Positions 1 through 35,418 of a DNA stretch of 35,418 nt are shown here, piece after piece; position 1 is the first letter of the stretch, and every line of letters starts with the position of its first letter. Below the pieces are notes generated by a model. That model worked only from the letters and a program-made list of their open reading frames with translations. It was not told the DNA's origin and ran no database searches. The position numbers and the translations under genes were made by a program. Source of the stretch: Sneathiellales bacterium (GTDB lineage: Bacteria > Pseudomonadota > Alphaproteobacteria > JANQFL01); contig JANQFL010000093.1 of assembly GCA_028277845.1 (NCBI GenBank), positions 1-35,418 of the forward strand. Reading direction: 5' to 3'.

Positions 1-296
1 CCCCAGGGCGTCAGACGGCTTGCGTGATGCCCGGCATCGCGCTGCCCCGTCTTCCTGGTGGATGGGCAGGCCGCTCGAGAAACAGAATGTTTCCATCTAA
101 AGAGGAACTGCTCTAGCCAGGCCATACATACCGTCTTGTAAACGGCCGGGTTTACTCTCGATTAACCATACGCTGGCCTAATGATGCGGCTGGAAATGGG
201 GCATTCCGCCCGTATTCGACCATTTGCCGTGCCCGTATCGATCGGAGTCCCTGCCGACCTTTTTCGGGCTTGGGGGACTGATTCGTTTAATTCGCA
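1..296. other. Leader region with no supported gene
   Basis: I see no convincing coding region here. Short open stretches run in from the left edge in two + frames and stop near 100-113; either could be the tail of a gene outside the window, but neither has a recognisable motif. The region contains a near-consensus CtrA box at 151-167 and presumably the promoter of the gene starting at 297. Confidence 0.5.
151..167 (+). promoter_or_regulatory. Near-consensus CtrA-type box
   Basis: The sequence reads TTTA-CTCTCGA-TTAACC, one mismatch in the left half from the CtrA consensus TTAA-N7-TTAACC. It ends 130 bp before the start codon at 297. It closely resembles the perfect box at 2980-2996 (shared CTCGATTAACC), before the paralogous gene, so both paralogues probably share a control signal. 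Confidence 0.55.
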
Positions 297-2948
297 ATGG
301 CCGCCTTACCCGAAATAGACCATGAAGAACTGGCCGCGGCCGACACGCAATATCGCCTGGGACAGGTCCATCTGACCCGAAATGCCGCCGACGACGCGCT
401 CGATGCCTTCCGGTCGGCGCTGTCGCACAATCCGGGCCACAACGATGCCAAGTTCGCGACGGCGTATCTGCTCAACGCCATGGGTGGTTTCGACGAGGCC
501 CATGACCTGCTCGGCGAACTTGTCGCGGCCATGCCCGACAATGCGGATGCGTTCTATCAGTTGGGCAAGAGCTGCCAGGGTAAGGACGACATCGCCGGCG
601 CGATCGATCATTTCCGCCGGGCGATCGCCATCGATGCCGATCACTTCGAAGCCATTCGCGATCTCGCGTCGGTCCTGACGATCAGCGGTGCGTTCGCCGA
701 GGCCGAGGAGTTGCTCAAGCGGGCCCTCGAAAACCGGCCCGACGATATCGAGAGCCAGTTCTATTTCGGCAATCTGCTGAGCGAGAGCGGCCGGCACCAG
801 GATGCTCTGCCTTATCTGGAAACCGTCCACACGCTGGCCCGAACACCGGCAACCGGAAACAATTACGCCACGGCGTTGATCAACACCAACCAGCCGCGCA
901 AGGCGCGTGACGTCATCGAAGCGGTGCTGTCTCAGCAGCCGGATTATGGCCTAGGCTGGTTTACCAAGGGCGCCACCTACACCCAGGAAGAAAACCCCAG
1001 GCAGGCGGTGCCCTGCTATCGCAAGGCGCTGGAAACGGGCGTGGCCGAGGACGAGTGTAAAAAACAAATCGCCAGCAGCCTGACGGCGTTGCTGCAGCTT
1101 CGCGAGGCCGTCGAACTCTATCGTGATCTTGAGCAACGCTATCCGGATGACGTTGAAGTCGTTCAGGGCCTGGGCACGGCCCTAGAAGCCCTCGGTCTGT
1201 CTTCACAGGCTTTGCCCTATTTCGAGCGGATGATCGAGCTGCAACCCAACGATGCGGCAAGCTGGAACAACATGGCCTTGTCATTGCAGCAGTTGGGCCG
1301 GTTCAAGGAATCCATTGAAGCCGCCGAGCGCGCGCTGGCGCTCGCCCCGACCCATACCAAGGCCTATCTCGTGGCGGCCAACAGCTACATCAAACTGCGA
1401 CAGAAGGATAAGGCGCTTCCCTATCTGACCGATGCGCTCAAACATGTCGGCGACGATCTCGAACGGCTGTTCATGATCGGCGAACTGTTCGAGGCCATCA
1501 GACTGACCGAAGAGGCATCGCTGATCTACAAGCAGATCGTCGACGTGGATCCGAACTATCCCAAGGCGACGTCACGGCTGCTGGATGCCAGCCTGTCACT
1601 GTGCGACTGGTCGCGCTATGACGAGTTCGTCAACAACCTGATCACGACGGCGCGGCGGGAAATCGAGACCGGCAAACCGTTTTCGTTCGACGTGTTCAAC
1701 CTGCAGGCATTGCCGGTCAGCTACGCGTTCATGTTCGAGGCCGCCAAGTCGTCGGCCCAGTCGATCGCCGAAACGGAGCGGGCCTTCGGCGAACCGTATG
1801 TCCACGCGGCGCGGCCACGCTCGGCGGGCGACCGTATTCGCCTGGGATATCTGCTGCCCTACACGAACTTCCACAGCCTGCCGCTGGTGCTGAAGGAAAT
1901 CGTGGAACGCCACGACCGGGACAGGTTCGAGGTGATCGGCTTCAGCACCAGCAAGTGCGACGCGACGAAATTCAGCCGCGGCTACCGTGCGGCGTTTGAT
2001 TCGTTCTTCGATGTGCCGGCGGCCCTGCCGGTCGAGGCGGCGCGGCAAATCCACGCCCATGGGATCGACGTGTTGATCGATGTCGCCGGCCTGACGTCAC
2101 AGAACTGCATGGACGTCCTGGCGCACCGCCCGGCGCCCGTGCAGGCGCATTTCCTGGGCTATTCGATTACGACCGGGGCGGACTATGTCGATTATCTCAT
2201 CACCGACAAGATCTACATTCCGCCGGAATGGCAGCGGTATTGCAGTGAAAAGGTCGTCTATCTGCCCGAAACATTCATGGCCACGAAACGCCAGGACGCC
2301 GAGGTGGTCGAATTGGAGCGGGCCCATTTCGACCTGCCCGAAAACGGCTTCGTCTTCGCCAATTTCAATCATCCCTGCAAGTTCGAGCCGAGAGTGTTTT
2401 CCGCCTGGATGGAAATCCTGTCCGCGGTGCCGGACAGCGTGCTCTGGTTCGGCGCCTGGACGTCGGCCACGCAACGCAATCTCAAATCGGAAGCGGAGAA
2501 ACACCGCGTCGACCCGGACAGGCTGGTGTTCAGCGACATTGTCGACCGGCCCGTTCACCTGGCCCGCCTCGCCTTGGCGGACCTGGCCCTCGACAATCTC
2601 TATCACGGCGGCGGCATCACCACGGTGGACGCCCTGTGGGTCGGCCTGCCCGTCCTGACCATCAGCGGCAAAACGCCCGGTGCGCGGTTGGGGGCGACCC
2701 TGACGGCGGCCGCGGACCTGCCCGATATGATCGTCGACGACCTGGATGCCTATGTCCGCACCGCCATCGCGCTGGCCCGGGACCCGGCGTCCCTCGCCGC
2801 GATCCGCGACCGCCTCGTCGGCAACCGCGATACCTGCCCGCTGTTCGACCTCGACCGCTACCGCCAGGGGCTGGAACAGGCCATCGAGGCCATGTGGCTG
2901 CGCTTCGAAAACGGCGATAGGCCGGATGTGATCGATATCGGCCGCTAG
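297..2948 (+). CDS. TPR protein with O-GlcNAc transferase-like (SPINDLY/GT41) catalytic domain
   Basis: This 883-aa protein has TPR-like helical repeats over roughly residues 1-430 and a GT41 (SPINDLY/OGT) catalytic half over about 510-860. Visible GT41 landmarks are a conserved His at 526 (motif YLLPYTNFHSLP), the segment GYSITTGADYVDYLITD, a FNHPCKFEP motif with Lys 695 at the position of the nucleotide-sugar-binding Lys of OGTs, and GGGITTVDALWVGLPV near 771. Such enzymes O-glycosylate Ser/Thr of protein targets in the cytoplasm, with the TPRs selecting the substrate. Bacterial homologues often sit in flagellar loci. The start at 297 lacks a strong Shine-Dalgarno. The next gene at 3111 is a paralogue. 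Family assignment is firm; donor sugar and target are unknown. Confidence 0.88.
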   Translation: MAALPEIDHEELAAADTQYRLGQVHLTRNAADDALDAFRSALSHNPGHNDAKFATAYLLNAMGGFDEAHDLLGELVAAMPDNADAFYQLGKSCQGKDDIAGAIDHFRRAIAIDADHFEAIRDLASVLTISGAFAEAEELLKRALENRPDDIESQFYFGNLLSESGRHQDALPYLETVHTLARTPATGNNYATALINTNQPRKARDVIEAVLSQQPDYGLGWFTKGATYTQEENPRQAVPCYRKALETGVAEDECKKQIASSLTALLQLREAVELYRDLEQRYPDDVEVVQGLGTALEALGLSSQALPYFERMIELQPNDAASWNNMALSLQQLGRFKESIEAAERALALAPTHTKAYLVAANSYIKLRQKDKALPYLTDALKHVGDDLERLFMIGELFEAIRLTEEASLIYKQIVDVDPNYPKATSRLLDASLSLCDWSRYDEFVNNLITTARREIETGKPFSFDVFNLQALPVSYAFMFEAAKSSAQSIAETERAFGEPYVHAARPRSAGDRIRLGYLLPYTNFHSLPLVLKEIVERHDRDRFEVIGFSTSKCDATKFSRGYRAAFDSFFDVPAALPVEAARQIHAHGIDVLIDVAGLTSQNCMDVLAHRPAPVQAHFLGYSITTGADYVDYLITDKIYIPPEWQRYCSEKVVYLPETFMATKRQDAEVVELERAHFDLPENGFVFANFNHPCKFEPRVFSAWMEILSAVPDSVLWFGAWTSATQRNLKSEAEKHRVDPDRLVFSDIVDRPVHLARLALADLALDNLYHGGGITTVDALWVGLPVLTISGKTPGARLGATLTAAADLPDMIVDDLDAYVRTAIALARDPASLAAIRDRLVGNRDTCPLFDLDRYRQGLEQAIEAMWLRFENGDRPDVIDIGR

Positions 2949-2979
2949 ACAGGGCGATCGGTTGCCGTCCGGCCCCGAT

Positions 2980-2996
2980 TTAACCCTCGATTAACC
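2980..2996 (+). promoter_or_regulatory. Consensus CtrA-type binding box
   Basis: TTAA-CCCTCGA-TTAACC is a perfect match to TTAA-N7-TTAACC. It lies in the 162-bp gap after the first GT41 gene, and its 3' end is 115 bp before the start at 3111. A further TTAAC half-site follows at 3007-3011. Placement and quality make it the best candidate control site for the second GT41 gene and the two methyltransferases behind it. Confidence 0.75.
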
Positions 2997-3110
2997 TTAC
3001 CCTGCGTTAACTGTTCGATCTCGCATCGTGGTGCGAGTGTTCGGGCGAACCGGTCGATGACCGCCTGAAATTCGCTTTCGTGGAATGACTGATGCAGGTG
3101 TTGACAGGGC

Positions 3111-5375
3111 ATGAGGGCGCCGACGAATAGTGCCGAAACGCCGGACGATGGCGACGGATCGTACCGCCGCGCCGAACGCGCGTTCAATCTCGGCACCATG
3201 CTCAACGACGCCGGGCGCTATCAGGAAGCCGTCGCGCCCCTGCGGGAAGCCTACGAGACGGTGGAAACGCCGGAAATCGCCAACAATCTGGCCGTCGCCC
3301 TGATCCACAGCGGCAAGGCCCTGCAGGCGCGCCTCGAGCTGGAGCGCATTCTCGCCAAGCACGATGATTTCGCCCTCTTATGGGCCACCCACGGCGCCGC
3401 CCTGAAGACCATGGGGCAACCGAAGAAGGCGCTCCTGTCGTTCCGCCGGGCGCTGGAACGCGACCCGCAACTCACCGCCGCCCGGCTCAACCTGGCCACC
3501 ACCCTGCACGCCATGGGCGACTATGCCGAAGCTATCGCCCAGTTCCGCACCGTCCTGTCCGGCCGGGCGGACGACGGCACCGCGATGGCCGGCCTGTGCC
3601 GCTCGCTGCAAAGCCTGGAACAGCATGGCGAGGCGCTCGCTCATCTGGCCGAATACGAGCGTCATCACGGTCTCTCCGTCGAGCTGCAGGAAGTCATGGC
3701 CCTGTCCCTGGAACGGACGGGGCAATTCGAACGGGCGCTGCACATGGTCGAGCAATGCCTGGCCCGGAACGGTGCGATGGCGTGGATGCATATGATCCGC
3801 GCCAACTGCCTCAGCGCGCTCGACCGGCACGACGAGGCCATCCGCGCGGTATCGAAGGCGCTGCGCGACGCCGCCGGCGATGTCACGCTGCTGCACGTCG
3901 CCGGCGGTTTCATGGAAAGCGCCAAGCTGACCCTCGAGGCGGTCAAGATCTACCGGATGATCCTGCGGCTCGACCCCACCGACGGCAGGGCCAATGCCCG
4001 GCTGTTCGACCTCCGGCTCACGCTGTGCGACTGGCAGCACTACGAGACCATGTGTACGGACCTGGTCGACCAGGTGATCCAGGACATCGACACCGGCCAT
4101 GACCTGTCGCTGGACGTCTTCAACCTGCAGGCGCTGCCGCTGTCCTACGAATTCATCGCCAACGCCGCACGCCACCAGGCGTCGATCATTGCCCAAAAAT
4201 CGCGGGCGATCGCCGAACCGTTCTCCCACCCCGAACCGGCGGCGCGGCGCGGCAAGATACGGATCGGCTATCTGCTGCCCTACACCTGGGTCCACAGCCT
4301 GCCCATCGTGCTCAAGGAAATCGTCCGCAACCACGACCGCGACCGGTTCGAGGTGATCGGCTATTGTACGCATCCGTGCACCAACACCGCGTTCAGCCGG
4401 TCCTATCGCGACAGCTTCGACCGTTTCGTCGATCTTCCCAGCTTCGCTCCCGCGGACGCCGCCCGGAAAATTCACGGCGACGACCTGGATCTCCTGATCG
4501 ATGTCGCCGGCCAGACCGGCATGAACTGCATGGACATCCTGGCGTTGCGGCCGGCGCCCATTCAGGCGCACTATCTCGGCTATTCGATCACGACCGGCGC
4601 CGACTATATCGATTACCTGATCACCGACCGCGCCTACATTCCGCCGCGTCAGCAAGCGTTCAACAGCGAGAAGCCGGTCTACCTGCCCGGCACCTTCATG
4701 GCCACCGTACGCGGTACGCAAGGCCCCGGCGCGGTCGCGCGCCAACAGCACGGCCTGCCGCGCGACGCCACCGTGTTCGCCAACTTCAATCACCCCTGCA
4801 AATTCGAGCCCAGTGTCTTTTCCGCATGGATGCGGATTCTGCAGGACGTCCCCGGCTCGGTCATGTGGTTCGGCGCCTGGGCGACCGAGACCATCGCCAA
4901 TCTGAGGCGCGAGGCGGAACAACGCGGCATCGACGGCGACCGGCTGATCTTCGCCGACATCGTCGAGCGCGACGAACACCTCGCCCGGCTCGCCTTGGCC
5001 GACCTGGCGCTCGATACGTTCTTCCACGGCGGGGGCATCACGACGGTGGATGCGTTGTGGGCGGGACTGCCCGTTCTCAGCGCCAAGGGCGAATTGCCCG
5101 GCAGCCGGTTGGGACAGACGCTCCTTGAGGCGGCGGGATTGCCCGAATTGGCCGTCGATGATCTGTCCGCCTATATCGGGAAAGCCGTCTGGCTCGCCAA
5201 CAACCCGGATATTCTCGACGATTACAGACACAAACTTACTTCGGAACGCGAAAACAGTCCGTTGTTCGACACGAGACATCACTGCCGCAAACTCGAACGG
5301 GCGATCGTCGCCATGTGCGAACGCCGCATGTCCGGATTAGAACCGGATCTTATCGATTTAACGTCCATCGATTGA
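3111..5375 (+). CDS. Second TPR protein with O-GlcNAc transferase-like (GT41) domain
   Basis: This 754-aa paralogue of the preceding protein has fewer TPR units (roughly residues 20-300) and a catalytic half over about 380-735. The same landmarks occur with identical spacing: His 395 (YLLPYTWVHSLP), Lys 564 in FNHPCKFEP and GGGITTVDALWAGLPV near 639. The His-to-Lys distance is 169 residues in both proteins. The linker between TPR and catalytic parts (CDW, then a VFNLQALPLSYEF segment) is strongly shared, so the pair looks like a tandem duplication with divergence or loss in the TPR part, which would change target choice more than chemistry. The start is the first ATG after the CtrA box. A methyltransferase gene begins 4 bp after its stop, suggesting one transcript. 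Confidence 0.88.
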   Translation: MRAPTNSAETPDDGDGSYRRAERAFNLGTMLNDAGRYQEAVAPLREAYETVETPEIANNLAVALIHSGKALQARLELERILAKHDDFALLWATHGAALKTMGQPKKALLSFRRALERDPQLTAARLNLATTLHAMGDYAEAIAQFRTVLSGRADDGTAMAGLCRSLQSLEQHGEALAHLAEYERHHGLSVELQEVMALSLERTGQFERALHMVEQCLARNGAMAWMHMIRANCLSALDRHDEAIRAVSKALRDAAGDVTLLHVAGGFMESAKLTLEAVKIYRMILRLDPTDGRANARLFDLRLTLCDWQHYETMCTDLVDQVIQDIDTGHDLSLDVFNLQALPLSYEFIANAARHQASIIAQKSRAIAEPFSHPEPAARRGKIRIGYLLPYTWVHSLPIVLKEIVRNHDRDRFEVIGYCTHPCTNTAFSRSYRDSFDRFVDLPSFAPADAARKIHGDDLDLLIDVAGQTGMNCMDILALRPAPIQAHYLGYSITTGADYIDYLITDRAYIPPRQQAFNSEKPVYLPGTFMATVRGTQGPGAVARQQHGLPRDATVFANFNHPCKFEPSVFSAWMRILQDVPGSVMWFGAWATETIANLRREAEQRGIDGDRLIFADIVERDEHLARLALADLALDTFFHGGGITTVDALWAGLPVLSAKGELPGSRLGQTLLEAAGLPELAVDDLSAYIGKAVWLANNPDILDDYRHKLTSERENSPLFDTRHHCRKLERAIVAMCERRMSGLEPDLIDLTSID

Positions 5376-5379
5376 GCCT

Positions 5380-6372
5380 ATGTCGACACATACCCAACCG
5401 CTTACCAACGACCTCGCCAGCTATCAGAATCCGTTTCCCGATATCGAGCCGTTTTGCGGGACCGTGCGGAAAGGGTTCATCGCAAATTTCCTGGGTACGG
5501 AAACCGAAACCGAATTCTGTATCTGGAACGACCTGAGCCATATGGAACAGGCACCCCACCATATGACGACGGAACGCCCGGTCATCGCCGCCGGGGAAGG
5601 GTTTTTCGAATGGGTTTCGGCGGTTGAGGCCGTGCGCGAAGCCAAGGACCGGTTCGTCATGCTGGAACTGGGCGGCGGGTACGGCGCGCGGGCGGTCGAT
5701 ACGTACCGCATGCTGCAACTGCTGAATCCCATGCCTTGCAAACTGGGACTTGTGGAAGCCGACCCCGGCCGCTTTTCCTGGGCGCTGCGCCATTTCGCCA
5801 ACAACGGCATCGATACGCGCGATCATTGGCTGATCAAGACGATGGTCAGCGACACCAACCGGCCGATGCTGTTTCCCTTCGGGGGAATTTACGGCGACAA
5901 CAACGCCATCGCCGATCCCGGCGACGCTCAGTTGCTCGCGGACAATATCATTCAGCAGGGCGTCGAGGGCGATGTGCTCAAGGGCATCATGACCAACATG
6001 CGCACCGGCGTCGTGCTCAGACAGGACGACGGCCAGACGCCCGAGCCGAGAAAGTATGAAATCGCCATCGTCAGCACCGTCACCATCGCCGACATGGTGC
6101 GCCCCTTCGAGCGGGTCGACTATATCGATATCGACATTCAAAGCGCCGAGCTTTACGCCGTTCCCGCGGCCATGGACGCCCTCAACCGCAAGGTCCGAAG
6201 AATTCATCTGGCCACGCACGGGGACCATATTCACGAAGCGCTGCTCAATCTGTTCGTCGACCAGGGTTGGGAAATCACCTTCAACTTCCAGCCCAATAAA
6301 AGCTTCGAATCCGAGTACGGCAACTTCTCGGTAGGCGACGGCATTGTCTCCGCCCGCAATCCACGCGTCTAA
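5380..6372 (+). CDS. FkbM-like SAM-dependent methyltransferase, copy 1
   Basis: This 330-aa protein carries a class I SAM-binding pattern: motif I LELGGGYG at residues 95-102, an acidic motif VEADP at 125-129 and an NNG segment shortly after. A later block, DYIDIDIQSAELYAVP, resembles the conserved KiDvEGaE block of FkbM-family sugar O-methyltransferases. Activity is therefore probably methylation of a glycan hydroxyl in the cytoplasm. It begins 4 bp after the GT41 stop and is followed after 17 bp by a paralogue, so all three are probably co-transcribed. The overall match to FkbM is distant: the N-terminal 90 residues are lineage-specific, and the IDIDIQSAE block has Gln-Ser where FkbM usually has Glu-Gly. 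The specific substrate is unknown. Confidence 0.7.
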   Translation: MSTHTQPLTNDLASYQNPFPDIEPFCGTVRKGFIANFLGTETETEFCIWNDLSHMEQAPHHMTTERPVIAAGEGFFEWVSAVEAVREAKDRFVMLELGGGYGARAVDTYRMLQLLNPMPCKLGLVEADPGRFSWALRHFANNGIDTRDHWLIKTMVSDTNRPMLFPFGGIYGDNNAIADPGDAQLLADNIIQQGVEGDVLKGIMTNMRTGVVLRQDDGQTPEPRKYEIAIVSTVTIADMVRPFERVDYIDIDIQSAELYAVPAAMDALNRKVRRIHLATHGDHIHEALLNLFVDQGWEITFNFQPNKSFESEYGNFSVGDGIVSARNPRV

Positions 6373-6389
6373 TTCCAACGGGACCAGAC

Positions 6390-7367
6390 ATGACCAACGA
6401 CTTGAAACAATTCGACTCGGCGTTCGACGACGTGGAACCGTGGCACGGCCTGGTGCGCAACGGATACATCGCCAATTTCGCCGGCGTCATGACCGAGGCG
6501 GATTTCAATGCCTCCATGGCGGATTTGTCCTGGGCCTGCCAGGGACCGCACACCATGGAAACGAGCCGTCCAAGCCTGACCCAGGGGGAAAGCTGGTTCG
6601 AATGGGTCAATGTCGTCGAAGCGGTTCGTGAAGCCCGTGGAACGTTCGTCATGGCGGAGTTCGGCGGCGGTTATGGCGGCCGCGTGGTCAACGCCCATGC
6701 CCTGCTGCAGAAGCTGAATCCGATGCCCGCCAAACTGGCCATCATCGAAGCCGATCCCGACCGCTACGACTGCGCCTTGCGTCATTTCGCCGCCAACGGC
6801 CTGGACCCGGAAGACCACTGGCTGATCAAGGCCGCGGTCAGCGACACCAACGAACCTGCCCTCTTTCCTTATGGCGGCGGCGTCGGCGACAACAACATCT
6901 TCAATGTCGAGGACGACAATATCAGCCTCGCCGAAAAACTCGCAAGCGAAGGGGTCGCAGGCCAAATCATCAAAAACATCTTTGCCAACATGCAGACCGG
7001 TGTGAAGATCCAGCGCAGCGATCCGCGGCACCGCTCCGATTTCATGCTATCAGTGGTCAGTTCACTGACGATCGGCGATGTATTGGGTCCGTTCGACTAT
7101 GTCGACTATGCCGATTTCGACATCCAGAGCGCCGAAGCCTTCGTCGTGCCGCCGGCGATCGGCGTTCTCAATCAGAAAGTCCGCCGGATTCATTTCGGCA
7201 CGCACGGCGAACACATACACGGCCAACTCAAACAACTCTTCGTCGAGCACGGCTGGGATCTGATCTTCGACTTCGCCCCCAATGGGCGGTTCGAAACGGA
7301 ATACGGAACGTTCAATACGGGCGACGGAATTCTGTCCGCCCTGAACCCGCGCCTCGCACGCCACTGA
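6390..7367 (+). CDS. FkbM-like SAM-dependent methyltransferase, copy 2
   Basis: This 325-aa protein is a clear paralogue of the one before it, alignable along its full length: EFGGGYG at 90-96, IEADPDRYDCALRHFAANG near 119-137, DHWLIKAAVSDTNEPALFPYGGG, and a late DYADFDIQSAEAFVVP block. The shared 'DVEPWHG / IEPFCG ... VRNGYIANF' N-terminus sets the pair apart from ordinary FkbM proteins. It presumably modifies the same glycan or protein class at another position or residue. It is the last gene before a 202-bp gap holding an inverted repeat and a CtrA box, so it probably ends the first transcription unit. Confidence 0.7.
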   Translation: MTNDLKQFDSAFDDVEPWHGLVRNGYIANFAGVMTEADFNASMADLSWACQGPHTMETSRPSLTQGESWFEWVNVVEAVREARGTFVMAEFGGGYGGRVVNAHALLQKLNPMPAKLAIIEADPDRYDCALRHFAANGLDPEDHWLIKAAVSDTNEPALFPYGGGVGDNNIFNVEDDNISLAEKLASEGVAGQIIKNIFANMQTGVKIQRSDPRHRSDFMLSVVSSLTIGDVLGPFDYVDYADFDIQSAEAFVVPPAIGVLNQKVRRIHFGTHGEHIHGQLKQLFVEHGWDLIFDFAPNGRFETEYGTFNTGDGILSALNPRLARH

Positions 7368-7397
7368 CACCGGGCCGAAATCGCCTATTTTTGGCTG

Positions 7398-7427
7398 AAT
7401 TTCGCGCATTTTTCCGCCCGCGAAATT
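7398..7427 (+). terminator. Inverted repeat after the methyltransferase pair
   Basis: A perfect 9-bp inverted repeat, AATTTCGCG (7398-7406) and CGCGAAATT (7419-7427), encloses a 12-base loop, 30 bp after the stop at 7367. The left arm can also pair with CGAAAT at 7377-7382. No T-tract follows, so it may be a weak terminator, an mRNA 3'-end stabiliser or neither. Confidence 0.35.
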
Positions 7428-7435
7428 GCCCGGTT

Positions 7436-7452
7436 TTAAACCCCTATTAACC
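7436..7452 (+). promoter_or_regulatory. Consensus CtrA-type binding box
   Basis: TTAA-ACCCCTA-TTAACC matches TTAA-N7-TTAACC perfectly. It ends 118 bp before the ATG at 7570, nearly the same spacing as for the gene at 3111. A longer reading frame from a TTG at 7426 would put this box inside coding sequence, which argues for the downstream ATG. Confidence 0.75.
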
Positions 7453-7569
7453 AAATTCCTCCACCATTTGTTTACCGATGGTCGAGTGAAACGGAAAGGG
7501 GTGTCCCACAGGATTCGCGCATCCAGACAGGCGGCAAACATCGCCAACGCGGACCGGACAATCAGTTGC

Positions 7570-8610
7570 ATGCAGTATTGGCGTAAAGCTCTCGTCTCCC
7601 CAACGGATTCCATTCTCGAAACCATCAAGGTTCTCGACGAAGCCCGATATCAGATCGCCATGGTGGTCAACCAGGACACCAAACTGTTGGGCATCGTCAC
7701 CGACGGCAATATCCGCCGGGGCATCCTGAACGGCGTCGATCTGTCGGCCCCCATCAACACCATCATGGACCGCAGCCCGTTCACCAGCGGCCCGGGTTTT
7801 CATCGTCTGCAGCTGTTCGAAACCATGATGCGGCACGAATACCGCCGCGTCCCCGTTCTCAACGACGAGGGCCAGGTCATCGACCTGTTGGGCATCGAGG
7901 AACTGAGCGAGCCCGAACCGATCGAAAACATGGCGGTGATCATGGTCGGCGGTCTGGGTACGCGTCTGCGTCCGCTGACCAGCTCGACGCCCAAGCCGAT
8001 GGTGCCCGTTGGCAACCGGCCGGTGCTGGAAACCATCATGATGCAGCTCAAGCTGCACGGCATCCGCCGCATTCATCTGGCGGTGAATCACAAGGCGCAC
8101 GTGATCGAAGACTATTTCGGCGACGGATCGGATCTCGGTCTCGACCTGCATTACATCCGCGAGGAAAAGCGCCTGGGCACCGCCGGCGCCCTGAGCCTGT
8201 TGCCGGACAAGCCTTCGGCGCCGTTCGTGGTCATGAACGGCGATTTGCTGACCAAGCTCGACTTCCGCGCCCTGCTCGACTTCCATACCGAAAAGGACGC
8301 CGCCGCGACCATGTGCCTCGGCGAACACTGGTACGAAGTGCCGTACGGCGTGGCCGAGGCCCAGGACGACCGGCTGGTATATCTGGTCGAGAAACCCATG
8401 CAGCGGTTCCTAGTCAATGCCGGCATTTACGTGCTGTCGCCCGAGGCCGTCGACCGCATTCCCTACAACGAAGCCTACGACATGCCGACGCTGGTCCACG
8501 AAATGATGGAGGAGAAGCAGTCGGTGGCGACTTACCTGATCCGCGATTACTGGATCGACATCGGCCGGATGGATGACCTGCGCCAGGCCCAGGAAGCCTA
8601 CGCCGGCTAA
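7570..8610 (+). CDS. ptmE: CBS-domain nucleotidyltransferase, PtmE/LegX-like (probable GlcN-1-P guanylyltransferase)
   Basis: From the ATG at 7570 the protein has 346 aa. Residues 1-115 form a CBS pair (GIVTDGNIRRGIL; YRRVPVLNDEG). Residues about 122-346 are a sugar-1-phosphate nucleotidyltransferase with the signature GGLGTRLRPLT at 127-137, KPMVPVGNRP following, and VMNGDLLTKLDF in the middle. This architecture is that of PtmE/LegX, which in the GDP-linked legionaminic acid route makes GDP-glucosamine from GlcN-1-phosphate. The LegB, LegI and LegG homologues downstream support this. An upstream in-frame TTG at 7426 would add 48 residues without family resemblance and would cover the CtrA box, so I reject it. 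CBS domains may give allosteric nucleotide control. Nucleotide specificity is inferred from the family. Confidence 0.82.
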   Translation: MQYWRKALVSPTDSILETIKVLDEARYQIAMVVNQDTKLLGIVTDGNIRRGILNGVDLSAPINTIMDRSPFTSGPGFHRLQLFETMMRHEYRRVPVLNDEGQVIDLLGIEELSEPEPIENMAVIMVGGLGTRLRPLTSSTPKPMVPVGNRPVLETIMMQLKLHGIRRIHLAVNHKAHVIEDYFGDGSDLGLDLHYIREEKRLGTAGALSLLPDKPSAPFVVMNGDLLTKLDFRALLDFHTEKDAAATMCLGEHWYEVPYGVAEAQDDRLVYLVEKPMQRFLVNAGIYVLSPEAVDRIPYNEAYDMPTLVHEMMEEKQSVATYLIRDYWIDIGRMDDLRQAQEAYAG

Positions 8611-8652
8611 ACGGGCGATCAGAGACGAAATTTGGACGGAACGACAAAGCCA

Positions 8653-10320
8653 ATGAGCACAAACCCCGCTGCCGCGACAATTCCCGACGATATGGATGGG
8701 CGCCTGGCCCTGGGCGCCCAGGCCGTGCAGTCGGGCGATCTTGGGCTGGCCGCGGCCTGTTTTGCCGGCGCCCATGATCTGCAGCCGGAAAACCCGCAAA
8801 TTCTGCAGCACCTGTTCACCATTCTGAACGCACGGGGCGATTTGAAAAGCGCCGAGTCCGCTTTGCAGCGGTTATCGGACCTGGCGCCGCATGACACCAA
8901 CATTCTGTTCCAGCTCGGCATGCTCAAGGGGCGCCGCGGCAACAACGCCGGCGCTTGCGAGGATCTGGAAAAGGCCGCTGAAATCGATCCGGGCAATATC
9001 GCCGCCGAGACCTTTTACGCTGTCTGGTCACAGGGCATCGTCGACCGGTTTCATGAAGTGCCCGGCTTGCTGAACAATGCCGCCGAAAAGGACGGCCAAG
9101 GCGCACATCTGGGTGAGATCGCGGATGTGCTGATCTATCAGCAGCACTATGAAGACGCCGTCCAGCATTTGAAGACATTGGAGACCATCAAGGGCGGTCT
9201 CGACCTGGTGCAGCTGCGCCATATCGCCGTTGCCCTGAAGGAAATGGGCCAGGACGACGAAGCCAAACACGTCTTCGAAACGGCCATATCCGTGTGTGAC
9301 CGCATGATCGGCGAAACCTGGCCGGCGCCCACCACGCTCGACCAGATCCCGGCGGCCATTCGCCCAAAAGTGATGGAACTTCTGGCCTTGACCGCGCGGC
9401 TGTATTTCAACGGCGGCGCCGTCGATCAGGCGCGGGAGCTTTACAAGGCCATGGGCGCGGCGAGTAGCCAGACACTGCAATATGGCGAGCCCTACTGGCC
9501 CGATACGGATCAGCGCGTCGCCCGACTGCGCGCCATGATGCGGGGCCGTGATGTCGTGCTGATGTGCCATGGCCATTCGATCAAGGATTTCGGCGCCCGC
9601 ATCAAGGAAATGGATGGCCGAGACGCCTGCTTTGTCGGCATCAACCGTTTCGGTGTGTTGGAGAGCGAAATCCTGACGCCCGCCGGACGCAAACTGGAAC
9701 TGACGCTGTCCCTGACACCGGGCAGCATTCTCAAGCAGGGCGAAGATTTCGAGGCCTTTTTGTCTCGGAACGATTCCAATATGGCCTTTGTGTCGGGCAC
9801 CGCGATGAATGCCGCGTTTACGCCGGAGGAACGGGACAATCTGCGGACCCGGTTCGACGCCAAGCTGATCGCCGTCAACAACAACAACCTGCGTAGCGTC
9901 ACGCCCGACGATCCGCTTGGCGTGATCCAGGAGAACACCTTGCTGGCCGCCCTACCGCTGATCGTCGCCGGTGCACCGCGCCGGGTATTCCTGATGGGCG
10001 CGGACCAGCGGATCGATACCGACGGTTCGACCGATTCCCATTTCGGTACCAGGTCGGAGCACTTCAAATCGCCGGAAAAAACGGCCTTTGTCGCCCCCAG
10101 CGACGACCGGCGGTCCCTCAAGAACTTCGATCAGACCATGATCAACGACGCCAAGATCTGCGACCGGGACGTGGCCTATCAGGTCATGGCCATGGCGGCA
10201 CTGCACGGTTTCGAAGAGCCGGCGGTCTACAACGTGTCGCCGAACAGCAGGCTGGAGGCTTTCGAGAAAATCGACCTGGACCGTTTCCTTGAAATGGTAG
10301 GTCAGGACACCGGGAACTGA
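8653..10320 (+). CDS. TPR protein with DUF115/Maf-like glycosyltransferase domain, copy 1
   Basis: This 555-aa protein has TPR-like repeats over about residues 10-270 and then a DUF115 (MptE-like, motor-accessory-factor) domain from about 298 (DVVLMCHGHSIKDF, then VGINRFGVLE and FLMGADQRID). Maf/DUF115 proteins of Campylobacter, Helicobacter and Aeromonas are required for flagellin glycosylation with nonulosonic acids and are candidate transferases. The domain also faintly recalls GT42 sialyltransferases (CGNGPSL-type start). The more common GPSL appears here as GHSI, while the second copy at 22095 keeps GPSL. The ATG at 8653 is preferred over an in-frame TTG 21 bp upstream. The position inside a nonulosonate operon supports transfer of that sugar to protein, by inference. 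Confidence 0.72.
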   Translation: MSTNPAAATIPDDMDGRLALGAQAVQSGDLGLAAACFAGAHDLQPENPQILQHLFTILNARGDLKSAESALQRLSDLAPHDTNILFQLGMLKGRRGNNAGACEDLEKAAEIDPGNIAAETFYAVWSQGIVDRFHEVPGLLNNAAEKDGQGAHLGEIADVLIYQQHYEDAVQHLKTLETIKGGLDLVQLRHIAVALKEMGQDDEAKHVFETAISVCDRMIGETWPAPTTLDQIPAAIRPKVMELLALTARLYFNGGAVDQARELYKAMGAASSQTLQYGEPYWPDTDQRVARLRAMMRGRDVVLMCHGHSIKDFGARIKEMDGRDACFVGINRFGVLESEILTPAGRKLELTLSLTPGSILKQGEDFEAFLSRNDSNMAFVSGTAMNAAFTPEERDNLRTRFDAKLIAVNNNNLRSVTPDDPLGVIQENTLLAALPLIVAGAPRRVFLMGADQRIDTDGSTDSHFGTRSEHFKSPEKTAFVAPSDDRRSLKNFDQTMINDAKICDRDVAYQVMAMAALHGFEEPAVYNVSPNSRLEAFEKIDLDRFLEMVGQDTGN

Positions 10321-10323
10321 ACC

Positions 10324-11283
10324 ATGCAAGCCCACGGCATCATGTTTCATCACTTCACCGACGACCATCACCCGCCGGTGCAAGGCGCCATGACAGCGGA
10401 TGATCTGCGCGATCTCATTCGTTTTGTCGGCCGGCAGAACATTCTGTCCGCCAAGGAATGGCTGGATCGGGCGCTGAACAATGATCTGGACGCCAATCAC
10501 CGCTGCCTGACCTTTGACGACAATCTGCGTTGCCAATACGACATCGTGTTGCCGGTTCTGCAGTCCGAAGGATTAACGGCATTCTGGTTCGTCTATACGT
10601 CACCGCTGGAAGGCAAGGCGGAAAAACTGGAAGTCTATCGCCAGTTCCGCACCACGCACTTTACCTCCGTCGATGAGTTCTACAGCCGGTTCTTCCGATC
10701 CGTGTCGCAATCGGAAGAAGGTACAAAGGTGCGCGAGGCCTTGAACGGCTTCGATCCGCGCGGTTATCTGCCGCAATACCCCTACTACAGTGACAGCGAC
10801 AGGGTGTTCCGGTATGTCCGCGACCATGTCCTGGGCACGGAGCGTTACAACCGGGCGATGGACAAGCTGATCGCCGAAAGCGACACATCGGCCGCGGAGA
10901 TCGCCGACGAACTATGGCTCAACGCGGAGCAGATCAAGCACCTGCATGACACGGGCCACATCATCGGATTGCACAGCCATACACATCCGACCGTGGTGTC
11001 GGGATTGCCGACGGAAACCCAGGCCGAGGAATTCGAACGCAACCGCAAAGCATTGGCGGACATTATCGGCACGTCGCCGACCACGGCCGCACATCCCTGC
11101 AATTCATATGACGCCGCCACCCTGTCCATTTTCTCGGACATGGGCGTCCGCATGGCATTCCGCGCCGACCAGACCAAGACCGAACACGGGCTGCTGGAAA
11201 TGCCCCGCGAAGACCACGCCAACATCATGGCCCGTATGAAACGCTACACCGTCGATACGATGCCCGTCGCAGCATCATTTTGA
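10324..11283 (+). CDS. Polysaccharide deacetylase family protein (NodB/CE4-like)
   Basis: This 319-aa protein has a CE4-type metal site: TFDD at residues 63-66, with the catalytic-base and metal Asp, and HSHTH at about 217-221, matching H(S/T)xxH. A long insertion of about 100 residues separates the two motifs, and a late HPCNSYD segment resembles the RxPYG-like motif region. No signal peptide is evident, so it likely acts in the cytoplasm on a sugar intermediate or lipid-linked glycan rather than on wall polysaccharide. It starts 3 bp after the preceding stop and 9 bp ahead of the next gene, so it is co-expressed with the sugar operon. Removing an N-acetyl before another acyl group is added would fit, but that is inference. 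Confidence 0.7.
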   Translation: MQAHGIMFHHFTDDHHPPVQGAMTADDLRDLIRFVGRQNILSAKEWLDRALNNDLDANHRCLTFDDNLRCQYDIVLPVLQSEGLTAFWFVYTSPLEGKAEKLEVYRQFRTTHFTSVDEFYSRFFRSVSQSEEGTKVREALNGFDPRGYLPQYPYYSDSDRVFRYVRDHVLGTERYNRAMDKLIAESDTSAAEIADELWLNAEQIKHLHDTGHIIGLHSHTHPTVVSGLPTETQAEEFERNRKALADIIGTSPTTAAHPCNSYDAATLSIFSDMGVRMAFRADQTKTEHGLLEMPREDHANIMARMKRYTVDTMPVAASF

Positions 11284-11292
11284 GGACCGATT

Positions 11293-12327
11293 ATGAGCAT
11301 CAGAGTAGGAATCAACGGATTTGGCCGCATTGGGCGCTGCGTCGCCCGCTTGTGCGCCGAAAGCCCGGATGTGGATATCGTCGCCGTCAACGACATCATG
11401 GACGATCCGGAAAACCTGGCCTACCTCTACAACTACGATTCCACCTACGGCCGGGCGGAGAAGAAAGCCAAACGGGTCAATGGCAACGGTACGCTGGCCA
11501 TCGGCGAAGACCAGTTCCAGCTTTACGCCAAGCCCGATATCACCGAGGTGCCGTGGGACCGCGACGACGTCGACGTGGTCATCGATAGTTCCGGCGTGCG
11601 GGCCAATGTCACCGGCTGCCAAACGCTGGTCAACGACGAGAAAGTCAAGAAAGCGGTGGTCACCCACCTGCCCGACGGCGACATCGACCGCGCCCTGATC
11701 ATGGGCGTCAACGACAACGAATACGACGCCGACAGCGACCACGTGGTCTCCAGCGTCATTTGCGACGCCAACGCCATCGCTCACGTGCTGTCGGTGTTCG
11801 AGGAACAGTTCGGCATCGAGGGCGGTTTCGTCACCACCCTGCATCCGTGGCTGGCCTATCAGAACCTGGTCGACCGGGGTGTCAGCTCGCAATCCAACCC
11901 GGGCCATTTCTGGAAGGACTATTCGCTGGGCCGCGCCTCCATCGGCACCATGATTCCGAAGGAAACCACCGCGATGAACGCCCTGCGCCCGATCATGTCG
12001 GACGTGGTCGACAAGGTGCACGCATTTTCCTACCGGGTGCCGACCGGCATTGTCGCCAGCGCCGACCTGACGCTCCGGCTGAAGGACAATCCGGGACTGG
12101 ATACCATCGTGCAGTCGCTGGAGAACTACGCCGACAATTCGCCATACGTTTCCATCAACTACGAATCCCTGACCGCGCTGGATTACCTGGCGACGCCGTG
12201 GTCGGCCATTATCGACATGCAGTGGACCGCCATGTGCGACGACATGGTCAAGGTGGTGCTCTGGTACGACAACGAATGGGGCTACAGCAACCGGGTGGTC
12301 GACGTGGTGCGCCACGTGGCCGCCTGA
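11293..12327 (+). CDS. Glyceraldehyde-3-phosphate dehydrogenase-like protein with altered active-site context
   Basis: This 344-aa protein has the complete type I GAPDH fold signature: NAD motif GINGFGRIG at 6-14, catalytic Cys 157, partner His 184 (27 residues apart, as in ordinary GAPDH), FSYRVPTG with Arg 248, and the closing WYDNEWGYSNRVVD. The normally invariant SCTTN around the nucleophile reads ICDAN, however: the Ser and Thr flanking the Cys, which help bind phosphate, are replaced by Ile and Asp. The TTTH-type segment reads TTLHPW. It is probably a catalytic aldehyde dehydrogenase or reductase with a different, perhaps non-phosphorylated, substrate. Its place in a sugar-synthesis operon (GAGGA Shine-Dalgarno just before the ATG) argues against a housekeeping glycolytic role. 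Confidence 0.82.
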   Translation: MSIRVGINGFGRIGRCVARLCAESPDVDIVAVNDIMDDPENLAYLYNYDSTYGRAEKKAKRVNGNGTLAIGEDQFQLYAKPDITEVPWDRDDVDVVIDSSGVRANVTGCQTLVNDEKVKKAVVTHLPDGDIDRALIMGVNDNEYDADSDHVVSSVICDANAIAHVLSVFEEQFGIEGGFVTTLHPWLAYQNLVDRGVSSQSNPGHFWKDYSLGRASIGTMIPKETTAMNALRPIMSDVVDKVHAFSYRVPTGIVASADLTLRLKDNPGLDTIVQSLENYADNSPYVSINYESLTALDYLATPWSAIIDMQWTAMCDDMVKVVLWYDNEWGYSNRVVDVVRHVAA

Positions 12328-12355
12328 GCGGGATATCCGAGGAGAACGCGAAGAC

Positions 12356-13102
12356 ATGATAGCGGGACTGCTGATCGGCAAGGACAAGAGCGTCGGCATG
12401 CCGGGAAAGAACGTCCGGACCCTTCTGGGCCGGCCCATGGCGGAGTACGGCTTCATCGCCGGCCGCGCGGCCGGCGTTGACGCGTTCTATACCTCGACCG
12501 ATTCGCCGGGCATCGCCGAGATCGGCGCCCGTTACGGCGCCGAACACATCCAGCGCCCGCCGGAACTGGCGACACCCGACAGCCTGACCGAGGACGTACT
12601 GACCCATGCCTTCGGCGAGATGGAAAAGCGCGCGGGCCAGGAGATCGACATCGTCGTCCTGCTGTTCGCAAACGCGCCGGCCATTAACGTAAATTTGATA
12701 AAGGAAGGCCTGCAGGTGCTGCAGGAAATGCCGGAGTTCGATTCGGCCTTTTCCGCGGTGCAGTACAACATGTTCAGCCCGGCCCGGGCGCGCAAGGTAA
12801 CCGCCGAGCGCTCCATCGAATCCTTCGTCGACCTGGACCTCCTGGACAATGTCTCTTCGATCCGCGACAGCCAGGGCGACTGTTACTTCTGCGACCTGTC
12901 GGTGCAGGTCATGCGCCGGCGCTGCTTCACCCACATGGATGAAGGTATGCAGCCGTTCCAGTGGATGGGCCGCAAGTCCTACGCCTTGATGAACGACTTC
13001 GGTTTCGACGCCGACACAGAGTGGCAGGTGCTGGTGCTGGAACACTGGCTGCGTGAACACGGCTTCACCGAGACCACCATCCCCTACGAGCTGTCCTGGT
13101 AG
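12356..13102 (+). CDS. NeuA-like cytidylyltransferase (acylneuraminate cytidylyltransferase family), divergent
   Basis: This 248-aa protein resembles CMP-nonulosonate synthetases: MPGKNVRTLLGRPMAEYGF near the N-terminus, a YTSTDSPGIAEIGARYGAE block and a RPPELATPDSLTEDV block, in the usual order. The canonical start PARGGSKG is replaced by LIGKDKSVG, and the usual LLQPTSPLR by LLFANAPAI, so it is an outlying member. It should activate an ulosonic acid as a CMP derivative in the cytoplasm. A GAGGAG Shine-Dalgarno sits about 10 bp before the ATG. The next gene follows after 7 bp. A local AT-rich patch with uncommon codons occurs near 12,683-12,705. An SpsF-like enzyme at 16231 is a second nucleotidyltransferase candidate, so the division of labour is unclear. 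Confidence 0.72.
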   Translation: MIAGLLIGKDKSVGMPGKNVRTLLGRPMAEYGFIAGRAAGVDAFYTSTDSPGIAEIGARYGAEHIQRPPELATPDSLTEDVLTHAFGEMEKRAGQEIDIVVLLFANAPAINVNLIKEGLQVLQEMPEFDSAFSAVQYNMFSPARARKVTAERSIESFVDLDLLDNVSSIRDSQGDCYFCDLSVQVMRRRCFTHMDEGMQPFQWMGRKSYALMNDFGFDADTEWQVLVLEHWLREHGFTETTIPYELSW

Positions 13103-13109
13103 GCGACCG

Positions 13110-13898
13110 ATGCCGGAGACCAATTTCCTCAAACAAAAGCTCGACGGCGGCGCGTTGACCGTCGGTACCTGGTGCGCCATCCCCTCGCCCACCGTCACCA
13201 ACGTGTTGGGCCGGGCCGGTTTCGACTATGTCATCATCGACCGCGAGCACGGCCCGAACGAATTCGAGACCATCGAGAGCATGGTGCGTGCCGCCGAACT
13301 GTGCGGCTGTTCGCCGCTGGTGCGCGTCTCGACACTGGATGAGGCGGAAATCCTGCGCGCCCTCGATGTCGGTGCTCATGGTGTCATCGTGCCGCAGATC
13401 GAATCGGTGGAACAGGCCCGCGCGGCAGTTGCCGCCGCCAAATACGCCCCGGTCGGCACCCGCGGTTTTTCGCCCTACACCCGGTCAGGCGGTTATCACC
13501 ACACCCAGACCAACGCCGACAAGCAGGCCGCCGCCAACCGCGACACCTTGCTGGTGCTGCTGGTCGAGGGCCCCAAGGGCCTGGCGGCGCTCGGCGATAT
13601 CCTCGATGCCACCGCCGAGTCGGTCGGGTCCATCTACATCGGCCCTTACGACCTGGCCAACGCCATTGGGTTACCCGGCCAGGTGGATCACCCGGACGTT
13701 GTGCAGCGGGTCAGCGACAGTTTCAAGACCATCCGCGGCCACGGCGTCGCGCCGTCCACGCTGGCGCGTTCGCAGGCCGAGGTCGAACACTATGCGTCCC
13801 TGGGCGCCCGCATGCTGGCCTATCAGGCCGACGTCGGCGTACTGTTCGAGGCGGTCACCGGGATCGTCGACGGCGTCCGCCGCGTACCGGTGGCATAA
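13110..13898 (+). CDS. HpcH/HpaI-family aldolase
   Basis: This 262-aa protein has the class II pyruvate aldolase pattern of HpaI/GarL/RhmA: DREHG at 44-48 with catalytic His 47, VRV with Arg 72, VIVPQIESVEQA, GTRGFSPYTRSGG, LVEGPKG with metal-ligand Glu 153, and IGPYDLANAIG with Asp 181. These enzymes reversibly join pyruvate to an aldehyde to give 4-hydroxy-2-oxo acids in the cytoplasm. The ATG at 13110 follows the preceding stop by 7 bp; an upstream in-frame ATG at 13053 lies inside the previous gene and adds a non-homologous tail. With a GAPDH-like and a D-2-hydroxyacid dehydrogenase beside it, it may make or break an oxo-acid building block for the glycan. Substrate unknown. Confidence 0.82.
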   Translation: MPETNFLKQKLDGGALTVGTWCAIPSPTVTNVLGRAGFDYVIIDREHGPNEFETIESMVRAAELCGCSPLVRVSTLDEAEILRALDVGAHGVIVPQIESVEQARAAVAAAKYAPVGTRGFSPYTRSGGYHHTQTNADKQAAANRDTLLVLLVEGPKGLAALGDILDATAESVGSIYIGPYDLANAIGLPGQVDHPDVVQRVSDSFKTIRGHGVAPSTLARSQAEVEHYASLGARMLAYQADVGVLFEAVTGIVDGVRRVPVA

Positions 13899-13902
13899 CG
13901 AT

Positions 13903-14910
13903 ATGAAAAACACAGGGAGCAACGCCTTGATTGTCGGCATCACCGATTACGTCCGCCCGCCCTTCACCGTCGAACAGGATGCTCTGGGGGATAGCGTCGA
14001 ATTCGTCTATTTCGAAAGCGAGGACGAGAACACCTTCGACGGTGGCGACCTGGCCCGCCTCGACGGCCTGATGGTGTGGCACGCTCACATCACCGAACAA
14101 ACCGTCAGCCAACTGGACCGTTGCCGCATCGTTGTTCGGTACGGTGTCGGCTACGACAATATCGACACTGCCGCCCTGCAGGCCCGCGAGCTGCCGTTCT
14201 GCAACACGCCCGACTACGGCACCGAGGAAGTGGCCGATACGGCGTCCGGCATGATCCTCGGCCTGCAGCGCAAGATCGGCGCCTACGACGTGGCCTGCCG
14301 GCACTTCGACCAGGGCTGGCAGGAACACGTGCAACCGCCGCTTAACCGCACCAATCAAGTGACGCTTGGCGTGGTCGGCGTGGGCCGCATCGGCACGGCG
14401 GTGATGAACCGCATGAAGCCGTTCGGCTTCCGGCTGATGGGCTACGATCCCAACCAGCCGTCGGGTCACGAAAAGGCGATCGGTTACGAACGCGCCGGCA
14501 GTCTCGAACAGTTGCTCGCCGAGGCCGACATCGTCACCGTGCACTGCCCGTTGAGCGTCGACACCGCCGGCATGGTCGACGCGGACTTCGTCGCCAAGAT
14601 GAAGCCGGGATCCTACCTGGTGAACACCGCCCGCGGCGGCATCGTCAAGGACCTGGACGTGGTCTGGGACGCCTTCCAGTCGGGTCATCTGGCCGGCGCC
14701 GCCCTTGACGTGCTGCCCGACGAACCGCCCAAGGATCATCCCATGATCCAGGCGTGGCGCGCCTTCGACCCGGCCGTCGCCGGGCGCATCGTCATCAACC
14801 CGCACACCGCCTACTACTCCGAATCGGCCTGGTACGAAATGCGCTACAAGGCCGCCGAAACCGTCAAGCTTTGCCTGCAGGACGGCGTCCTGCGCAACCG
14901 GATCGTCTGA
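13903..14910 (+). CDS. D-2-hydroxyacid dehydrogenase (CtBP/phosphoglycerate dehydrogenase-like)
   Basis: This 335-aa protein has the full D-isomer-specific 2-hydroxyacid dehydrogenase layout: RYGVGYDNID and NTPDYGTEEVADTA in the substrate domain, a Rossmann motif GVVGVGRIGTAV, and the catalytic trio Arg (NTARGGIV), Glu (DVLPDEPP) and His (INPHTAYYSE). The phrase RYGVGYDNID and the PDYGTEEVAD block resemble the CtBP-like branch. It interconverts a 2-oxo acid and a D-2-hydroxy acid with NAD(H). The ATG at 13903 is 4 bp after the aldolase stop; a longer frame reaching back to 13228 is only an overlap with the aldolase gene. The natural hypothesis is that it acts on the aldolase product or a related oxo acid. 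The next gene is separated by an inserted element. Confidence 0.84.
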   Translation: MKNTGSNALIVGITDYVRPPFTVEQDALGDSVEFVYFESEDENTFDGGDLARLDGLMVWHAHITEQTVSQLDRCRIVVRYGVGYDNIDTAALQARELPFCNTPDYGTEEVADTASGMILGLQRKIGAYDVACRHFDQGWQEHVQPPLNRTNQVTLGVVGVGRIGTAVMNRMKPFGFRLMGYDPNQPSGHEKAIGYERAGSLEQLLAEADIVTVHCPLSVDTAGMVDADFVAKMKPGSYLVNTARGGIVKDLDVVWDAFQSGHLAGAALDVLPDEPPKDHPMIQAWRAFDPAVAGRIVINPHTAYYSESAWYEMRYKAAETVKLCLQDGVLRNRIV

Positions 14911-14950
14911 CGCCCCGCAAGTGGACACCCAGCCATGAACTACATCGACA

Positions 14951-15232
14951 CTAGAAGCTCGCATCTTTCACACTCCTTGCGCCCTGCGTCGCCTTGCGGC
15001 GTGCTGAATGTATGCGCGGGACGGGAAGAGCGTATCACGCCATACGGTCGAGCGGCACGCGCTTACAGGCGGCCGTCGCAAGGCGACCCAAAGGGCCGGC
15101 TGCAAATGACGACAGGGTGCGTCGAACGGCTTGGCCGTACTGCCGGTACGCCCGGCGCCGCTCTTCTGCCCTGTCGTCATTTTCAGCCGGCGCAGGGCAC
15201 AAGGAGTGTGAAAGATGCGAGCTAAGTCTAGA
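14951..15232. mobile_element. MITE-like element with 33-bp terminal inverted repeats and CTAGA flanks
   Basis: Terminal inverted repeats lie at 14956-14988 and 15191-15223 (32 of 33 positions match). Inside are two further inverted repeats: 14988-15001 with 15074-15087 (13/14) and 15096-15117 with 15169-15190 (21/22, abutting the right terminal repeat). CTAGA occurs directly outside on both sides (14951-14955 and 15228-15232), consistent with a duplicated target; three extra bases lie between the right repeat and the right CTAGA. No transposase is encoded. Joining the flanks at CTAGA restores an open frame from an ATG at 14935 into the neuB-like gene. I do not recognise the family. The duplication is inferred from short repeats, but CTAG is generally rare in bacterial DNA, which strengthens the case. 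Confidence 0.8.
15201..15217 (+). promoter_or_regulatory. Shine-Dalgarno and ATG supplied by the element's right terminal repeat
   Basis: AAGGAG at 15201-15206 is followed after 8 bases by ATG at 15215. Both lie inside the right terminal repeat and initiate the neuB-like gene. The presumed original start, ATG at 14935, has only a weak GTGGA upstream. Confidence 0.75.
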
Positions 15233-16234
15233 CCCGAATTCGACAAGACCTATGTCATCGCCGAGATGGCGTGTTCCCACGAGGGCGATACCAAGCTGGC
15301 GCGCAAGATCATCGACGGCGCCGGCCAGGCGGGGGCCCAGGCCATCCAGTTCCAGATCTGGACCCACACCGAAGTGGTGGTGCCGCACCACAACGATTTC
15401 CCGGTGATGCAGAAACTGCAGTTCAGCCACGACGACTGGCTCGGCCTGCGCGACCATGTGCGCGAGAACTACCCGGACATGCACATCATCGCCTGTGTCT
15501 ACGAGCCGGGCAGCACGAAGTTCGCCAACGAGTTCGGCGCCGACGCCTTCAAGCTGCATTCGGCCGACCTGTCGAACCCGGTCATGCTGCAGTGCGTCGC
15601 CGAGACCGGCAAGCGCATCGACCTGAGCGTCGGCGGCTCGACCATCGCCGAGATCCAGACCGCCATCGAGACCATCAACAATGCCGGCAACCGGGACATC
15701 TGGCTGATGTACGGTCTGCAGTTGTTCCCGACCACGCCCGACGTGGTGCACCTGAAATACATGATGAAGCTGCGCGAGCTGTTCGAACTGCCGATCGGCT
15801 ATCAGGACCACACCGACGGCGGCGAGCCGGGCGCCTTCCACCTGCCCGCCGCGGCCATGGGCCTGGGCGTGGAGATCCTGGAAAAGCACATCACCCACGA
15901 CCGTTCGTTCAAGGGCATCGACCACCAGGCGGCCCTGAACCCGGACGAGTTCGGCGACTTCACGACCATGGTGCGGGAAATCGACCGGGCCATGGGCGTG
16001 CCCATTCCGCGGCCGTTCTCGGAGGCCGAGGAAAAATACCGCATCTATTCCAAAAAGAGCATCGTCGCCGCCCACGACATTCCCGCCGGTGCCAAGGTCA
16101 GCCAGGACGACATCCGTTTCATGCGCTCGCCCGACATGGGCCTGCCGCCGGACCGCTGCAACCTGGTGCTGGGCCGCGAAACCAAAGCCGCCATCCCCGC
16201 CTACGCCCTGGTCGGCGAGGACGACCTGGTATGA
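15215..16234 (+). CDS. Divergent NeuB-family synthase with SAF domain, N-terminus rebuilt by an insertion
   Basis: This 339-aa protein has the NeuB TIM-barrel pattern: YVIAEMACSHEGD at the start, AIQFQIWTHTEVV, FKLHSADLSNPVML, GYQDHTDGG and ILEKHITHDR, then a C-terminal SAF (antifreeze-like) domain from about residue 280. NeuB enzymes condense phosphoenolpyruvate with an amino-hexose to form a nonulosonic acid. This one departs from the canonical LHCTSxYP and SDHT segments (LMYGLQLFPTT; GYQDHT), so its acceptor may differ from ManNAc-type sugars. Residues 1-5 (MRAKS) come from the inserted element; the ancestral start was probably MNYIDTRPEFDKTY. It overlaps the next gene by 4 bp. A canonical NeuB lies at 18027. 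Confidence 0.82.
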   Translation: MRAKSRPEFDKTYVIAEMACSHEGDTKLARKIIDGAGQAGAQAIQFQIWTHTEVVVPHHNDFPVMQKLQFSHDDWLGLRDHVRENYPDMHIIACVYEPGSTKFANEFGADAFKLHSADLSNPVMLQCVAETGKRIDLSVGGSTIAEIQTAIETINNAGNRDIWLMYGLQLFPTTPDVVHLKYMMKLRELFELPIGYQDHTDGGEPGAFHLPAAAMGLGVEILEKHITHDRSFKGIDHQAALNPDEFGDFTTMVREIDRAMGVPIPRPFSEAEEKYRIYSKKSIVAAHDIPAGAKVSQDDIRFMRSPDMGLPPDRCNLVLGRETKAAIPAYALVGEDDLV

Positions 16235-17010
16235 GCATCGCCATCCTGCTCACGGCCCGGCTGAAGTCGTCGCGCCTCGCCCGCAAGGTCGAGAAGCCGA
16301 TCCACGGCAAGGCCATGCTCGGTCACTTGATCGAGCGGCTCAAACTGGCTAAGGAGCCGGATCGCATCGTGCTGTGCACGTCGACGGTCGAGCAGGACGA
16401 CCCCCTGGCCGATATCGCCGAAGAGGAAGGCGTGGATTTCTTCCGCAGCCATCCCGACGACGTACTGGTGCGCATCCGCGACGCCGCCCGCGAGTTCGGC
16501 GTCGACACCATCGTCGTGTGCACCGGCGACAACCCGTTCATCGACCCGCCGCACATCGACGCCCTTGTCCGGTTCGCCCGGGACAACACATTGGACTACG
16601 CCATCACCGCCGACCTGCCGCTGGGTGTCACCGCCTATGTGCTGAATGCTTCGGCGGTGGAGCAGGCCTGCCTGATCAAGGAAGACGTCGACACCGAGTT
16701 CTGGCCGGAATACTTCACCGAATCGGGTATTTTCCGTTTCGGCGAAATGCCGCCGCTGGCCAAGGAATTCGCCCGGTCCGACTTGCGTCTGACGGTGGAC
16801 TATCAGGAAGACTTCGAACTGGTCACGGCGGTCTTCGACGCGCTGAACGAGACCGGCAACACGTTTCCGCTGGCCGACATCATCCGTTACCTCGACAGCC
16901 ACCCCGACGTCCGTGATCTGAACGCCAACGTGCAGCAGGCGGTGCGCAAGCGCCCGACCCTGAAGCCGCGGGACGACTGGCAGGATGTTTTGAAGGAGGC
17001 CGCGAGCTGA
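16231..17010 (+). CDS. SpsF-like nucleotidyltransferase (cytidylyltransferase family)
   Basis: This 259-aa protein matches the SpsF branch of glycan-linked cytidylyltransferases: LLTARLKSSRLARKVEKPIHGKAM is the equivalent of the usual QARxxSxRLPgK start, then HLIERLK, CTSTVEQDDPLADIA, FRSHPDDVLVRIRDAA and VCTGDNPFIDPPHID with the metal-binding Asp. It should activate a sugar or ulosonic acid with CTP in the cytoplasm. It starts inside the stop of the neuB-like gene (ATGA overlap) and its own TGA overlaps the LegB start (TGATG), so translation is coupled on both sides. This pairing suggests it activates the product of the adjacent NeuB rather than of the distant one, which is inference. Confidence 0.75.
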   Translation: MSIAILLTARLKSSRLARKVEKPIHGKAMLGHLIERLKLAKEPDRIVLCTSTVEQDDPLADIAEEEGVDFFRSHPDDVLVRIRDAAREFGVDTIVVCTGDNPFIDPPHIDALVRFARDNTLDYAITADLPLGVTAYVLNASAVEQACLIKEDVDTEFWPEYFTESGIFRFGEMPPLAKEFARSDLRLTVDYQEDFELVTAVFDALNETGNTFPLADIIRYLDSHPDVRDLNANVQQAVRKRPTLKPRDDWQDVLKEAAS

Positions 17011-18011
17011 TGGCCGACAAGGTCCTCGTCACCGGCGCCGATGGCTTCATCGGCTCGCACCTGGTCGAACACCTGGTCGCCCGGGGCAACGATGTGCGCG
17101 CCTTCTGCATGTACAACTCCATGGGTTCGTGGGGCTGGCTCGACACCGTGCCGAAGGACGTCCGGGACAGCCTCAACGTCGTGCTCGGCGACGTGCGCGA
17201 CAGCCACTGCGTGCGGGAAGCCATGCGCGGCTGCGACACGGTGCTGCATCTCGCGGCCCTGATCGGCATCCCCTACTCCTACGTGGCGCCGGAGTCCTAC
17301 GTCGATACAAACGTGACCGGCACGCTCAACGTGCTCATGGCCGCCCGGGACCTGGACACGAACAAGGTCGTCACCACCTCGACCAGCGAGGTCTATGGTT
17401 CGGCCCAGTTCGTGCCGATCACCGAGGACCATCCCCTGGTCGGCCAATCGCCCTACGCCGCCACCAAGATCGGCGCCGACCAAATGGCGCTGTCGTTCCA
17501 CACCTCGTTCGACCAGCCGGTCGCCGTGGCCCGGCCGTTCAACACCTACGGCCCGCGCCAGTCGGCCCGGGCGGTGATCCCGACCATCATCACGCAAATC
17601 GCCAACGGCCAACGCACCATCGAACTGGGGTCGCTGATGCCGACCCGCGACTTCAACTTCGTCGCCGATACGGCCCGCGGACTGGCAGCCGTGGCCGATC
17701 ATCCCGACACGGTCGGACAGGTCACCAACCTGGGCAGCGCCTTCGAGATCAGCGTCGGCGACACGGCGGCCATGATCGCCGAGGTGATGAACGCCGACGT
17801 GGAGATCAAGCGGGACCCGGCGCGTATCCGGCCCGAAGCCAGCGAGGTGGACCGGCTGTTCGCCAGCAACGACAAGGCCAAGGACATCATGGGCTGGGAA
17901 CCCGAATATGCCGGGCTGGACGGCCTGCGCCGGGGCCTGGCCGCCACCGCCGAATGGTTTTCCGATCCGCAGAATTTGGCCCGCTATCCCCACATGGGAT
18001 ACGCGATCTAA
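17010..18011 (+). CDS. legB: LegB-like NAD-dependent sugar-nucleotide 4,6-dehydratase
   Basis: This 333-aa extended SDR has VTGADGFIGSH at the N-terminus, YNSMGSWGWLDT, LHLAALIGIPYSYVAPESYVDTN, TSTSEVYGSAQ, the catalytic YAATK, and RPFNTYGPRQSARAVIPT. The NS-SWGWLDT and IPYSY blocks are hallmarks of LegB, which dehydrates GDP-GlcNAc to the 4-keto-6-deoxy sugar in legionaminic acid synthesis. A PtmE-like GDP-sugar enzyme upstream fits. Its start overlaps the preceding stop by one base. No aminotransferase (LegC) or N-acetyltransferase (LegH) follows anywhere in the window, so the 4-keto group may be handled by another enzyme, such as the SDR at 19082, or the missing genes lie elsewhere. Confidence 0.88.
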   Translation: MADKVLVTGADGFIGSHLVEHLVARGNDVRAFCMYNSMGSWGWLDTVPKDVRDSLNVVLGDVRDSHCVREAMRGCDTVLHLAALIGIPYSYVAPESYVDTNVTGTLNVLMAARDLDTNKVVTTSTSEVYGSAQFVPITEDHPLVGQSPYAATKIGADQMALSFHTSFDQPVAVARPFNTYGPRQSARAVIPTIITQIANGQRTIELGSLMPTRDFNFVADTARGLAAVADHPDTVGQVTNLGSAFEISVGDTAAMIAEVMNADVEIKRDPARIRPEASEVDRLFASNDKAKDIMGWEPEYAGLDGLRRGLAATAEWFSDPQNLARYPHMGYAI

Positions 18012-18026
18012 AGCACAGGTATCGTC

Positions 18027-19070
18027 ATGGAATTCAAAATCGCAGACCGCCCCATCGGCCCCGACCATCCGCCCTTCGTCATCGCCGAAGTGGGCATCAA
18101 CCACGAGGGCGACGTCGACAAGGCGTTGCAGATGGTCGACGCCGTGGTCGAGGCCGGCGGCGAGGTGGTCAAATTCCAGTGCCACATCACCGAAAAGGAA
18201 ATGACGCCCACGGACATGAAGCCGGGCGAGATTTCCGAGGAACGGCTGTGGGACATCATCAAGCGCTGCGAACTGACCGCGGACGAGGAACGCCGGGTGC
18301 AGGCCTACTGCGCCGAGAAGGGCGTGATGTACCTGTCCACCCCGTTCTCCCGCGAGGCCGCCGACCGTTTGAACGACATGGGCATTCCGGCCTTCAAGAT
18401 CGGTTCGGGCGAGTGCAACAATGTGCCGCTGCTGGACCATATCGCCCGCTTCGGCAAGCCGATGATCCTGTCCACCGGCATGAACGACATCGCCAGCGTG
18501 CGCGACTCGGTGGCGGCGATCCTCAGGCACGACACGCCGCTGATGCTGCTGCATTGCACCAGCATGTATCCGACGCCCTACGACAAGGTGCGGCTCGGCG
18601 CCATCGAGGATCTGCAATCCGAGTTTCCGGACCTGCCGGTCGGCCTCTCGGATCACTCCATGGGTATCTGGACCTGCCTCGGCGCCGTGGCCATGGGCGC
18701 CAGCGTGCTGGAAAAGCACTTCACCATCAGCCGCGACTGGCCCGGACCGGATACCGGCATTTCCATCGAGCCCGGCGAACTCCGCGACCTGATCGTCGGG
18801 TCCAACGCCATCTGGCAGGCGCGCGGCGGCAGCAAGACCATCCTGGACGAAGAGCGGCCGGTCATCGACTTCGCCTACGCCTCGATCTGCACCATCGCGC
18901 CGGTCAAGGCGGGCGACACCTTCAGCCACGACAATATCTGGGTCAAACGACCGGGAACCGGGCCGCTGCACGCCAAGCGGTTTGACGACGTGCTGGGCAA
19001 GACCGCCACCCACGACCTGCCCGTCGACGCCCAACTGTCGCCCGAAGATATCGCCGGTTTCGCCGCCTGA
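18027..19070 (+). CDS. legI: N-acetylneuraminate/legionaminate synthase (NeuB/LegI)
   Basis: This 347-aa protein is a canonical NeuB: FVIAEVGINHEGDVDKAL, VVKFQCHITEKEMTP, STPFSREAADRL, FKIGSGECNNVPLL, ILSTGMNDIASV, LLHCTSMYPTPYDKV, VGLSDHSMG and ASVLEKHFTISRDWPGPD in the expected order, followed by a SAF domain with the KRPGTGP motif. It condenses phosphoenolpyruvate with a 6-deoxy or ordinary N-acetylhexosamine to give a nonulosonic acid. Neighbouring LegB and LegG homologues point to a legionaminic-acid-type product. It lies 15 bp after legB. The contrast with the divergent NeuB at 15215 is clear: here every catalytic segment is standard. Confidence 0.9.
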   Translation: MEFKIADRPIGPDHPPFVIAEVGINHEGDVDKALQMVDAVVEAGGEVVKFQCHITEKEMTPTDMKPGEISEERLWDIIKRCELTADEERRVQAYCAEKGVMYLSTPFSREAADRLNDMGIPAFKIGSGECNNVPLLDHIARFGKPMILSTGMNDIASVRDSVAAILRHDTPLMLLHCTSMYPTPYDKVRLGAIEDLQSEFPDLPVGLSDHSMGIWTCLGAVAMGASVLEKHFTISRDWPGPDTGISIEPGELRDLIVGSNAIWQARGGSKTILDEERPVIDFAYASICTIAPVKAGDTFSHDNIWVKRPGTGPLHAKRFDDVLGKTATHDLPVDAQLSPEDIAGFAA

Positions 19071-19081
19071 GGGACACGGTC

Positions 19082-19939
19082 ATGAACCCATCCGGACATA
19101 CAGTCGTCATCACCGGCGCCAACGGCTTCATCGGCCGCAGTCTGGTCGCGCACGCGAAATCGAAGGGCGCCCATGTGGTCGCCGTGTCCCGCACGGAATA
19201 CAGCCATGGCCCGGATATCGAGACGGTCACCGTGTCCGACTACGGCGACACGCCGGTGCCCGAAAACGCCGTGCTCATTCACCTGGCCGGCACCCGTGAC
19301 GTGGGCAAGGCCGAACGGGCCGGCCCGCAGGGGGTGAGCGAAGCGCGCGACCTGGCGCTGGCCCTGGCCGGCAGGATGTACCGCCACCGGGTTTTGGCCT
19401 CGTCCGCCGTGGTCTACGGCGATGGAGAATCCCAACCGCACGATCCGGACACACCGACCGCCAATCCCAACGGCTATTACGCCATGGGCAAGCGGGCGGC
19501 GGAGGACGTCTTCCTGGGCGCCGGCGGCGCCGTGGCGCGCCTGGCCAACGTCTACGGTCCGGGCATGGCCAGCAACAACGTCATCTCCGACGTGCTGTCG
19601 CAAATCCCCGGTTCCTTGCCGCTGATGCTGCGCGATGGCAGCGCCATCCGCGATTTTCTTTGGGTGGAGGATGCCGCCGCCGGCCTCTATGCCCTGGCGA
19701 CGCAGGGCCACCGGGGCATCTTCAACATCGGCAGCGGCCAGGCCATATCGGTCTCGGAGTTGGTCGGCCTGGTGCTGAGCGAATCCGGCCAAGGCGACCG
19801 GGCGATCAAGTCGGAACCGCGCCTGACCGCGCCGTCGTGCTGCACCGTCGATATCGAAAAGACCATCCGGGAAACCGGATGGCAGCCGAAAATGCCGTTG
19901 GACCGCGGCCTCGCCCGCTTGCTCGAGGACGCCGCCTGA
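19082..19939 (+). CDS. NAD(P)-dependent SDR epimerase/dehydratase/reductase
   Basis: This 285-aa extended SDR has VITGANGFIGRS at the N-terminus, IHLAGTRDV, ASSAVVYGDGES, the catalytic Tyr-Lys pair in YYAMGK, RLANVYGPG, and FNIGSGQAISVSELV. It acts on a nucleotide sugar in the cytoplasm as epimerase, dehydratase or 4-ketoreductase; sequence alone does not decide. A GAGGGA Shine-Dalgarno precedes the ATG, and its stop overlaps the next start (TGATG). In the absence of LegC and LegH genes, a role reducing the 4-keto sugar made by LegB is attractive but unproven. Confidence 0.75.
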   Translation: MNPSGHTVVITGANGFIGRSLVAHAKSKGAHVVAVSRTEYSHGPDIETVTVSDYGDTPVPENAVLIHLAGTRDVGKAERAGPQGVSEARDLALALAGRMYRHRVLASSAVVYGDGESQPHDPDTPTANPNGYYAMGKRAAEDVFLGAGGAVARLANVYGPGMASNNVISDVLSQIPGSLPLMLRDGSAIRDFLWVEDAAAGLYALATQGHRGIFNIGSGQAISVSELVGLVLSESGQGDRAIKSEPRLTAPSCCTVDIEKTIRETGWQPKMPLDRGLARLLEDAA

Positions 19940-21156
19940 TGCCGCGCACCATTGCCGTCTTTACCGGGAACCGCGCCGAGTACGGCCTGCAGCAGCCGAT
20001 CCTGGCGGCCATCGACGCCCATCCGGAGCTGGACTACCGGCTCATCGTCTCGGGCGCCCACCTGGAAGACGATTTCGGCCGGACACTCCATGAAATTGAG
20101 GCCGACGGCTTCCACATCGACGCCGAGGTCAAGATCGATCTGCCGCGCGATACCCTGTCGGCAACGCCCCGGGCCATCGGCAGCGGCATTCTCGGCATGT
20201 GCGATGCGCTGGAAAAACTCGATCCCGACGCCCTGGTGGTCTACGCCGACCGTTTCGAAGGCTTCGCCGCCGTCATCGCCGGCACCCAGATGGGCCTGCC
20301 GACGGCCCATATCGAAGGCGGCGACCTGACCGAGGGTGGCGCGCTGGACGACACCGTGCGTCACGCCATGAGCAAACTGGCGCACCTGCACTTCACCACC
20401 AACGCCCAGGCCTCGACCCGCATCGCCGCCATGGGCGAGGAGGACTGGCGCATCCATACGGTGGGTTTCCCCGCCATCGACAACATCATGCACGGCCGCA
20501 TGGCCACCGGCCCGGAACTGGCCGAGGCCTACGGCATCGATCCGGCCAAGCCGCTGATCGTCTTCACCCAGCACTCGGTGGCGACGGAATACGACGAAAG
20601 CGCCCGCCAGGCCGCGCCCGCCATCGCGGCCATGCGCCGCCTGGCCGAAGACGGCGTGCAGGTGCTGATGACCTACCCCAACAACGACGCCGGCGGCCGC
20701 GCCATCATCGAGGCACTGGACGCGGCCATGGACGGCGCGCCTGAGACGCTGCAACTGCACCGCTCGCTCGGCCGCTACAATTACCACGGCGTGCTCGCCC
20801 TGGCCCGCGACCCCGCCGCCCGGGTGGCCTGTGTCGGCAATTCTTCGTCGGGCATCAAGGAAACGCCGGCGTTCGGCTGCCCGACCGTCAACATCGGCGC
20901 CCGCCAGCAGGGCCGGCTCAGGGCCGAAAACGTCATCGACGCCGAATACGACGCCGATGCCATCTACGACGCCGTGCAACGCTGCCTGTTCGACGACGCG
21001 TTCCGCGCCACGTGCGCCGACTGCAGCAATCCCTACGGCGAAGGCGATGCCGGCAAGAAGATCGCCGACATCCTGGCCACCGTGCCGCTCGACAAGAAGC
21101 TCATCCAGAAGCGTATGACGTTGCTGGGCGAGGAACAGGACGGCTGGTTCCGATGA
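19939..21156 (+). CDS. legG: Hydrolysing UDP/GDP-GlcNAc 2-epimerase (NeuC/LegG)
   Basis: This 405-aa protein starts with IAVFTGNRAEYGL, the NeuC signature, and continues with DALVVYADRFEGFAAV, AHIEGGDLTEGGALDD, RHAMSKLAHLHF, FTQHSVATEYDES, LMTYPNNDAGG and CVGNSSSGIKETPAFGCP, all conserved in NeuC/LegG/PseG-associated 2-epimerases. These enzymes release and epimerise the hexosamine from its nucleotide to provide the NeuB acceptor. With a GDP-route PtmE and LegB, LegG is the best name, although UDP specificity cannot be excluded. The start is fixed by the TGATG junction; the reading frame extends further upstream only through the neighbouring gene. Its end overlaps the methyltransferase start by 4 bp. 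Confidence 0.87.
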   Translation: MPRTIAVFTGNRAEYGLQQPILAAIDAHPELDYRLIVSGAHLEDDFGRTLHEIEADGFHIDAEVKIDLPRDTLSATPRAIGSGILGMCDALEKLDPDALVVYADRFEGFAAVIAGTQMGLPTAHIEGGDLTEGGALDDTVRHAMSKLAHLHFTTNAQASTRIAAMGEEDWRIHTVGFPAIDNIMHGRMATGPELAEAYGIDPAKPLIVFTQHSVATEYDESARQAAPAIAAMRRLAEDGVQVLMTYPNNDAGGRAIIEALDAAMDGAPETLQLHRSLGRYNYHGVLALARDPAARVACVGNSSSGIKETPAFGCPTVNIGARQQGRLRAENVIDAEYDADAIYDAVQRCLFDDAFRATCADCSNPYGEGDAGKKIADILATVPLDKKLIQKRMTLLGEEQDGWFR

Positions 21157-22088
21157 CCGCGCACGACAAACGGCTCAAGCTGTCCGGCCATCCAATCTTC
21201 CGTCAGCTCAAGGATTTGGGCCTGTCGGCGGAGAACAGCATCGAGGTCTTCCTGCCGTCCTTACGCGATGCCGACGACGTGCAGGTCCTGCGTTGCGCCA
21301 AGTCGGGGGTGCTGTTCCTGTCCGACCTGTTCGATCCCAAGGACTTCTACGAAGACGCCGGCATCGAGGACGGCCACGACAACGAATTCAACACCGTAGC
21401 GGTCACCGCTCCCGGCAAGGATGAGATGGTGCGCACGCCGAAGCCAGACGACGACCTGCGCCGGGCCGGGGATTTCGCCTCCTACGTTCGCGGCAAGACC
21501 TGGCTCGATTTCGGCGCCGGACTGGGCGACACCCTCGACGTCATGGGCCACGAAAGCACCGAATGCGCCGCCGTCGAGCTGAATGCCTCCATGCGGGCCG
21601 GCATGGCCGCCAAGGGCATCACGGCCTTTGAGTCCATCGAGGCGCTGGGCGACCGCACCTTCGACATCATCACCCTGTTTCATGTGCTGGAACATCTGAC
21701 CGACCCGCTCGCCATTCTCTCGCGCTTGAAGAAACACCTGGCGCCCGGCGGTCTGCTGCTGATGGAAATCCGCCACGCCCGCGATTTCCTGCTGCACGAC
21801 GTCAACTGCCCGGCCTTCCGCGAGTTCTCCATCGGCCGCCAACACCTGCTGCTGCACACCCGCGAAAGCGTACGGCGTTTCGCCGAAGCCGCCGGTTACG
21901 GTTCGGTCAAGATCGAGGGCCGCCAGCGCTACCCGCTGTCGAACCACCTGTACTGGCTGAGCGAAGGCAAACCCGGAGGACACAAGGCCTGGGGCCACCT
22001 CAACGACGATGCCTTGGATACCGCCTACCAAGCCCGCCTCGCCGCCCTGGACGCGACGGATACCCTGATCGCCTGGGTACGGGTCTAG
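21153..22088 (+). CDS. Class I SAM-dependent methyltransferase
   Basis: This 311-aa protein has an unassigned N-terminal part of about 110 residues and then a methyltransferase core: WLDFGAGLGDTLDV (motif I), AAVELNASMRAGMAAKG, FDIITLFHVLEHLTDPL (motif II/post-motif), and LAPGGLLLMEIRH. The VLEHLTDP and LAPGG pattern is typical of Methyltransf_11/23 enzymes in glycan clusters. It probably methylates an O- or N-position of the nonulosonic acid. The start codon overlaps the legG stop (ATGA). It is the last gene of the + strand operon; the next gene is convergent and ends 6 bp away with no clear terminator between them. Confidence 0.75.
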   Translation: MTAHDKRLKLSGHPIFRQLKDLGLSAENSIEVFLPSLRDADDVQVLRCAKSGVLFLSDLFDPKDFYEDAGIEDGHDNEFNTVAVTAPGKDEMVRTPKPDDDLRRAGDFASYVRGKTWLDFGAGLGDTLDVMGHESTECAAVELNASMRAGMAAKGITAFESIEALGDRTFDIITLFHVLEHLTDPLAILSRLKKHLAPGGLLLMEIRHARDFLLHDVNCPAFREFSIGRQHLLLHTRESVRRFAEAAGYGSVKIEGRQRYPLSNHLYWLSEGKPGGHKAWGHLNDDALDTAYQARLAALDATDTLIAWVRV

Positions 22089-22094
22089 TTTTTC

Positions 22095-23840
22095 TCAGGA
22101 ATCCTGATCGAGCACGTCGAGGCACTGCTCGTAGCTGATCTTCGGCTCGATGGTCGTCAAACTGTCGGGATTGACGTTGTAGATTTCCGGCCTGGGCAGA
22201 TCGTAGAGCGCGCAGATCGCCGACAGGTTGGCTTCCCAGATTTCGTTGAATTCCTGGGTATCGGCGTGGATGGCGTCGGCATAGACGTCGTCGAAATTGT
22301 CCGGCAGGTGGAAAACGAACTCGTCCGTTTCCTTCTTGAAGTGGGTGCTCTTCTTGTTTTCCCCCTTCACCCCGCCGTCGGCGCCGAAAATGAAGATGCG
22401 GCGCGGCAGGGCCAGGGCGGCCACGCACATCAGCACCGACAAGGTGTTGCAGGGAATGAAGTCGAACGGCTCGGCCGGCGACGGCGGCGCCTGTGAACTG
22501 GATTCGAAGTACAGCAGGCGTTCGTTGACCGTGCGCTCCAGGTCGTCGCGGGTCGGCTGCGGCGGCAAAACCGCGCCCAGGGTGCTGAAGGTGGTCACCA
22601 GCAGATTGTCCCGGGGCCGTTGCAGGAACGCGTCCACCGCCGGAATGATGTCCTTCATCATGTGCGGCGGCGTGACGGCGATGACGTCCAATTGCTTGCC
22701 GATCTTGTCCAGCAGGTGGGTTTCCGTCAGTTGGAACCGGTTCAGGCCGAAATAGCAGAAGTCGTGTCCGGCGAAATCCTCGAGCCGTTCCTCGAAACCG
22801 CTGAGCGACGGACCGTGGGCCAGGATAGCGATGTCGCGTCCGGCGACGATCTTGCGCAGGCGTTCGATACGGCCGAAAAAATCGGGCAGATAAGCACCCT
22901 TGCTGAAGTCGTAGTCCGTTTGAGCCCAGGGCGCGCACATGGTGCGCAAGGTATCCTCGGCGGCATGCCTTTGTCCCATCAGCAACTGGACACGGGCCTT
23001 GAAGCCTTGGTGCATGATGGCTTTGTGCGGATCGTCGTTGATCTGCAAATCGATCAATTGCTGCGACAATGACAATAGGGACTCAGCCACCGACGCGGCC
23101 TCGTCGTCGGCACCAATGGCCCGCAGTGAACTCAACCGCATCAATTGCTGGAACACATTGACCTTGCCGATCGCTTCGAGCTTCTTGACGCAATCGACGA
23201 CCTCCCGGTAGCGCAGGTTCCGGTAATAAAGTTGAACCAGATTGGTCAGAATTTCGGGATCGTCGGGACTGAGCTGTAATGCCCTTTCCATGGCGGCCAC
23301 ACCGGTGCCGGCGAACAGATATTCAGTAATGCATTGTTGTCCCAGCGCCTTGAGGTAGGACAAGTTGTCGGGCTCGAGATTGACGGCCTCCTTCAGTTCC
23401 CGGTGGGCGTCGTATAGCAGCCCCTCCTCCAGCAACACCAGGCCGTAGAAGTAGCGGAACAAAGCGGTCCCGGGTTCCTTTTCCACTGCCCGCGCCGCCG
23501 CGAGCCGGCCTTTACCCCGTTCGCCGCTCAACGCCAAGTGACGCGCCAGTATGTAGTCGATCGCGGGATCGAGATGCGTCATTTCCAGCAGCGTATCCCA
23601 AGTCTGGTTCGCAAGATCCATCCGCCCGGCCTGCTCGTAAATCGCACTCATATGAAGCAGGGTTTCGGCGTCCGCAGGATTATTCTGCAGAATCTTGATA
23701 TAGCCGTCCGCGGCAAGCTGAAGATCGCCGTGCAGATGATAAAGCTGCACACGCTCCCGTTCCGACAGGATGGCAAAACGGCTGTGCGCCGGATGTTCAG
23801 TGCGCAGGGGTTCGGACGCGTCTTGAGGTGTCGCCGACAT
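22095..23840 (-). CDS. TPR protein with DUF115/Maf-like glycosyltransferase domain, copy 2
   Basis: This 581-aa protein has TPR-like repeats over about residues 30-300 and a DUF115 domain from about 335 with IAILAHGPSLSGFEERL, YFGLNRFQLTE, FSTLGAVLPP and IFIFGADGGVKGENK. It is a paralogue of the protein at 8653 but keeps the usual GPSL motif. It probably glycosylates flagellin or another surface protein with the sugar made next door. The start is uncertain: the ATG at 23840 has AAGG directly against it, an unfavourable spacing, and lies only 22 bp from a CtrA box. A GTG at 23750 (beginning VQLYHLHGDLQLAA) would put the box 112 bp upstream, as for the other boxed genes. Confidence 0.72.
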   Translation of the reverse strand: MSATPQDASEPLRTEHPAHSRFAILSERERVQLYHLHGDLQLAADGYIKILQNNPADAETLLHMSAIYEQAGRMDLANQTWDTLLEMTHLDPAIDYILARHLALSGERGKGRLAAARAVEKEPGTALFRYFYGLVLLEEGLLYDAHRELKEAVNLEPDNLSYLKALGQQCITEYLFAGTGVAAMERALQLSPDDPEILTNLVQLYYRNLRYREVVDCVKKLEAIGKVNVFQQLMRLSSLRAIGADDEAASVAESLLSLSQQLIDLQINDDPHKAIMHQGFKARVQLLMGQRHAAEDTLRTMCAPWAQTDYDFSKGAYLPDFFGRIERLRKIVAGRDIAILAHGPSLSGFEERLEDFAGHDFCYFGLNRFQLTETHLLDKIGKQLDVIAVTPPHMMKDIIPAVDAFLQRPRDNLLVTTFSTLGAVLPPQPTRDDLERTVNERLLYFESSSQAPPSPAEPFDFIPCNTLSVLMCVAALALPRRIFIFGADGGVKGENKKSTHFKKETDEFVFHLPDNFDDVYADAIHADTQEFNEIWEANLSAICALYDLPRPEIYNVNPDSLTTIEPKISYEQCLDVLDQDS

Positions 23841-23862
23841 CCTTATGGTTTACGGCGATTAG

Positions 23863-23879
23863 GGTTAAATTGTTGTTAA
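23863..23879 (-). promoter_or_regulatory. Consensus CtrA-type binding box
   Basis: Read on the - strand the site is TTAA-CAACAAT-TTAACC, a perfect TTAA-N7-TTAACC. It lies in the 66-bp gap between the HbpS-like gene and the second TPR-DUF115 gene and points toward the latter. It is the only CtrA-like box in the window on the - strand. Confidence 0.72.
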
Positions 23880-23906
23880 GTAACACACGGTTACGGGGAT
23901 TTTCCC

Positions 23907-24422
23907 TTATAGCGGTTCAAGCCGGTCGGCCACGGCTTCCATGCCCGCCTTGGCACAATCCTCGTCCAGTTTTCCGCCCGGCGCACCCGAAATACCGATC
24001 CCACCGACAATGGCGCCGCCTGATTCGATGGTCAAACCGCCGCCGATCATCAGGGCGTTCTTGACCTGCCGGATGCCCGACTGAGGATTCCCGGGCTGCG
24101 TCAACTCGGCCAATTCCAACGTCGACGTTCGAAAGGACACGGCCGTCCAGGCCTTACCGGTGGCGGTATCCGGGGTATGGGCCCCGGCGTAACGATCGCG
24201 CAGCAGCACCTGAAGAACGCCAAACCGGTCCACGATCGCGACAGCGACCTGATATCCCCCTTCCCGGCAGGCGTCCAACGACGCCTTTGCCAAGTCGAAC
24301 GCCAACTCCGGCGCCATGGTGCGATGCGTCACGAATTCGTCGTCCTCCGCCATGGCCGGCCCGGCCAGCACTGCCCATGCCACCGTTCCGGCGGCCATAG
24401 ATCTAAGTAAATTGCGAATCAT
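23907..24422 (-). CDS. Exported HbpS/GlcG-family protein
   Basis: From the ATG at 24422 the protein has 171 aa. Residues 1-25 form a signal peptide (basic MIRNLLRS, hydrophobic stretch, AMA cleavage site). The mature part is a GlcG/HbpS (DUF336) domain: ASLDACREGGYQVAVAIVDRFG, LQVLLRDRYAGAHTPDTATGKAWTA split over the usual helix, and IGGGLTIESGGAIVGGIGISGAPGG with the family's glycine-rich end. HbpS homologues bind haem or cobalamin or sense redox state; members occur beside sulfur-oxidation genes. An ATG two codons upstream (24428) sits right on the AGGGAGG Shine-Dalgarno, so 24422 is the better start. It is divergent from the arsR-type gene. Its specific role is unknown. Confidence 0.75.
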   Translation of the reverse strand: MIRNLLRSMAAGTVAWAVLAGPAMAEDDEFVTHRTMAPELAFDLAKASLDACREGGYQVAVAIVDRFGVLQVLLRDRYAGAHTPDTATGKAWTAVSFRTSTLELAELTQPGNPQSGIRQVKNALMIGGGLTIESGGAIVGGIGISGAPGGKLDEDCAKAGMEAVADRLEPL

Positions 24423-24513
24423 TATCATCCCTCCCTAGGAAATGCGCTGCACTCCAACCGGCAATTGTCGCAGGAAAATATGGTAAACCACGGGAACGAT
24501 TGCATAAATTTGT

Positions 24514-24520
24514 ATATTAG
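24514..24520 (+). promoter_or_regulatory. ATATTAG half-site upstream of the ArsR-type regulator
   Basis: ATATTAG sits in an AT-rich tract 34 bp before the regulator's start codon. It matches the left half of the palindrome at 25866-25885, but the right half is not conserved. It could serve autoregulation. Confidence 0.35.
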
Positions 24521-24554
24521 TAGTATTATAAGTAAGTTCGAGCAGGTGGGATAT

Positions 24555-24926
24555 ATGGATACCTTGTCTTCACGCATGAACATTTCGCAGATGCAGCGAA
24601 ATGCCCAGCGTGCCAGTACACTGCTGAAGGCTCTGAGTAACGAGCATCGGCTAATGATCTTGTGCAAATTGGCGATCGGCGAATGGTCGGTCGGCGAACT
24701 CGAGGAAGTGGTCGGCCTCAGCCAATCGGCCCTGTCGCAACATTTGGCGCGGTTGCGCCGCGATAATCTGGTCAAAACCCGCCGCGAGGCCCAAACCATC
24801 TATTACTCCCTGGCCGGCGAGGAAGCCAGCCGGGTCATCGAAACCGTGTACGAAGTGTTCTGCGGCACCCCCGAATCGATGAGCGATTCGTCCGCAGACA
24901 AGAAACCGGTCGCCGCCGACGTCTGA
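24555..24926 (+). CDS. ArsR-family persulfide-sensing repressor (SqrR/BigR-like)
   Basis: From the ATG at 24555 the protein has 123 aa with a winged-helix fold: ALSNEHRLMILCKL, SVGELEEVVGLSQSALSQHLARLRRDNLV as the recognition region, and TRREAQTIYYSL as the wing. Cys 37 and Cys 103 lie 66 residues apart, one before the recognition helix and one in the last helix (EVFCG), the arrangement of the dithiol pair in SqrR/BigR-type sensors that form a tetrasulfide bridge with persulfides and release DNA. An AGGTGGG Shine-Dalgarno precedes this ATG; the frame extends 30 codons upstream, but those residues are non-homologous and AT-rich. The surrounding sulfur genes carry a shared palindrome, its likely operator. 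Confidence 0.86.
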   Translation: MDTLSSRMNISQMQRNAQRASTLLKALSNEHRLMILCKLAIGEWSVGELEEVVGLSQSALSQHLARLRRDNLVKTRREAQTIYYSLAGEEASRVIETVYEVFCGTPESMSDSSADKKPVAADV

Positions 24927-24936
24927 CCGGTATTTC

Positions 24937-25797
24937 CTAGACCTGATCGATCGGAATCTTCAAATAGCGCACGCCGTTGTCTTCGCTCGGCGGCATGGCA
25001 CCGCCACGCATGTTGACCTGGACCGACGGCAGGATCAGTTGCGGCAATGACAGGTCCTTGTCCCTCGTCGTGCGCATGTCGATAAAATCCTGCCGCGTTG
25101 CGCCATTTCCGACGTGTTTATTGGACGCTTTTTGGGCACCGACAGTGGTTTCCCAAACCACATCCCGTCCGCCGGGACAGTAGTCGTGACCGACGAACAT
25201 GCGGGTCTCATCCGGCAGGGCCATCAGCCGGGCGATGGATTCGAACAAAGTTCCGGCGTCGCCGCCGGGAAAATCGCACCGTGCCGTGCCGTAATCCGGC
25301 ATGAACAGGGTATCGCCGACGAACACCGCGTCGCCGACATGATAAGAAACACAGGCGGGCGTGTGGCCCGGCGTGTACAGCGCCTGGATCTCCATGCCAC
25401 CCAGCGGCAGCGATTCGCCATCGGCCAGCAACCGGTCGAACTGCGATCCCTTGGTGCAGAAGCCGTCCTCGGCGTTGAAGAGAGAGGAAAAGACTTTCTG
25501 CACGGTACCGACCTGATCACCGATCACCGTCTGCCCTCCCAGCCGCTCTTTCACGTGGACAGCCGCCGAAAGATGGTCGGCATGGATATGGGTTTCCATG
25601 ACCCAGGCCGTCCGCCAGCCTTTGTCCCGGATGTAGCCGACGAGCGTATCGGCAAATTCGGTACCGGTGCGGCCTGAACAGGCCTCGTAATCCAATACCG
25701 GATCGATCACGGCACATACGCCGTTCGCTTCGTCGGCAACGACGTAGCTGATGGTACAGGTCGGTTCGTGAAAAAATCCTGCGACGGCCGGTGTCAT
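24937..25797 (-). CDS. MBL-fold persulfide dioxygenase-like protein (Blh/ETHE1 type)
   Basis: This 286-aa metallo-beta-lactamase-fold protein has the metal motif THIHADH (His 70, His 72, Asp 74, His 75), His 145 in YTPGHTPA, Asp 162 in GDTLFM and His 204 in VGHDYCPGG. The TARCDFPGGD segment corresponds to the GTGRxDFQGG region of persulfide dioxygenases. These iron enzymes oxidise glutathione persulfide to sulfite in the cytoplasm. BigR-type repressors commonly control such a gene, and a perfect palindrome lies 69 bp upstream of its start. It is convergent with the regulator, ending 10 bp away. Sulfite formed here would be the substrate for SoeABC. Confidence 0.86.
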   Translation of the reverse strand: MTPAVAGFFHEPTCTISYVVADEANGVCAVIDPVLDYEACSGRTGTEFADTLVGYIRDKGWRTAWVMETHIHADHLSAAVHVKERLGGQTVIGDQVGTVQKVFSSLFNAEDGFCTKGSQFDRLLADGESLPLGGMEIQALYTPGHTPACVSYHVGDAVFVGDTLFMPDYGTARCDFPGGDAGTLFESIARLMALPDETRMFVGHDYCPGGRDVVWETTVGAQKASNKHVGNGATRQDFIDMRTTRDKDLSLPQLILPSVQVNMRGGAMPPSEDNGVRYLKIPIDQV

Positions 25798-25865
25798 GCA
25801 TGTCTCCGAATTGAATGCCGCGCCGACATTGGGGGCATCTGCGGCTTATGACGTTCCTTTGCCAT

Positions 25866-25885
25866 ATATTAGATTAATCTAATAT
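25866..25885. promoter_or_regulatory. Perfect 20-bp palindrome, probable ArsR-type operator
   Basis: ATATTAG-ATTAAT-CTAATAT is fully symmetric. It lies between the soeC stop and the persulfide dioxygenase-like start, 69 bp before the latter. Related sites occur at 30604 and 32001, before other sulfur genes. The likely ligand is the SqrR/BigR-like repressor at 24555. Confidence 0.75.
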
Positions 25886-25886
25886 T

Positions 25887-26861
25887 TCAATCCCTGACCG
25901 ATTCCGATCCGGTCTGCATCGCCGGATTGCCTTCATAATACACCATGACCACGTGCCGGGCCTCGGCAAAGAACAGCCAGCGTTCCACCAGCATTCCGGT
26001 CATCGCCGACACCGTGGCGATCAACGCCAGAACGCCTGGCAAAACACCGGCAAGCGCCAGGGTGCACGCGAGAGCAACAAACGGCAGACCGTAGGCCAGC
26101 AGCCACACCACCCGGCGCAATTTGACCGCATGTTTGCGGGCGACACGGTAGCCCATTTCGTGCTGCAGGTAATTCTTCTGGGTATGCGGCGGATCGAGGG
26201 TCCGTACGCTGCCGAACTGGCCCAGCCCCGTGGCCGTCTCGGCGGTGACGGGAGTTTCGGAGGAATCGACCGCCGACCAGTACGCACGCTTGATCCAGGC
26301 GGCCACGGCCAGCGCGGCCAGGGTCACGGTCGCGGCGGCGGTGTTGGCCGGTCCGAACAGCATGAGCAGCAACACGAGCCAGACGAACCCGGTCGCCACG
26401 CCGTTGGCCAGATAGCCCGGCAACACCCAGGTGTTGTGCCAATGGGGAATGGTCTTGAGCGAGGCGTAGATCATCGCCGTGGCACTGACGGTGGCGCCGG
26501 CCAGGACGGCCGCCAAAACGGCGAAAGCACCGCTCAGCGCCGTGCCCGGCACCAACAACTCGGCGGCAAAGAATACCAAAGCGACCGGATAGGCCGCCAC
26601 GGCCAGCACGCCCTCGCGGGACAGCCAGGACGTGCGCCATTGGGACAGGGCCCGCCACGCCCGCTCCTTGTGCCCCAGGTGCAAGGTGGAGCTGAGCAGG
26701 CCGGTGGTGATCATGCCCAGTGACAGCAGGGCCGCGATCAGCCAGAACAACCGGCTGTCCGGCGTCAGGCCGGCGACCGCCGCCACGGCCAAAGCGAACA
26801 ACAGGCCGTAACCGGCGCCGGACGCGACGGTGAAGTAGATGACAGAGTAAGCCGGATGCAT
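25887..26861 (-). CDS. soeC: Sulfite dehydrogenase membrane subunit SoeC (DmsC/NrfD-type)
   Basis: This 324-aa protein has about eight hydrophobic segments and the DmsC signature SSTLHLGHKERAWRALSQWRTSW-type loop between helices 2 and 3 (about residues 57-78). DmsC-type subunits anchor a molybdoenzyme and its iron-sulfur subunit to the inner membrane and pass electrons to quinone. It follows soeB by 12 bp with an AGGTGGG Shine-Dalgarno, completing a soeABC operon on the - strand. The anchor of a cytoplasm-facing complex is expected, since SoeA lacks a Tat signal. Confidence 0.85.
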   Translation of the reverse strand: MHPAYSVIYFTVASGAGYGLLFALAVAAVAGLTPDSRLFWLIAALLSLGMITTGLLSSTLHLGHKERAWRALSQWRTSWLSREGVLAVAAYPVALVFFAAELLVPGTALSGAFAVLAAVLAGATVSATAMIYASLKTIPHWHNTWVLPGYLANGVATGFVWLVLLLMLFGPANTAAATVTLAALAVAAWIKRAYWSAVDSSETPVTAETATGLGQFGSVRTLDPPHTQKNYLQHEMGYRVARKHAVKLRRVVWLLAYGLPFVALACTLALAGVLPGVLALIATVSAMTGMLVERWLFFAEARHVVMVYYEGNPAMQTGSESVRD

Positions 26862-26873
26862 CAGTACCCACCT

Positions 26874-27623
26874 CTACCGCGAAAACAGCTTGTCGACCCA
26901 CTGCAGGAACTTGCTGTCTGGATCGACGGTGTCCTGATCATTGGACAGACGGTCCACGCCGCCGCCGATTTGGGGCTGCGGACGGGGCGGCAGGTACTTG
27001 TTGGTCGGCTGGTAGCCCAGTTCGGGCATCAGGTCGTAGCCGTCACGGTCGGCCACCAGTTGCGCGACCTCGGATTTCGGATCGGCCAGGTCGCCGAAGT
27101 GCCGCGCCCCGACGGGACAGGTGGTGACACAGGCCGGCACGCGGTCGGCCTCTTCCAGGTTCTCGTTGTAGATCCGGTCGATACACAGCGTGCATTTCTT
27201 CATCACGCCTTCATGGGCATCGAATTCCCGCGCCCCGTAGGGACAGGCCCAGGAACACAGCTTGCAGCCGATGCACTTGGCCTCGTCGACCAGCACGATG
27301 CCGTCCTCGGCCCGCTTGAACGACGCCCCGGTCGGACACACGGTGACGCAGTCGGGCGATGCGCAATGCATGCAGGATTTGGGGAAATGCACGGTGCGGC
27401 CGCCATAGTCCCCCATCTCGTTGGTCACTTCGTAACCGTGGATGCGGTTGAACCAGACGCCGGCCGGATCGGCGCCGTAGGGGTCGCTGTCGGTCAGCGG
27501 CGCCGCATGGCCGCCGGCGTTCCATTCCTTGCAATTCACGGCGCAGGCGTGGCAACCGACGCAGATGTCCAGGTCGATGACCAGGCCGAGGCGCACACCG
27601 CCGGCTTGCGGCAGGCTGGTCAT
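26874..27623 (-). CDS. soeB: Sulfite dehydrogenase iron-sulfur subunit SoeB
   Basis: This 249-aa ferredoxin-like protein holds four cysteine clusters for four [4Fe-4S] centres: CVGCHACAVNC at 21-31, CMHCASPDCVTVCP, CIGCKLCSWACP, and CTLC with ACVTTCP. This is the DmsB/SoeB pattern. It relays electrons from SoeA to SoeC. Its start overlaps the soeA stop by 4 bp, so the two are translationally coupled. The frame continues upstream through soeA without a stop for nearly 200 codons, but that part is a shadow of soeA. The C-terminal 40 residues are proline-rich and not part of the ferredoxin core. Confidence 0.88.
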   Translation of the reverse strand: MTSLPQAGGVRLGLVIDLDICVGCHACAVNCKEWNAGGHAAPLTDSDPYGADPAGVWFNRIHGYEVTNEMGDYGGRTVHFPKSCMHCASPDCVTVCPTGASFKRAEDGIVLVDEAKCIGCKLCSWACPYGAREFDAHEGVMKKCTLCIDRIYNENLEEADRVPACVTTCPVGARHFGDLADPKSEVAQLVADRDGYDLMPELGYQPTNKYLPPRPQPQIGGGVDRLSNDQDTVDPDSKFLQWVDKLFSR

Positions 27624-30493
27624 GGCGCCGCCTTCTTGCCGGCCCGGAACGATGCGCCGTAGCGCAGAGTCGCCGGCGTCTTGTCGAGCAGGTCTCCCGG
27701 CGTGACCGGTTCGAACTGCGGCGCGATTTCCCTGGCCTCGTCCGGCCGCGCTTTTTCGATCTTGACCCGCAGGTCGTACCAGGCGGCCTGACCGGTCACC
27801 GGGTCGGAGTTGCTGTAACGGGACTTGTCCGTGCCCTCGGGCAGCAGCTCCGAAATCAGATGGTTGAGCAGGAAGCCCTGTTTGGCTTCCGGCGCATCGA
27901 CATCCAGGTTCCAGGCGCCCTGGCGCTTGCCGATGGCATTCCAGGTCCACACCGTGTCCGGGTTGACGCCGTCCATCAACTGCACCTGGCACCGAACCCG
28001 GCCCTTGTGGCTCGACACCCAGACCCAGTCGTCCTCGCCGATACCCATCGTCCGGGCGCGCCCGCGGTTCATATACAAACGGTTGCGGCTGATGATCTGG
28101 CGTTGCCAGGCGTTCTGGGAATCCCAGGCGTGGTACATGATCATCGGCCGCTGGGTCACGGCGAAGAACGGATAGTCGCCGTCGTCGATCAGCGACTGCT
28201 CGACCGGCTCGTACCACACTGGCAGCGGATCGAAGTAACAGGCAATGCGGTCGCGCTCCGCGTCCGGCGGCTGCACCGGTCCGTGGCCGTCCGCCGCCAG
28301 GCGGAATGTCTGCAGGATCTCGGAATAGATCTGCATCACCACCGGCTGGGCCTTGCCGATGAACCCCATGCGGGCGGCGTATTCCAGGTAATCCTTATTG
28401 GCGAACTTGAAGTAGCGCTGGCCCTTGGCCAGTTCGTCCTTCCAGAAACAACCGTTCGCCTTGTACATGGCCAACTGGTTTTCGTTGGGTGCGCCGGAGC
28501 CGTGCCGGGCACCGTTCTCGCCGCGCCAGCCCGCCAGCATACCGACCCCCGGCGCCCGTTCGTGGTGCACCATGTAGTCGGGGAAGCCGCCGGGATAGCG
28601 CGGGCTACCGTCTTCGTCGACCAGGCCGGGCAAGCCGAGTCGGGCGCCCAGATCGATCAGCACGTCCTGGAACGGCCGCACGTCCCGGTCAGGAGACACC
28701 ACCGGCTGGCGAATGGCGTCGGCCGGACCGTCGGCATCGCAGATCGGCCGGTCGAGCAACGAGATACAGTCGTGCCGTTCCAGATACGTGGTATCGGGCA
28801 GCACCAGGTCGGCATAGGCCACCGTTTCCGACCAGAAGGCGTCGGAGTAAATGATGTAGGGGATCTTGTAGTCGCCTGTGTCGGGATCGGTATCGGTCAG
28901 CATGTCGATCATGCCGGCCGTGTTCATGGACGAATTCCAGCCCATGTTGGCCATGAACAGCAACAGCGTGTCGATGGGATAGGGATCGCCCTTCCAGGCG
29001 TTGGTGATGATCATGTGCATCAGGCCGTGGGCGGACAGCGGCGCTTCCCAGGAATAGGCCTTGTCGAGGCGCAACGGCTTGCCGTCGTCGTCGATCAACA
29101 GATCTTCCGGTCCGGTCGGGAAGCCGAGCGGCGGCCCCTGCAGCGGCGTACCGGCCTGCACCTGTCCGGTCTTACCCGCCGGTTTCTGCGGCGGCGGCAC
29201 CGGCCGCGGGAACGGCGGTTTGTAACGGAAGCCGCCGGGACAATCGATGGCACCCAGCAGCATCTGCAGCAAATGGATGGCCCGGCAGGTATGAAAGCCG
29301 TTGGAATGGGCGGAAATACCGCGCATGGCATGGAAGCTGACCGGGCGACCGACCATTTGTTCGTGCAGCCGTCCGGCGAAATCGACCCACGGTACATCGA
29401 GCACCACTTCCTCCTGGAAGGCTGTATGGGCCATCTCGGCGGCAATGCGGCGGATGGTGTCGGCCGGCAGGCCGATCCTGTCGGCCACCGCTTCGGGCGC
29501 GTAGGCCGGCACCATGTAGCGCCGGGCCATCAGTTCGAAGGCCGGCACGGCGTCGCGGCCGTCGGGCAGCGTGTAGACGCCGACCACCGCCGGTTTGACA
29601 TCCGTGTCCAGGGCGTTGGCGAGGCGTTTGCCCTCGCCGTCCCAGCACAACGGATTGCCGTCGTCGTCACGGGCGAACAGGCCGTGATCGGCGGCGCCTT
29701 CGTCCTGGATCACCAGCCATGGTGCGTTGGTGTATTTCACCAGCCAGGGAAAATCGACGTTGTCGCTAATCAGCAGTTCACGGATCAGGGAGAACAGGAA
29801 CAGCCCGTCGGTGCCCGGCCGGATACCGAGCCACTCGTCGGCAATGGCCGAATAGCCGGTGCGCACGGGATTGACCGAAACGAACTTGGCGCCCCGGGAC
29901 TTGATCTTGCCCAGGCCGATCTTGATGGGATTGGAATCGTGATCCTCTGCGACGCCGAACATCATCAGGTATTTGGTGTGGTCCCAGTCGGGCTCGCCGA
30001 ACTCCCAGAACGATCCGCCGATGGAATAAAGCCCCGCGGCGGCCATGTTGACGGAGCAGAAGCCGCCGTGGGCGGCATAGTTGGGCGTGCCGAACTGGCT
30101 GGCCCACCAGCCGGTCAACGCCTGGCTTTGATCGCGGCCGGTGAAGAAGGCGAGTTTCTTGGGATCGGTGGCCCGGATGTTGGCGAGGCGTTCGGTGGCG
30201 ATGTCCATCGCCTCGTCCCAGGAAATCTCCTTGAACTGGCCCGATCCGCGCGGCCCGGTGCGCAACAGCGGCGCCTTCAGCTTGGCCGGCGAGTACTGCT
30301 TCATGATGCCGGCCGAGCCCTTGCCGCACAAAACGCCCTGATTGACCGGATGGTCACGGTTGCCTTCGATGTACCGGACATCGCCATCGCGCAGATGCAC
30401 CTTGATGCCGCACCGGCAGGCGCACATGTAGCAGGTCGTGTATTTGATTTCGTCGGCGATGTGGGGCGACGTATCGATATCCGGTTCGATCAT
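27620..30493 (-). CDS. soeA: Sulfite dehydrogenase molybdopterin subunit SoeA
   Basis: This 957-aa molybdopterin oxidoreductase of the DMSO reductase superfamily has an N-terminal [4Fe-4S] site, Cys 21, Cys 24, Cys 28 and Cys 56 (CYMCACRC and LCGKG), the cofactor domains in the middle, and a C-terminal molydop-binding domain (SRNRLYMNRGRARTMGI, WVWVSSHKGRV). There is no twin-arginine signal peptide, so the enzyme faces the cytoplasm, as known for SoeABC, which oxidises sulfite directly to sulfate. The alternative is a thiosulfate, polysulfide or tetrathionate reductase-like enzyme, but those are usually exported; the persulfide dioxygenase-like gene and TusA nearby favour sulfite oxidation. 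An operator-like palindrome lies 111 bp upstream. Confidence 0.87.
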   Translation of the reverse strand: MIEPDIDTSPHIADEIKYTTCYMCACRCGIKVHLRDGDVRYIEGNRDHPVNQGVLCGKGSAGIMKQYSPAKLKAPLLRTGPRGSGQFKEISWDEAMDIATERLANIRATDPKKLAFFTGRDQSQALTGWWASQFGTPNYAAHGGFCSVNMAAAGLYSIGGSFWEFGEPDWDHTKYLMMFGVAEDHDSNPIKIGLGKIKSRGAKFVSVNPVRTGYSAIADEWLGIRPGTDGLFLFSLIRELLISDNVDFPWLVKYTNAPWLVIQDEGAADHGLFARDDDGNPLCWDGEGKRLANALDTDVKPAVVGVYTLPDGRDAVPAFELMARRYMVPAYAPEAVADRIGLPADTIRRIAAEMAHTAFQEEVVLDVPWVDFAGRLHEQMVGRPVSFHAMRGISAHSNGFHTCRAIHLLQMLLGAIDCPGGFRYKPPFPRPVPPPQKPAGKTGQVQAGTPLQGPPLGFPTGPEDLLIDDDGKPLRLDKAYSWEAPLSAHGLMHMIITNAWKGDPYPIDTLLLFMANMGWNSSMNTAGMIDMLTDTDPDTGDYKIPYIIYSDAFWSETVAYADLVLPDTTYLERHDCISLLDRPICDADGPADAIRQPVVSPDRDVRPFQDVLIDLGARLGLPGLVDEDGSPRYPGGFPDYMVHHERAPGVGMLAGWRGENGARHGSGAPNENQLAMYKANGCFWKDELAKGQRYFKFANKDYLEYAARMGFIGKAQPVVMQIYSEILQTFRLAADGHGPVQPPDAERDRIACYFDPLPVWYEPVEQSLIDDGDYPFFAVTQRPMIMYHAWDSQNAWQRQIISRNRLYMNRGRARTMGIGEDDWVWVSSHKGRVRCQVQLMDGVNPDTVWTWNAIGKRQGAWNLDVDAPEAKQGFLLNHLISELLPEGTDKSRYSNSDPVTGQAAWYDLRVKIEKARPDEAREIAPQFEPVTPGDLLDKTPATLRYGASFRAGKKAAP

Positions 30494-30603
30494 GGAATGC
30501 CTGCGATTATCGTTTTATGGCGGCAAACATATCGCCGCCGCGCGGGCCACACGACCCAGCCGAAACCTTGGACCCAGATATTGTCGTTGTTTGGCCGAAG
30601 TTT

Positions 30604-30623
30604 AAATTAGATTTCACTAATAT
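30604..30623. promoter_or_regulatory. Operator-like palindrome upstream of soeABC
   Basis: AAATTAG-ATTTCA-CTAATAT matches the 25866 palindrome in 13 of 14 arm positions with the same 6-base spacer. It lies in the 193-bp gap between the thioredoxin-like gene and soeA, 111 bp before the soeA start. No gene is visible in this gap. Confidence 0.68.
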
Positions 30624-30686
30624 ACAAGTGAAATCAAGCCGCACCCGGCGAACAAGGGGCTGACGGAGAAGTACAACGTTGTTGAT

Positions 30687-31091
30687 TTAGCTTGTTGGTT
30701 TGTTGAGCTTTTTCAGAATTTCGCCCAATAAGCCATAAAACATGTCCTCGCCCGGATAGCCGAGGATACGGCCCACTTCCCTGCCCCGATCCATGACGAC
30801 GAATGTCGGCGTATAACGCACGCCGCGAACCTCGGCCAGATCGGTCGGACGGTCTTCGTCGATATCGACCCGGCGCAACGGCGCCAGGCGGCCTTCCTTG
30901 GTCAAGGGGTATGCCGTGCCGACCTCTTCGTCCCACACCTCGCACCATTCGCAGCCCCACTGTTCGAACATGACCAGTTCGGCGGCGGGTGCGGACTTGT
31001 AGGCGAACAGGAGTGCGCCGACCAGAACGAACAGATATGTCAGTCCGGTCAGCGCCGGTGGAAGCGCGGTATCCGTGCGGGCCCTGGTCAA
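30687..31091 (-). CDS. Exported or membrane-anchored thioredoxin-like protein (SoxW-like)
   Basis: The protein has an N-terminal hydrophobic stretch (LTYLFVLVGALLFAY, then SAPAAEL, a possible cleavage site) and a thioredoxin-like domain with the redox motif CEWC shortly after, then VRGVRYTPTFVVMDRG with the cis-proline context and GYPGEDMFYGLL. It probably acts in the periplasm as a thiol-disulfide protein, like SoxW/SoxS-type thioredoxins. The start is uncertain: no ATG is available, and the frame stays open back through tusA to 31148. A TTG at 31091, 5 bp after the tusA stop, gives 134 aa and a sensible signal sequence. Operon with tusA is likely. Confidence 0.65.
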   Translation of the reverse strand: MTRARTDTALPPALTGLTYLFVLVGALLFAYKSAPAAELVMFEQWGCEWCEVWDEEVGTAYPLTKEGRLAPLRRVDIDEDRPTDLAEVRGVRYTPTFVVMDRGREVGRILGYPGEDMFYGLLGEILKKLNKPTS

Positions 31092-31096
31092 ACCGG

Positions 31097-31321
31097 TCAG
31101 GCGGCGCTGCGGATTTGGAAGGTGTAGGTGCCGCCGTCTTCGTTCCATTCCATCAGCTCGTGGCCGGTGGAGCGGCAGAAGGCCTCGAAGTCCTTGACCG
31201 AACCGGGATCGGTGGCCAGCACCGTCAGGACCTCGCCGGACGGCACGTCCTTGATGGCCTTCTTGGTGCGCAGAATGGGCAGCGGGCAGTTCAAGCCTTT
31301 GGCATCGAGCGTGTGGCTCAT
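31097..31321 (-). CDS. tusA: Sulfur carrier protein TusA
   Basis: This 74-aa protein shows the TusA pattern: LDAKGLNCPLPILRTKKAI with the persulfide-carrying Cys 12 in CPLP, then a DPGSVKDF block. TusA carries sulfane sulfur as a persulfide in the cytoplasm. GAGGAG lies 8 bp before the ATG. It follows the DsrE-type gene by 54 bp, an arrangement common in sulfur oxidisers (rhd-tusA-dsrE groups), where it delivers sulfur toward oxidation. Confidence 0.92.
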   Translation of the reverse strand: MSHTLDAKGLNCPLPILRTKKAIKDVPSGEVLTVLATDPGSVKDFEAFCRSTGHELMEWNEDGGTYTFQIRSAA

Positions 31322-31375
31322 TGTCGGTTACTCCTCGAAATCGCGGTTATTCAGTTCAGGTCCTGTATTGGACGT

Positions 31376-31864
31376 TTAAATGAACAGGTTCAGGTCCGCC
31401 TTGAGCGCGTCTTCCATATAGGTGGCGGCGCCGGCGTATTCCAGATCGTCCATCAGATCCTTGCGGTCCAGTTCGAACAGGTCGAGCGTCATCTGGCAGG
31501 CGACCATCTTGACATCGGCCTCGACCGCCAGTTCACGCAGCTCGTCGATGGATGCCACACCCTTTTTCTTGATGAGGTTTTTCATCATGGTCGTGGCCAT
31601 CTTGTCGACACCCGGCAGCGCGGAGACCAGGTTGGGCATCTTCATGTGCATGCCCATCATCGGCATTTCCATGGCCGGATTGCCGAGCGTGGAGATTTCA
31701 AGGTTCAGGTTCTTCTTGAGCAGTCCCAGGCCATAGAACGTGAAGAACATGGAAACGTTGACGCCCATGGCGGCGGCGGTCGTGGCCAGGATGAACGGCG
31801 GGTAGGCCCAGTCCAGGGTGCCCTTGGTCACGATCATCGAAAAGCTTTTTTGGTTGTCACTCAT
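31376..31864 (-). CDS. DsrE-family protein (DsrE2-like)
   Basis: From the ATG at 31864 the protein has 162 aa. The DsrE/DsrF-like fold is indicated by FSMIVTKGTLDWAYPPFILATTAAAMG, FFTFYGLGLLKKN and VACQMTLDLFEL with a conserved Cys in the position of the sulfur-binding Cys of DsrE2/DsrE3 proteins. A methionine-rich stretch (MEMPMMGMHMKM) lies in the middle. It probably exchanges persulfide sulfur with TusA. GAGGAAA precedes this ATG; the frame extends 46 codons upstream to 32002, but that part is not homologous and would cover the operator at 32001. It is divergent from the YeeE/YedE gene. Confidence 0.82.
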   Translation of the reverse strand: MSDNQKSFSMIVTKGTLDWAYPPFILATTAAAMGVNVSMFFTFYGLGLLKKNLNLEISTLGNPAMEMPMMGMHMKMPNLVSALPGVDKMATTMMKNLIKKKGVASIDELRELAVEADVKMVACQMTLDLFELDRKDLMDDLEYAGAATYMEDALKADLNLFI

Positions 31865-32000
31865 GACGATTTCCTCGGCGTTTGTTGGTGCCCCTACGCC
31901 TCGATCGCAGTTAAGCGCACTGTCGGCATACGCCCTCGCGACCCGCGCCAATCCGTTGATTCGGACCGTGTCTGACGGATCGTTATCAAGCACTACACAC

Positions 32001-32020
32001 ATATTAGCAAACTTTGATAT
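32001..32020. promoter_or_regulatory. Degenerate operator-like palindrome between dsrE-type and yeeE-type genes
   Basis: ATATTAG-CAAACT-TTGATAT keeps the full left half and 5 of 7 right-half positions of the 25866 palindrome, with the same 6-base spacing. It sits in the 200-bp divergent gap, where it could control both the dsrE-tusA-thioredoxin unit and the transporter. I see no gene in this gap. Confidence 0.5.
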
Positions 32021-32064
32021 ACTAGGGAATAGGCGGTGTTAAACCGCGTTTGGAGGAAACACGA

Positions 32065-33168
32065 ATGGAAGAAACACCAATAACAACGATCGTTGCGGCA
32101 TGGGGGTTTGCGGCCGGTTTGATCTTCGGCGCGACGGCGCAGAAGACCAATTTCTGCACCATGGGCGCCATTTCGGACATCGTCTTCATGGGCAGCTACA
32201 ACCGCTTCCGGGCCTGGATGCTGGCCATCGCCGTGGCTTTGATCGGCTCGCAGGCCATGCACATGGCCGGCATGATCGACCTGGGCCAATCCATTTATCT
32301 TACCTCCAACTTCATGTGGTTCGGCGCCATCGTCGGCGGCCTGCTGTTCGGCTTCGGCATGACCATGGCCGGCGGTTGCGGCAACAAGACCCTGGTGCGG
32401 GTCGGCGGCGGCAATCTCAAATCCCTGGTCGTGCTCGTGGTCATGGCCGTGTTCGCCTACATGACCCTGCGCGGCCTGATCGGCCTGTGGCGGGTGGAGA
32501 TCGAATCCGTGGTCAATGTGGACCTGTCGGCAGCCGGCCATACCAGCCAGGGCATCGTCGAGATGCTGAGCACTGCCCTGGGCACGGAAGGCGACGGCCT
32601 GCGTATCGCCGTGGTCGCGGTGGTCGCCCTGGCGCTGCTGGCCTACTGTTTCAAGGACGCCGCGTTCCGGTCGTCGGGCAACGACGTTGCCGCCGGGCTG
32701 ATCATCGGCGCGCTGGTGCCTGTCGGCTGGTACATCACCGGCGTGATCGGCAATGACGACTTCGATCCGGTGCCGCTGTTCTCGTTCTCGTTCGTGTCGC
32801 CCTCGGCCGAATCCCTGCAGTACCTGATGACCTATACGGGCTCGACCATCAATTTCGGCATCGGCGCCGTCGGCGGGGTGATCGCCGGGTCGTTCCTCGT
32901 CTCCGTCGCCACCAAGAGCTTCCATGTCGAGGCCTTCGCCGATGCCGGCGACATGGGCCGGCACCTTCTGGGCGCCGCCATGATGGGCGTCGGCGGCATC
33001 GCCGCGTTGGGCTGCACCATCGGCCAGGGCATCACCGGCATGTCGACCCTGGCGCTGGGTTCCGTGCTGGCGCTCGTGTCCATCGTGCTGGGCGGCATTT
33101 ACGGCATGAAGTACCTGGAGGAAGGCTCGCTCGGCGGCGCGCTGAAGGCGGTGTTCGCCCGCGGGTGA
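32065..33168 (+). CDS. YeeE/YedE-family sulfur transporter
   Basis: This 367-aa membrane protein has about nine to ten hydrophobic segments and the YeeE/YedE (DUF395) motifs: GLIFGATAQKTNFCTMGAISD near the start, GFGMTMAGGCGNKTLVRVGGGNLKSL around residues 95-120, and GCTIGQGITGMSTLALGS near the C-terminus, each with a conserved Cys. Members such as TsuA take up thiosulfate, using the cysteines for transient sulfur contact. It likely imports thiosulfate or sulfane sulfur for the TusA/DsrE pathway. GGAGG lies 8 bp before the ATG at 32065; a TTG 15 bp upstream is less likely because it overlaps this Shine-Dalgarno. Confidence 0.85.
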   Translation: MEETPITTIVAAWGFAAGLIFGATAQKTNFCTMGAISDIVFMGSYNRFRAWMLAIAVALIGSQAMHMAGMIDLGQSIYLTSNFMWFGAIVGGLLFGFGMTMAGGCGNKTLVRVGGGNLKSLVVLVVMAVFAYMTLRGLIGLWRVEIESVVNVDLSAAGHTSQGIVEMLSTALGTEGDGLRIAVVAVVALALLAYCFKDAAFRSSGNDVAAGLIIGALVPVGWYITGVIGNDDFDPVPLFSFSFVSPSAESLQYLMTYTGSTINFGIGAVGGVIAGSFLVSVATKSFHVEAFADAGDMGRHLLGAAMMGVGGIAALGCTIGQGITGMSTLALGSVLALVSIVLGGIYGMKYLEEGSLGGALKAVFARG

Positions 33169-33196
33169 TTGCCCGCGGATCATGGAGACGGTGCGC

Positions 33197-33222
33197 GGCG
33201 GGAAACACTGTTGTTCCCCGCC
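33197..33222 (+). terminator. Hairpin after the YeeE/YedE gene
   Basis: GGCGGGAAAC (33197-33206) and GTTCCCCGCC (33213-33222) pair at 9 of 10 positions around a 6-base loop, 28 bp after the transporter stop. There is no T-tract, so it is a weak terminator candidate. Confidence 0.4.
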
Positions 33223-33293
33223 CGCCGATTGATTTGCCGCGCCGTCCGGCCACATTGCTGGGAGAGATCACCGACCGGCAAGGAGGCAGCACC

Positions 33294-34127
33294 GTGGCAT
33301 CCCGCTCCGTCATCCGGCTGGTGCCGTCGCAGCAGACCAGCGACGGCGCCGGCGTCAAGCTCAACCGCAGCCTGGGATCCCAGTTGCTGCCCGACCTCGA
33401 CCCGTTCCTGCTGCTCGACATGTTCGGCTCGGAGGAAGGCGCCGACTACATCGCCGGCTTCCCCGACCACCCCCACCGCGGCTTCGAGACGGTGACCTAC
33501 ATGCTGGACGGCCGCATGCGCCACGAGGACAACGCCGGCAATGGCGGCACCCTGGGCCCCGGCGGCGTGCAGTGGATGACCGCCGGCCGCGGCATCGTGC
33601 ATTCGGAAATGCCGGAACAGGAAGACGGCCTGATGCGCGGCTTCCAGCTCTGGGTCAACCTGCCGGCCAAGGACAAGATGTGCCCGCCGCGCTACCAGAA
33701 CCTGGAGGCCGAGGAGATCCCCGAAGTGACCGCCGCCGACGGCGTGCGCGTCAAGGTGATCGCCGGCGAAGCCGAGGGTACGCCCGGCGCCGTCAACGGT
33801 ATTGCGGTGGCGCCGCTCTATCTGGATCTGACGCTGCCCGCGGGCGCACGCTACACGGCCGATGTGCCGTCCGGGCACACGGCATTCGTCTATCCCTACG
33901 AAGGGAGTGTCATGATCGGCGACGCCGACGTCGTTGGGGCCGGCACAATGGCCATCCTGGGCGATGGCGACACGGTTGGCCTTACGTCAACCGACGGTGA
34001 AAGCCGCTTGATCCTGGTCGCCGGCAAACCCCTCAACGAGCCCATCGCCCGCTACGGCCCGTTCGTCATGAACACGCGGGAAGAGATCGTCGAGGCGTTT
34101 CGGGACTACGAACAGGGGCGGTTCTAG
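33294..34127 (+). CDS. Pirin family protein
   Basis: From the GTG at 33294 the protein has 277 aa. The pirin cupin metal site is complete: His 59 and His 61 in DHPHRGFETVTY, His 103 and Glu 105 in AGRGIVHSEMPE. A second cupin half follows with a pirin C-terminal domain (AGKPLNEPIARYGPFVMNT near the end). Pirins are iron-binding cytoplasmic proteins; some have quercetinase activity, others act as regulators, and no role can be read from sequence here. AGGAGG with 7 bp spacing precedes the GTG, better than the GTG-less upstream extension to 33165, which overlaps the transporter's end. Its stop overlaps the end of the convergent SGNH gene by 4 bp. Confidence 0.9.
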   Translation: MASRSVIRLVPSQQTSDGAGVKLNRSLGSQLLPDLDPFLLLDMFGSEEGADYIAGFPDHPHRGFETVTYMLDGRMRHEDNAGNGGTLGPGGVQWMTAGRGIVHSEMPEQEDGLMRGFQLWVNLPAKDKMCPPRYQNLEAEEIPEVTAADGVRVKVIAGEAEGTPGAVNGIAVAPLYLDLTLPAGARYTADVPSGHTAFVYPYEGSVMIGDADVVGAGTMAILGDGDTVGLTSTDGESRLILVAGKPLNEPIARYGPFVMNTREEIVEAFRDYEQGRF

Positions 34128-35224
34128 GGCGATCGCCGTTCGACGAACGCCGCCATCGCGGGACTGGCGGTCATGGTGTTCAAGACACGCTCGGCCATGG
34201 CCCGGCTGCCGGCATCGGTGAAGTGCACCGAGTCCTTGAAGTGTTCCGTGTCGCCGGGGATGGCGTTTTCATCGGCGATCAGGTCCACGCCGGTGTTACG
34301 GGCCGTTTCGGTGATGACCCGGTTGTAGCCGGCGAAGCCCTCAAGCAGATTGTCGAGCGTCATATAGGGCATGTAGAACAAGCTGGTGACGGCGGCGTCC
34401 CGCAACCGCTCGGGCGTCTGGTCCGCCCGCATCTGGGTCGAGAACGTGGCGACGAAGACGACGGGTGCCACCGAACGGCTCTCCTGCAACAGGGCCTGCA
34501 GATCGCCTTCGAACTGTTTTTCGAGCGCGGCGCCGTCGAACGCGATCTTGCCCACGGTCGCTTGCGACTGCGACTGGCTGGCGGCCACCATGAGGTTCTT
34601 TTCCAGCAGATACCACAGCAGCGAGTAATTCGAGAACGCGCTCAGCTTCTGTTCCGAGCGTTGCTGCACCACGCCCTGCGCCGATGCCATGTCATAACTG
34701 TTGGACGAGAGATCGTTGGTGCCGTGATAGACCACGATGACGTCGGGCTCGAGCGGCGCCACCCGCCTGCGCAGGTTCTCGAGCGACGTCGAGGCGGTGT
34801 ATCCGGGCACGCCGGCATTGACGTAATCGAACGACTTGTCCGGCCAGCGCTGGCGCAATCCCGCGACAACCAGATGCGGCCAGGCGGCCTCGTTGGAACT
34901 GACCTCGGCGCTGTAGGTCGTGGACGCGCCCAGGAAGGCAATACGGATCGTGTCCGCCGGTTTCGGCACGGCGATCTCCGGTCCGCGGAAACCGCGGCTG
35001 TTGATGGAGATATTGCCGAACCGCCCGTTGGGTTTGGGAATGCGCAACCCGGATTCGGCGTCCTTGACATAGGTGTCTTCGATGCCCCAAAGACCGCCGT
35101 ATTTGATGTAGTGGCGGACCCGGACCCCGGCTTCGGCCAGGGCGTAAAGGACGACGCAACCGATGACCGTGACGGCGGTCAGGATCGCGGCCTGCCGGGA
35201 TTTGGATACGTCCTCAAGCGCCAT
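34124..35224 (-). CDS. Membrane-anchored SGNH/GDSL-type hydrolase
   Basis: This 366-aa protein has one N-terminal membrane segment (about residues 13-31) and an SGNH hydrolase domain: block I FLGASTTYS with Ser 101, block III YHGTNDLS, and block V DSVHFTDAGS with the Asp-His pair. It probably faces the periplasm and adds or removes an acyl group on a surface glycan. It begins 11 bp after the carbamoyltransferase stop on the same strand; carbamoyltransferase plus SGNH hydrolase pairs are common in envelope polysaccharide and lipid-modification loci. Its substrate is not known. Confidence 0.8.
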   Translation of the reverse strand: MALEDVSKSRQAAILTAVTVIGCVVLYALAEAGVRVRHYIKYGGLWGIEDTYVKDAESGLRIPKPNGRFGNISINSRGFRGPEIAVPKPADTIRIAFLGASTTYSAEVSSNEAAWPHLVVAGLRQRWPDKSFDYVNAGVPGYTASTSLENLRRRVAPLEPDVIVVYHGTNDLSSNSYDMASAQGVVQQRSEQKLSAFSNYSLLWYLLEKNLMVAASQSQSQATVGKIAFDGAALEKQFEGDLQALLQESRSVAPVVFVATFSTQMRADQTPERLRDAAVTSLFYMPYMTLDNLLEGFAGYNRVITETARNTGVDLIADENAIPGDTEHFKDSVHFTDAGSRAMAERVLNTMTASPAMAAFVERRSP

Positions 35225-35235
35225 GACAGACCGGC

Positions 35236-35418
35236 CTAGTCCAGTTCGAAGGCGTCTTTGTAGTCTTGTTTGAGCGCCGGGTCCTGCCGCTCCTTGCGCA
35301 GGAAGCTGTTGCCCACCACCAGCACCTCGATGTCCGTGCCCATGAAACAGTGAAAGGCGTCTTCGGGCGTGCAGACGATCGGTTCGCCGCGCACGTTGAA
35401 GCTGGTGTTGACCACCAC
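35236..35418 (-). CDS. NodU/CmcH-type carbamoyltransferase, C-terminal fragment
   Basis: Only the last 60 codons are in the window; the gene continues beyond the right edge. The visible part holds NTSFNVRGEPIVCTPEDA, the conserved C-terminal signature of NodU/CmcH/TobZ O-carbamoyltransferases, which transfer carbamoyl from carbamoyl phosphate through carbamoyl-AMP to a sugar or other hydroxyl. It is the gene directly upstream of the SGNH hydrolase, with an 11-bp gap, and probably forms an operon with it. Confidence 0.85.
   Translation of the reverse strand: MVVNTSFNVRGEPIVCTPEDAFHCFMGTDIEVLVVGNSFLRKERQDPALKQDYKDAFELD

Follow-up and report, generated by a model that had tools for sequence, protein, structure and literature searches.

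The gene GAPDHv lies in a window of 35,418 nucleotides (the whole stretch of DNA analysed, contig JANQFL010000093.1 from a Sneathiellales bacterium) and encodes a member of the type I GAPDH superfamily. Judged on its sequence, it very probably represents a distinct subfamily and not a normal phosphorylating GAPDH, and as far as could be established this subfamily is undescribed. We give a roughly even chance (about 50 %) to the reading that it is an NAD-dependent, non-phosphorylating dehydrogenase acting on a small hydroxyaldehyde or aldose that has no phosphate in the usual place, the acid formed being passed on to a D-isomer 2-hydroxyacid dehydrogenase (D2HDH) encoded nearby.

The reading frame is complete and intact (344 residues), and its product is covered over the whole length by PF00044 (99.1 bits) and PF02800 (74.8 bits), both above the Pfam cut-offs. 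Two AlphaFold models have mean pLDDT values of 87 and 89; the top fold matches of the first are PDB GAPDHs (TM about 0.9), and the only poorly predicted part is the S-loop, within residues 188–215 (pLDDT <50 at 188–212 or 189–215). Among the NCBIfam models, that for type I GAPDH (TIGR01534) is the best match but, at 237 bits, the cut-off of 367.2 is not reached, nor is the cut-off of 539 for the Epd model (202.5 bits). Five relatives of GAPDHv score 193–253 bits on TIGR01534. Annotation at the level of domains would label genes of this type plain GAPDH. GAPDHv is not the housekeeping gap gene of this genome; a separate, ordinary gap gene with the SCTTN motif, whose presence the original prediction had proposed as a check, was found at G000:C124:710-1717, adjoining pgk and a transketolase-like end.

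Few enzymes are as well studied or as strongly conserved as GAPDH. An alignment of GAPDHv and one relative (a gammaproteobacterial copy, G955, described below) with 77 other GAPDHs (housekeeping, Epd, ArsJ-associated and others) bore out the original claims that the catalytic pair, Cys157 and His184, keeps the canonical spacing of 27 residues and that the NAD motif is intact (INGFGRIGR, with Asp34 as the equivalent of the cofactor-binding D32). Both proteins retain the equivalents of Cys149, His176, T208, R231, N313 and Asp32, residue numbers here being those of the standard Bacillus GAPDH. The reported replacement of SCTTN by ICDAN also stands, as the first four positions are S, C, T and T in all 77 other GAPDHs and I, C, D and A only in GAPDHv and the G955 copy. 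These two are likewise the only ones with Tyr for D/T181 (Tyr189 in GAPDHv), with Lys for S/T206 (Lys223) and with an S-loop longer by 9–10 residues. T179, present in 76 of the 77, is Leu in both (Leu187), and G209, a Gly in 72 of the 77, is Thr (Thr226). Hence, the inorganic-phosphate site S148/T150/T208/G209 reads I/D/T/T, with T208 alone retained, and the substrate-phosphate site T179/D/T181/R231 reads L/Y/R, with R231 alone retained. The original prediction had the hydroxyls that contact the inorganic phosphate removed. That site is indeed changed, but of the SCTTN hydroxyls only those of S148 and T150 belong to it, and the substrate-phosphate site, which had not been considered, is altered too. 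Because of the changes at S148, T150 and G209 together with those at T179 and D/T181, both phosphate pockets have been rebuilt. The loop following the His is 78 % identical between GAPDHv and the G955 copy, against about 40 % elsewhere, and the active-site region is therefore under the tightest constraint. Since a 46 % identical homologue from another class also carries SICDANAIAH, ICDAN is not a product of chance or sequencing error.

Relatives with these features were scarce in the collections searched. When 385 genomes of the class were searched (E 1e-70), GAPDHv matched nothing but itself, and 398 genomes of the phylum (E 1e-55) yielded no variant relative, the three matches being SCTTN GAPDHs. 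Plasmids and annotated phages gave only GAPDHs that were ordinary by identity, of which a sample was read. A single-sequence scan of genome_contigs returned 64 ordinary SCTTN GAPDHs because the search patterns lay outside the signature region. Of 185 genomes from the class to which Pseudohongiella belongs (Gammaproteobacteria), one carries the G955 copy (G955:C240:466-1494; 46–47 % identity), which keeps every signature. Search patterns chosen from these two sequences retrieved further relatives from IMG/VR, namely L116 (42 %), L117–L119 (41 %, a single lineage), L120 (37 %) and L125 (38 %, on a 175-kb contig), so that true relatives span 37–47 % identity. Two looser patterns found only chance matches in viral contigs (T150D alone, 14 matches; CD plus HPW, 8). 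ICDA, TTLHPWL, YQN, LGR and PK.T are kept in 7/7 aligned members, of which five come from viral contigs, while the L125 copy, which is more distant, reads ICDT and TTVHPWLNYQN. The subfamily signature (ICD at 156–158, HPWL, the S-loop insertion and PK.T) is present in the window, L114, L116, L117–L120 and L125. In a phylogenetic tree, the six GAPDHv lineages form one clade (support 100/100), apart from Epd, the ArsJ type and the genome's own gap. On plasmids of Sulfitobacter and Limimaricola (L086/L087), SCTTN GAPDH paralogues with S in place of G209 lie right after or near bhcABCD, the genes of the beta-hydroxyaspartate cycle, and these may be a second specialised GAPDH branch.

The L120 copy adjoins genes for head closure, a head–tail adaptor and a tail-sheath stabiliser (T4-like virion genes) and so belongs to a real tailed phage. 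The viral status of L116–L119 and L125 comes mostly from IMG/VR, and the genes near the L116–L119 copies are mainly glycan genes. That GAPDHv occurs on viral contigs suggests that phages, too, are equipped to make the same sugar. Two phage families of unknown function, phrog_21942 and phrog_26092, match GAPDHv and the linked D2HDH of L116, L117 and L125, and annotated phages may therefore hold more members.

As originally described, GAPDHv is part of a sugar operon, with a deacetylase gene on one side and a NeuA-like gene on the other. The deacetylase gene, GAPDHv, CMPt1, the HpcH aldolase gene and D2HDH form a tight run (Table 1) with gaps of 9, 28, 10 and 4 bp, and 304 bp separate D2HDH from the next operon, which is of NeuB type. 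Flanks are complete in five lineages, the L120 contig ending inside the CMP-transferase gene. The order GAPDHv-CMPt-HpcH-D2HDH of the window recurs in L125, with an additional small HAD-like gene, and in L116, with a small ORF carrying an FDGV motif after GAPDHv. In L117–L119 it is HAD, GAPDHv, CMPt, FAH, D2HDH, and in G955 it is GAPDHv, a weak HAD-like gene, SDR, FAH, CMPt, D2HDH, in a cluster that also has a CDP-sugar-type dehydratase, aminotransferases and a glycosyltransferase. The HAD-like calls in G955, L116 and L125 are weak (below the Pfam cut-offs). A CTP_transf_3 CMP-transferase and a D-2-hydroxyacid dehydrogenase are thus constant partners in 5/5 of these lineages, and it is highly likely that GAPDHv is functionally tied to both. 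Co-occurrence with the aldolase, which the original prediction had proposed examining, holds in three lineages, while two have a FAH-family enzyme instead of HpcH. CMPt1 shares 54 % identity with its counterpart in L116 and D2HDH 58 % with that in G955; the CMP-transferases of L117, L125 and L120 are strongly diverged from that of the window, though their position is unchanged. Conserved motifs include RYGVG, NTARG and NPH in D2HDH, which look catalytic, and D.EH and YDL in HpcH.

Table 1. Positions of GAPDHv, its active-site segments and surrounding genes in the window
Feature	Position	Strand	Remarks
TPR/Maf-like flanking proteins	297-5375, 8632-10320, 22095-23840		From reading of the sequence
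Polysaccharide deacetylase family gene	10324..11283	+	Same gene run, outside conserved core
GAPDHv	11293..12327	+	GAPDH-variant dehydrogenase, 344 aa, ICDAN active site and S-loop insertion
ICDAN	11758..11772	+	Codons 156-160; canonical SCTTN; Cys157 catalytic
HPWLAYQ	11842..11862	+	Codons 184-190; catalytic His184; T179 to Leu187, D/T181 to Tyr189
S-loop	11863..11934	+	Remodelled and lengthened, NLVDRGVSSQSNPGHFWKDYSLGR, codons 191-214
CMPt1	12356..13102	+	CTP_transf_3 cytidylyltransferase, PseF-like but below the cut-off of that model
HpcH	13113..13898	+	HpcH/HpaI class II 2-oxo-acid aldolase; ATG start near 13110-13113
D2HDH	13903..14910	+	D-isomer 2-hydroxyacid dehydrogenase
NeuB2	15215-16234		Second NeuB-like synthase
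CMPt2	16234-17010		SpsF/KdsB-like cytidylyltransferase, directly 5' of LegB
NeuB2-CMPt2-LegB	15215-18011		

Other groupings were considered and set aside. The deacetylase gene is absent from the other loci, and no GAPDH adjoins its 47 % relative in a glycan locus of Sinorhizobium. D2HDH alone does not mark the module, as 55 % relatives occur in a Rhizobium locus without a GAPDH. Nor does the module belong to the legionaminic-type operon: the NeuB2, CMPt2 and LegB trio is found together (46–53 % identity) in G257:C11 (L074) without it, and the two are separable because each occurs without the other. At a further locus (L097, G326:C14), a relative of CMPt1 (40–41 %) accompanies a PGDH-like 2-hydroxyacid dehydrogenase, a HAD-like gene and a Gfo/Idh-like oxidoreductase; no GAPDH was found in the 20 kb read around it, and this locus may encode the same route in variant form. 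The window also holds LegB, LegI and LegG-like genes, but a search of the whole genome for a LegC-type aminotransferase gave weak matches only (30–34 %), so that the legionaminic-type pathway seems either to be incomplete or to rely on a different aminotransferase. The sugar genes are flanked by two Maf-like proteins and by two large TPR proteins whose ends resemble O-GlcNAc transferase, an arrangement that suggests glycosylation of flagellin or other proteins.

The fold, the catalytic pair, the loss of phosphate-site residues, the single subfamily and the conserved neighbours are shown by the sequences, and from them we infer the chemistry, substrate, direction and product of the module, the originally predicted activity of a non-phosphorylating or alternative aldehyde dehydrogenase included. 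Cys157 and His184 would form a thiohemiacetal and then a thioester, as in GAPDH. With Ile, Asp and Thr occupying the inorganic-phosphate site, attack by phosphate is unlikely, and the thioester would be released to water or another non-phosphate acceptor, giving a hydroxy acid; Asp158, beside the nucleophile in the rebuilt pockets, could repel phosphate and help to activate water. That GAPDHv makes a carboxylic acid is, on balance, probable. D2HDH would then oxidise the hydroxy acid at C2 to a 2-oxo acid, HpcH (or the FAH-family enzyme in other lineages) would perform C–C chemistry on it, and the resulting 2-ulosonic acid would be activated by the CMP-transferase for a surface glycan. CTP_transf_3 enzymes activate 2-ulosonic acids in the sialic acid and KDO pathways. 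FAH-family enzymes are not known as aldolases; the exchange of HpcH and FAH between lineages is left unexplained by the proposed route. HpcH aldolases use 2-oxo acids, hydroxypyruvate included, as nucleophile and in vitro can join hydroxypyruvate with hydroxyaldehydes (PMC7610986). The route to a CMP-ulosonic acid is favoured because a 2-oxo acid suits HpcH and a 2-ulosonic acid suits CTP_transf_3, though as a complete sequence from GAPDHv through D2HDH and HpcH or FAH to the CMP-transferase it is put forward only tentatively. A new route to CMP-2-ulosonic acids that dispenses with a PEP-dependent synthase of the NeuB/KdsA type, used by bacteria for surface glycans and present in tailed phages too, is similarly conceivable but doubtful. 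The placing of GAPDHv before D2HDH is assumed, and either enzyme may run reductively. Given the retained R231 and T208, an anionic, even phosphorylated, substrate is possible; GAPDH, Epd and ArsJ-associated GAPDH illustrate that inferring a substrate from sequence is unsafe. Given the constant link of GAPDHv with the CMP-transferase and D2HDH, three or four recombinant enzymes would suffice to put an undescribed sugar-acid pathway directly to the test, and no description of this gene set was found in the open-access literature.

Acyl decorations of nonulosonic acids are known, and GAPDHv might instead make a small decoration, either acyl or hydroxy acid, such as glycerate with which a nonulosonic acid is N- or O-acylated, with the CMP-transferase acting on a separate sugar. 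The setting of the window agrees with this, being a region of nonulosonic acid genes and Maf-like glycosyltransferases that includes LegB, but in G955, L116, L117 and L125 the core has no NeuB or LegB nearby and the CMP-transferase is always present, so we consider it unlikely. GAPDH-fold enzymes are reversible and an HpcH aldolase requires an aldehyde, and GAPDHv could thus run reductively, converting an activated acid to the aldehyde acceptor for the aldolase; the lost phosphate-site residues argue against an acyl-phosphate substrate and the core has no linked kinase, making this a slightly poorer prospect still. It is improbable that GAPDHv is one more phosphorylating GAPDH, or an enzyme like Epd, whose active-site residues have drifted while its activity is ordinary. 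Though the fold, the Cys/His pair, the NAD residues, T208 and R231 are retained and the GAPDH-I model is the best NCBIfam match, the scores fall far below both cut-offs, all members share the same changes at both phosphate sites with a highly conserved loop, and a housekeeping gap is already in the genome. A phosphonate pathway, with an aldehyde dehydrogenase, a 2-hydroxyacid dehydrogenase and a CMP-transferase as in phosphinothricin-type clusters, is very improbable, for although phosphonate clusters use CMP-transferases and the aldehyde dehydrogenase PhpJ (PMC8976061), the PEP mutase motif was not found in the window, L114, L116, L117, L118, L120 or L125, and it is the sialic-acid/KDO cytidylyltransferase family that the CMP-transferases match.

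Compared with known systems, the proposed acid-forming route shares with the nonulosonic acid pathways (NeuB followed by NeuA, PseF or LegF) a CMP-transferase of the same broad family, in the same region of the window, but unlike them the GAPDHv core has no PEP-dependent synthase nearby in G955, L116, L117 and L125. Possible non-phosphorylating oxidation recalls GapN, although that enzyme belongs to the aldehyde dehydrogenase superfamily and its fold differs from that of GAPDH. The ArsJ-associated GAPDH is likewise a side-pathway paralogue adjoining a partner gene, but retains SCTTN and STG/TTG and lies on a separate branch. The two-step logic is that of Epd and PdxB in vitamin B6 synthesis, where a GAPDH-fold, acid-forming enzyme is followed by a D-2-hydroxyacid dehydrogenase (PMC7954711). 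The Epd compared is also altered at G209, but retains SCTTN and D181, both of which GAPDHv lacks, and GAPDHv falls outside the Epd branch. With type I phosphorylating GAPDH (TIGR01534; PF00044 and PF02800), GAPDHv shares the fold, the NAD site, the Cys–His pair, R231 and T208, and differs in S148I, T150D, T151A, T179L, D/T181Y, G209T and the longer S-loop. The branch, with both its phosphate sites rebuilt and its catalytic pair retained, is thus a natural experiment in altering the GAPDH active site.
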